Notes: generated by a model not told the origin, from the letters alone. A stretch of DNA of 47,075 nt from Candidatus Amphirhobacter heronislandensis (GCA_001750625.1 MEIE01000005.1:1-47075), one strand, 5' to 3'. Shown: positions 1-47,075, counted from the stretch's first letter. Translations and numbers: made by a program.

Positions 1-141
1 GTCGATCGCGCAGCCGCCGAAATCCGCCTCGGCGATCTCGAAGCCCGCCCGGGACTCGAGCGCTTGGAGCAGCGGCCGCAGCTGCCCGATCACCTCGGGG
101 CCGATGCCGTCCCCCGGCAGCAGCAGGACTGTTTCAGCCAC
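1..141 (-). CDS. leuB: 3-isopropylmalate dehydrogenase, N-terminal fragment (cut by window edge)
   Basis: This is the N-terminus (47 codons) of the enzyme that oxidatively decarboxylates 3-isopropylmalate to 2-oxoisocaproate in leucine synthesis. Directly visible is the family signature LLLPGDGIGPEV at residues 5-16, followed by the expected first helix and a GGCAID segment. I chose the GTG at 139-141, 15 nt after the leuD stop codon. An upstream in-frame TAG is the leuD stop itself, so no earlier start is possible. The rest of the gene lies outside the window. Other beta-decarboxylating dehydrogenases (isocitrate, tartrate) share this N-terminus, so the assignment leans on the adjacent leuD. 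Confidence 0.85.
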   Translation of the reverse strand, partial: MAETVLLLPGDGIGPEVIGQLRPLLQALESRAGFEIAEADFGGCAID

Positions 142-156
142 GGCGGCGCCGCGGCG

Positions 157-807
157 CTACTTGCCGATTTCGAGCCAGGGCTCCAGCTCGGCGCGCTTTT
201 GCTCGTATTCCTTGATCTGGTCCGCCAGCCGCTCGGTCGCCGCGATGTCGTCGAGGCCCTCGAGCAGGCGCTCCCTGGTCCCCGCGTCGATGCTGAAGTG
301 CAGCCTGCGTCCCTTGGCCGCGACGTACGGCCGCTCCGCCGCCAGCGCGACCTCGATCTTGAAGCCCGGCTCGGCCTCGCACTGCCGCGCCAGCGCCAGG
401 ACCTCGGCGGCCTCGAGCTCGACCAGCAGCAGGCCGTTCTTGCTGGCGTTGCTGCTGAAGATGTCCGCGAAGCCCGGTGCGATGATCGTCTTGAAGCCGT
501 AGTCGGTCAGCGCCCAGACCGCGTGCTCGCGCGAGCTGCCGCAGCCGAAGTTCGCGCCGGCGAGCAGCACCTCGGCGCCGGCGTAGCGCTCGGCGTTGAG
601 CTCGAAGGCCGGATTGGGCCGCAGCTTGGCGCGCGGCGTGTCGGCGTCCTGCGCCGGCTCGAGCCAGCGCTCGTCGTTGAACAGGAACAGGCCGTAGCCG
701 GTCTTCTTGACGCTCGTCAAGAACTGCTTGGGGATGATCTGGTCGGTGTCGACGTTCTCGCGCATGTAGGCGGCCGCCAGGCCGGTGAAATCGCGGAACC
801 TCTCCAT
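157..807 (-). CDS. leuD: 3-isopropylmalate dehydratase small subunit
   Basis: This is the small (swivel-domain) subunit of isopropylmalate isomerase, which works with LeuC to convert 2- to 3-isopropylmalate in leucine biosynthesis. At 216 residues it has the usual length. It shows the N-terminal NVDTDQIIP motif and the GCGSSREHAVWAL motif at about residues 90-102, both typical of LeuD. Its ATG shares one base with the sucD stop (TGATG), so it is probably translated by coupling to sucD. leuB follows 15 nt downstream. The large subunit leuC is not in this window, and succinyl-CoA ligase is an unusual upstream neighbour for leuD. Confidence 0.95.
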   Translation of the reverse strand: MERFRDFTGLAAAYMRENVDTDQIIPKQFLTSVKKTGYGLFLFNDERWLEPAQDADTPRAKLRPNPAFELNAERYAGAEVLLAGANFGCGSSREHAVWALTDYGFKTIIAPGFADIFSSNASKNGLLLVELEAAEVLALARQCEAEPGFKIEVALAAERPYVAAKGRRLHFSIDAGTRERLLEGLDDIAATERLADQIKEYEQKRAELEPWLEIGK

Positions 808-1685
808 CAGGGATGGTGCTCTTGCAGCAGCTTGCCTATCTCCGCGGGGTTTTTCGTCGTCGGGATGCCGGCCTTCTCGAGCGCGGCGATCTTCTCGTCC
901 GCCGTGCCCTTGCCGCCGGCGATGATCGCGCCGGCGTGGCCCATGCGCTTGCCCGGCGGCGCCGTGACGCCGGCGATGAAGCCGACGATGGGCTTGGAGA
1001 CCTCGCTGCTGGCGTACTCGGCCGCCTCTTCCTCGTCGGTGCCGCCGATCTCGCCGACCATCACGATCGCCTTGGTCGCCGGATCCTCGTTGAACAGCTT
1101 CAGGACGTCCTTGTGCTTGAGGCCGTTGACCGGGTCGCCGCCGATGCCGACGCAGGTCGACTGGCCCAGACCCAGCTGCGAGACCTGGTGGACCGCCTCG
1201 TAGGTCAGCGTGCCCGAGCGCGAGACGATGCCGACCGTCCCCGCCTTGTGGATGTAGCCCGGCATGATGCCGATCTTCACTTCGTCCGGCGTGATGACGC
1301 CCGGGCAGTTCGGCCCGACCAGCAGCGTCTTGGAGGACTTCATCATGTCGCGGACCCGCACCATGTCCAGCACCGGGATGCCTTCGGTGATGCAGATCAC
1401 CAGCTCGAGCTCGGCGTTGACCGCGTCCTCGATCGCGCTCGCGGCGAACGGCGGCGGCACGTAGATCACCGAGACGTCGCAGCCGGTCTCCTTCTTGGCC
1501 TCGCCGACGCTTTCGAAGACCGGGATCCCCTCGAAGTCCTGGCCGCCCTTGCCGGGGGTGACGCCGGCGACGTAGCAGTCCTTGCCGCCGGCGTACTCGC
1601 GGCTGTGGCGGGTGTGGAAGCTGCCGGTCTTGCCCGTGATCCCCTGGGTCACGATGCGGCTGTCCTTATTGATCAGAATCGACAT
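807..1685 (-). CDS. sucD: Succinyl-CoA ligase (ADP-forming) alpha subunit
   Basis: This is the alpha subunit of succinyl-CoA synthetase, which binds CoA and carries the phosphohistidine intermediate of the TCA-cycle substrate-level phosphorylation step. At 292 residues it is full length. Visible are the N-terminal CoA-binding Rossmann segment ([12 protein letters not shown]), the [10 protein letters not shown] and SRSGTLTYE motifs, and the GHAGAI segment holding the phosphorylated His. The gene follows sucC after a 9-nt gap and overlaps leuD by one base, giving a sucC-sucD-leuD-leuB transcription unit. Confidence 0.97.
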
Positions 1686-1694
1686 TTGTTTATC

Positions 1695-2855
<1,161 letters not shown>

Positions 2856-2875
2856 CGTCTGCGCCGTGCGTGCAT

Positions 2876-2881
2876 ATTATA
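2876..2881 (-). promoter_or_regulatory. Putative -10 box of the sucCD-leuDB operon
   Basis: A perfect TATAAT lies on the minus strand, 20 nt upstream of the sucC ATG, in the short gap after the reductase gene. No good -35 hexamer is visible 16-18 nt upstream, so the call rests on position and the perfect hexamer in otherwise GC-rich DNA. Confidence 0.4.
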
Positions 2882-2885
2882 GGCT

Positions 2886-3644
2886 TTACCAATATTTCTC
2901 GATGGTGACGTTGCCGGGCCGGGCGCGGCGGTTGCGCTCGAGGCCCTTGGCCTGCAGCAGCGCGCAGACCTCCTGGACCATCGCCGGATTGCCGCACAGC
3001 ATGAACTGGCAGCTCGCGTCGAGCGCCGTTTTGGTGAGGCGCTCGAGCTCGCCGCTGGCGATCATCGCCGTCACCCGCTCGTTCGCGACGCCCTCGACCC
3101 GCTCGCGGGTGACGATCGGGACGTAGGCGAACTGCTTGCGCCGCAGCGCCGCGATCTCGGCGAGCTGGTCGTCGTAGAGCAGGTCCTGCCGCAGCCGCGC
3201 CGAATACACCAGCGCGATCTTCTCGTACCTGCTCCAGACCTCCTCGCCCGCCTGCAGGATGGAGACGAAGGGGCCGATGCCGGTGCCGGTCGCGATCATG
3301 AACAGGCTCAGCGCCTCGGGCACGTTCGCCAGCGTCAGCAGGCCGTTCGGCCGCATCGACACCAGCACCTCGTCGCCGGCGGCCAGCTCGGCGAGCCGCG
3401 GCGTCAGGTTGCCGCCCTCGGCCAGGACGTCGTAGCAGAACTCCAGCGTCGCCGCGGCCGGCGGATTCACGAAAGAATAGGCCCGCGCCAGCGGCTTCGC
3501 CTCGCCGTCCTGCGGCAGGCCCAGCTTGGTGAACTGGCCGGGGACGAAGTCCAGTCCCGGCGGCCGGGCAACTTGTAAAATACGCAGCTGGGACGTCGGG
3601 GCGAGCTGGCCCGCAACCTGGGCGGCCTGATATTCCTCGGGCAT
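2886..3644 (-). CDS. fpr: Ferredoxin/flavodoxin-NADP(+) reductase (Fpr type)
   Basis: This is a FAD-dependent oxidoreductase moving electrons between NADPH and ferredoxin or flavodoxin. The FAD-binding RAYSFVN motif, the NADP-binding MIATGTGIGPFVSIL segment, the LCGNP motif and the terminal aromatic residue (EKYW) are visible. With the ATG at 3642-3644 it has 252 residues, close to the family length; a longer reading to 3806 would add unrelated sequence and cross the divergent gene. A minus-strand TAGAAT at 3671-3676 fits a promoter about 26 nt upstream. Its start overlaps that of the rightward gene. Confidence 0.9.
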   Translation of the reverse strand: MPEEYQAAQVAGQLAPTSQLRILQVARPPGLDFVPGQFTKLGLPQDGEAKPLARAYSFVNPPAAATLEFCYDVLAEGGNLTPRLAELAAGDEVLVSMRPNGLLTLANVPEALSLFMIATGTGIGPFVSILQAGEEVWSRYEKIALVYSARLRQDLLYDDQLAEIAALRRKQFAYVPIVTRERVEGVANERVTAMIASGELERLTKTALDASCQFMLCGNPAMVQEVCALLQAKGLERNRRARPGNVTIEKYW

Positions 3645-4800
3645 GCGAACCTTTATGCTGGCAAGGCTGAATTCTACAATTTGCGGCCTGCTCGCCGCCG
3701 CCGCCTGGGCCAGCGCCGACCCCGCCACCGCGCTCGCGAAGGCGGTGCTGCCACCGGGCTTGAAGATCGTGCAGCTGGACGCCGGCCTCGACCGTCCCGC
3801 CGGCATCGACGTGTCGGCTGCCGGGCACTTGGCCGTCGGCAGCTACGGCGACAGCCTCTACCTCTACGAGCGGCTCCCCGACGGCAACGTCATCAGGCAC
3901 ATCCTCTCCGGCATGCGGGCGCCGACCGGCGTCGCCTGGCTCGGCGACGACCTGGTCTTAACCCAAGGCTCCTACTTGATAATGATCGCCGAGCCGCTCG
4001 CGAAGCTGCGCGAAGGCCGGGCGCTCGCGCCCCAGCAGCTCGCCAAGATCAACAAATCCTCGGGACGCCGGTTCCTCAAATACGACGGGGAACGGGAGCT
4101 TCTTTACGTCGGCGTCCCGTCCTCCTGCAACGCCTGCCAGGTTCCCGGCGAGGAGCTGGCGGGGACGATCATCGCCTACGACCTCAAGGCCAAGAGCAGC
4201 TACGTCCACGCCCGCGGCCTGCGCGCGCCCCGCAGCCTTGACGTCCATCCGGCCACCGGCGAGCTGTGGGCGACGGACGCCAGCGCCTACCGGCACCCGC
4301 CGGTCCCGACGCCCGCCGACGAGCTCAACCGCATCACCGCCCAGGGGCTGCACTTCGGCCATCCCCACTGCCACGGCATCGCTGGGCCAGAGGGCGAAGG
4401 CAGTCCCGGCTGCGACGGTTACGCGGCCCCGGCCGCGCTGCTCGACGCGCGCAGCCAGCCCCACGGCCTGCATTTCATCCGCAGCGACGCGCTGCTCGAG
4501 CCGGGCTCGGCGCTCGTCGCGCTGCGCGGCGGCTGGAAGGAAAAAGACGGCGGGCCGCGCGCCGGCTTCGAGGTGCGGCAGCTCCTGCTCTCGGCCGACG
4601 GCCGGCAGATTCTCGGCAGCAAGCCGTTCATCACCGGCTGGCTCGATGCGGACGAGCGCTACTACGCCCGGCCGGCCGGCATCGGCGAAACCGCCGAAGG
4701 CTCGATCCTCATCACCGACAGCGCCAACGGCGCGATCTACATCGTCTCAAAAGACCAGGGCAATGCATCAGGCCAGCATCAAGACGCCGGCGGAAATTGA
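3643..4800 (+). CDS. Exported glucose/sorbosone dehydrogenase-like beta-propeller protein
   Basis: The protein resembles the PQQ-dependent soluble sugar dehydrogenase (GSDH) beta-propeller family. Seen: a hydrophobic N-terminus compatible with a signal peptide (residues about 10-27, ending ASA), blades with the spacing RPAGIDV, RAPTGVAWL and RAPRSLDVHP, an HFGHPHCHG segment, and a closing blade with RPAGIGETAEGSILITDSANG. Family members oxidise sugars or related alcohols in the periplasm, but I cannot identify PQQ or calcium ligands with certainty, so activity and substrate are unknown. Starts at 3643 or 3655 are both possible; the first overlaps fpr. The 3' end overlaps map by 38 nt. Confidence 0.7.
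   Translation: MRTFMLARLNSTICGLLAAAAWASADPATALAKAVLPPGLKIVQLDAGLDRPAGIDVSAAGHLAVGSYGDSLYLYERLPDGNVIRHILSGMRAPTGVAWLGDDLVLTQGSYLIMIAEPLAKLREGRALAPQQLAKINKSSGRRFLKYDGERELLYVGVPSSCNACQVPGEELAGTIIAYDLKAKSSYVHARGLRAPRSLDVHPATGELWATDASAYRHPPVPTPADELNRITAQGLHFGHPHCHGIAGPEGEGSPGCDGYAAPAALLDARSQPHGLHFIRSDALLEPGSALVALRGGWKEKDGGPRAGFEVRQLLLSADGRQILGSKPFITGWLDADERYYARPAGIGETAEGSILITDSANGAIYIVSKDQGNASGQHQDAGGN
3671..3680. promoter_or_regulatory. Overlapping divergent -10 hexamers (fpr leftward, possible rightward)
   Basis: The segment 3671-3676 reads TAGAAT on the minus strand, correctly placed for fpr. On the plus strand 3675-3680 reads TACAAT. If the rightward box is used, transcription of the beta-propeller gene would start near 3687, inside its longest reading frame, so that gene's true start could be later than given here. 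Confidence 0.3.
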
Positions 4801-5545
4801 GCGCATGCGCCGCAGCGGCGCCCTGGCCGCGTCGCTGCTGGACATGGTCGCCGAACGCATCGGCCCCGGCGTCTCCACCGGCGAGATCGACGACTGGTGC
4901 GCGCGGGAGATCGCGGCGGCGGGCGCGATCGCGGCGCCGCTCAACTACGCGCCCGCCGGCCACACGCCCTTCCCCAAGTCGGTCTGCACCTCGATCAACC
5001 ATCAGGTCTGCCACGGCATTCCCAGCCACGACCGCGCCCTCAAGAACGGCGACATCGTCAACGTCGACGTCACCGTCATCCTCGACGGCTACTACGCGGA
5101 CTGCTCGCGCATGTTCCAGATCGGCCCGGTTTCGAAAGCCGCGCGGCTGGTCTGCGACGTCGCCGAGCAGTGCCTGGACATCGGCATCGCGGCCGCGGTC
5201 GCCGGCAGCGACATCAGCGCCATCGGCGCCGCGATCGAGGAGCGCGCCGCGGCGGACGGCTGCAGCATCGTCCGCGAATACTGCGGCCACGGCGTCGGCC
5301 GCCGCTTCCACGAGCCGCCGCAGGTGCTGCATTACGCCAGCCGGCAGCCGCGGTTCACGCTGCGCGAGAACATGACCTTCACCATCGAGCCGATGGTCAA
5401 CGCCGGCCGGCGGGAGATCAAGGTGCTGCCCGACGGCTGGACGGTGGTCACCAAGGACCGTAGCCTGTCGGCGCAGTGGGAGCACACCATCCGCGTCACC
5501 GACGGCCCGGCCGAGATCCTCACCCCGCGCAGGGCGCCGTCTTGA
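4763..5545 (+). CDS. map: Methionine aminopeptidase, type I
   Basis: This enzyme removes the initiator methionine from new proteins in the cytoplasm. The 260 residues are typical of type I MetAP. The five metal ligands are visible: two Asp at about 102 and 113 (in VDVTVILDGYYAD), the His of GHGVGRRFHEPP, the Glu of FTIEPMV and the Glu of WEHTIRV. The substrate His is in VCHGIP. The ATG at 4763 was chosen because the conserved IKTPAEIERMRRSG follows directly and an AGGG lies just upstream. A longer upstream reading is only the previous gene in another frame. It usually neighbours rpsB or glnD; here it sits between unrelated genes. Confidence 0.97.
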   Translation: MHQASIKTPAEIERMRRSGALAASLLDMVAERIGPGVSTGEIDDWCAREIAAAGAIAAPLNYAPAGHTPFPKSVCTSINHQVCHGIPSHDRALKNGDIVNVDVTVILDGYYADCSRMFQIGPVSKAARLVCDVAEQCLDIGIAAAVAGSDISAIGAAIEERAAADGCSIVREYCGHGVGRRFHEPPQVLHYASRQPRFTLRENMTFTIEPMVNAGRREIKVLPDGWTVVTKDRSLSAQWEHTIRVTDGPAEILTPRRAPS

Positions 5546-7206
5546 GCAAGAAGAAGAAAAAGCGCTCCGGCGGCTCCGCGCCGGAGAAAAAGGCGCCGCC
5601 GCCGCCGGCTAGGCCGCCCGCCTTCCTGCGGCGGCTGTTCCCGCCCGCCGAAACCGAGGAGCCGTCCTGGCGCTGGCTGTGGCCGTGGCTGGGCGTGGCC
5701 TTCGTCCTGCGCGCCTGCGTCGGCATCTTCGGCGACTTCCTGCTGCACCCGGACGAGATCATGCAGTATCTCGAGCCCGCCCACAAGGCGGTCTTCGGCT
5801 ACGGCGTCTCGTACTGGGAGCACTACTACGGCGCGCGCAGCTTCCTCATCCCCGGCTTCGTCGCGACGATCCTGTGGCTGGCGAAGGTCACCGGCCTCGA
5901 CCATCCGGGCTTTTACGTCTACGCGGTCAAGACGGCGTTCTGCGCGGTCTCGGTGCTCGTCCCCTGGGCCTGCTACCGCATCGGCCGCCGCTTCTTCGGC
6001 GAGGAGGCCGGCCGCCTCGCGCTCATCATGACCTGCCTGTGGCCGTACCTGATCGTCTTCGCCCACAAGCCCTTCACCGAGTTCGTCGCGACCTCGATCT
6101 TCTTCGCGGCCTTCGGCTTCGCCTGCCGGCCGGCCGCCGAACGGCGCGGCGGCGCCCTCGCGGTCGGCGCGCTGCTCGCGCTGGCCGCGGCGGTCCGCAT
6201 GCAGTATCTGCCGATCGCCGGCCTGCTGTGGCTAGGGCTCGCGCTCGGCCGCGGCCGCGGCTGGGCGCTGGCGTCGATCGCCGGCGGCGTCGGCATGGTC
6301 CTCGCCGTCGGCGCCTTCGAGGCGCTGACCTGGGACTATCCCTACCAGTCCTACTACGTCAACTTCATGGCGAACCTCATGATCGCGCAGAACCGCCTGG
6401 CCGAGCCCGCCGAGTTCTACGTGATCCGGCTGATGGTCGCGACCGGCATGCTGTTCCCGGCTGCCCTGTACATGATGGGCGCCGAGTTCCGCCGCTGCGC
6501 GCTGCTCGCGACGCTGCTGGCCTTCACCCTGCTGCTGCACAACCTGCAGGTCCACAAGGAGCTGCGCTTCATCTTCGTCATCCAGCCGCTGTTTCTGCTG
6601 CTGATCGCGCCGGGGCTGCTGCGCTGGCTCGGCGGCGTCCGGCGGCCCGAGCTGCGGCTGGGGATCCCCGGCGCCTACGCCGCCGCCTTCGCCGTCATCG
6701 TCTGCTTCAACTTCTACGACGACCGCTGGCTGCACGCGGCGAGCTCGCGCGAACGCGGCGACACTTTCTACCTGCGGGAGAAGAACAACCTCTACGGCCT
6801 GTACCTGCGGCTGCACGACGACGAAAGCCTGCAGGGGCTGGCGCATTTCGGCGACCCCTACTTCAACACGCCGGGCTACTACTACCTGCACCGCGCCGTG
6901 CCCTTCTACGACGAGAGCGCGCTCGAATCGGCGGTGCGGCAGACCGGCGGGCGGCGGCTGCGCCCGCTGGTCAGCCACGTCGTCAGCAGGCGGAGCCTGG
7001 GCTCCTTCGAAGACTTCACGCTGCAGCGGCCCGACGGCGAATACCTGCTGTACGTCTCGGAGACGGAAGAATCCGTCCGCGGCCTCGAAGACCTCAACCC
7101 CTATCTCGTCGGCGGCTCCATGCACTACGAGTTCCGCCGCCGCGGCATCACCAGCCTGCCGCAGCCGCCGGACTTCCCCAAGCTGCTGCCCGCTCCGCAG
7201 GAATAA
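5542..7206 (+). CDS. GT22-like (ALG9/PIG-B type) mannosyltransferase, multi-pass membrane protein
   Basis: This is a 554-residue membrane protein with about eight to ten hydrophobic segments after a Lys/Pro-rich cytoplasmic N-terminus. Near residue 70 it carries HPDEIMQYLEPAH followed by WEHYYGARSFLIPG, the first-loop signature of GT22 mannosyltransferases. Further on it has HKELRFIF, the family's other hallmark. Known members use a lipid-linked mannose donor outside the cytoplasmic leaflet, in glycan or GPI assembly in eukaryotes and in cell-envelope glycans of some bacteria. Substrate here is unknown. The start is taken as TTG 5542, overlapping the map stop by 4 nt; only 6 nt separate its end from convergent zapE. 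Confidence 0.75.
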   Translation: MSKKKKKRSGGSAPEKKAPPPPARPPAFLRRLFPPAETEEPSWRWLWPWLGVAFVLRACVGIFGDFLLHPDEIMQYLEPAHKAVFGYGVSYWEHYYGARSFLIPGFVATILWLAKVTGLDHPGFYVYAVKTAFCAVSVLVPWACYRIGRRFFGEEAGRLALIMTCLWPYLIVFAHKPFTEFVATSIFFAAFGFACRPAAERRGGALAVGALLALAAAVRMQYLPIAGLLWLGLALGRGRGWALASIAGGVGMVLAVGAFEALTWDYPYQSYYVNFMANLMIAQNRLAEPAEFYVIRLMVATGMLFPAALYMMGAEFRRCALLATLLAFTLLLHNLQVHKELRFIFVIQPLFLLLIAPGLLRWLGGVRRPELRLGIPGAYAAAFAVIVCFNFYDDRWLHAASSRERGDTFYLREKNNLYGLYLRLHDDESLQGLAHFGDPYFNTPGYYYLHRAVPFYDESALESAVRQTGGRRLRPLVSHVVSRRSLGSFEDFTLQRPDGEYLLYVSETEESVRGLEDLNPYLVGGSMHYEFRRRGITSLPQPPDFPKLLPAPQE

Positions 7207-7212
7207 GAAGGC

Positions 7213-8361
7213 CTAGGCCGGCGCCGCGACCGGCGGCCGGCCGGCCGACTCCAGATACTCCCGCGACTGCATCTCCCGCAGCCGCGACAGCGTCCGGCCC
7301 GCTTCGCCGCCGGCGCCCGCGTACAGCTCGTCCAGCGGCGCCTCGGCCAGCAGCAGCAGCTTGGTGCGGGCCTCGTACAGCACGTCGATCATCCAGGTGA
7401 AGCGCCGGGTCGCCTCGGCGTTGTCCTCGCGGCCAAGCCGCGGCACCCCCGACAGAAAGACGGTCGCGAAGCGCGCCGCGATGCTCAGGTAGTCGCCCTG
7501 GCCGTAGCTGCCGCCGCAGGCCTCGGCGAAGTCCAGCCACAGCGCGTCGCTGGTCCGGCGCAGCGCCGGCATGCGGCGGCTGCCGACCCGGACGCTGCGC
7601 TTGAGGTTCATGCCCTTGGCGAGCTCGCCGAAGCGCTCCTTGAGCCGCTTTTGGTTCGCGTCGCTGAGCGGATGGTAGTACAGGCTGGCCTGCTCGAGCG
7701 CCCGCAGGCGGTAGTCCTCCGGCCCGTCGAGGTCGAAGACGTCGAGCCGCTCCTCGAGCAGCCGGATCGCCGGGATGAAGCGGTCGCGGGCGAGGCCGTT
7801 GGGATACAGGCCCGCCGGCGGATAGTTCGAGGTCGCGACCAGGACGACGCCGTGCTCGAGCAGGCGCTCGAGCAGGCGGCCGAGGATCATCGCGTCGGCG
7901 ATGTCGCTGACGTGGAACTCGTCGAGGCACAGCACCGCGTGCCGGTCCGCGAGGCGGTCGGCGAAGGCGGCCAGCCCGTCCTCCTCGCTTCCGGCCTTCG
8001 CCATCTCGGCGTGGAAGCGCTGCATGAAGCCGTGGTAGTGCGCGCGCAGCTTGTCCTGGCGCTGCAGGTTCAAGAAGAAGCCGTCGACCAAAAAGCTCTT
8101 GCCGCGGCCGACCGCGCCGTGGACGTACAGGCCACGCAGCCGCTCGTGCGGCCGGACCCGGCCGAGCAGCCGGCCCAGGTAGCCCTTCTTGCGCTCGTCG
8201 CGCTTCGCGACCAGGTCGTCGGCGAGCTGCTGCAGGCGGTCGACCAGCCGTTCCTGCGCCGGGTCAGGCCGCAGCTGGCCCTTGGCGAGGCGGCGGCGGT
8301 ACCAGCGCCTGACCGCGTCCTCGCCGATCAGGCACTTCGCCCGCGCGGCTTCGTCCGCCAA
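7213..8361 (-). CDS. zapE: Cell division ATPase ZapE (AFG1-like)
   Basis: This is an AFG1-family P-loop ATPase, which in E. coli associates with the Z-ring at constriction. The 382 residues fit the family. Walker A reads GAVGRGKSFLVDGFF and Walker B LCLDEFHVSDIADAMIL, followed by the expected ATSNYPPAGLYPNGL sensor segment. The start is TTG at 8359-8361, two bases after the lpdA stop. It is therefore probably cotranscribed with lpdA, an unusual pairing. Confidence 0.93.
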   Translation of the reverse strand: MADEAARAKCLIGEDAVRRWYRRRLAKGQLRPDPAQERLVDRLQQLADDLVAKRDERKKGYLGRLLGRVRPHERLRGLYVHGAVGRGKSFLVDGFFLNLQRQDKLRAHYHGFMQRFHAEMAKAGSEEDGLAAFADRLADRHAVLCLDEFHVSDIADAMILGRLLERLLEHGVVLVATSNYPPAGLYPNGLARDRFIPAIRLLEERLDVFDLDGPEDYRLRALEQASLYYHPLSDANQKRLKERFGELAKGMNLKRSVRVGSRRMPALRRTSDALWLDFAEACGGSYGQGDYLSIAARFATVFLSGVPRLGREDNAEATRRFTWMIDVLYEARTKLLLLAEAPLDELYAGAGGEAGRTLSRLREMQSREYLESAGRPPVAAPA

Positions 8362-8362
8362 G

Positions 8363-9775
8363 CTACGAATGGATGGCGCGCTTGGCCACCGCCAGCGCCG
8401 CTTCCTTGGTCGCTTCGGACAGGGTGGGATGCGCGTGGCAGATCAGGGCGATGTCCTCGGCCGAGCCCTCGAACTCCATCGCCATCGCCGCCTCGGCGAT
8501 CATCTCCGAGGCGCAGCTGCCGAAGATGTGGACGCCGAGCACCCGGTCGGTCTGCTCGTGCGCGAGGATCTTGACCATGCCGGTCGAATCGCCGATGCTG
8601 AGCGCGCGGCCGTTGGCCGCGAAGGGGAAACTGCCGGCGCGGTACGGCGTGCCCGCTTCCCGCAGCTGCTGCTCGGTCTGGCCGACCCAGGCGATCTCGG
8701 GATGGGTGTAGATCACCCACGGCACCGTGTTGAAGTCGACCTCCGGATGCTTGCCGGCGATCAGCTCGGCGACCATCACGCCCTCCTCCTCGGCCTTGTG
8801 CGCCAGCATCGGGCCGCGGACCACGTCGCCGATCGCCCACAGGTTCGGCAGGCCGGTGCGGCACTGTCCGTCGACCTCGATGCGCCCGCCGTCAAGCCGC
8901 AGGCCCGCCTCTGCCGCGCCGAGGCCGTCGGTGCAGGGGACGCGGCCGACCGCGACGATGAGCCGGTCGAAGGCGGCCGAGCTGGCCTTGCCGTTCTCCT
9001 CCCAGGACACGTCGACCTTCTTGGCTCCGGCCTTGGCGGCGGTGACCTTGCAGCCCAGCTTGATGTCCAGGCCCTGCTTGGCGAAGGCCTTGGCCGCCGC
9101 CTTGGCGACGTCCTGGTCCGCCAGCGCCAGGAACTCGGGCAGGGCCTCGAGGACGGTGACCTCGGCGCCGAGCCGGCGCCAGACGCTGCCGAGCTCGAGG
9201 CCGATGACGCCGGCGCCGATGATGCACAGCTTCGCCGGGACCTCGGCGAAGGCCAGCGCGCCGACGTTGTCGACGATGCGGTCGCCGTCGACCGGCGCGG
9301 CGGGGATCGGCCGCGACACCGAGCCGGTGGCGATGATCACGTGGTCGGCCTGGACCGTCCCGACGCCCTCGACCTCGACCTCGTGCGGCGGCCCGGCCTT
9401 GGCGAGGCGGGCGGTGCCGGCGAGGGCCGCGACCTTGTTCTTCTTGAGCAGCATCGCGACGCCGCCGGTGAGCTGCTTGACGACCTTTTGCTTGCGCTCG
9501 AGCATCGTCCCCAGGTCGAGGCCGATGCCCTTGGCCTTGATGCCGTGCGCCGCGAACTCCTCGCGGGCCATCTCGTAGTGGTGCGAGGACTCCAGCAGCG
9601 CCTTGGAGGGGATGCAGCCGACGTTCAGGCAGGTGCCGCCGTAGACGACGCCCTTGCCGTCCGGCGCCGGCCAGCGGTCCACGCAGGCGGTCTTGAAGCC
9701 GAGCTGGGCGGCGCGGATGGCCGCGACGTAGCCGCCGGGGCCGCCGCCTATAACCAGTACATCGTATTTGTCCAT
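8363..9775 (-). CDS. lpdA: Dihydrolipoyl dehydrogenase (E3)
   Basis: This flavoprotein reoxidises the dihydrolipoyl groups of 2-oxoacid dehydrogenase complexes and of the glycine-cleavage H protein, passing electrons to NAD. At 470 residues it is full length. Visible are the FAD-binding [10 protein letters not shown], the redox disulfide [13 protein letters not shown] (Cys 49 and 54), a second Rossmann motif [10 protein letters not shown], the ATGS motif and the C-terminal HAHPTLSE holding the catalytic His-Glu pair. No dehydrogenase E1/E2 genes are adjacent, so it may be a stand-alone E3 serving several complexes, including the Gcv system encoded a few kilobases away. Confidence 0.97.
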
Positions 9776-9805
9776 CGCCTGAGCTCCACGTAAAAGCGGG
9801 ACGCT

Positions 9806-9830
9806 GATTTTAAACCGCTGGCTTAAAATC
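9806..9830. promoter_or_regulatory. Symmetrical divergent promoter between lpdA and bamE
   Basis: A perfect 8-bp inverted repeat, GATTTTAA then 9 nt then TTAAAATC, places a TAAAAT-like -10 on each strand: one reading left to lpdA and one reading right to bamE. The rightward box ends 8 nt before the bamE ATG, so the bamE transcript would have almost no leader. The symmetry could also serve as an operator. Confidence 0.45.
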
Positions 9831-9837
9831 CGCCCGC

Positions 9838-10149
9838 ATGCGCCTTCCCGCCATCCCCCTCGCGCTCGCCGCGCTGCTCGCGCTCGCCGCCTGCAGCCTG
9901 CCGCCGGTCACCCGCAACGTCGTCATCGAGCAGGGCAACCCCCGCCTCGAGGAGCAGATCGCCAAGCTCGACGGCCTGAACATGGACGAGGTCCGGGTCC
10001 TGCTCGGCCCGCCGCAGTCGCGCTGGAACATCGACCACGAGGTCTGGGTGTATTTCAGCTCCTACCGCGACCAGCGCGAGGAGCGGCGCTTCAGCGCCGA
10101 GGTCCATTTTGACGGCGACGGCAACGTCGCCTACGTCTTCACCAACTGA
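9838..10149 (+). CDS. bamE: Outer membrane protein assembly factor BamE (lipoprotein)
   Basis: This is a small lipoprotein of the BAM complex that inserts beta-barrel proteins into the outer membrane. Its 103 residues begin with a lipoprotein signal peptide ending in the lipobox LAAC (Cys 19). The SmpA/OmlA fold follows, with [17 protein letters not shown] as the conserved helix-turn and a beta-hairpin holding VWVYF. dapB follows after 3 nt. In Betaproteobacteria the order fur-bamE-dapB is common; fur is absent here and lpdA takes its side. Confidence 0.93.
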
Positions 10150-10152
10150 GCG

Positions 10153-10938
10153 ATGGCGGGCGGACCGGTCAGGATAGGCGTCTGGGGCGCGGCGGGCCGG
10201 ATGGGCATCGCCATCGCCCAGGCCATCGCCGACGAGCCCGGCGCCGAGCTCGCCGCCGCCTTCGAGCACGACGGCCACCCGCTGCTCGGCGAACAGATGC
10301 CCGGCCGCCACCGCGGCGTCCGGCTGCAGGCCGCCTCGGCGCCGGCGCCGGACTTCGAGGTCCTGGTCGCCTTCCCGATCCCCGAAGGCCTGGCGCCGGC
10401 GATCGCGCTCGCGCGGCAGCGCAAGATCGCGCTGGTCGTCGGCACCACCGGCTACAGCGACGAGGACCACCGCGCCCTGGCCGCCGCCGCCGAGGAGATC
10501 CCGCTGCTCGTCGAGCCCAACATGTCGCTCGGGGTGGTCGTCGTCAACATCCTGCTGCAGCAGGCCGTCCACGTCCTGCCGAACTGGGACGCCGAGGTCC
10601 ACGAGATCCATCACGCCGAGAAGAAGGACGCGCCGTCGGGGACCGCGAAGCTGCTCGTCGACAGCATCCGCGACGCCCGCAGCAAAAGCAAGGTGCTCGC
10701 CGGCCAGAACCTGCAGATCGACCCGGACAAGATCGGCGTGACCTCCGGCCGCGCCGGCGACATCGTCGGCGTCCACACCGCCCTGCTCGCGAACCGGGGC
10801 GAGTGCATCGAGCTCACCCACCGCGCCTTCGACCGCGCCACCTTCGCCGGCGGCGCCGTCTTTTCCGCGGTGCGCATCGCCCGCCAGCCGGCCGGGCGCT
10901 ACCGCCTCGCCGAGCTGCTGCTAGGGGGCGGCGGCTGA
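10153..10938 (+). CDS. dapB: 4-hydroxy-tetrahydrodipicolinate reductase
   Basis: This enzyme reduces the dihydrodipicolinate precursor with NAD(P)H in the lysine/diaminopimelate pathway. The 261 residues are nearly family length. Seen: the nucleotide-binding GVWGAAGRMG near the N-terminus, GTTGY, the catalytic segment EIHHAEKKDAPSGTA, and the GRAGDIVGVHT motif. The start ATG is 3 nt after the bamE stop, indicating one operon. Its last 18 nt overlap the end of ribF on the other strand. Confidence 0.97.
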   Translation: MAGGPVRIGVWGAAGRMGIAIAQAIADEPGAELAAAFEHDGHPLLGEQMPGRHRGVRLQAASAPAPDFEVLVAFPIPEGLAPAIALARQRKIALVVGTTGYSDEDHRALAAAAEEIPLLVEPNMSLGVVVVNILLQQAVHVLPNWDAEVHEIHHAEKKDAPSGTAKLLVDSIRDARSKSKVLAGQNLQIDPDKIGVTSGRAGDIVGVHTALLANRGECIELTHRAFDRATFAGGAVFSAVRIARQPAGRYRLAELLLGGGG

Positions 10939-11841
10939 CAGCAGCTCGCGGCAGCGCGCCACGTCCGCCGCGATCGCCTCTTGCAGCTCGGGCAGGCCGG
11001 CGTACTTTTCCTCCGGCCGCAGGAAGAAGCGCGGCTCGACCTGCAGCAGCTCGCCGTAAAAATCAGGCCCCGCGTAGTCCAGCAGATGGGCCTCGACCGC
11101 CAGGCGGCCGCCGGGGACCGTCGGCCTCACGCCCACGCTGAGGGCGGCCGCCCAGCTCCGGTCCCCCAGCCGCGCCGTCGCGGCGTAGATGCCGCGCAGC
11201 GGCGGCGAGCCGTTGAAAAAGACGTTCGCGGTGGCAAAGCCCAGCTCGCGGCCCAGCCGGTCGCCATGGCCGACTCTGCCGCCAAAACAGTATCTTCGGC
11301 CCAGCAGCTCGGCGGCGCGGTCAAGCTCGTTGGCCTGCAGCGCGGCGCGGACCAGCTTGCTCGCGACCCGGTCGGGCCCGGCGGCGACGTCCTTGACGAC
11401 CAGCAGCTCGAAGCCCAGTTCAGGCGCCAGCGTCCGCAGCATGTCGGCGTCGCCGCGCCGGCCCTGGCCGAAGCGGAAGTCCTCGCCGGCGACCAGGGCG
11501 CGCATGCCGAGCCGCTCGCGCAGCAGCCGCACGAACTCCTCGGCCGGCAGGGAAGCGAAGGCCCGCGTGAAGGCCATGACGTTGAGCTGCTCGATTCCGG
11601 CGGCGGCGAGCAGCGCCGCCTTGGTGCGCAGGTCGATCAGGCGGGCGGGCGTCCTTGCGGGCGCGAGCAGCGCCAGCGGATGCGGCTCGAAGCTCAGCGC
11701 GGCCGGGCACAGATCCGCGGCGGCGGCGGCCTCAAGCAGCCGGCCCAGGATGCCCTGGTGGCCCCGGTGGACGCCGTCGAAATTGCCGATGGCGAGGGCG
11801 GCCGGCCGCGGCGGCGGCGCCCAGTTTGCTCGGATTCTCAT
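10921..11841 (-). CDS. ribF: Bifunctional riboflavin kinase / FAD synthetase
   Basis: This enzyme converts riboflavin to FMN and then FAD. In 306 residues it has the N-terminal nucleotidyltransferase domain (AIGNFDGVHRGHQ, and GEDFRFGQGRRGD) and the C-terminal flavokinase domain (GRRYCFGGRVGHGDRLG, then GFATAN and GIYAA). The ATG at 11841 lies 14 nt after a minus-strand TATAAT. It is divergent from the superoxide dismutase gene and convergent with dapB. In many proteobacteria ribF sits next to ileS-lspA; that linkage is broken here. Confidence 0.96.
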   Translation of the reverse strand: MRIRANWAPPPRPAALAIGNFDGVHRGHQGILGRLLEAAAAADLCPAALSFEPHPLALLAPARTPARLIDLRTKAALLAAAGIEQLNVMAFTRAFASLPAEEFVRLLRERLGMRALVAGEDFRFGQGRRGDADMLRTLAPELGFELLVVKDVAAGPDRVASKLVRAALQANELDRAAELLGRRYCFGGRVGHGDRLGRELGFATANVFFNGSPPLRGIYAATARLGDRSWAAALSVGVRPTVPGGRLAVEAHLLDYAGPDFYGELLQVEPRFFLRPEEKYAGLPELQEAIAADVARCRELLSAAAP

Positions 11842-11863
11842 CTGCTAGAATTGGCATTATAGT
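11835..11863. promoter_or_regulatory. Overlapping divergent promoters for the dismutase gene and ribF
   Basis: On the plus strand TTCTCA (11835-11840), a 17-nt spacer and TATAGT (11858-11863) make a good sigma70-type promoter for the dismutase gene. On the minus strand 11856-11861 reads a perfect TATAAT facing ribF. The two -10 boxes share four base pairs, so simultaneous polymerase binding is excluded and the two genes may compete. Confidence 0.5.
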
Positions 11864-11900
11864 CTTCGCCCCCGCGAAAATCCCAAAGGAACAAGCAAGC

Positions 11901-12514
11901 ATGGCCCTGACATTCAACGACCTGCCCTACGGCTACGACGCCCTCGAGCCGCACATCGACGCGCGGACGATGGAGATCCACTACGACCGCCACCACCGGA
12001 CCTACTTCACCAAGATGCAGGACGCGCTCGCGGGCACCGGCCTCAAGGACAGCGACGACATCGCCGCGGTCCTCGCCCAGGCCGGCAAGCTCGGCCCCGC
12101 GGTCCGCAACAACGCCGGCGGCTACTACAACCACAACCTGTTCTGGGCCTGCATGGCCAAGGACGGCGGCGGCGACCCCGAGGGCGATCTCGGCGCGGCG
12201 GTGGCCGAGGCCTTCGGCAGCGCCGACAAGCTGCGCGAGGAAATGAACGCCGCCGGCGTCGCGCGCTTTGGCTCGGGCTTCGCCTGGCTCATCCTCAAAG
12301 ACGGCGCCCTCAAGGTCGTCTCGACCCCGAACCAGGACAACCCGCTGATGGACGCCGTCCCGGACGAGGCCAAGGGCATCCCGCTGCTGTGCATCGACGT
12401 CTGGGAGCACGCCTACTACCTCAAGTACCAGAACAAGCGCCCGGACTACCTGGCGGCGTTCTGGAACGTCGTGGACTGGAAAGCCGTGGCCGCGCGCTAC
12501 GACGCCGCCAAGGC

Positions 12515-12518
<4 letters not shown>
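11901..12518 (+). CDS. sodA: Superoxide dismutase, Fe/Mn family (Mn-like)
   Basis: This enzyme disproportionates superoxide in the cytoplasm. The ATG at 11901 gives 205 residues and has AAAGGA 10 nt upstream; a longer upstream reading runs through ribF and the promoter. Metal ligands are visible: His27, His78 (in GGYYNHNLFW), Asp166 and His170 (in IDVWEHAYY). The outer-sphere glutamine comes from the later NQDNPLM loop (about residue 145) and Gly precedes the second His ligand, the arrangement of Mn enzymes; Fe or cambialistic use cannot be excluded. It ends tail to tail with gcvP, the two TAG stops sharing a CTAG. Confidence 0.9.
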
Positions 12519-15365
<2,847 letters not shown>

Positions 15366-15373
<8 letters not shown>

Positions 15374-15749
15374 CGAGGCTCGCCTGGTACGTCTCCAGGT
15401 CCATGAAGTCGGCCTTGGGCTGGACCGCTTCGTTGGCCCGGATCTCGAACAGCCAGCCCTGGTCCTCGGGCGACTGGTTGACCAGCTCGGGCGCCGCCTC
15501 GAGGCGGTTGTTGACGGCGACGACCAGGCCGGCGATCGGCGCGAACACGTCGCTGGCGGTCTTGACCGATTCGATCACCGCGCAGGCCTCGCCGGCCTTG
15601 ACCTCCCGGTTGACCGCCGGCAGCTCGATCATGACGGCGTCGCCGAGCTCCTGCTGGGCGAAGTCGGTGATGCCGATGCGCCAGACCCCGACGCCGGCCT
15701 CGTACATCCACTCGTGCTCCTGGGTGTACCACTTGGTGGGCTCGCTCAT
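15366..15749 (-). CDS. gcvH: Glycine cleavage system H protein
   Basis: This lipoyl carrier shuttles the aminomethyl group between GcvP, GcvT and dihydrolipoyl dehydrogenase. In 127 residues, Lys63 within IESVKTASDVFAP is the lipoylation site. The N-terminal TQEHEWMY is the usual family start. A strong Shine-Dalgarno (AAGGAGAAAGG) lies just upstream of the ATG. A 26-nt gap separates it from gcvT, and gcvP overlaps its 3' end. Confidence 0.98.
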
Positions 15750-15775
15750 TTTCCTTTCTCCTTTTTTTTGGTTGA

Positions 15776-16891
15776 TTATTTAGCGGAAACAGACTTTTGG
15801 CTGAAATACCTGTGAGGAACAAAAGGCAGCTCGCGCAGGCGGCAGGGCAGCTCGCGGCCCCGGACCACGGCGGCGTAACTGGCGGCCGGATCGATGCGTT
15901 CGCTGGCGAGCCGCGCCAGGGCGATGGGCTGGCCCAGGTTGGGCGAGAAGCAGCCGCTGGTGACCTTGCCGACTTCCTCGCCATCGAGCTGGACGGGGGC
16001 GCCGGCGCGCGCCGGCGTCCGTCCCTCGAGGACGAGGCCGACCAGGCGCTCCGGGCAGCCATGCTCGTTCTCGGCCGCAAAGCGCTCGGCGCCGATGAAG
16101 GCCGGCTCGGCGCGCAGGGCGGGCGGCACCAGCCACTGCAGGCCGGCGGCGCAGATGCTGGTCCGCTCGTCCAGGTCCTGGCCGTACAGGCACAGGCCGG
16201 CCTCGAGGCGCAGGACGTCGCGGGCGCCAAGCCCGGCGGGGGCGCAGGCTTCGGCGGCGAGCAGCGCGCGGGCGAGCGGCACCGCCTGCGCGCCGGCGAC
16301 CGAGAACTCGAAGCCGTCCTCGCCGGTGTAGCCGCAGCGCATGACGCGGACCGGCTTCCCGGCGTGCTCGAGCCAGGCGCTGCCCATGAAGCCCAGCTCC
16401 GCGGCGGCGGGAAACAGCCCGGCGCAGACCGCGGCGGCCCGCGGCCCCTGCAGCGCCAGCAGCGCGCGGTTCTCGAGCCGCGTCCACTCGCAGTCGGGCC
16501 CGATGGCGGCGGCGGCGTGGCTTGCGACCGCCGCGGCGCGGCTGGCGTTGCTGACCACGTGGTAGTCGCTGGCGCCGTCGCAGCTGACGATGAGGTCGTC
16601 GATGATGCCGCCGTCGGCCGCGCACATGACGCTGTACCTGCCGCGGCCGGGCTTGAGGGCGGCGGGCCGCAGCGGCAGCAGGCGGCCGAGCGCGGCCGCG
16701 GCGCCAGGGCCCCGCAGGGCGAACTGCGCCATGTGGGAGACGTCGAACAGGCCGCAGGCCTCGCGGACCTGGCGGTGCTCGGCGAGCGTCCCGGCGAAGC
16801 TCAGCGGCAGGCTCCAGCCGGCGAAGTCGGTCAGGCGGGCGCCGAGCTCGCGGTGCAGCGGCTCAAGCGGCGTGGGCTGGCTGGCGATCAT
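15776..16891 (-). CDS. gcvT: Glycine cleavage system T protein (aminomethyltransferase)
   Basis: This tetrahydrofolate-dependent enzyme releases ammonia from the H-protein intermediate and forms methylene-THF. The 371 residues include LHRELGARLTDFAGWSLPL at the N-terminus, the CGLFDVSHMAQ segment, and RCGYTGEDGFE with the folate-site residues. The ATG at 16889-16891 aligns with the family start; no clear Shine-Dalgarno is visible before it, consistent with control by the upstream riboswitch. It is the first gene of the operon. Confidence 0.97.
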   Translation of the reverse strand: MIASQPTPLEPLHRELGARLTDFAGWSLPLSFAGTLAEHRQVREACGLFDVSHMAQFALRGPGAAAALGRLLPLRPAALKPGRGRYSVMCAADGGIIDDLIVSCDGASDYHVVSNASRAAAVASHAAAAIGPDCEWTRLENRALLALQGPRAAAVCAGLFPAAAELGFMGSAWLEHAGKPVRVMRCGYTGEDGFEFSVAGAQAVPLARALLAAEACAPAGLGARDVLRLEAGLCLYGQDLDERTSICAAGLQWLVPPALRAEPAFIGAERFAAENEHGCPERLVGLVLEGRTPARAGAPVQLDGEEVGKVTSGCFSPNLGQPIALARLASERIDPAASYAAVVRGRELPCRLRELPFVPHRYFSQKSVSAK

Positions 16892-16935
16892 CTGGTCATA
16901 TGCGGCGCTGGCTTGCTAGCCAAGGCCCCATCTGT

Positions 16936-17108
16936 CCCGCTACCTGAGAGTTTCGCGCCTGACCGGCGTTTCCTCCTTCGGTGAACGCGCCGTCGCCGCC
17001 GCGTTGCTCTCCAGATAATCCCAAGATCCCACAGTTCGTTCGCCTGAGAGTTTCCGAGGCAGTTGCTCCTTCGGCCAGGCCGTCCCACCGGCCCGTCTCC
17101 TGCACGAT
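16936..17108 (-). promoter_or_regulatory. Tandem glycine riboswitch upstream of gcvT
   Basis: Read on the minus strand, two consecutive aptamers are present. The first runs from GCAGGAGACGG through GCCGAAGGAGCAACTGCC to AAACTCTCAGG (about 17107-17041). The second runs from CTGGAGAGCAAC through CACCGAAGGAGGAAACGCC to AAACTCTCAGG (about 17015-16941). These purine-rich boxes and the paired CTCTCAGG ends are the class signature; tandem copies bind glycine and usually switch on gcv genes. The 45-nt region between aptamer 2 and the gcvT ATG holds a short CTTG/CAAG stem with no U tract, so translational control is more likely than termination. Confidence 0.95.
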
Positions 17109-17123
17109 CGACGGATTGCCCCT

Positions 17124-17156
17124 ATTCTAAGCCCCGCCGCCGCCAGCAGTTAGAAT
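17124..17156. promoter_or_regulatory. Divergent -10 boxes for the gcv operon and xseB
   Basis: The minus strand reads TAGAAT at 17124-17129, which would start transcription about 8 nt before the first glycine aptamer. The plus strand reads TAGAAT at 17151-17156, 10 nt before the xseB ATG. No convincing -35 elements are visible in the GC-rich flanks. Confidence 0.4.
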
Positions 17157-17166
17157 CGCAGCCGCG

Positions 17167-17391
17167 ATGGCGAAGGAGGCGCGGACCAAGAAGGCGGCGG
17201 AAAAGGCGCCGAGTTTCGAAGAGGCGCTCGCCGAGATTGAAGACAGCGTCGCCGCGATCGAGGCCGGCGAACTGCCCCTGGACGAGGTCATCAAGCGCTT
17301 CAAGTCCTGTTCGACGCTGATCGCCCAGTGCAAGGACATGCTCAAGGAAGTCCAGCAGCAGATCGATATTCTTGACGGCAAAGACAAGTAG
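17167..17391 (+). CDS. xseB: Exodeoxyribonuclease VII small subunit
   Basis: This is the small subunit of exonuclease VII, which with XseA degrades single-stranded DNA. Its 74 residues form the expected two-helix hairpin, with the family motif FEEALAEIEDSVAAIEAGEL, then LPLDE and a basic coiled segment ending in the DILDG tail. The start ATG has a -10-like TAGAAT only 10 nt upstream, so the transcript may be nearly leaderless. xseB followed by ispA is the standard proteobacterial arrangement, although dxs is absent. Confidence 0.93.
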   Translation: MAKEARTKKAAEKAPSFEEALAEIEDSVAAIEAGELPLDEVIKRFKSCSTLIAQCKDMLKEVQQQIDILDGKDK

Positions 17392-17429
17392 AGTTCCGGC
17401 GGTCCGACGCCGGCCGGCGACGCGCCCCG

Positions 17430-18284
17430 ATGGCCGATGACGGCGGCTGGCGGCGCTGGCGGCGCCAGGCCGCGCGGGACGTCGACGAAGAGCTGCGCGC
17501 CCTGCTGCCGCGGGACCGCTCCTTGCTGGCCCAGAGCATGCGCTACGCGACCCTGCGCGCCGGCAAGCGGCTGCGGCCGCTGCTGTACCTCGCCACCGCC
17601 GCCGACCTCGGCGCGCCCCGGCCCGACCTGCGCCTCGCCTGCGCGCTGGAGCTGGTCCACTCCTACTCGCTGATCCACGACGACCTGCCCTGCATGGACG
17701 ACGACCGCATGCGCCGCGGCCAGCCCGCCTGCCACGTGCGCTTCGGCGAGGGCATGGCGCTGCTCGCCGGCGACGCGCTGCTCACCCTCGCCTTCGCCGC
17801 CGCGAGCGCGACCGGCAACGCCGCCGACGCGGCGCTGCTCGCCGCCGCCGCCGGCCACGACGGCATGGTCAAGGGCCAGGCGCTGGACATCGCCGACGCG
17901 GCGGGCACCCTGCCCAAGCTGCGCGCGATGCACCAGCTCAAGACCGGCCGCCTGATCGAGGCGGCGTTCATGCTCGGCGCAGCCGCCGCCCGCGCCCGCG
18001 CCGCCCGCCGCGCCCAGGTCCAGCGGCTCGCGAGCGCCTTCGGCGTCTGCTTCCAGATCGCCAACGACATCAAGGACCGGACCGGGACGCTCAAAGACAC
18101 TGGCAAGCGCCCTGGCGGCGACCGCAAGCGGGGCCGGCGGACCTACGTGACGGTGCTCGGCCTCGGCCAGGCCGAAGAACGCTACCGGGCGGAGCGCGCC
18201 GTCCTGCAGGACGAGCTCGCGAAGCTGCCGGCCGGCGGCCAGCGCCTGGCGCAGCTGAGCGCGGCGCTGCTGCCCGCCGCCTGA
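17430..18284 (+). CDS. ispA: Polyprenyl (farnesyl) diphosphate synthase
   Basis: This enzyme condenses IPP with allylic diphosphates to make farnesyl diphosphate for quinones and undecaprenyl carriers. The 284 residues have the first Asp-rich motif in full (HDDLPCMDDDRMRRG, with the GKRLRPLL segment upstream), and GQALDI and KTGRLIEA follow. The second Asp-rich motif reads NDIKD where DDxxD is normal, and the later GKxTYP reads GRRTYV. Both changes touch residues that hold magnesium and diphosphate, so activity or product length may differ. The start ATG at 17430 lies 38 nt after xseB; pcnB follows after 5 nt. Confidence 0.88.
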   Translation: MADDGGWRRWRRQAARDVDEELRALLPRDRSLLAQSMRYATLRAGKRLRPLLYLATAADLGAPRPDLRLACALELVHSYSLIHDDLPCMDDDRMRRGQPACHVRFGEGMALLAGDALLTLAFAAASATGNAADAALLAAAAGHDGMVKGQALDIADAAGTLPKLRAMHQLKTGRLIEAAFMLGAAAARARAARRAQVQRLASAFGVCFQIANDIKDRTGTLKDTGKRPGGDRKRGRRTYVTVLGLGQAEERYRAERAVLQDELAKLPAGGQRLAQLSAALLPAA

Positions 18285-18289
18285 ACGCG

Positions 18290-19537
18290 ATGAAAAAGAC
18301 CTACACGCTGCGCGAGCTGGGGCTGGACGAGGCCATGCTGGCCTCCGAGCACGCCCGGCCAAGCGTTGAGATCGTCAAAAAACTGCAGCAGAGGAAACAC
18401 GAGAGCTACATCGTCGGCGGCGCGGTCCGCGACCTGCTGCTCGGCATCAGCCCCAAGGACTACGACGTCGCGACCAGCGCCACCCCCGAGGAGATCCGCC
18501 GCATCTTCCGCCGCGGCGCGCGCATCATCGGCCGCCGCTTCCGGCTCGTGCACGTCCGCCAGGGCCGCGCCATGGTCGAGGTCAGCACCTTCCGCCGCCG
18601 CACGCCCAAGGCCGAGACCGAGACCGTCGGCGGCCTGCAGGCGGACAACACCTACGGCAGCCCGGCGCAGGACGCCCTGCGCCGCGACATGACGATCAAC
18701 GCCCTGATGCTCGATCCGGTCGCCAAGACCGTCATCGACCACGTCCGCGGCATCGACGACATCCGCGACCGGCTGCTGCGGGTGATCGGCGACCCCGCGA
18801 CCCGCTACGACGAGGACCCGGTGCGGATGATCCGCATCCTGCGGCTCGCGGCGAAGCTCAACTGCGAGGTCGAGCCCGCGGCGCTGCGCGCGATCGCCCC
18901 CGCGGCCGACAAGCTCGAGGTGATCTCATCCTCGCGGCTGTTCGAGGAGTTCAAGAAGACGGTCAATTCGGGCGCCGCCTACAAGGCCTTCGAGCTGATG
19001 CGCAAGAACAAGCTCATGCACGCCGCGATGCCCGACGGCGAGAAGCTGCGCCGCGAGCAGCTGCAGTTCGTCCGGGACGCGCTGCGCTCCAACGACGAGA
19101 AGTTCAACGGCGGCGGCCGCAACTCGCTGTCGGTGCTGCTGGCCTGCATGTACTGGTCGCTCGTCGCGCCGCGCTGGCGCGAGGCCTGCGCCGGCGGCGA
19201 GGAAAGCACCGACCTGCTGTACGAGATGGCGGCCGAGGCGGGCCTCAACCGCAACCAGTGGGTCACGCGGATGGTCAAGAGCCATATCATGAACATCTGG
19301 GAGTACCAGTACCGCTTCGAGCGGATCATCAAGGACGGCCGCAAGGTGCGCTTCCGGCCGGACAGCTACGAGGTGAAAAAGGCGCTGGAGCTGTTCGAGC
19401 TGCGGGTCCGGCACGGCGAGGTCCCGGCCGAGGACAAGGCGACGCTGGACCAGGCCCTTGCCGTGGACGCGGCGGACGTCCCGCGGAAGCGGCCGCGGCG
19501 CCGCCGGCCCCGCCGCCGGGCCGCCGCCGCCGAATGA
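18290..19537 (+). CDS. pcnB: Poly(A) polymerase I
   Basis: This class II nucleotidyltransferase adds 3' poly(A) tails that promote RNA decay. The head domain carries YIVGGAVRDLLLG and the metal-binding DYDVATSATPEEI, and RRDMTINALML and YDEDPVRMIRILRLAAKL mark the neck. The 415 residues end in a very basic tail (about residues 400-415, mostly Arg), as is common in PcnB. CCA-adding enzyme is the alternative family, but the N-terminal extension and the basic C-terminus favour PcnB. Its stop overlaps the tsaB start (ATGA). folK, often next to it, is missing. Confidence 0.92.
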   Translation: MKKTYTLRELGLDEAMLASEHARPSVEIVKKLQQRKHESYIVGGAVRDLLLGISPKDYDVATSATPEEIRRIFRRGARIIGRRFRLVHVRQGRAMVEVSTFRRRTPKAETETVGGLQADNTYGSPAQDALRRDMTINALMLDPVAKTVIDHVRGIDDIRDRLLRVIGDPATRYDEDPVRMIRILRLAAKLNCEVEPAALRAIAPAADKLEVISSSRLFEEFKKTVNSGAAYKAFELMRKNKLMHAAMPDGEKLRREQLQFVRDALRSNDEKFNGGGRNSLSVLLACMYWSLVAPRWREACAGGEESTDLLYEMAAEAGLNRNQWVTRMVKSHIMNIWEYQYRFERIIKDGRKVRFRPDSYEVKKALELFELRVRHGEVPAEDKATLDQALAVDAADVPRKRPRRRRPRRRAAAAE

Positions 19538-20226
19538 GCGGCGCGCTGGCGATCGACTGCACCTTCGGGGGCTTCAGCGCCGCGGTCGCCGGCCCAGGCG
19601 GAATCATCGACGAGCATCATCCGGACGTCCACGCCAGCGAAGGCCTGATCGACTGCGTCGACCGCCTGCTGCGCGACGCCGGGCTGGAGCTGGCCGGCCT
19701 CGACTTCCTCGCCTGCGGCGTCGGCCCGGGCAATTTCACCGGCATCCGCACCGCCTGCGGGACGGTCCAGGGATTTGGCTTCGTCCATAAGCTGCCGGCC
19801 GCCGGCATCGTCTCCACCCTCGCCCTCGCCCGCGCCAGCGGCTGCCAGCGGCGCTGCGCCGTCGCCTGCCGCGCCCACCGCGGCCACTGCTACCTCGCAA
19901 GCTACGAGGCCGAAGACGGCGAGCTGCGCGAGCGCGACGCCCCCGCCCTGCACGCCCTCGACGGCCTCCCGCCGCTCGAAGGCGACTGGGAGCTGTGCCT
20001 GCACGGCCGGATGAAGGACGAGCGGAAGGCCTTCGTAGCCGCCGTCACCGGCGCGGCGACGCTGGCCGACTGCCACGAGGGCTCGCTGGCGCCCACCGTG
20101 CTGGAGCTGGGCAGGCAGGAGCGGGAACGCGACGAGCTGGTGGACGTGCGGGCGCTCAAGCCGCTGTACGTGCGCAACAAGATCGCGCTGACCAAGGAAG
20201 AGCATCGGGCGGGCATGCGGCTGTGA
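19534..20226 (+). CDS. tsaB: tRNA threonylcarbamoyladenosine biosynthesis protein TsaB
   Basis: TsaB partners TsaD in making t6A37 in ANN-decoding tRNAs. The ATG at 19534 overlaps the pcnB stop, giving 230 residues. Seen: the N-terminal ASKHA-like ALAIDCTFGGFSAAV, the SEGLIDCVDRLLRDAG segment and the signature GVGPGNFTGIRTACG. In many Betaproteobacteria rimI lies between tsaB and the uracil-DNA glycosylase; here the glycosylase GTG overlaps the tsaB TGA directly. Confidence 0.93.
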   Translation: MSGALAIDCTFGGFSAAVAGPGGIIDEHHPDVHASEGLIDCVDRLLRDAGLELAGLDFLACGVGPGNFTGIRTACGTVQGFGFVHKLPAAGIVSTLALARASGCQRRCAVACRAHRGHCYLASYEAEDGELRERDAPALHALDGLPPLEGDWELCLHGRMKDERKAFVAAVTGAATLADCHEGSLAPTVLELGRQERERDELVDVRALKPLYVRNKIALTKEEHRAGMRL

Positions 20227-21009
20227 AGCGCAAGGACTACGAAGCGCTAGGCCTAGGAGTCTGGCACGACTGGGCGCGGCGGCTGCATGCGCCAGCCCCT
20301 GCTCCCGCTCCGACCCCGGCGGCGGTACCCGCCAAGCCTGCGGCCGCGGCGAAGGAGGCTGACCCCAGACCCGCCGCGGCGCCACCCAAGCCTGCGCCCA
20401 AGTCCACGCAGGCCAAGCCTGCCAAAGCAGCCAAGCCGGCCGCGAAGAAGGCGGACGCTCCCGCCCGCTCCACCGTGACCCTGCAGCCGCTGGCGGATCT
20501 TGAAGCCGAGGTGAAGCAGTGCGTCAAATGCGGGCTGAGCAAGGGCCGCACCAACACGGTCTTCGCGCGGGGCAAGAGCGTGACCAATGCGGTGATGTTC
20601 ATCGGCGAGGGGCCGGGCGAAGAGGAAGACCAGCAGGGCCTGCCCTTCGTCGGCCGCGGCGGCAAACTGCTCGACGCCATGATCGATGCCCTGCCGAAAC
20701 TGCAGGAGAAGGACGTCTACATCGCGAACATGGTCAAGTGCCGACCGCCGAACAACCGCGATCCTGAACCTGAGGAGCTGGCGGCCTGCCGTCCCTACCT
20801 CGACCGGCAGATCGAGCTGATCCAGCCGGAGGTGATCGTCACGGTCGGCAAGGTGGCCGCGAACAACCTGCTGGGTGCGCGGCGTGGTGCACGAGCACCG
20901 TGGCTGCAAGGTGATCTGCATGTACCACCCGGCCTACCTGCTGCGGGCGCCGATGCAGAAGCGCCAAGCTTGGAACGATCTGCTTTTTCTAGGCAAGCAA
21001 CTTTCCTAG
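20223..21009 (+). pseudogene. Family 4 uracil-DNA glycosylase, interrupted by a frameshift near 20875
   Basis: This is a [4Fe-4S] uracil-DNA glycosylase of the family 4/5 type. An Ala/Pro/Lys-rich linker (residues about 22-80) precedes [12 protein letters not shown], the [17 protein letters not shown] active-site loop and CRPPNNRDPEPEELAAC (remaining cluster cysteines). After VGKVAANNLLG at 20875 the frame is lost. The +1 frame continues with RGVVHEHRGCKVICMYHP and then AYLLRAP, the second catalytic motif, ending at TAG 21007-21009. About eight residues usual between NLLG and LRG are missing, fitting a deletion of about 23 nt. Read as one frame it would end at 21032 with an unrelated tail. 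Either a real inactivating mutation or a sequence error. The start is GTG 20223. Confidence 0.85.
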
Positions 21010-21028
21010 CCCCTCTCAAGAGATCCGC

Positions 21029-21058
21029 ATGATCTAATAGTGTATAATGTTAGATCAT
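21029..21058 (+). promoter_or_regulatory. Promoter with 9-bp inverted repeat and clustered GATC sites before the DUF262 gene
   Basis: ATGATCTAA (21029-21037), a 12-nt spacer and TTAGATCAT (21050-21058) form a perfect inverted repeat. A perfect TATAAT (21043-21048) lies in the spacer, so a protein bound to the repeat would cover the promoter. A third half-site, TGATCTA, follows at 21061-21067. Four GATC tetramers occur from 21022 to 21065. The DUF262 ATG is at 21085. Confidence 0.6.
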
Positions 21059-21084
21059 ATTGATCTATTGGGGGATTTGGCGCC

Positions 21085-22791
21085 ATGGACATTAAGAGCA
21101 ACGACACCGTCAGCTTGGAAAAAATTCTCAATCTGGGCACCCTTCATGTGCCTAAGTTTCAGCGCGATTATTCTTGGAGCAAGACCGAATGGAAGGAGCT
21201 CTGGGAAGACATAGACGACACATTCAGCACTTCCATGCAGATTGATCACCACTACATGGGCTATATGGTTCTGCAAGAGCATGCACCCGAAGCCGACGAG
21301 CACTTCGACATAATCGACGGTCAGCAACGCATAACCACTCTCTCCCTTCTTCTGCTTGCAGCCGTCCAGCATATCAAGGACATGGCACCTTCTAGCGAAA
21401 GAATAACTCTCCTCTTTGAAGCTTGCATAGGAAGCAAAAGCCCCACTACCCTCGAAATCACCAATAGACTGATTCTCAACAAACACAATAATCCGATTTA
21501 CTCAGAGTTGCTCAAACTAGATGGCGGACCGAACCGCAAAGAGATGATTGGGTCCAATCGACTTCTTTGCGGGGCCTTCGACTTTTTCAAAGAAATGATT
21601 GGCAAAAAATGCACCGGCGGTGAAAATGATTTTGCCGAGCTGGCGGGCGGCATCCTAAAAAACCTTCACTTCACATACATAACCGCAAGCAGGGATACAA
21701 ATATATATAAAATTTATCAGACGCTAAATGCTCGCGGCCTTGAACTATCAATTAGCGACTTGCTTAAAAACCATCTATTCACAACTATAGACAGCAAAGA
21801 AGGCCTGGGAGAAAAGCAAATAGATGATCTTCAGGATAGGTGGCGAGATATTGAAGACAATGTCAAAGCGGCCAATCTTGCAAAATTCATATCCTTGGAG
21901 TGGAACAGGCGCAATGAATTTTGCCGTAAGAAAGAGTTGTTCCAAAAGATAAGCAACGAACTTGACACTTCCCAAAGCGTTCATAGATATCTACGCACGT
22001 TAGATGGGAGCAGCAAAATGTACGCTCAATTACTCAAGTATGATCCTGATTACTGGAACAAAAGATGTCGAAAAATCACAGGTGAGATTCGAGCATGCCT
22101 TCGCTGCCTCAACGCCTTAGGAATCAAAAGTCCGCATGGACTATTGTTGACCGCCCTTCAAGAAATGTCGGATGAAGCCGAGCGCCTAAAGTCTATTCTT
22201 CGAATAATTACAGCGATTTCGGTTCGCTATAACTGCATATGCCAGAAACAAGCAAATATACAGGAGCAAACATACAGCAAAATTGCCAACGCCATTTCTC
22301 GAAGAAAATTTAAATTCGATGACAGAACTAAACAAATGTTTCAGGACATGTATCCTTCAGACAAAGAGTTTGAGGCCGCCTTTGCAGAAGTAGAATTTAA
22401 CTCTGCCCTCAAGCCTAAGTACCTCCTAATGTCCCTAGAAAACAATATAAACACAAGGGATATGATAGGCAAAAGCAAGGTGACCTTGGAACATATACTG
22501 CCTAAGAAGCCAAGCAACGAGTGGAAAAAAGATTTTCCCGGCAAGATTCATGAAAACTATATCCACAGATTAGGGAACATGACTTTGCTTCCCGAAAAGC
22601 CCAACAAAGAGCTTCGCAACAAACCTTTTAAGGAAAAGAAAAAAGAATTTAAAAAATCCTCAGTATTGCTGACTAAAACACATGTAAGCAAATATTCTGT
22701 TTGGAATCCGAAAAACATTGATAAGCATCAGCGATTTCTTGCCAAGTCCGCGCTTAAGGTCTGGTTCATCAACTGGGATTCGATCAAATGA
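21085..22791 (+). CDS. DUF262/DUF1524 protein (GmrSD-like, putative modification-dependent nuclease)
   Basis: The N-terminal DUF262 domain shows VPKFQRDYSW (residues 22-31) and DIIDGQQRITTLSLLLL (from residue 75); the DGQQR motif is the ParB/Srx-like nucleotide-hydrolysis site. The C-terminal DUF1524 His-Me (HNH) nuclease domain has LEHILP (His470) and RLGNMTLL with Asn498, then NKELRNKPF. Both domains in one 568-residue chain is the layout of GmrSD and related type IV enzymes that restrict phage DNA with modified bases. The substrate cannot be read from the sequence. Composition is much AT-richer than the flanking genes. The start is ATG 21085; an earlier G-rich run at 21069-21074 could bind ribosomes. 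Confidence 0.9.
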   Translation: MDIKSNDTVSLEKILNLGTLHVPKFQRDYSWSKTEWKELWEDIDDTFSTSMQIDHHYMGYMVLQEHAPEADEHFDIIDGQQRITTLSLLLLAAVQHIKDMAPSSERITLLFEACIGSKSPTTLEITNRLILNKHNNPIYSELLKLDGGPNRKEMIGSNRLLCGAFDFFKEMIGKKCTGGENDFAELAGGILKNLHFTYITASRDTNIYKIYQTLNARGLELSISDLLKNHLFTTIDSKEGLGEKQIDDLQDRWRDIEDNVKAANLAKFISLEWNRRNEFCRKKELFQKISNELDTSQSVHRYLRTLDGSSKMYAQLLKYDPDYWNKRCRKITGEIRACLRCLNALGIKSPHGLLLTALQEMSDEAERLKSILRIITAISVRYNCICQKQANIQEQTYSKIANAISRRKFKFDDRTKQMFQDMYPSDKEFEAAFAEVEFNSALKPKYLLMSLENNINTRDMIGKSKVTLEHILPKKPSNEWKKDFPGKIHENYIHRLGNMTLLPEKPNKELRNKPFKEKKKEFKKSSVLLTKTHVSKYSVWNPKNIDKHQRFLAKSALKVWFINWDSIK

Positions 22792-22831
22792 AATCTTGGA
22801 AACATTTTCCTAAAGCATGCGGTCGCTTTCT

Positions 22832-23506
22832 TCAGGATTTCATCATGGTTTCCTGAAATCTCCGATCAAATTCCTTTTCCCTGACCCAGCTAAAGCGCTT
22901 AGGGCTGACAAAAGACGCTGCCATGCGGTTGGATATCAAGCCAGCGATTTTTGCCTGGAATGACCGATCTTCAGGATTCTCGTGGTCCCCCTCCTTCGAG
23001 CTGTCGTCAGGCACCAGCATGATATAGTGGATGTTTGCATATTTGAAGATGCTAGCCAGCTCTCGATCCACTCCCACTTGATACATTCTCTCGAGAATGA
23101 GGAGCGTGGCCTGCGCTTTTGCGACATGCTCTTCGCAGAGTTCCCGGAAAATGAGATTCCAGATCTTGCGGGCACGCCGGCTTTCGTTGATTTTCGCAAT
23201 CAAGCCACGTCTATCTTCCTTGGCGAGGCCGGGCGCCAGATTTTTCAAGGCTTCCTTGAAACGATCTAAAGCGAGGTCGACTGATTTTGCGAAATCAGTC
23301 TTTTCGATGAGGACGAGACTTTTGCCCTCTTCAGTCTCGACGACTTTGTAGTAGTCGCAGCGATGCATGCGCCCGAAGTCAGCCCAGAGCTGGAGCACGA
23401 AAGACTCGCGTCCGTCCTCCTCATCAAGGCTCACCGCCTCGATGGCACTTCCTGCCGCCACCCGCTGCCGGTAGCAGTCGAGGATTATGATCCTAAGCGC
23501 GAGCAC
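22832..23506 (-). CDS. Unrecognised 224-residue protein coupled to an AAA ATPase
   Basis: I do not recognise this family. The protein is mostly helical-looking and charged, with EEDGRESFVLQLWADFG near the N-terminus, a central stretch rich in Lys/Arg/Glu (residues about 90-150) and a hydrophobic beta-like segment YANIHYIMLVPDD at about 172-184 followed by an acidic linker. It starts at GTG 23506, overlapping the 3' end of the upstream ATPase by 14 nt, so the two are translationally coupled. Such ATPase-plus-effector pairs are common in anti-phage systems; by position it could be the effector or sensor, but no catalytic motif is evident. Confidence 0.7.
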   Translation of the reverse strand: MLALRIIILDCYRQRVAAGSAIEAVSLDEEDGRESFVLQLWADFGRMHRCDYYKVVETEEGKSLVLIEKTDFAKSVDLALDRFKEALKNLAPGLAKEDRRGLIAKINESRRARKIWNLIFRELCEEHVAKAQATLLILERMYQVGVDRELASIFKYANIHYIMLVPDDSSKEGDHENPEDRSFQAKIAGLISNRMAASFVSPKRFSWVREKEFDRRFQETMMKS

Positions 23507-24789
23507 GCATCATTTCTCCGAAAAGGATTTGCATGTACACTTCGTTCAGCGAGTCCTGAATGAACTTGTCCTTGGTGAAGTAGTTCGCGGCGACTATCCG
23601 ATCGAGAACATCACTGTCCCTGACGCTGTATTTAAGATACTGGAGCGTGAACGTGCTGTGCGTCGCAATCACTATATTGATCCCTTTCAGGGCAAGCTTG
23701 GTTAAAACAACCGCCAGCGACGACTGCCATGCCGGATGCAGGTGCAGCTCGGGATCGTCTATGAAAATGGTTGAGTTCTCCTGCACTAGGCCCCGCTCAA
23801 CAAGTGCCAGCGGAGGCCATTGAAGCCTCGATTCTGAGGCCTTTCTTCCCCTTGAAATAAAGCTGGCCGCCTTCGTACTCGAACTTTCCTCCTATGATTT
23901 CGCTGATTTGATCCAGCTCTTCTTGGAAATCCCCTTGCGCGGCCCGAGGGAAGTCAAGCATCTTCGACAAATCCTCGTGGTAAGAAGGAAAGCATTTGGC
24001 CAAGCCATTCCCCCTTGGCATCCTGAAGCTTTCGATGCTGACCTGGGTTTCCAAGTTATCCAGATAGATGACAGAAGGCATGCCGCTTATTTTTGCAGCA
24101 TTTTTGACTGCGACCTTGCATTTGTTGCCCGTAGTCGCGAAGCTAAGCGCGCCCTTGATGTCGAGGCTGAATTCTTTTCGCTCTCCAGCTGCCAGCGCTG
24201 AAAGCCTGGGCGCCATGAAACTGCCCAGCAGCAAATCCGGCAAGGTCCGTTCAAGGGATTTGTGAAGAATCTTTTCCGGCGACAGCCTGGCAAAGGCCTT
24301 GATCGCCCGCACCGCGCGCTGGATTTCCTCGTAGTCCGTGCGAGACCCCCTCTTTTTGGCGGCAGCGGCCCCATTGGCCCGTTTCTTCGCGGCGCCGTTG
24401 CACATGGCTTCCGCCGTGAAAGCCGGCGCGGCGGCTACGGCGCGGACGCGCTCAACATAGCTCGCGCCGTCCCGCTCCAGGAAATGCAGGACATGCGCTG
24501 GCATCTCCGCAAGCTCCGCGATTTCCCGCCTCAGCGGGTCGGAACGCCTCCTGGCTCCGTAAGGCAGCAGCCGATGAAGGGTTTCGATCTCATGGCCGAC
24601 GAGGTTCCAGGCGTGATTGGAGTTGACCGCCCGCAGCGCCGAGTACAGCGTCTTGGCGGCGTAGGTCTTGCCCGAGCCGTTCCAGCCGCAGAACAGCGTG
24701 AGCCCGCCCAGGCCGATGCTCCCATTAGGGAGATTGCCCAGATTTTTTATGCTCGCAGTGAGTTTTATGGTGAATTCCTGCCCCGGGAC
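23493..24789 (-). pseudogene. AAA (ABC-type) ATPase, copy B, frameshifted near 23800
   Basis: This copy aligns along its length with the intact ATPase at 24988-26352. Walker A reads GWNGSGKT. The first frame stops at 23797-23799 after MASAGTC; the +1 frame resumes with LVERGLVQENSTIFIDDPEL (Walker B, where Asp replaces the usual Glu) and ATHSTFTLQYLKY (switch His kept), stopping at 23493-23495. Against copy A, 26 nt are missing between ASAG and LVERG, in the ABC signature region. No ATG, GTG or TTG lies at the homologous N-terminus (about 24789); a longer frame reaches an ATG at 24879 across a promoter-like element. Real inactivation or sequence error are both possible. Confidence 0.8.
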
Positions 24790-24790
24790 A

Positions 24791-24819
24791 ATTATAACAT
24801 ATGTTTTTCTTTTTTTCAG
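24791..24819 (-). promoter_or_regulatory. Upstream element of ATPase copy B (TATAAT preceded by an A-tract)
   Basis: On the minus strand CTG, an A-rich tract, CATATGT and TATAAT (24791-24796) lie just before the region homologous to the N-terminus of copy A. The same arrangement precedes copy A at 26353-26380. The box is so close to the coding region that transcription would begin inside it, leaving the real start unresolved. It may instead be an UP-like or binding element. Confidence 0.35.
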
Positions 24820-24987
24820 ACAAGACCGGAAAAGCCCGGTACTACAAGCAAAAATATATCCTTTGCCGCCTGGTTTCATCGAAAATCAGCTCCGGCGCGC
24901 TCCAAAGGCTGGGAAATAGGACGCCAGCCATCTCCCCTTCGGCTCTTCACCCTGCCCTCTGCCTGCAGAGATCGATCTCCCAAGTGC

Positions 24988-26352
24988 CTAGTCGCCGGCA
25001 AAGCCCCGATACATGGTGCGCACGTAGGTCTCGCTGAGCATTGCCTGGACCTGCTTCATCCTGTCGTAGTTATTGTCGTAATCCTTGAGCTCCCCGTTGA
25101 TTCCCTTGCCGCAGCTGCAGTGATTCACCGCGAACATCTTATCGAAAGCCTCGCTGTTCCGCGCGCGGTATTTCAGATGCTGGATTATGTAAGGGCTGTT
25201 CGTCACCAGCACTATGTTGATTCCGTCCAGCGCCAGACTGGTCAGGATCTTGGAAAACTCGACCTGCCACGCCGGATACAGGTCCGCCTCGGGCTCGTCA
25301 ATGAAAATCGTGGCGTTCTCCCGCAGCAGCCCCCTCTCGGCAAGCAGTCCCAGAATTCCAAGCCGCCGCACGCCAGCAGAAGCCAGCGCGGCGTTGATTC
25401 TGCGCCTCTTCTTCTCCTTGAAATGCAGGACGCCGTCTGCGTACTCGAGTTTTCCTCCGATGGTTTCAGCGATCTGGGCGCCAATGTCCCGAGAAAGGCC
25501 GGACGCGGACGGCGGACGGTCAAGCATGTCCAGGAAATCGTTGTGGTAGCAGGGAAAGTCTTCCGCTATCCCGTGCTGCGACCTCAGCCTGCCGAAGGCC
25601 CTTATCAGGCCGCTGCTGATCTTGGCCTCCATCCCGTCCAGGTAAATGACTGACGGCATCGCGCTGATTTTCGCAACGTCCTTGACCGCAAGCCTGCATT
25701 TGCTGTCCGCCGTGGCGAATCTCAGCACCCCCTTGATGTCAAAGCTGAAACCGCTTTTCCCGCCGGCGGCCAGCGCCGACAGCCCGGGCGCCATGAAACT
25801 GCCGAGCAGCAAAGCGGGCAGCGAGCTTGCAAGGGATTTTTGCAGCACCTTCTCCGCCGGCATCCTGGCAAATCTTTTGATCGCCTTTATTGACCTCTCC
25901 ATCTCGGCGAAATTGGCCTCCGCCACCCTGTCAGTGATCCTGCGGCCGTTCCTGAACCTCTTGGCGAATCCGGGATGCAGCGCCTCCGCGCAAAAACCCT
26001 GCCGCCCGGCCAAGGCGCGCACGCGCTCAGCGTAGCGGCCTTCCTTCAGGAGATGCGGGGGCATCCCCGCGAGCTCGGTTATTTTCCGCCGGAGGACAGC
26101 GGTCTTCCCAACAGGCCCGGCAGGCAGCGAGTGAGCGATCGTTTCGACATCATGGCCGACGAGGTTCCAGCCATGGTCGGCGTTCGCCGCCCGCAGCACC
26201 GAGTACAAGACCTTGGAGACATAGGTCTTGCCCGTATTGTTCGGGCCGCAGAGAAGCGTGAGGCCGCCCAGGCCAATCTCCCCCTTGGGAACCTTGCCCA
26301 GATTGGCTATGGAAGCGGTGAGTTTAATTTTGAAATCGCTACCTCGGGGCAT
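24988..26352 (-). CDS. AAA (ABC-type) ATPase, copy A, putative defence protein
   Basis: This 454-residue protein belongs to the RecF/OLD-like P-loop group of stand-alone ATPases often found in anti-phage systems. Walker A is GPNNTGKT (36-43), a signature-like ALASAG sits near 321-327, Walker B is TIFIDEPEADLYP (Asp352, Glu353), and the switch region reads LVTNSPY, with Asn385 where His is usual. The middle (about 60-300) is a helical insertion. The C-terminus (about 410-454) has a HCSCGKG segment not shared with copy B. ATG 26352 follows a TATAAT immediately, so the true start may differ. It is transcribed toward copy B and the partner gene. Confidence 0.8.
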   Translation of the reverse strand: MPRGSDFKIKLTASIANLGKVPKGEIGLGGLTLLCGPNNTGKTYVSKVLYSVLRAANADHGWNLVGHDVETIAHSLPAGPVGKTAVLRRKITELAGMPPHLLKEGRYAERVRALAGRQGFCAEALHPGFAKRFRNGRRITDRVAEANFAEMERSIKAIKRFARMPAEKVLQKSLASSLPALLLGSFMAPGLSALAAGGKSGFSFDIKGVLRFATADSKCRLAVKDVAKISAMPSVIYLDGMEAKISSGLIRAFGRLRSQHGIAEDFPCYHNDFLDMLDRPPSASGLSRDIGAQIAETIGGKLEYADGVLHFKEKKRRRINAALASAGVRRLGILGLLAERGLLRENATIFIDEPEADLYPAWQVEFSKILTSLALDGINIVLVTNSPYIIQHLKYRARNSEAFDKMFAVNHCSCGKGINGELKDYDNNYDRMKQVQAMLSETYVRTMYRGFAGD

Positions 26353-26380
26353 ATTATAACATGATTTTCATTTTTTGCAG
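26353..26380 (-). promoter_or_regulatory. Upstream element of ATPase copy A (TATAAT preceded by an A-tract)
   Basis: On the minus strand CTGC, an A-rich tract, CATGT and TATAAT (26353-26358) directly abut the annotated ATG. The element matches the one before copy B, so the duplication included upstream DNA. A transcription start about 7 nt downstream of the box would lie past this ATG. Confidence 0.35.
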
Positions 26381-26411
26381 GCACGCCTCGCCTTGCGCAG
26401 GGCCAGGCTAG

Positions 26412-26417
26412 TAAAAT
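26412..26417 (+). promoter_or_regulatory. Putative -10 box of the leuS operon
   Basis: TAAAAT lies 52 nt before the leuS ATG, in the short region between the island and leuS, with no strong -35 partner. A small hairpin with T6/A6 arms (about 26433-26447) sits between it and leuS and could lie in the leader RNA. Confidence 0.35.
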
Positions 26418-26469
26418 ACAACGCCTTACCAAGGGATTTTTTCAAAAAACCAGCCCCGGCGCAGTGGAA

Positions 26470-28920
26470 ATGCAGGACAAATACGACGCCAAGGCGGTCG
26501 AGCAGGCCGTCCGGCGGCGCTGGGAGGAGCGCGGCGCCTTCGCCGTCAAGGACGACGACCCCCGGCCGAAGTACTACAGCCTGTGCATGTGGCCCTACCC
26601 CTCGGGCGACCTGCACGTCGGGCATCTGCGCAACTACTCGATCGGCGACGTCTGGGCGCGCCACAAGCGCATGCAGGGCTTCAACGTCCTGCAGCCGATG
26701 GGCTGGGACGCCTTCGGCAAGGACGCCGAGCTCAAGGCCCGCAAGGAAGGAATCCACCCGGCCGCCTGGGTGGAGTCGAACACCGCGAACATGCGCCGCG
26801 AGCTCAGGGAGCTGGGCTACATGGTCGACTGGAGCCGCGAGCTGGCGACCTGCAACCCGAAGTACTACCGCTGGGAACAGCACCTGTTCCTGCGGATGTG
26901 GGAGAAGGACCTGGTCTACTACAGCCCGACCAAGGTGCTGTGGGACAAGGCCACCGGCACGGTGGTGGCGCGCCGCGACGTCGACGACGGCAAGGTGGCG
27001 CGGCAGGACGTCGAGGTCAGGGAGTTCCCGGCCTACCAGATGCGCCTGCGCCGCTACGGCGAGGAGCTGCTGGCGGGCCTGGCGAAGATCGCCTGGCCGG
27101 AGAAGATCGTCAAGGACCAGCAGTACCTGATCGGCCGCAGCGAGGGCATGAGCATCAGGTTCGCGCTGGAAGCCCCCGCCGCCGGCCTCGAGGAGATCGA
27201 GGTCTACACGACTCGCCCGGACACCCTGATGGGCGTGACCTACATGGCGGTCCACGCCAGCCACCCGCTGGCCGCGGCGGCCGCCGAACGCGACCCGAAG
27301 ATAAAGGAGTTCTGCGAGCAGGCCCTGCAGATCCTGCCGATCGACGCCGGCAACGCCGACAGCGAGAAGAACGGCGTCGCGCTCGACGTCCGCGTCCTCA
27401 ACCCGGTCTCGGGCGAGCCGGTCCCGGTGTGGGTGGCCGACTACGTCATCGACGACTACGGCAGCGGCGCGCTGATGGGCGTGCCGGCCCACGACGAGCG
27501 CGACTTCAGCTTCGCCCGCAAGTACGGCATCCCGATCGTCCGCGTCAACGCCCTGCCCGGCGCCGACCCGGCGGCGCCGGTCGAGCAGGCCGAGGTCGCC
27601 AAGGGCGTCGCGGTCAACAGCGGCCCGCTGGACGGCCTCGACCTCGCCGGCTGCGTCGCGAAGCTCGAGGAGCTGCTGGGCCCGAAAGGCAAGGCGCGGC
27701 GCGACCACAACATGAGCCTGCGCGACTGGCCGATCAACCGGCAGATGTACTGGGGCACGCCGATTCCGATCATCAAGTGCGCCAAGTGCGGCCTGGTGCC
27801 GGTGCCCGACGAGGACCTGCCGGTGGAGCTGCCGCTGGACGTCGACTTCCTCAAAGAAGGCCTCGCCTCCCACCCCGAGTTCGTCAACGCCAAGTGCCCC
27901 AAATGCGGCGCGGACGCGCAGCGCGAATGCGACACCATGGACACCTTCGTCAACTCCGCCTGGTACTACGCCCGCTTCGCCTGCCGCGACGCGGCGGACG
28001 AGATGGTCGCGGCGCGGGCCGCGCCCTGGCTGCCCTGCGACCACTACTTCGGCGGCGACGAGCACGCCCAGGGCCATCTGGTCTACGCGCGCTTCATCCA
28101 CAAGGTGATGCGCGACCTGAAGATCCTGCCGCCGGAGTCCGGCGACGAGCCCTTCGCGGCGCTGCTGTGCCAGGGCATGGTCCTCGGCAGCGACCGCAAG
28201 AAGATGTCCAAGTCGCAGGACAACACCGTGATGGCCAAGGACATCCTCGAGCGCTACGGCGCCGACACCGCGCGCATGTACATCATCGGCATCGGCAATC
28301 CCAAGGACGCCTACCCCTGGAACGAGGAGCACGTCCGCGACCACGCCCTGTTCCTCGAGGCGCTGTGGACCCTCGCCCGCGAGCGCCGCGAACAGGTCGC
28401 CGCCGGCGCGGACGCCGAGCCGGCGGCGGCGAACGGCCTCGCGCTCAAGCGGCTGCAGGCGGCGATCGACCGCAACCTCAAGGAGCAGCGCTTCAACAAC
28501 CTGGTCTTCGGCGGCATCCACTCCATCCGCAACCTGGTCCGCGACAACCCCGAGGACGCGGGCCTGCAGCATCAGGGCTTCGCCGCGCTGCTCAAGACGC
28601 TCAACCTGATCGCGCCGCACGTCGCCGAGGAATTGTGGGCCGGGCTCGGCTACGAGGGCCTGCTGATTGACGCCTCCTGGTGGGAGCCGATCGCGGCGGC
28701 CGAGCTGCAGGGCGACGAGCAGCTGTACGTCGTCCAGGTCAACGGCCGCAAGCGCGACGAGCTGACGGTCGCCGCCGGCCTCGGCGACGAGGAGGTGATC
28801 GCGGCCGCGCGCGCCTGCGCCAACGTCGCCCGCCACCTCGAGGGCAAGCAGGTCGCCCAGGCCAAGGTCGTGCGCAAGCCCGGCGGCCACGGCATCGTCT
28901 TCTTCGTCGCCAAGGGATGA
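26470..28920 (+). CDS. leuS: Leucyl-tRNA synthetase
   Basis: This is the class I synthetase that charges tRNA-Leu, with a CP1 editing domain. I chose ATG 26470 because MQDKYDAKAVEQAVRRRW matches the family N-terminus; a GTG two codons earlier is possible. The protein has 816 residues. The catalytic signatures are intact: HVGH at 49-52 and KMSKS at 578-582. The editing pocket has TTRPDT and GVPAHDERD, with the universal Asp at residue 345. Zinc-type Cys pairs CAKCG and CPKCG follow, and the C-terminal tRNA-binding domain ends the protein. Its stop overlaps the start of the LeuRS-like gene (ATGA). leuS followed by lptE and holA is the ancestral order. Confidence 0.98.
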   Translation: MQDKYDAKAVEQAVRRRWEERGAFAVKDDDPRPKYYSLCMWPYPSGDLHVGHLRNYSIGDVWARHKRMQGFNVLQPMGWDAFGKDAELKARKEGIHPAAWVESNTANMRRELRELGYMVDWSRELATCNPKYYRWEQHLFLRMWEKDLVYYSPTKVLWDKATGTVVARRDVDDGKVARQDVEVREFPAYQMRLRRYGEELLAGLAKIAWPEKIVKDQQYLIGRSEGMSIRFALEAPAAGLEEIEVYTTRPDTLMGVTYMAVHASHPLAAAAAERDPKIKEFCEQALQILPIDAGNADSEKNGVALDVRVLNPVSGEPVPVWVADYVIDDYGSGALMGVPAHDERDFSFARKYGIPIVRVNALPGADPAAPVEQAEVAKGVAVNSGPLDGLDLAGCVAKLEELLGPKGKARRDHNMSLRDWPINRQMYWGTPIPIIKCAKCGLVPVPDEDLPVELPLDVDFLKEGLASHPEFVNAKCPKCGADAQRECDTMDTFVNSAWYYARFACRDAADEMVAARAAPWLPCDHYFGGDEHAQGHLVYARFIHKVMRDLKILPPESGDEPFAALLCQGMVLGSDRKKMSKSQDNTVMAKDILERYGADTARMYIIGIGNPKDAYPWNEEHVRDHALFLEALWTLARERREQVAAGADAEPAAANGLALKRLQAAIDRNLKEQRFNNLVFGGIHSIRNLVRDNPEDAGLQHQGFAALLKTLNLIAPHVAEELWAGLGYEGLLIDASWWEPIAAAELQGDEQLYVVQVNGRKRDELTVAAGLGDEEVIAAARACANVARHLEGKQVAQAKVVRKPGGHGIVFFVAKG

Positions 28921-31900
28921 GCGCTTCAGGCGTGCGCTGCCGCGCGATGCCGCTGAGCCTGAGCGAGGAGCTCAACGCCGGCTCGTGCCGCAGCCTGCTG
29001 CTGAGCGACGTGATCGCGCGGCTGCGCCGCATGCAGGGCGAGCGGGTCGAGCCGGGCGCCAGCTGGGACAGCTTCGGGGCGGGCGTGCACATCGCGGCCA
29101 AGAACGAGGGCCTCGCGCCGCAGACCTACGTGCGCCGGACCATCGCCGCGCACCGCAGCGCGCTCGAGCGCCTCGACCTGCTGCTCGATCCCGGCGCCAT
29201 GCTCGACACCAGCGACCCGGCGCACGTCAAGTGGATCCAGGAGCTGTTCGTCCTGCTGTGGCGGGAGCGGCCGGCGACGCTGAACGAGGCCAAGGCGCAC
29301 AGCCACGCCTACTGGGATCCGGGGACCAAGAGCAACCTGGCGCTCAAGCAGATCGTCAACGGCCGCGGCTTCTTCTCGGGCATGCTGATCGAGATCCGCG
29401 AGGCCAGCTCCTACGAGATCCCGGTCTCGGTGGAACTGGGCGAGCGGCTGCTGGCCGGCCTCGAGCGCCTGGTCGGCTGGGACGACTTCGTCAAGAGCAT
29501 GCAGCGCGAGAGCGTCGGCCTCGAGGACGGCCTGCGCATGAGCTTCGGCCTTTTCGATCCGGCCCACCGCCGGCTGGAGCCGCTGGAGATCTTCACCTCG
29601 CGGCCGGACACCCTGCTCGGGACGACCTTCATCGCGGTCGCGGCCGACCATCCGCTGGCGCGGCGCATCGCGCACGACAGCGCCGCGGTCCGCGCCTTCC
29701 GCGAGGAGGTGATGCGGCCCGAGTACGCCTACCAGCGCCTCGGCGACGACAAGAGCCGCGACGGCGTCGAGCTCGGCGTGTACGCGGTCAACCCGGTCAA
29801 CGGCGACCACATCCCGGTGTGGGCGACCAACTTCGTGGTCGCGGGCTACGGCACCGGCGCGGCGCTGGGCATCCCGGGCCACGACCTGCGCAACCATCAT
29901 TTCGCGCTGCGCCACAACCTGCCGATCCGCCGGGTCGCGGTCGAGGACGGCGCCGACCCGACCGCCCCGATCAACTCGCCCTACGTCCACAAGCAGGGCC
30001 GCGCGGTCAACAGCGGCGCGCTGGACGCGGCGATCAACCGCCGCAAGAGCAGGCTGCGGCGCGAGGGCAACGACGGCGGCGGCGCCAGCCTGCGCGCCAA
30101 GCAGGACTGGGACCGCGGCGTCGCCGAGGAGGTGATCGCCTTCCTGGCCGAGCGCGGGGTCGATGCCACGCCGGCGACGATGGCGCGGCTGCGCGGCTGG
30201 AAGATCAGCCAGCAGGACTGCTGGGGCTATCCGGTGCCGCTGGTCCACTGCGAGGCCTGCGGGACCGTGCCGGTGCCGGCCGCCGAGCTGCCGCTGATGC
30301 CGCCGAAGTACGCCGAAGGCAAGGAGCTGCTGAGCGACTACCCGGCCTTCATCGCCTGCCGCTGCCCGCGCTGCGGCGGCAAGGCCGAGCGCGACGCCGA
30401 CACGCTGTCGAGCTATTTCGACGCCGCGGTCCAGCATCTCGCGGCCGGCGGCAAGAACATGACGTGGCGCGGCAAGGCCAAAGCGCGGCCGGTGGACTAC
30501 TACTGCTGCGGGGTCGAGCACGCCACCAACCATCTGCTGACGGCGCGCGTCATCCAGCGGCTGCTGGCGCAGGCGGGCCGGCTGGCCGGCGCGGCCGAGC
30601 CCTTCGCCGCGCTGCTGTGCCAGGGCACGGTGCTGAACTACGGCCTGCCGATGGCGCCGGGCTACGGCAACGCGGTGAGCGTCGCGAGCCTGCTGGACGC
30701 CTACGGCGCCGACCTGCTGCGGCTGTACGTCGCGACCGCGGCCGATCCGCGCCACCCGCTGCACTGGGACGAAAGCCGGCTGCTGGCGCTGCAGGGCGTC
30801 ATCGACGGCAAGGACCTCGCGGCGCTGCGGCGCGGCCGCCTGCGCGGGCTCAAGGCGGACAAGGTGGCGAACATGCTGAGCCCGCGGGAGCTGCGCCGGC
30901 TGCGCGAGGGCCTGCTGGGCCCCGAGGAATACGGCCTGCTGCTGCGCGACCGCCTGCCGGCGGCGCGGCTGCGCAAGGTCAAAAAAATCATCGGCGTAAG
31001 CGAGCTGGCGCGGCTGCGCGAAGGCATGTTCAGCGCCGCGCAGCTGCGGCGGCTGCGCAAGGGGGAGCTGACGCCGGCCGAGCAGGCCGCGGCGGCGGCA
31101 GAGTTCGACGCGCTGGAGCTGCGGCGGCTGCGGGACGGCCTGCTCGAGCGGCACGAGTTCGCCGCCCTGCTGCGCGGCGAACTGCCCGCCAAGCGCCTGG
31201 GCCAGGTCCAGCGCCACTGGCCGGCGGCGCTGCTCGCGAAGCTGCGCGCCAGCGGCGCCGACCCGGCCGACGCGGCCGCCGTCGCCGAGCTGCAGGAAAA
31301 GATCCTGACCCCGCTCGAACTGGTGGACGCTTTGCGGCAGGAGCAGCGGCTCGCGGCCGAGCGCAAGGCGCGGACGGTGCTGCGCGACGCCGACGTCCAG
31401 CGCCTGCGCGGCGGCCTGCTCGACCGCGGCGAGTGGAAACGGCTGCGCCAGGGCAAGCTCGCCGGCGCGAAGATGAAGGCGGCCAGGGAGCTGGCCGGCG
31501 AAGACGGGCTGGCGCGCATGCGCGGCGGCCTGCTCGACGAGGACGAGTTCGCCGCGCTGCTCGCCGGCAAGCTGCCGGCGGCCAGGCGGGCGCGGGCGGC
31601 GAAGCTGGTGGGCGAGGCGGCGCTGCGGCGCCTGCGGGCGGCGCGCGGCGCGCTGGCGCGGCTGCCGTTGCTGGAGAAGATCATGCCGGCGGAGCGCCTG
31701 TTCGGGACGCTGGCGGCCGGCGAGCCGGACGCCGGGCTGCGCCGGCGCCTGCTGGCCGTGCTCGACGCCAAGGAGCTCGCCAGCCTGCGGCAGGCGGCGG
31801 CCGCCCTGCCGGCGGACGGCTGGGTCCGGCTGACGGCCTTCGTCGACGAGCGGCGCATGGCGCGGCTGTGCGGCTTCGTGCCGGCCGCGAAGGAGAACAA

Positions 31901-32711
31901 ACTGGCGCGGCTGCTGGACGCGGTCGAGCTCAGGAGGCTGCGCGAGGAGGCGCGGCCGCGGCCGCCATTGCTGCGCTTCTTGCCGCCGGCGCGGATGGAC
32001 CGGCTGTGCGGCTTCATCGACGAAAGCAAGATGGACCGGCTGGTCAACCACCTCGACCCCGAGCGCATGGAGCTGCTGCTCGGCTTCACCGGCGCGCTGC
32101 GCGACCTGTTCGCGCGCAAGGACGCGGTCATCCGCGCCGGCGCGCGCCCGGACCCCGCCGATCCGCGCCGCGACGAGCTGCGGCGCGTCCTGCAGGCGCT
32201 CGGCTCCTGCTACGGCCTGGACCGGCGCCACGGCGTCCCCGAGCCGCAGCGCGCGCTGCCGCGCCTGCGCGAGCTCGCCGCGCTGCTCGAGACCGCATGC
32301 GACCCGGCCGACGCCGCGGACGCGGGTTTCGCCCGCGAGGCGGCGCGCGCCCTGCTGCTAGCGGCGCACCCCCTGCTCCCGGGCCTGACGGCCGAGCTGT
32401 GGGCCGCGGCCGGCTTCAAGGGCCAGCCGCTCGACGCGCCCTGGCCGCAGGTCGCCGCGCGCAAGGGCAAAGCGCGGGCGCGGCAAACCTGCATCATCCA
32501 GGAAAACGGCGCCAAGCGGCTCGTCACCGAGCACGAGGCCGGCCTGGCCGCGGCGCAGGCCAAGCGGCTGGCGCGGCGGGAGATGGCAAGATACGTCCAT
32601 GACCGCGGCTACCCGAGCTACCCGCGGCCGGGCGAGCGCATCCTCCGGACCGAGCACGTCGAGCGGCCGCACGAGACGGTGATCAACTTCGTCCTGGGGC
32701 CGGCGCGATGA
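28917..32711 (+). CDS. Giant LeuRS-like pseudoenzyme with inserted helical repeats
   Basis: The 1264-residue protein aligns with LeuRS over both ends. At residues 20-23 NAGS replaces HIGH; the following SDVIARLRRMQG matches GDVWARHKRMQG of LeuRS. The editing fold is kept (TSRPDTLLGTTFIAV at 227-241; GIPGHDLRN ending at 326), but the conserved last Asp is Asn. Zinc pairs CEACG and CPRCG remain. PMAPG (578-582) replaces KMSKS. Residues about 633-1065 are an Arg/Leu-rich helical insertion; after it come an anticodon-domain remnant (HPLLPGLTAELWAAAGF) and a C-terminal domain ending in VINFVLG. Aminoacylation is therefore unlikely; tRNA-Leu or LeuRS binding is an inference. Overlaps leuS and lptE by 4 nt each. 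Confidence 0.9.
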   Translation: MSASGVRCRAMPLSLSEELNAGSCRSLLLSDVIARLRRMQGERVEPGASWDSFGAGVHIAAKNEGLAPQTYVRRTIAAHRSALERLDLLLDPGAMLDTSDPAHVKWIQELFVLLWRERPATLNEAKAHSHAYWDPGTKSNLALKQIVNGRGFFSGMLIEIREASSYEIPVSVELGERLLAGLERLVGWDDFVKSMQRESVGLEDGLRMSFGLFDPAHRRLEPLEIFTSRPDTLLGTTFIAVAADHPLARRIAHDSAAVRAFREEVMRPEYAYQRLGDDKSRDGVELGVYAVNPVNGDHIPVWATNFVVAGYGTGAALGIPGHDLRNHHFALRHNLPIRRVAVEDGADPTAPINSPYVHKQGRAVNSGALDAAINRRKSRLRREGNDGGGASLRAKQDWDRGVAEEVIAFLAERGVDATPATMARLRGWKISQQDCWGYPVPLVHCEACGTVPVPAAELPLMPPKYAEGKELLSDYPAFIACRCPRCGGKAERDADTLSSYFDAAVQHLAAGGKNMTWRGKAKARPVDYYCCGVEHATNHLLTARVIQRLLAQAGRLAGAAEPFAALLCQGTVLNYGLPMAPGYGNAVSVASLLDAYGADLLRLYVATAADPRHPLHWDESRLLALQGVIDGKDLAALRRGRLRGLKADKVANMLSPRELRRLREGLLGPEEYGLLLRDRLPAARLRKVKKIIGVSELARLREGMFSAAQLRRLRKGELTPAEQAAAAAEFDALELRRLRDGLLERHEFAALLRGELPAKRLGQVQRHWPAALLAKLRASGADPADAAAVAELQEKILTPLELVDALRQEQRLAAERKARTVLRDADVQRLRGGLLDRGEWKRLRQGKLAGAKMKAARELAGEDGLARMRGGLLDEDEFAALLAGKLPAARRARAAKLVGEAALRRLRAARGALARLPLLEKIMPAERLFGTLAAGEPDAGLRRRLLAVLDAKELASLRQAAAALPADGWVRLTAFVDERRMARLCGFVPAAKENKLARLLDAVELRRLREEARPRPPLLRFLPPARMDRLCGFIDESKMDRLVNHLDPERMELLLGFTGALRDLFARKDAVIRAGARPDPADPRRDELRRVLQALGSCYGLDRRHGVPEPQRALPRLRELAALLETACDPADAADAGFAREAARALLLAAHPLLPGLTAELWAAAGFKGQPLDAPWPQVAARKGKARARQTCIIQENGAKRLVTEHEAGLAAAQAKRLARREMARYVHDRGYPSYPRPGERILRTEHVERPHETVINFVLGPAR
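30813..32111 (+). repeat. Protein repeat array in the LeuRS-like gene (38-residue / 114-bp period, then a second type)
   Basis: A half unit (residues 633-657) precedes six units starting at residues 658, 696, 734, 772, 826 and 864 (nt 30888, 31002, 31116, 31230, 31392, 31506). Five are exactly 38 residues; the fourth is 38 plus a 16-residue insertion. The shared pattern is xLxRLRxGLLxxxEF, then xxLLxGxLPAxRxx and a variable end. Residues about 902-1065 carry a diverged type around RMARLCGFV and RMDRLCGFI with LDPERMELLLGF. The units look like two-helix solenoid repeats. The strict phase suggests internal tandem duplication. Confidence 0.85.
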
Positions 32712-33160
32712 GGCGCGCGCTGCTGGCGGCGGCGCTGCTGCTGGCGGGCTGCGGCCTGCAGGCCTACGACCCGCGCGGCCTCGGCGCCGGGCCCTTCGAG
32801 ATCGACGCCGACAGCCCCGCGCTGGCCGCCGACCTGCGGCTGCGCATCGCCCGCCTCGAGGCGGCCGGCGGCCGGCCGATGCGGCTGCGGCTGGACGAGG
32901 GCTTCAGCAGCGGCCTCGCCTCGCGCGTCATCAAGGGCCACGCGACCAAGCGCGAGCTGCGCTACGAGCTCAGCTACGTCCTGTACGAGAACGGCGCCGA
33001 GCTGCACCGCGGCGACTTCAGCGCCAGCCAGGTCCTCGACAACGACGAGACCCTGCACCGCGCCAACCTGCTGAGCGACGAGCGCTTCATCGAGCAGGCG
33101 CGGCTGCGCGGCATCGACTACCTGCTCGTGGACCTGCGGCGGCGGCTCGGCGGCCTGTGA
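32708..33160 (+). CDS. lptE: LPS-assembly lipoprotein LptE
   Basis: LptE plugs the LptD barrel and helps deliver LPS to the outer leaflet. The 150 residues start with a lipoprotein signal peptide ending in the lipobox LLAGC (Cys 17). They contain the typical ELRYELSYVLYENG beta strands and end in the DYLLVDLRRRL helix. The ATG overlaps the stop of the LeuRS-like gene (ATGA), and holA starts at GTG on its own stop. Sequence conservation in this family is low, so position between leuS-type genes and holA carries much of the weight. Confidence 0.9.
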   Translation: MRRALLAAALLLAGCGLQAYDPRGLGAGPFEIDADSPALAADLRLRIARLEAAGGRPMRLRLDEGFSSGLASRVIKGHATKRELRYELSYVLYENGAELHRGDFSASQVLDNDETLHRANLLSDERFIEQARLRGIDYLLVDLRRRLGGL

Positions 33161-34170
33161 TCGACAGCGAAAAGCTTGGGAGGCACCTCGCCGAGGACGA
33201 GCTGGCCCCGGCCTACCTGGTCACCAGCGACCAGCCCTACCTGCAGGGCCAGGACCGCGACGCGCTGCGGGCCGCCTTCGCCTGCGAGGAGCGGCACCTG
33301 TTCTTCGGCGACGCCAAGGACGCGGTCGCCGAGGCCGCCGCCGTCGCCGCGACCGGCAGCCTGTTCAGCTCGTCGGTGCTGGTCGAGCTGCTGTATCCCG
33401 GCGAGATCGCCGAAAAGGCCGCGGCCGAGCTCGTCGAGCTCGCCGAAACGGCCGCCGCGAACAATGTCAGGCTGCTGGTCGGCTGCGCCGGCCTGAGCCG
33501 GCCGCGGAACTGGAAAAATCCCGCGCGGCTCGAGGAGGCCTTCACGCGGGTCAACCTCGCCGAGATCCCGGCGGCCCGGCTCGCGGGCTGGATCGAATCC
33601 CGCGCGACGCGCCTGGGCCTGCGGCTCGACCGCGAGGCCGCCGGCCTGCTGGCCGAGCTGCACGAGGGCAACCCCGACATGGCCGCGATGGAGCTCGAGA
33701 AGCTGCTGCTGCGGCACGGCGAGGAGCCGGTGGGCCTGGCCGAGCTGCAGGGCGGCGACGGCGCCGACCACAGCATCGACAGCGTCTTCAGCCTCAACGG
33801 CCACCTGGCGCGCTGCGACGCCCGCCGGACCATCCGGGCGCTGCGGCACTTCCGCGCGACCCGCGAGGAGCCGACCCTCGTGGTCTGGAGCCTGGCCTCG
33901 CAGATCCGGGCGATGCGGGCGATGCAGGAGCGGACCAAGGCCTGGGGCTTTTTCCCGCCGGCGACGCGGCGGGCGATGCAGGACCTCGCGCGGCGGATGC
34001 CGCCCGCGCATTTATTAGAATTGAACGCCGCTTTAAGCCGTGCCGACCTTGCCGCCAAGGGCCTGCTCGGCCCCGGCGGCGACATCTGGCTCATCCTCGA
34101 ACGCTTCTGCGCCGCCTTCATCTATGCCGCCAAGCATGGCCGCCTCGTCCGCAAGCTCATCCGCAGCTGA
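33157..34170 (+). CDS. holA: DNA polymerase III delta subunit
   Basis: HolA is the clamp-loader subunit that opens the beta sliding clamp. The 337 residues show the family's N-terminal pattern (LAPAYLVTSDQPYLQGQDRDALRAA), the FFGDAK and GSLFSSSVLVEL segments, and a C-terminal helical domain with ALRHFRATREEPTLVVWSL. The start is GTG 33157, overlapping the lptE stop by 4 nt. Its 3' end overlaps proA by about 35 nt and contains a possible internal promoter. Confidence 0.95.
   Translation: MIDSEKLGRHLAEDELAPAYLVTSDQPYLQGQDRDALRAAFACEERHLFFGDAKDAVAEAAAVAATGSLFSSSVLVELLYPGEIAEKAAAELVELAETAAANNVRLLVGCAGLSRPRNWKNPARLEEAFTRVNLAEIPAARLAGWIESRATRLGLRLDREAAGLLAELHEGNPDMAAMELEKLLLRHGEEPVGLAELQGGDGADHSIDSVFSLNGHLARCDARRTIRALRHFRATREEPTLVVWSLASQIRAMRAMQERTKAWGFFPPATRRAMQDLARRMPPAHLLELNAALSRADLAAKGLLGPGGDIWLILERFCAAFIYAAKHGRLVRKLIRS
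34016..34021 (+). promoter_or_regulatory. Possible internal -10 box in holA ahead of proA
   Basis: TAGAAT stands out in a locally AT-rich patch within the holA coding region, about 115 nt upstream of proA. No good -35 is visible. It could give proA-trkA-trkH their own transcript. Confidence 0.25.
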
Positions 34171-35407
34171 CCCCGCCGCGGCGCTCGACGCCCTCGTCGC
34201 CGCCAAGGGGCCCCTGGCCAGCTCGGCCGCCGCTCAGCGCGACGATGCCATCGAGCGCTTCGAGGCCAACCTCGAGCAGGCGCGGGCCGAGATCCAGGAG
34301 GCCAACGCCGCCGAATGCGCCCGGGCCGAGGCCGACGGCCTGAGCGCGCCCTTGCTGCGGCGCCTGCGCCTCGACGGCCGCCACTACGACGGCATGCTGG
34401 CGTCGCTGCGGGCGCTGCGCGCCCTGCCCGACCCCATCGGCGGCGTCTTCGATGAAAGCGAGCAGCCCTCGGGCATCACCACGGCGCGCATGCGGGTGCC
34501 GCTGGGGGTGATCTGCTTCATCTACGAATCGCGGCCGGCGGTGACCGCCGACGGCGCCGCGCTGTGCGTCAAGTCCGGCAACGCCGCCATCCTGCGCGGC
34601 GGCAAGGAGGCGCTGCAGAGCAACCTGCTGATCGCCGCCCAGATGGACCGGGCGCTGAAAGAAGCCGGCCTGCCGGCGGCGGTCGCGATGCTGCCGACCG
34701 CCGACCGGGCGCCGCTGGACGCCATCTTAGCCGACCCCCGCATCGACATGGTGATCCCGCGCGGCGGGCCGGGACTGGTGCGCAAGGTCAAGGAGACCGC
34801 GCGCTGCATGGTGCTCGCCCACCTCGACGGCAACTGCCACGTCTACGTCGCGGCCAGCGCCGACCTCGCGATGGCGCGGCGCATCGCCGTCAACGCCAAG
34901 ATCGGCAATCCGAGCACCTGCAACGCGGCCGAGTCGCTGCTGGTGCACGAGGACGCCGCGGCCGCATTGCTGCCGCCGCTGGCGGCCGAGCTCGCGGCAA
35001 AAGGCGTCGTCCTGCGCGGCTGCGAAGCGACCCGGGCGCTGCTTGGCGACGCGGCCGAGGCGGCGGCCGAGGAGGACTGGGGCCGCGAGTACCTCGACCT
35101 GGTCCTGTCGTGCAAAATCGTCCCGGACACCGCCGCGGCGATCGCCTGGATCAACCGCTACGGCTCGCACCACACCGACTGCATCGTGAGCGGAGACGCC
35201 GCCGAGCAGCAGCGCTTCTGCCGCGAGGTGGACTCGAGCTCGGTGCTGGTGAACACCTCGACCCGCTTCGCCGACGGCTACGAGTACGGCCTCGGCGCCG
35301 AGACCGGCATCTCGACCGGCAAGTTCCACGCCCGCGGCCCGGTGGGCCTCGAGGGCCTGACGACGGCCAAGTGGGTGGTCCGCAGCGCCGGCGCGGTCCG
35401 GGAGTGA
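34136..35407 (+). CDS. proA: Glutamate-5-semialdehyde dehydrogenase (gamma-glutamyl phosphate reductase)
   Basis: This NADPH-dependent enzyme makes glutamate semialdehyde for proline. Seen: RMRVPLGVICFIYESRP, KSGNAAILRGGKEA, the catalytic Cys in IGNPSTCNAAESLLVHEDA, and GRGP-like HARGPVGLEGLTTAKW near the end. ATG 34136 gives 423 residues; ATG 34124 four codons earlier is equally possible. Both overlap holA, so coupling is likely. The order holA-proA is common in Betaproteobacteria. proB is not in the window. trkA follows after 7 nt. Confidence 0.96.
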   Translation: MAASSASSSAADPAAALDALVAAKGPLASSAAAQRDDAIERFEANLEQARAEIQEANAAECARAEADGLSAPLLRRLRLDGRHYDGMLASLRALRALPDPIGGVFDESEQPSGITTARMRVPLGVICFIYESRPAVTADGAALCVKSGNAAILRGGKEALQSNLLIAAQMDRALKEAGLPAAVAMLPTADRAPLDAILADPRIDMVIPRGGPGLVRKVKETARCMVLAHLDGNCHVYVAASADLAMARRIAVNAKIGNPSTCNAAESLLVHEDAAAALLPPLAAELAAKGVVLRGCEATRALLGDAAEAAAEEDWGREYLDLVLSCKIVPDTAAAIAWINRYGSHHTDCIVSGDAAEQQRFCREVDSSSVLVNTSTRFADGYEYGLGAETGISTGKFHARGPVGLEGLTTAKWVVRSAGAVRE

Positions 35408-35414
35408 GGCGGCG

Positions 35415-36821
35415 ATGGCCGAGCACAGCACCGACCGCATCGTCATCCTCGGCGCGGGGCGCTTCGGCGGCAGCATCGCCGAGAGCCTGGCGAAGACCAA
35501 GGCGATCCTGACGATCGTCGACGTCGACCCCGACAACGTCAGCGCGCTGCGCGACCGCAACATCGACGCGCGCTTTTTGACCGGCGACGCGACCTCGCCC
35601 GCGCTGCTGCGCAAGGCCGGCTGCGAGGACGCCGACGCCATCCTGGCGCTGACCAACCACGACATCACCAACCTGGCGGCCTGCCACATCTGCAGCACGC
35701 TGTTCGAGTCGAGCCGCGCGGTGCGCATCGCCAAGCTCGGCAGCCAGGAGCTGGTCGCCGACCGCGAGCTGCTGGCGAAGTTCGGCGTGACGCTGGGCTA
35801 CAACCCCGAGGAGATGGTCGCCGAGGAGTTCGTCAAGATCCTGCAGTTCACCGGCACCCGCGCCGTCCACAGCTACTGGAACAACAGCGTCAACGTCTTC
35901 GTCATCGGCGTCGGCGAGGACGACGGCCTCGCCGGCCGGACCCTGGCCGAGCTGCGCGGCGCCGGCGACCCCAAGGCCTTCAGGGTGGCCGCCGCGATCC
36001 GGGACCGGGAGCACCTGCCGGTCGCCGACGAGCTCGCGCTGCGGGAGCAGGACGAGCTGGTGGTGGTCTCGCAGCGGGACGAAGGCATCAGCGCGGTCAA
36101 CCGGCTGCGCGGCGACCAGCGCAGCGACAGCCGCAAGGTCTTCATCGCCGGCGGCACGACGGTCGGGCGGGCGATCGCGCAGCGGATCGAGAGCCGCTAC
36201 AGCGTGACGATGATCGAGCCCAGCCAGACCGCCTGCGCCGAGATGATCCAGCACCTCAACCAGACGGTCGTCGACCACGGCAACCCGACCGACGCCAACA
36301 TCCTGCGCAACGAGAACATCGAGGACGCCTACTACTTCTGCGCGGTCACCGGCCGGGACGAGGAGAACATCCTGTCGGCGCTGCTGGCGAAGGACATGGG
36401 CTGCCGCAAGGCCGCGGTGCTGGTGCAGCAGAACTCCTACAACGACGTGCTCTTCCACCACCGCATCGACACGGTGCTGTCGCCGGCGAACATCACCATC
36501 GGCACGATGCTCAAAGAAATGAGCGAGCGCAGCCGCGAAAGCATCCAGCACGTCGGCGACCACGGCGCCCAGCTGGTCGAGTTCAGCGTCAACGACCAGG
36601 CCCCGATCGTCGGCTCGGCCTTCGCGGGCATCGACTGGCCCGCCAACGTCGTTCCCTGCGTCCTGAGCTCCCGCTCCAAGCGCGACGGCGGCGGCCGGGC
36701 CAGCCAGCTGTTCGCCGACAGCCAGCAGGTCGTCAAGGCCGGCGACCGCATCATCGTCTATGTGACCGACGGCGACAGCCGCAGCGTCAACCGCCTGCTG
36801 GACGTGCCCTTCTACGTCTGA
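35415..36821 (+). CDS. trkA: Trk potassium transporter regulatory subunit TrkA
   Basis: This cytoplasmic NAD(H)/nucleotide-binding regulator gates the TrkH channel. Its 468 residues contain two RCK units. The first Rossmann motif is ILGAGRFGGSIAESL near residue 13, with acidic strand end TIVDVDPDN. The second is FIAGGTTVGRAIAQRI at about residue 240, with TMIEPS. Each is followed by an RCK-C region. trkH begins 12 nt downstream, so channel and regulator are made together. Confidence 0.96.
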   Translation: MAEHSTDRIVILGAGRFGGSIAESLAKTKAILTIVDVDPDNVSALRDRNIDARFLTGDATSPALLRKAGCEDADAILALTNHDITNLAACHICSTLFESSRAVRIAKLGSQELVADRELLAKFGVTLGYNPEEMVAEEFVKILQFTGTRAVHSYWNNSVNVFVIGVGEDDGLAGRTLAELRGAGDPKAFRVAAAIRDREHLPVADELALREQDELVVVSQRDEGISAVNRLRGDQRSDSRKVFIAGGTTVGRAIAQRIESRYSVTMIEPSQTACAEMIQHLNQTVVDHGNPTDANILRNENIEDAYYFCAVTGRDEENILSALLAKDMGCRKAAVLVQQNSYNDVLFHHRIDTVLSPANITIGTMLKEMSERSRESIQHVGDHGAQLVEFSVNDQAPIVGSAFAGIDWPANVVPCVLSSRSKRDGGGRASQLFADSQQVVKAGDRIIVYVTDGDSRSVNRLLDVPFYV

Positions 36822-36832
36822 GGAAGCTCCCC

Positions 36833-38380
36833 GTGCCGGGCATCCCGAAATTCTTCCGGCTCCAGTCGAGCATGGTCAGCCCTTACGGCAAGGTGCTGAC
36901 GGTGTTCGGCGCGAGCATGCTGCCGCCGGCCGCCCTGGCCGCGATCGGCGGCTTCGACCCGCTGACCTTCCTCGCGCCGGCGGCGCTGGCGATCGGCGCC
37001 GGCCTGCTGTGCTGGTACTTCGGCCGCCGCGCCCAGCAGAACTTCAAGCCGCGGCACGCCTCGCTGCTGGTGATCCTCATCTGGTTCACGCTGCCGCTGT
37101 TCGGCGCGATTCCGCTGCTCGACCACACCGACCAGTCGCTCACCGACGCCTATTTCGAGGCGGTCTCGGGCCTGACGGCCTCCGGCGCGACCGTGCTCAG
37201 CGGCATCGAGTACCTGCCGGACTCGGTCAAGCTGTGGCGCGGCATCATGTCCTGGCTGGGCGGCATGGGCCTGATCGTGCTGGCGGTGGCGATCCTGCCT
37301 AACATCGGCCTCGGCGGCCGGCAGATGATGCGCTCGGAGATCACCGGCCCGAACAAGGACAGCGACCTGTCGCTGCAGATCGCGGAGACCGCGCGCGGCC
37401 TGTGGCTGATCTACGCCTCGCTGACGGCGCTGTGCGGGCTGTGCTACTGGCTCGCGGGCATGAACGAGCTCGACGCGACCGTGCACGCCTTCACCACCCT
37501 GGCGCTGGGCGGCTTCAGCAACTACGACGCGAGCTTCGGCCATTTCGATTCGCGGACGATCGAGGCGATCGCGATCTTCTTCATGCTGCTGGCCGGCTTC
37601 AACTTCGCGACCCACATCCTGCTGGTCCAGCGGCTCAGGCGGCCGGAGCGCTCGCCGCGGCTGGGCGCCGGCGGGCTGGCGCGGCTGCGCGGCCGCCTGT
37701 CCTACTACTTCGCGGGCTACCGCAACGACGTCGAGCTGCTGCCCTACATCTTCACCGCGGTGGCCGCCGCCGCGTTCGTCAGCCTGGCGCTGCACTACGG
37801 CGGCGTCTACGCCAGCGGCGGCGAGGCGCTGCGCCACGGCGTCTTCAACACGGTCTCGATCATCACCACCACCGGCTACGTCAGCAGCGACTTCTACGCC
37901 GCGTGGCCGCTGCACCTGAGCCTGCTGATCCTGCTGCTGGCGAACTTCTGCTCGTGCAGCGGCTCGACCGGCGGCGGCGTCAAGATGGTCCGGGCGCTGA
38001 CCTTCCTCCGCCGCACCAAGGTCGAGCAGGTGCGCATGCTGCACCACTACTCCTACACCCAGGTCAAGATCGGCGGCGGCATCGTCTCCGACAAGGTGGT
38101 GTCCTCGATCCTGTTCTTCATGATGACCTACGCGGCGACGATCGTGGTCGTGACGCTGCTGCTGCTCGCGAGCGACGCGAACATCGACCTGGTCACCAGC
38201 CTGTCGGCGGCGGTCGCGAGCGTCAGCAACACCGGCCCCGGCCTCGGCGCGGTCGGCCCGGGCGCCAACTACGCCATCCTCAACCCGCTGGCGACCGACA
38301 TCTGCTCGCTGGCGATGATCATGGGCCGGCTGGAGTTTCTGCTGTTTTTGCTGCTGTTCAGCCGCGACCTGTGGCGCTGA
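36833..38380 (+). CDS. trkH: Trk potassium uptake channel TrkH
   Basis: This is the membrane subunit of the Trk K+ uptake system, built from four pore (M-P-M) repeats. The four selectivity-filter segments are visible in order: SGLTASGATVLSG, TTLALGGFSNYDASFG, IITTTGYVSSDF and SVSNTGPGLGAVGPG. The membrane loop after CSGSTGGGVKMVR is also typical. The 515-residue length is normal. The start is GTG 36833, 12 nt after trkA. The gene ends the leuS-to-trkH series; 91 nt then precede aapJ. Confidence 0.96.
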   Translation: MPGIPKFFRLQSSMVSPYGKVLTVFGASMLPPAALAAIGGFDPLTFLAPAALAIGAGLLCWYFGRRAQQNFKPRHASLLVILIWFTLPLFGAIPLLDHTDQSLTDAYFEAVSGLTASGATVLSGIEYLPDSVKLWRGIMSWLGGMGLIVLAVAILPNIGLGGRQMMRSEITGPNKDSDLSLQIAETARGLWLIYASLTALCGLCYWLAGMNELDATVHAFTTLALGGFSNYDASFGHFDSRTIEAIAIFFMLLAGFNFATHILLVQRLRRPERSPRLGAGGLARLRGRLSYYFAGYRNDVELLPYIFTAVAAAAFVSLALHYGGVYASGGEALRHGVFNTVSIITTTGYVSSDFYAAWPLHLSLLILLLANFCSCSGSTGGGVKMVRALTFLRRTKVEQVRMLHHYSYTQVKIGGGIVSDKVVSSILFFMMTYAATIVVVTLLLLASDANIDLVTSLSAAVASVSNTGPGLGAVGPGANYAILNPLATDICSLAMIMGRLEFLLFLLLFSRDLWR

Positions 38381-38420
38381 GCCGGCCCGGCCGCCCTGGC
38401 CGCCGGTTTCGGGGGCATTT

Positions 38421-38435
38421 GGCGTAAAATACGCC
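38421..38435 (+). promoter_or_regulatory. Palindromic promoter element upstream of aapJ
   Basis: GGCGTA, AAA, TACGCC is a perfect 6-bp inverted repeat that contains a TAAAAT -10 box (38425-38430). A protein bound to the palindrome would compete with polymerase. The start codon of aapJ is 41 nt downstream and has an AGAGGGG ribosome-binding site. Confidence 0.45.
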
Positions 38436-38471
38436 GCAACCTATCCAATCCACCTACGGACAGAGGGGAAA

Positions 38472-39506
38472 ATGAAACAAAAATCCATCATCATCAGCGT
38501 CCTGGCGGCCGGCATGGCCGCGGCGGGCGCGGCGTCCGCCCAGACCATCGACTCGGTCAAGGGCCGGAACGAGCTGGTCTGCGGGGTCTCCGGCGGACTG
38601 GCCGGCTTCTCGGCTCCGGACGACAGCGGCCGCATGCAGGGCCTGGACGCGGACTACTGCTACGGCCTGGCCGCGGCGATCCTGGGCCCGAACGGCAACG
38701 TGCGCTTCGTCAACCTGACGGCCAAGGAGCGCTTCGAGGCCCTGGCTTCGGGCGAGGTCGACGTGCTGTCGCGGAACACCACGCACACGCTGACGCGCGA
38801 CGCGTCGCTGGGCCTGAACTTCACCTACTACAACTTCATCGACGGCCAGGCCTTCATGGTCTACAAGAGCCTCGGCGTCAGCAGCGCCCTGGACCTTGAC
38901 GGCGCGCGCGTCTGCGTGCAGTCGGGCACCACGACCGAAGCGAACATGGCGGACTTCTTCCGGACCAACAACATGAGCTACGAGCAGATCGCCTACGACA
39001 CCTCGCCGGACACGACCCAGGGCTTCGAGAACAACTACTGCGACGTCCTGAGCTCGGACACGTCCCAGCTGGCGTCGATCCGCTCGGAGCTGTCGAACCC
39101 CTCGGACGCGGTCATCCTGCCTGAAGTCATCTCGAAAGAGCCGCTCGGACCGGTGGTCCGGCAGGGCGACGACGAGTTCTTCAACCTGGCGAAGTGGGTG
39201 CTGTACGCGGTGCTCAACGCCGAAGAGCTCGGCATCACCCAGGCCAACGTCGACCAGCACCGCGGCAACGCGGACGCTGACCCGGCGATCAAGCGCCTGG
39301 TCGGCACCGAAGGCGGCATGTGCAAGCTGATCAGCTCCAAGCTGGACGACGCCTGCCTGTACAACGTCGTCAAGACGATCGGCAACTACGGCGAGTCCTA
39401 CGAGCGCCACGTGGGCGCGAACACCCCGCTCGGCATCAACCGCGAAGGCACGCCGAACGCGCTGTGGTCCAAAGGAGGCCTGCTGTACGCGCCGCCCCTG
39501 CGGTAG
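38472..39506 (+). CDS. aapJ: General L-amino acid ABC transporter, periplasmic binding protein AapJ
   Basis: This is the solute receptor of a polar amino acid ABC importer. The 344 residues start with a signal peptide cleaved after ASAQ (about residue 24). AapJ-type features follow: ELVCGVSGGLAGFSAPD, GLDADYCYGLAAAI, VNLTAKERFEALASGEVDVL, RNTTHTLTRD, and three further Cys pairs suggesting disulfides. A strong AGAGGGG site precedes the ATG. It heads the aapJ-aapQ-aapM-aapP cluster; a terminator-like hairpin follows it. A close paralogue lies at 46307. Confidence 0.93.
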   Translation: MKQKSIIISVLAAGMAAAGAASAQTIDSVKGRNELVCGVSGGLAGFSAPDDSGRMQGLDADYCYGLAAAILGPNGNVRFVNLTAKERFEALASGEVDVLSRNTTHTLTRDASLGLNFTYYNFIDGQAFMVYKSLGVSSALDLDGARVCVQSGTTTEANMADFFRTNNMSYEQIAYDTSPDTTQGFENNYCDVLSSDTSQLASIRSELSNPSDAVILPEVISKEPLGPVVRQGDDEFFNLAKWVLYAVLNAEELGITQANVDQHRGNADADPAIKRLVGTEGGMCKLISSKLDDACLYNVVKTIGNYGESYERHVGANTPLGINREGTPNALWSKGGLLYAPPLR

Positions 39507-39560
39507 CAGCGGCGCGGCGGACCGCGCTGTCATGGGCAGCATGCGGTCCCATCTGACTGG

Positions 39561-39582
39561 CCGCCGCCCCGCGGGGCGGCGG
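39561..39582 (+). other. GC-only hairpin between aapJ and aapQ
   Basis: CCGCCGCCCC, GC, GGGGCGGCGG forms a perfect 10-bp stem. It lies immediately before, and shares no bases with, the terminator stem at 39586. It may protect the aapJ message from 3' decay. Confidence 0.6.
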
Positions 39583-39585
39583 CGG

Positions 39586-39613
39586 GCGGCCCGCGCAGGC
39601 GGGCCGCTTTTTT
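39586..39613 (+). terminator. Intrinsic terminator or attenuator between aapJ and aapQ
   Basis: A perfect 9-bp stem GCGGCCCGC/GCGGGCCGC with loop GCAG (39595-39598) is followed by six T (39608-39613). The first possible aapQ ATG starts at 39614, so termination here would separate the receptor from the permease genes. Partial read-through would give the high receptor-to-permease ratio usual for ABC importers. Confidence 0.85.
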
Positions 39614-40837
39614 ATGGCCTGGACCATCATGCCTGAACGACCAGCCCCAGACCCCAAGGCCGCGCCCTGGTGGCGGCGGCCGCGCACGCGCGGCTATTTC
39701 TACCAGGCCATGGTGGTGGTCGGCACGCTGTACCTGCTGTACGTGCTGGTGAGCAACACGGTCGCGAACCTGCGCGACCGCAGCATCAAGACCAGCTTTG
39801 CTTTTTTGGAAGAGACGGCGACCTTCGCCATCCCGCTGAACTTCTTCCCGTTCTGGGACTTCACCTTGGGCGAATCGGTCTACTGGGACGTCTTCATCAT
39901 CGGCGTCCAGAACACCATCATCATCACCCTGCTCGGCATCCCGACCGCGACCATCCTCGGCCTGACGCTGGGCGTGACCATGCTGTCGCCGAACTTCCTG
40001 CTGCGCAAGCTGTCGACCGGCTTCGTCGAGATCTTCCGCAACACGCCGCTGCTGCTGCAGCTGCTGTTCTGGCACTTCGCCTTCTTCCCGCCGATCTACA
40101 ACAGCCTGCCGCCGGTGCGCGAGAGCATCCTCACCGGCGGCATGGTGATCAACAGCGCGGGCATCTACCTGCCGGCGCCGACGCTGGCGGGCTCGGCGGG
40201 CTGGGCGCTGGCGGCGTTCTTGGCGGTCGCGGCGGTCGCGGCGGTGATGCTGGCGCGCCACGCCCACCGGCGGCGGATGGAGACCGGCGTGGGCTTGCCG
40301 ACCGGCACCTACATCGTGGGGATCTTCGTGCTGGCGCTGGCCGCCTTCATGTTCTTTTTCGGCGACCAGGTCGGGGTCGACCTGCCGGAGAAGAAGGGCC
40401 TGAACTACCGCGGCGGCATGCGGCCGACCAAGGAGATCATCTCGCTGTGGTTCGGCCTGACGGTCTACACCTCGACCTACATCGCCGAGAACGTCCGCGG
40501 CGGCATCCTGTCGGTGAATCCGGGGCAGAGCGAGGCGGGCATGGCGCTGGGCCTGAGCCGGGTGCTGCGCATGAAGCTGGTGGTCCTGCCGCAGGCGCTG
40601 CGGGTGATCATCCCGCCGACGATCAGCCAGTACCTGAACCTGACGAAGAACTCCTCGCTGGCGGTGGCGGTGGGCTATCCGGACATCACCAACATCTGGC
40701 TGGGGATCGCGCTCAACCAGACCGGCCAGGCTTTGATCATCGTCTTCATGACCATCGTGGTCTACGAGACCATCAACGCGCTGACCTCGCTGGCGACCAA
40801 CCTGTACAACCGCAGCGTGCAGATCCAGGAGCGCTGA
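39614..40837 (+). CDS. aapQ: General L-amino acid ABC transporter permease AapQ
   Basis: This is the first inner-membrane permease of the importer. It has 407 residues (ATG 39614) or 402 (ATG 39629, preceded by a short leader after the terminator). There is a hydrophobic anchor near residues 33-50, then the His/Glu/Gln/Arg/opine-type permease domain beginning NTIIITLLGIPTATILG and ending with the EAA loop (GQSEAGMALGLSRVLRMKLVVLPQ, read as two parts). A large insertion between helices is typical of AapQ and AapM. aapM follows after one base. Confidence 0.93.
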   Translation: MAWTIMPERPAPDPKAAPWWRRPRTRGYFYQAMVVVGTLYLLYVLVSNTVANLRDRSIKTSFAFLEETATFAIPLNFFPFWDFTLGESVYWDVFIIGVQNTIIITLLGIPTATILGLTLGVTMLSPNFLLRKLSTGFVEIFRNTPLLLQLLFWHFAFFPPIYNSLPPVRESILTGGMVINSAGIYLPAPTLAGSAGWALAAFLAVAAVAAVMLARHAHRRRMETGVGLPTGTYIVGIFVLALAAFMFFFGDQVGVDLPEKKGLNYRGGMRPTKEIISLWFGLTVYTSTYIAENVRGGILSVNPGQSEAGMALGLSRVLRMKLVVLPQALRVIIPPTISQYLNLTKNSSLAVAVGYPDITNIWLGIALNQTGQALIIVFMTIVVYETINALTSLATNLYNRSVQIQER

Positions 40838-40838
40838 C

Positions 40839-41972
40839 ATGGACGGCATCAGCCACCGCCACCCCGCGCTGCACTGGCTGCACGTCAACCTGTTCTCGTC
40901 GCCGACCAACACGATCCTGACCCTCCTCGCGGCGCTGCTGCTGTGGCAGCTGGTGCCGCCGGCCCTGAACTGGGCGGTGTTCGAGGCGACCTTCTCCGGC
41001 ACCGATTCGGACGCCTGCAAGTACGTCGACGAGCACGGCGAGAAGGTCGACGCGCCCGGCGCCTGCTGGACCTTCGTCAAGATCCGCTGGCCGCAGTTCC
41101 TGTTCGGGCTGTGGTACACGCGCAACTTCGACCAGGCCTGGCGGCCGGTGCTGGCCTTCGTCCTGGCGCTGGGCATCATCGCGGCGCTGGCGCTGCCGAT
41201 GTTCAGCCACAAGCAGCGCTACCAGATCGCGGCCGGCGCGCTGGTCGTCTACCCCTTCGTCGCCTACGCCCTTTTGAACGGCGCCTGGCTGGGGCTGCCG
41301 GAGGCCAAGACCGCCGACTGGGGCGGCCTGACCCTGACGCTGGTGCTGGCGTCGCTCGGCATCATCGCGGCCTTCCCGCTGGGCGTGTGCCTGGCGCTGG
41401 CGCGGCGCTCGCGCATGCCGGTGGTCAAGGGCTACGCGGTGCTGTGGATCGAGATGTTCCGGGGCATGCCGCTGATCACGCTGCTGTTCATCGCCTCGGT
41501 CATGCTGCCCTACTTCTTCCCCATCGGCACCGAGATCGACAAGGTCGTGCGCGCGATCATCGCGATCACGATCTTCCAGTCGGCGTACACCGCCGAGGCG
41601 ATCCGCGGCGGGCTGAGCGCGGTGCCGCGGGGGCAGTACGAGGCCGCCGAGGCGCTGGGCTTCGGCTTTTGGAAGAGCACCATCCTCATCACGCTGCCCC
41701 AGGCGCTGAAGATCTCGATCCCGGCGATCATGAACTCCTTCATCCAGCTGTTCAAGGACACCTCGCTGGTGCTGATCATCGGCCTGCTGGAGCTGTTGAA
41801 CATCATCCAGGTCGCGGCGCGCTCGTCGCAGTGGAAGGGCTACGAGGCGGAGGGCTACATCTTCGCGGCGGCGACCTTCTTCTTCTTCTGCTACAGCATG
41901 TCGCTGTACTCGCGGGGGCTGGAGCGGCGGCTGGACACCTCGCTCGCGGCGCGGCGGGCGCAGCAGGACTGA
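40839..41972 (+). CDS. aapM: General L-amino acid ABC transporter permease AapM
   Basis: This is the second permease, pairing with AapQ to form the channel. Its 377 residues include an N-terminal hydrophobic segment, a soluble region with a Cys pair ([10 protein letters not shown] and [15 protein letters not shown]), and the conserved permease core with [20 protein letters not shown] and the EAA loop [20 protein letters not shown]. The soluble loop between helices is a family trait. A 40-nt gap with a TAGAAT box lies before aapP. Confidence 0.94.
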
Positions 41973-41984
41973 GGCCGGACGTAA

Positions 41985-41990
41985 TAGAAT
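41985..41990 (+). promoter_or_regulatory. Possible -10 box before aapP
   Basis: TAGAAT followed by a GC-rich discriminator lies 22 nt before the aapP ATG, just after aapM. It could supply extra transcription of aapP and the rpmH cluster behind it. No -35 is evident. Confidence 0.3.
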
Positions 41991-42012
41991 CGGCCGGCGG
42001 GAAGCACTTGAC

Positions 42013-42804
42013 ATGACCGAAGCGAACGGCGGCGGCGCGCAGGAAAAAAGCGCGGAGTCCATCATCCAGATCCGGGGCCTGAACAAATGGTTCGGCCCGC
42101 AGCTGCACGTGCTGCGCGACATCGACCTCGACGTCAAGGTGGGCGAGAAGATCGTGATCTGCGGCCCCTCCGGCTCGGGCAAGTCGACCCTGATCCGCTG
42201 CATCAACCGCCTCGAACACCACCAAAAGGGCAGCATCATCGTCGACGGCACCGAGCTGACCGAGGACCTCAAGAGCATCGACGAGGTCCGCCGGGACGTC
42301 GGCATGGTCTTCCAGCACTTCAACCTGTTCCCGCATCTGACCATCCTCGACAACCTGATCCTCGCGCCGGTGTGGGTCAAGAAGGAGCCCAAGGCCAAGG
42401 CGACCGAGACCGCGATGCACTACCTCGAGCGGGTCAAGATCCCCGAGCAGGCGCACAAGTATCCCGGCCAGCTCTCCGGCGGCCAGCAGCAGCGGGTCGC
42501 GATCGCGCGGGCGCTGTGCATGAACCCGAAGATCATGCTGTTCGACGAGCCGACCTCGGCGCTGGACCCGGAGATGATCTCCGAGGTCCTGGACGTGATG
42601 GCCGAGCTGGCGCGCGAGGGCATGACGATGCTGGTGGTGACCCACGAGATGGGCTTCGCCAGCCAGGTCGCCGACTGCGTGATCTTCATGGACGAAGGCA
42701 GCATCGTCGAGTGCAGCGAGCCGGGCAAGGTCGAGGAGTTTTTCAAGCATCCGACCAACGAGCGGACCCAGAAATTCTTCGGCCAGATCCTGCATCATAT
42801 ATAA
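42013..42804 (+). CDS. aapP: General L-amino acid ABC transporter ATP-binding protein AapP
   Basis: This ATPase drives amino acid import through AapQM. The 263 residues show Walker [10 protein letters not shown], the Q-loop [11 protein letters not shown], signature LSGGQQQR, Walker [15 protein letters not shown] and the switch His in VTHEMG. The start ATG follows an upstream CTTGAC. Its TAA stop lies inside the TATAAT box of the rpmH promoter. Confidence 0.96.
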
Positions 42805-42805
42805 T
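42800..42805 (+). promoter_or_regulatory. Putative -10 box of the rpmH-rnpA-yidC-mnmE cluster
   Basis: A perfect TATAAT overlaps the aapP stop codon, 22 nt upstream of the rpmH ATG. A matching -35 is not obvious in the aapP 3' end. Confidence 0.4.
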
Positions 42806-42827
42806 AAGCGGCGGCAGAGCATCTGAC

Positions 42828-42965
42828 ATGGCACACCTCACTTACCGGCCCTCGCGCGTCAAGCGCAAGCGCAAGCATGGCTTCCGCAAGCGCATGCGGA
42901 CCAAAAGCGGCCGCGCCATCATCAACGCCCACCGCCGCAAAGGCAGCAGGCGCCTGGCCGTCTGA
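42828..42965 (+). CDS. rpmH: 50S ribosomal protein L34
   Basis: This is a very small, basic protein of the large subunit. The 45 residues have the typical order [28 protein letters not shown] and a basic tail ending LAV. The N-terminus MAHLTYRPS departs from the usual MKRTFQPS/MKRTYQPS, but the rest is unmistakable. It precedes rnpA by 4 nt, the universal bacterial order. In most bacteria dnaA or the replication origin lies upstream; here an amino acid transporter does. Confidence 0.96.
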
Positions 42966-42969
42966 CATA

Positions 42970-43317
42970 TTGTCCCCCTGGCGGGACCATCGCCTGCGCG
43001 GACGGCATTTCGCGGACGTTTTCGCCAAGGGCAGCGCCATCAATGGACGGCTCCTGCGCATCCACTACCTCGATTCGGGCGCCGGCCCGGCCCGGCTGGG
43101 CATGGCGGTCAGCAAGAAGCGCGCCGGCAATATCGTCCAGGTCAACCGAATCCGGCGGCGCGTCCGCGAGCAGTTCCGGCTCCGCAAGGGGAAGCTGGCG
43201 GGCATGATGCTGGCGGTGGTGCTGCGGGCCGACTGCCGCACTGAGGACGACGCCCGGGCGGCGGCGGCGGAGTGCCGCGGCCTGCTGGAGAAGCTGGCGA
43301 AGCGCAAAGAACGATGA
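42970..43317 (+). CDS. rnpA: Ribonuclease P protein component
   Basis: RnpA is the basic cofactor of the RNase P ribozyme that trims tRNA 5' ends. Seen: DHRLRGRHFADVFAKGSA, LGMAVSKKRAGNIV and the basic helix NRIRRRVREQFR. The usual RNR of the RNA-binding helix reads VNR here, losing one Arg. The start is taken as TTG 42970, right after rpmH, giving 115 residues; no ATG or GTG fits. The end overlaps yidC (ATGA). No yidD lies between them. Confidence 0.92.
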   Translation: MSPWRDHRLRGRHFADVFAKGSAINGRLLRIHYLDSGAGPARLGMAVSKKRAGNIVQVNRIRRRVREQFRLRKGKLAGMMLAVVLRADCRTEDDARAAAAECRGLLEKLAKRKER

Positions 43318-45002
43318 ACCGGGACTTCATGCGGCTGCTGGTGACGGGGGCCTTCGCCTTCAGCTGCCTGCTGCTGTACCAGCGCTGGGTGGCGCACCAG
43401 CAGGAGCGCATCGAGGACATCCTGGTGGGCGATTCGCCCCCGAGCGAAGCCGCGGCCCGCCCGCCCGCGGCCGCCGCCCCGGCCCCGGCCGCGAGCGACG
43501 AAGCCGTCCCCGAGGTGACCCAGCAGCTGACGACGCCCGCGTCCGACCCCGAAGACGAGCTGCCGGCCGCGACGCCGGCGCCCGCCGCCGCCGCCCCGGC
43601 CGCGGTGGTGGCGACGATCGCCAACGAGACCGTCAGCGCCAGCTTCAACGCCGGCGGCGACCTCGTGCGGCTGGAGATGCCGATGCACCGGGTGAGCCTC
43701 AACGGCCCGCCGCTGCCGCTGTTCCTGGACACGCCCTCGCACCATCTGTATCCGCAGACCGGGCTGCTGGGCGACGGCCTGCCGACGCATCAGGACGCCG
43801 GCTGGCGCTACAGCGAGGATCTGTCCAGCCCCGGGCAGGCGGCGAGCGTCTGGACCGGCGGCGGCGTCCGGATCACCCGCAGCTACGTCCTGACGCCCGA
43901 GCCCTACCAGCTGTCGGTGGTGCACGTCGTTGAAAACAATTCGCAAAATCAGATAGCTGGCCACGTCTATTACCAGTTCATCCGGGACGGCGCCGAGCCG
44001 CTGTCGTACGCCTCGACCATCCCCTCCTTCTACGGCGCGGCGATCTACACCGAAGCAGACAAGTACCAGAAATTCGATTTCGACGAGTTCAGCGACAGCT
44101 ATCCGAAGCGGGTCGAGGACGGCTGGATCGGCTTCATCCAGCGCTATTTCATGGCGGTGTGGCTGGACAGCGGCGAGGCGCGGGAGAACTCGATGCGCAA
44201 CCTGCCGAACGGCGACGTGGCGATCGGCATCATCCGGCCGCTGGCGCCGGTCCCACCAGGGGCGGCCGCGACCGTCGCCCAGGTCATGTACGCCGGCGCG
44301 CTGGAGCAGCGCATCCTCAAGAACATCGACGAGGAGCTGGGCCGCAACCTGAGCCTGGCGGTGGACTACGGCTGGCTGACGCTGCTGGCGGCGCCGCTGT
44401 TCTCCCTGCTGGACCTGATCCATCAGGGCGTCGGCAACTGGGGGCTGGCGATCGTGCTGCTGACGGTGCTGATCAAGCTGGTGTTCTTCCCGCTGTCGGC
44501 GAAGTCCTACCGCTCGATGGCGCGGCTGCGCAAGGTCACGCCGCAGCTGCAGGCGATCCGCGAGCGCTACAAGGACAAGCGCGAGGAGTTCCAAAAGGCG
44601 ACCATGGAGCTGTACCGCAAGGAGAAGATCAACCCCTTCGGCGGCTGCCTGCCGATCCTGATCCAGATTCCGGTCTTCATCGCCCTGTACTGGATGCTGC
44701 TCGAAGCGGTCGAGCTGCGCCAGGCGCCGCTGGGGCTGTGGATCGGCGACCTGTCGAGCCCGGACCCCTTCTACGTGCTGCCGCTGCTGCTGGGCGTGGC
44801 GATGTACGGCCAGTTCAAGCTCAATCCGGCGCCGACGGACCCGACGCAGGCGATGATCATGAAAATCATGCCGGTGGGCTTCGCGGCCTTTTCGATCATC
44901 ATGCCCTCGGGGCTGGTGCTTTACTGGATCGCCAACACGGCGCTCTCGATCGCCCAGCAGTGGCAGATCACCCGCAGCATTGACGGCCCGCGGCGCAAAT
45001 AG
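43314..45002 (+). CDS. yidC: Membrane protein insertase YidC
   Basis: YidC inserts and folds inner-membrane proteins, alone or with SecYEG. The 562 residues have an N-terminal membrane anchor (about 8-20), an Ala/Pro-rich linker, a large periplasmic domain (about 95-345) and the five-helix core. Core motifs are HQGVGNWGLAIVLLTVLIKL, the FFPLSAKSYRSMARL coil and the FGGCLPILIQIPVFIALYW segment. The ATG at 43314 overlaps the rnpA stop; a longer frame from 43272 lies in rnpA. Its 3' end overlaps mnmE by 23 nt. Confidence 0.97.
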   Translation: MNRDFMRLLVTGAFAFSCLLLYQRWVAHQQERIEDILVGDSPPSEAAARPPAAAAPAPAASDEAVPEVTQQLTTPASDPEDELPAATPAPAAAAPAAVVATIANETVSASFNAGGDLVRLEMPMHRVSLNGPPLPLFLDTPSHHLYPQTGLLGDGLPTHQDAGWRYSEDLSSPGQAASVWTGGGVRITRSYVLTPEPYQLSVVHVVENNSQNQIAGHVYYQFIRDGAEPLSYASTIPSFYGAAIYTEADKYQKFDFDEFSDSYPKRVEDGWIGFIQRYFMAVWLDSGEARENSMRNLPNGDVAIGIIRPLAPVPPGAAATVAQVMYAGALEQRILKNIDEELGRNLSLAVDYGWLTLLAAPLFSLLDLIHQGVGNWGLAIVLLTVLIKLVFFPLSAKSYRSMARLRKVTPQLQAIRERYKDKREEFQKATMELYRKEKINPFGGCLPILIQIPVFIALYWMLLEAVELRQAPLGLWIGDLSSPDPFYVLPLLLGVAMYGQFKLNPAPTDPTQAMIMKIMPVGFAAFSIIMPSGLVLYWIANTALSIAQQWQITRSIDGPRRK

Positions 45003-46293
45003 CGGCGAGCTGATCGCGGCCGCGGCGACGGCCCAGGGCAAGGGCGCCATCGGCATCGTGCGCCTGTCGGGGACCGGCGCCGCGGCGCTGGCGAAGCGGC
45101 TGCTCGACCGGCCGCCCCGGCCCGGCCGCGTCAACCGCCGCCGCTTTTTGGCCGCCGACGGCGGCGTCATCGACGAAGGCCTGGTGCTGGCCTTCCGCGC
45201 GCCGCGCTCCTTCACCGGCGAGGACATGCTCGAGCTGCATGGCCACGGCGGGACCGCGGTGCTGCAGGCCCTGCTCGCGCGCTGCATCGAGCTCGGCGCC
45301 CGGCTCGCCGAGCCCGGCGAGTTCGCGCTGCGGGCCTTCGGCAACGGCAAGATCGATCTGACCCAGGCCGAGGGCATCGCGGACCTGATCAACGCGACCA
45401 GCGCCCGCGCCGCGCGGCTCGCGGCGGCGAGCATGGGCGGCGCCCTGCGGGCCGCCCTCGACGGCCTCGGCGCCGAGCTGCTGGCGGCGCGGGGCCAGCT
45501 CGAGGCCGCGATCGACTTCGGCGAGGACGTGGACTTCGGCGGCAAACACCAGCGCCGCCTGCGCGCCGACCTCAAGCGCCTGAGCGCGCGCGCCGCGGCG
45601 CTGCTGGCCGAATGCCGGCGGGCGGCGGCCTGCCAGGAAGGCGCGAGCATCGCGCTGGTCGGGCGGCCGAACGCGGGCAAGTCGAGCCTGCTGAACGCGC
45701 TGGCGGGCCGGGACGCGGCGATCGTCGACGGCCGGCCCGGGACCACCCGCGACGTGGTGACGGCGACGGTGGAGATCGACGGCGTCGCCGCGACGGTCTA
45801 CGACACCGCGGGGCTGCGCGACGGCGGCTCGAAGGTCGAGCGCGAAGGCATGCGGCGCGCCCGGCGGCGGCAGGAGGAGGCCGACGTGGTGGTCCTGGTC
45901 CAGGACGTCCGGGACGAGCGGCCGGCGGCGGCGGCGCACGACGTCCTCGCGCTCAACAAGATCGACCTGCTGCCGCAGCGGCCGCGGGCCGGCGGCAAAA
46001 AGGTGCCGGTGGCGGCGAAGACCGGCGCCGGCCTGCCCGCCCTGCGGCGGGCGCTGGCGCGGGCGCTGGGGCGCGGCGGAGGCGACGAGCCGGCCTTCTT
46101 GGCGCGGGCGCGGCACGTCCGGGCCCTCGAGGAGGCCGCGGCGGCGCTGGCGGCGGCGGCGGCCGGCGGCGAGCTGGTGGCGGCGGCCGAGGAGCTGCGG
46201 CGCGCCCAGGAGCGGCTGGGGACGATCACCGGCGCGGTGGGCGTCGAGGACCTGCTCGGCGAGATCTTCGCCCGGTTCTGCATAGGGAAATAA
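44980..46293 (+). CDS. mnmE: tRNA modification GTPase MnmE
   Basis: With MnmG it installs the (carboxymethyl)aminomethyl group on U34 of certain tRNAs. The 437 residues hold the N-terminal tetrahydrofolate domain (AAAATAQGKGAIGIVRLSG, and the GEFALRAFGNGKIDLTQAEG segment), the G domain (GRPNAGKSS, GTTRD, DTAG, NKID) and the C-terminal FCIGK with the conserved Cys. The start is TTG 44980 inside yidC, since no ATG fits the conserved N-terminus. Two UAA codons in a row end it, and the second aapJ gene starts 13 nt later. Confidence 0.96.
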   Translation: MTARGANSGELIAAAATAQGKGAIGIVRLSGTGAAALAKRLLDRPPRPGRVNRRRFLAADGGVIDEGLVLAFRAPRSFTGEDMLELHGHGGTAVLQALLARCIELGARLAEPGEFALRAFGNGKIDLTQAEGIADLINATSARAARLAAASMGGALRAALDGLGAELLAARGQLEAAIDFGEDVDFGGKHQRRLRADLKRLSARAAALLAECRRAAACQEGASIALVGRPNAGKSSLLNALAGRDAAIVDGRPGTTRDVVTATVEIDGVAATVYDTAGLRDGGSKVEREGMRRARRRQEEADVVVLVQDVRDERPAAAAHDVLALNKIDLLPQRPRAGGKKVPVAAKTGAGLPALRRALARALGRGGGDEPAFLARARHVRALEEAAAALAAAAAGGELVAAAEELRRAQERLGTITGAVGVEDLLGEIFARFCIGK

Positions 46294-46299
46294 TAAAAT
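46294..46299 (+). promoter_or_regulatory. Putative -10 box of the second aapJ-like gene
   Basis: TAAAAT begins right after the mnmE stop and ends 7 nt before the ATG of the next gene. A transcript from here would start at or next to the ATG, so it would be leaderless; no Shine-Dalgarno is visible. Confidence 0.4.
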
Positions 46300-46306
46300 C
46301 AGCGGC

Positions 46307-47075
46307 ATGAAAACCCTCTCCATCCGCCTCGCGCTGCGCGGACTCTGCCTGGCGGCCCTCGCGGCGGCGCCCGGCGCCGGCGCGCAGACCATGAAACTGA
46401 TCCAGGACCGGGACGAGCTCATCTGCGGCGTCTCCGGCCTGCTGACCGGCTTTTCCGCCCCGGACGACAACGGCGTCATGCAGGGCCTGGACGCCGACTT
46501 CTGCCGGGGGCTGGCGGCCGCGGTCCTCGGCGACCAGGACAAGGTGCGCTTCGTCAACCTGACGGCCAAGGAGCGCTTCGAGGCCCTGGCCTCGGGCGAG
46601 GTCGACCTGCTGGCGCGCAACTCGACCCACACCCTGACGCGGGACGCCTCGCTGGGGCTGAACTTCACCTACTACAACTTCATCGACGGCCAGGGCTTCA
46701 TGGTCTTCGAGGACCTGGACGTCAGCAGCGTCCTGCAGCTCGACGGCGCCCGCATCTGCGTGCAGTCGGGGACGACGACCGAATCCAACCTGGCGGACTA
46801 CTTCCGCCAGCACGACATGGAGTACGAGCAGATCACCTACGACAACATGACCGAGGCGACCCGCGGCTTCGAGAACAACTACTGCGACGTGATCACCACC
46901 GACGCCTCGGGGCTGGCCTCGGTGCGCACCGACCTCGCCAACCCGGCGCGGGCGATGATCCTGCCTGAGATCATCTCCAAGGAGCCGCTGGGCCCGGTGG
47001 TCCGGCAGGGCGACGACGAGTTCCTCAACGTGGTCAAGTGGGCGCTGTACGCGATGATCAACGCCGAGGAGCTGG
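46307..47075 (+). CDS. Second AapJ-like amino acid binding protein (cut by window edge)
   Basis: This 256-codon fragment is a close paralogue of aapJ at 38472. It shares ELICGVSGLLTGFSAPDDNG, VNLTAKERFEALASGEVDLL, STHTLTRDASLGLNFTYYNF and PLGPVVRQGDDEF. A signal peptide (about residues 1-24) ends GAGAQ. The sequence runs open to the window edge; roughly 90 residues remain outside. Whether its own aapQM copies follow is unknown. The differences are spread along the protein, so the duplication is not very recent. Confidence 0.9.
   Translation, partial: MKTLSIRLALRGLCLAALAAAPGAGAQTMKLIQDRDELICGVSGLLTGFSAPDDNGVMQGLDADFCRGLAAAVLGDQDKVRFVNLTAKERFEALASGEVDLLARNSTHTLTRDASLGLNFTYYNFIDGQGFMVFEDLDVSSVLQLDGARICVQSGTTTESNLADYFRQHDMEYEQITYDNMTEATRGFENNYCDVITTDASGLASVRTDLANPARAMILPEIISKEPLGPVVRQGDDEFLNVVKWALYAMINAEEL

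What the first reader, a model, noticed from the sequence alone, without database searches (positions are those of the whole stretch)
21010..26380. Compact candidate anti-phage island
A GmrSD-like DUF262/DUF1524 protein faces a cassette of two paralogous AAA ATPases plus an unknown protein. The DUF262 gene stands out by AT content in an otherwise GC-saturated window. ATPase-effector pairs and GmrSD enzymes are established defence families. The combination with duplicated ATPases is not one I recognise as a named system.
Basis: partly seen in the sequence, partly recalled or inferred. Interest (0 to 1): 0.72.

Follow-up and report, generated by a model that had tools for sequence, protein, structure and literature searches.

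The report
Two defence modules, one decaying
Between two housekeeping operons sit an intact, recently acquired GmrSD-type restriction enzyme and, facing it, an older ATPase-plus-nuclease-like cassette whose ATPase was duplicated on the spot and then broken; both are relatives of known anti-phage systems, so the island is real but largely ordinary.

Summary
The genes are there, but they are two separate modules and not one new system.

(1) 21085-22791 (+) is an intact single-chain GmrSD enzyme (DUF262+DUF1524), a clear member of PADLOC family HEC-06 (E 1.6e-154) with the GmrSD motifs present. Its GC3 is 0.50, against about 0.95 for host genes.

(2) The minus-strand cassette (22832-26352) is a divergent relative of the two-gene 'OLD-type ABC ATPase + PD-(D/E)XK nuclease' modules (WonAB, PD-T4-4, HEC-02, PDC-M47). 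Such modules occur alone, with one ATPase, on plasmids and a P2-like phage.

The 'two paralogous ATPases' arose by tandem duplication in place: the gap between them holds a decayed copy of the leuS leader and first leuS codons. The downstream copy is a pseudogene (start lost; a 26-bp deletion removes the ABC signature). The surviving copy has Asn for the H-loop His that is invariant in relatives and essential in WonA, so the cassette may no longer work. The 'unknown' 224-aa protein is probably a divergent PD-(D/E)XK effector, on modest evidence.

ATPase and effector have no close counterpart in 94 related genomes. Verdict: new member of a known kind, partly decayed.

The parts
20226..21010 (+). 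Left flank: uracil-DNA glycosylase gene, reading frame broken near 20880 (about 20 bp missing compared with relatives; C-terminal '[34 protein letters not shown]' lies in another frame)
21017..21070 (.). Operator-like inverted repeat (21-nt arms, 81% complementary, with the 17-nt dyad TAGATCATATTGATCTA at 21051) around a TATAAT (21043-21048) just upstream of the GmrSD gene; the 17-mer occurs once in the genome
   Evidence: function inferred only
21085..22791 (+). Intact single-chain GmrSD (DUF262 + DUF1524), 568 aa, HEC-06 family; FQRDY (25), IIDGQQR (76), LEHILP (468), GNMTLL (497, N498) and N507 present
22832..23506 (-). 224-aa probable effector, divergent PD-(D/E)XK-like core (HRCDYY...LVLIEKTDF); overlaps the end of ATPase 1 by 14 bp
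   Evidence: no family hit
23493..23786 (-). ATPase 1, C-terminal fragment in the shifted frame (Walker B FIDDPE with D for E; H-loop ATHS intact)
23797..24879 (-). ATPase 1, N-terminal fragment (homology from about 24789; Walker A GWNGSGKT); ends at TGA just after a 26-bp deletion that removes the ABC-signature region; original start lost (ATT; only an upstream ATG at 24879 within leader-derived DNA)
24763..24926 (.). Decayed tandem duplicate of 26323-26491 (ATPase 5' end, promoter/leader, leuS leader and first leuS codons)
24988..26352 (-). ATPase 2, intact 454-aa OLD-type ABC/AAA_15-AAA_21 ATPase (Walker A GPNNTGKT, signature ASAG, Walker B FIDEPE, H-loop His replaced by Asn in VTNSP)
26464..28920 (+). 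Right flank: leuS (its leader and 5' end are the right boundary of the duplicated unit)

Best explanation
Two independently acquired defence modules lie at the boundary between the ispA-pcnB-tsaB-UDG block and the leuS operon. Module A (shown: intact ORF and motifs; inferred: activity) is a single-chain GmrSD of the HEC-06 family: its DUF262 half would bind NTP and sense modified bases in incoming phage DNA, and its DUF1524 His-Me finger half would cut that DNA. It is the most recent arrival. Module B (shown: gene content, homology of the ATPase, duplication, lesions; inferred: function) descends from a two-gene operon of the WonAB/PD-T4-4/HEC-02 kind: an OLD-type ABC ATPase dimer that senses infection and controls a small PD-(D/E)XK-like nuclease, leading to abortive infection. 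Next to leuS the ATPase gene was duplicated in tandem, together with the leuS leader and first codons. The copy beside the effector then lost its start and its signature region, and the other copy lost the H-loop histidine. Module B is therefore probably non-functional or weakly functional today, while module A is probably functional.
For: GmrSD: Pfam GmrSD_N 5.4e-35 and GmrSD_C 2.2e-26; HEC-06 1.6e-154 over residues 7-563; motifs at the published spacing, E-H...N...N with the two Asn nine residues apart. Separate modules. ATPase family: PD-T4-4_A 3.9e-28, HEC-02A 2.6e-23; phrog_14430 over nearly its whole length at 1.1e-40, the same family as plasmid ATPases with an adjacent small protein. 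Tandem duplication: 26323-26491 against 24763-24926 scores 85, best of 1000 shuffles 37; the part outside the ATPase gene alone scores 49, none of 2000 shuffles. Lesions. Effector core: joint effector profiles align at CDY...LIE, 0 or 1 of 100 shuffles as good. WonA requires its Walker B Glu and H-loop His (PMC12137116).
Against: The effector assignment rests on weak profile scores (hhalign P about 0.01-0.02, probability 2-4%), is not significant against the HEC-02-like and phrog_14430-partner profiles taken alone, and no structure could be predicted. The deletions in ATPase 1 and UDG come from a fragmented draft genome, and read support cannot be checked. dN/dS between the ATPases (about 0.35/0.84) shows long purifying selection, so module B was used for a long time and may still be, through ATPase 2 alone.
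Confidence: 0.74

Rival explanations
1. A single composite system: GmrSD, the two ATPases and the 224-aa protein act together, or as a divergent Menshen system (DUF262 + AAA ATPase + OLD-type protein).
For: DUF262 and OLD-type genes occur together in Menshen (PMC10952713). The ATPase 1 C-terminal fragment has the Menshen model NsnB as its best PADLOC hit (8.3e-17).
Against: The window protein carries DUF1524, which Menshen lacks. No Menshen DUF262 model is among the 25 best PADLOC hits of its DUF262 half, which are HEC-06, Orf5, mREase_IV and SspE. The full ATPase 2 prefers PD-T4-4_A and HEC-02A. The genes are on opposite strands and differ in composition, and homologues of each module occur without the other.
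Confidence: 0.07
2. ATPase 1 and ATPase 2 were, or are, an asymmetric heterodimeric sensor. Each keeps one catalytic residue that the other has lost (Walker B E to D in one, H-loop H to N in the other), and ATPase 1 is made from two chains or by frameshifting, or the deletion is an assembly error.
For: Complementary substitutions at two positions that are invariant in the aligned relatives. dN/dS below 1 in both parts. Heterodimeric ABC ATPases with one degenerate site are well known (own knowledge).
Against: In the sequence as given, the 26-bp deletion removes the signature region itself, not only the frame. The original start is gone. No slippery sequence was seen at the junction. Related modules use one ATPase.
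Confidence: 0.12
3. The whole island is defence debris, the GmrSD included, in a genome that is losing genes (the neighbouring UDG is also broken).
For: UDG and ATPase 1 are both broken; small genome (1.6 Mb).
Against: The GmrSD ORF is full length with every tested motif, and its low GC3 says that it arrived recently.
Confidence: 0.1
4. Ordinary chromosomal ABC/SMC-like genes of the lineage with a repair role, not defence.
For: Neighbour of a DNA-repair gene; long residence beside leuS.
Against: No close homologue in 94 relatives, including the one of the same family and three of the same order; foreign composition; nearest family members sit on plasmids and phages in accessory positions.
Confidence: 0.04

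Closest known systems
HEC-06 / single-chain GmrSD type IV restriction enzymes (Eco94GmrSD, BrxU, GrwA as kin)
   Same: Full-length profile match, domain order DUF262-DUF1524, QR, DGQQR and E-H-N-N motifs
   Different: Only about 35% identical or less to the best plasmid homologues; target modification unknown
WonAB (OLD-ABC ATPase + PD-(D/E)XK nuclease, V. cholerae)
   Same: Gene order ATPase then small protein, overlapping genes, ABC motifs, apparent nuclease-like core
   Different: ATPase duplicated and one copy broken; H-loop Asn in the intact copy; effector core at the limit of detection; direct sequence comparison with WonAB not made
PD-T4-4 / PDC-M47
   Same: ATPase of about 455 aa, best PADLOC model PD-T4-4_A; effector pairs best with a PD-T4-4_B-like protein (L179, z 4.8)
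   Different: Effector matches no PD-T4-4_B or PDC-M47B model
HEC-02
   Same: ATPase model hit; one HEC-02 effector (L170) also has E-x-T in place of E-x-K
   Different: HEC-02 ATPases are about 100 aa shorter; effector model not matched
phrog_14430 ATPases of small plasmids and other loci (L181, L182, L024)
   Same: Whole-length family match (1.1e-40) and an adjacent small protein with a D...E-x-K core
   Different: These modules have one ATPase and a canonical E-x-K
Menshen
   Same: DUF262 protein near an OLD-type ATPase
   Different: DUF1524 present, opposite orientation, no Menshen DUF262 hit among the best models

Membership tests
GmrSD / HEC-06 | DUF262 followed by DUF1524 in one chain | tested here: met
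GmrSD / HEC-06 | Full-length match to the HEC-06 profile | tested here: met
   residues 7-563 of 568, E 1.6e-154
GmrSD / HEC-06 | QR, (I/V)DGQQR and E/D-H-N-N motifs | tested here: met
   the FxxxN motif reads YQTLN here
GmrSD / HEC-06 | Cleavage of modified DNA, phage restriction | not testable with these tools
   needs phage plating or in vitro digestion
OLD-ABC ATPase + PD-(D/E)XK modules (WonAB / PD-T4-4 / HEC-02) | ATPase of the AAA_15/AAA_21 OLD-like type | tested here: met
OLD-ABC ATPase + PD-(D/E)XK modules (WonAB / PD-T4-4 / HEC-02) | Catalytic Walker A, signature, Walker B and H-loop all present in the ATPase | tested here: not met
   ATPase 2 lacks the H-loop His; ATPase 1 lacks the signature and has D for the Walker B Glu
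OLD-ABC ATPase + PD-(D/E)XK modules (WonAB / PD-T4-4 / HEC-02) | Adjacent small gene with PD-(D/E)XK core | tested here: inconclusive
   weak but consistent alignment at the core; Lys replaced or shifted by one
OLD-ABC ATPase + PD-(D/E)XK modules (WonAB / PD-T4-4 / HEC-02) | Effector matches a named effector model | tested here: not met
   no PADLOC hit for the 224-aa protein; so it is filed as kin of these modules, not as a member of any one of them
Menshen | DUF262 protein without DUF1524 | tested here: not met
Menshen | Genes together in one operon | tested here: not met
   DUF262 gene on the opposite strand (that Menshen is one operon is own knowledge)

The most novel reading that the evidence does not exclude
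The two ATPases evolved as an asymmetric heterodimeric OLD-type sensor with complementary degenerate catalytic sites, an arrangement that I know of in no named WonAB/PD-T4-4-type system, and the lesions in ATPase 1 are recent or an artefact of this assembly.
Probability: 0.1. Interest if true: 0.5.

Novelty: new member of a known kind. Interest (0 to 1): 0.3.

Why it matters
It adds a divergent HEC-06/GmrSD enzyme and a far outlier of the poorly characterised ATPase-nuclease family. It also records, in one place, how a defence cassette ages: acquisition, on-site tandem duplication that copied part of an essential gene, then loss of catalytic residues, with a newer defence gene next to it. It warns against reading 'duplicated ATPases' as system architecture.

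Tried and rejected
Close relatives of ATPase or effector: none in viral contigs, plasmids (11, 12), genome contigs by conserved peptides (22) or by the DNA pattern for FMAPxLSALA (47: 103 stretches, none homologous by tblastn), phages (92, 93: only short distant ATPase matches), or 398 genomes of the phylum for the effector (40). Solved structures: no sequence match for effector or ATPase (42, 43). One composite system or Menshen: rejected. Effector remnant between the ATPases: none above chance; what lies there is leuS-derived. Programmed frameshift in ATPase 1: rejected, because the signature region itself is missing and no slippery site is seen. The paper that classifies ABC ATPases (PMC7544218) is not held.

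Full report
What is there. The window is contig C185 of a 1.6-Mb, 239-contig draft genome (87.6% complete). Between the ispA-pcnB-tsaB-UDG block and leuS lie a 568-aa gene on + (21085-22791) and a convergent minus-strand cassette (26352 down to 22832). GC falls from about 70% to 42% over the first gene and 52-60% over the cassette; third-position GC is 0.50, 0.65, 0.67 and 0.78 for GmrSD, the 224-aa protein, ATPase 1 and ATPase 2, against mostly 0.88-1.00 in clear host genes. The block ispA-pcnB-tsaB-UDG is kept together in one genome of the same order (G003), and leuS with its usual downstream genes lies on another contig there, so the island sits at a junction that is not ancestral in that comparison.

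GmrSD. The + strand protein hits GmrSD_N and GmrSD_C in Pfam and HEC-06 over its whole length (E 1.6e-154). It has FQRDY, IIDGQQR, LEHILP, GNMTLL and a second Asn nine residues after the first, the E/D-H-N-N pattern described for GmrD in PMC4619093. HEC-06 is reported to have antiviral activity (PMC12988326). Homologues on plasmids are about 35% identical or less. In the five neighbourhoods read they sit beside transposases, methyltransferase and type I restriction genes, a recombinase or unknown genes, never beside this ATPase module. An inverted repeat surrounds a TATAAT upstream; its core occurs once in the genome.

The ATPases. ATPase 2 (454 aa) belongs to the OLD-like AAA_15/AAA_21 group. 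Its best PADLOC models are PD-T4-4_A, HEC-02A and PDC-M47A, and phrog_14430 covers nearly all of it (1.1e-40). The same phrog covers the ATPases of loci L024, L181 and L182. In L181 and L182 the ATPase is followed by a small overlapping 'hypothetical' gene on Acinetobacter and Klebsiella plasmids, and similar pairs are on other enterobacterial plasmids and in a P2-like Vibrio phage between repressor and integrase. All have one ATPase. In an alignment with relatives every relative keeps the Walker B Glu and the H-loop His. ATPase 2 has Asn for the His; ATPase 1 has Asp for the Glu. Both residues are essential in WonA (E300A and H333A abolish protection, PMC12137116).

ATPase 1 is a pseudogene as sequenced. 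The N-terminal fragment reads ...EASMASAGTC and stops; the C-terminal fragment continues in another frame. Compared with ATPase 2 (ASAGVRRLGILGLLAERGLL), 27 bases have become one. The position of the ATPase 2 start codon reads ATT in ATPase 1, and the only upstream in-frame ATG lies in leader-derived DNA.

The duplication happened on the spot. The stretch 24763-24926, between the two ATPases, aligns with 26323-26491, which holds the ATPase 2 5' end, its leader, the leuS leader and the first 20-30 bases of leuS. The score is 85 against a maximum of 37 in 1000 shuffles. Without the ATPase part it is 49 against a maximum of 39 in 2000; the leuS coding part alone is matched by 5 of 2000 shuffles. 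So the unit that was copied included the edge of leuS, and the ATPase was already beside leuS (in this lineage, or in a near relative that gave the DNA by homologous recombination). dN is about 0.35 and dS about 0.84: the duplication is old and both copies were constrained for much of the time.

The 224-aa protein. No Pfam, NCBIfam, PADLOC, PHROGs or PDB sequence match. The partner genes of related ATPases encode small proteins with D...E-x-K cores, and several match HEC-02, PDC-M47 or PD-T4-4 effector models. Profiles of them align with residues about 42-74 of the window protein (HRCDYYKVVETEEGKSLVLIEKTDF). The shuffle test gives 0/100 for the PD-T4-4-like set and for two joint sets, 1/100 for two other joint sets, and 8/100 or worse for the other single sets. 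The best single partner is L179 (z 4.8; 1 of 300 shuffles), where E-x-K aligns to E-K. A HEC-02 effector, L170 (the same gene as in L021), has E-V-T at the same site. I take the 224-aa protein as a probable but unproven PD-(D/E)XK-like effector of doubtful activity.

Reading. Two modules, not one system. GmrSD: recent, intact, probably active against phages with modified DNA. ATPase cassette: older, of the WonAB/PD-T4-4 kind, degraded. WonAB acts by abortive infection after the start of phage replication (PMC12137116); a like mode for the ancestor of this cassette is inference. The Menshen alternative (DUF262 with an OLD-type gene, PMC10952713) fails on domain content, orientation and profile hits.

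Limits.

Noticed in passing
28917-32711 (+): A second LeuRS-like protein (about 1264 aa) overlaps the end of leuS and the start of the next gene (lptE-like, 32708). By eye it lacks the HIGH and KMSKS motifs; it keeps the editing domain (PF13603, 1.2e-41) and carries a long stretch of Leu/Arg-rich repeats. Of the 27 genomes searched (this one and 26 relatives), only this one has it in addition to ordinary leuS; it could be a trans-editing factor.
   Followed up: partly
20226-21010 (+): The uracil-DNA glycosylase gene is frame-shifted by a deletion of about 20 bp near 20880, so the HPAYLL motif is out of frame; no second copy of this family was found in the genome.
   Followed up: partly
21017-21070: Inverted repeat around the TATAAT upstream of the GmrSD gene; its 17-nt core is unique in the genome. 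Possibly an operator, although no regulator gene lies in the island.
   Followed up: partly
L021 (G155) 2338-4430: A TIR-like N-terminal domain is fused to a HEC-02-type ATPase, with an effector that has E-V-T instead of E-x-K.
   Followed up: no
L189 (Vibrio phage 1.202.O, P2-like) 2131-4162: An ATPase and small-protein pair lies between the repressor and integrase genes, likely a phage-borne defence module.
   Followed up: no
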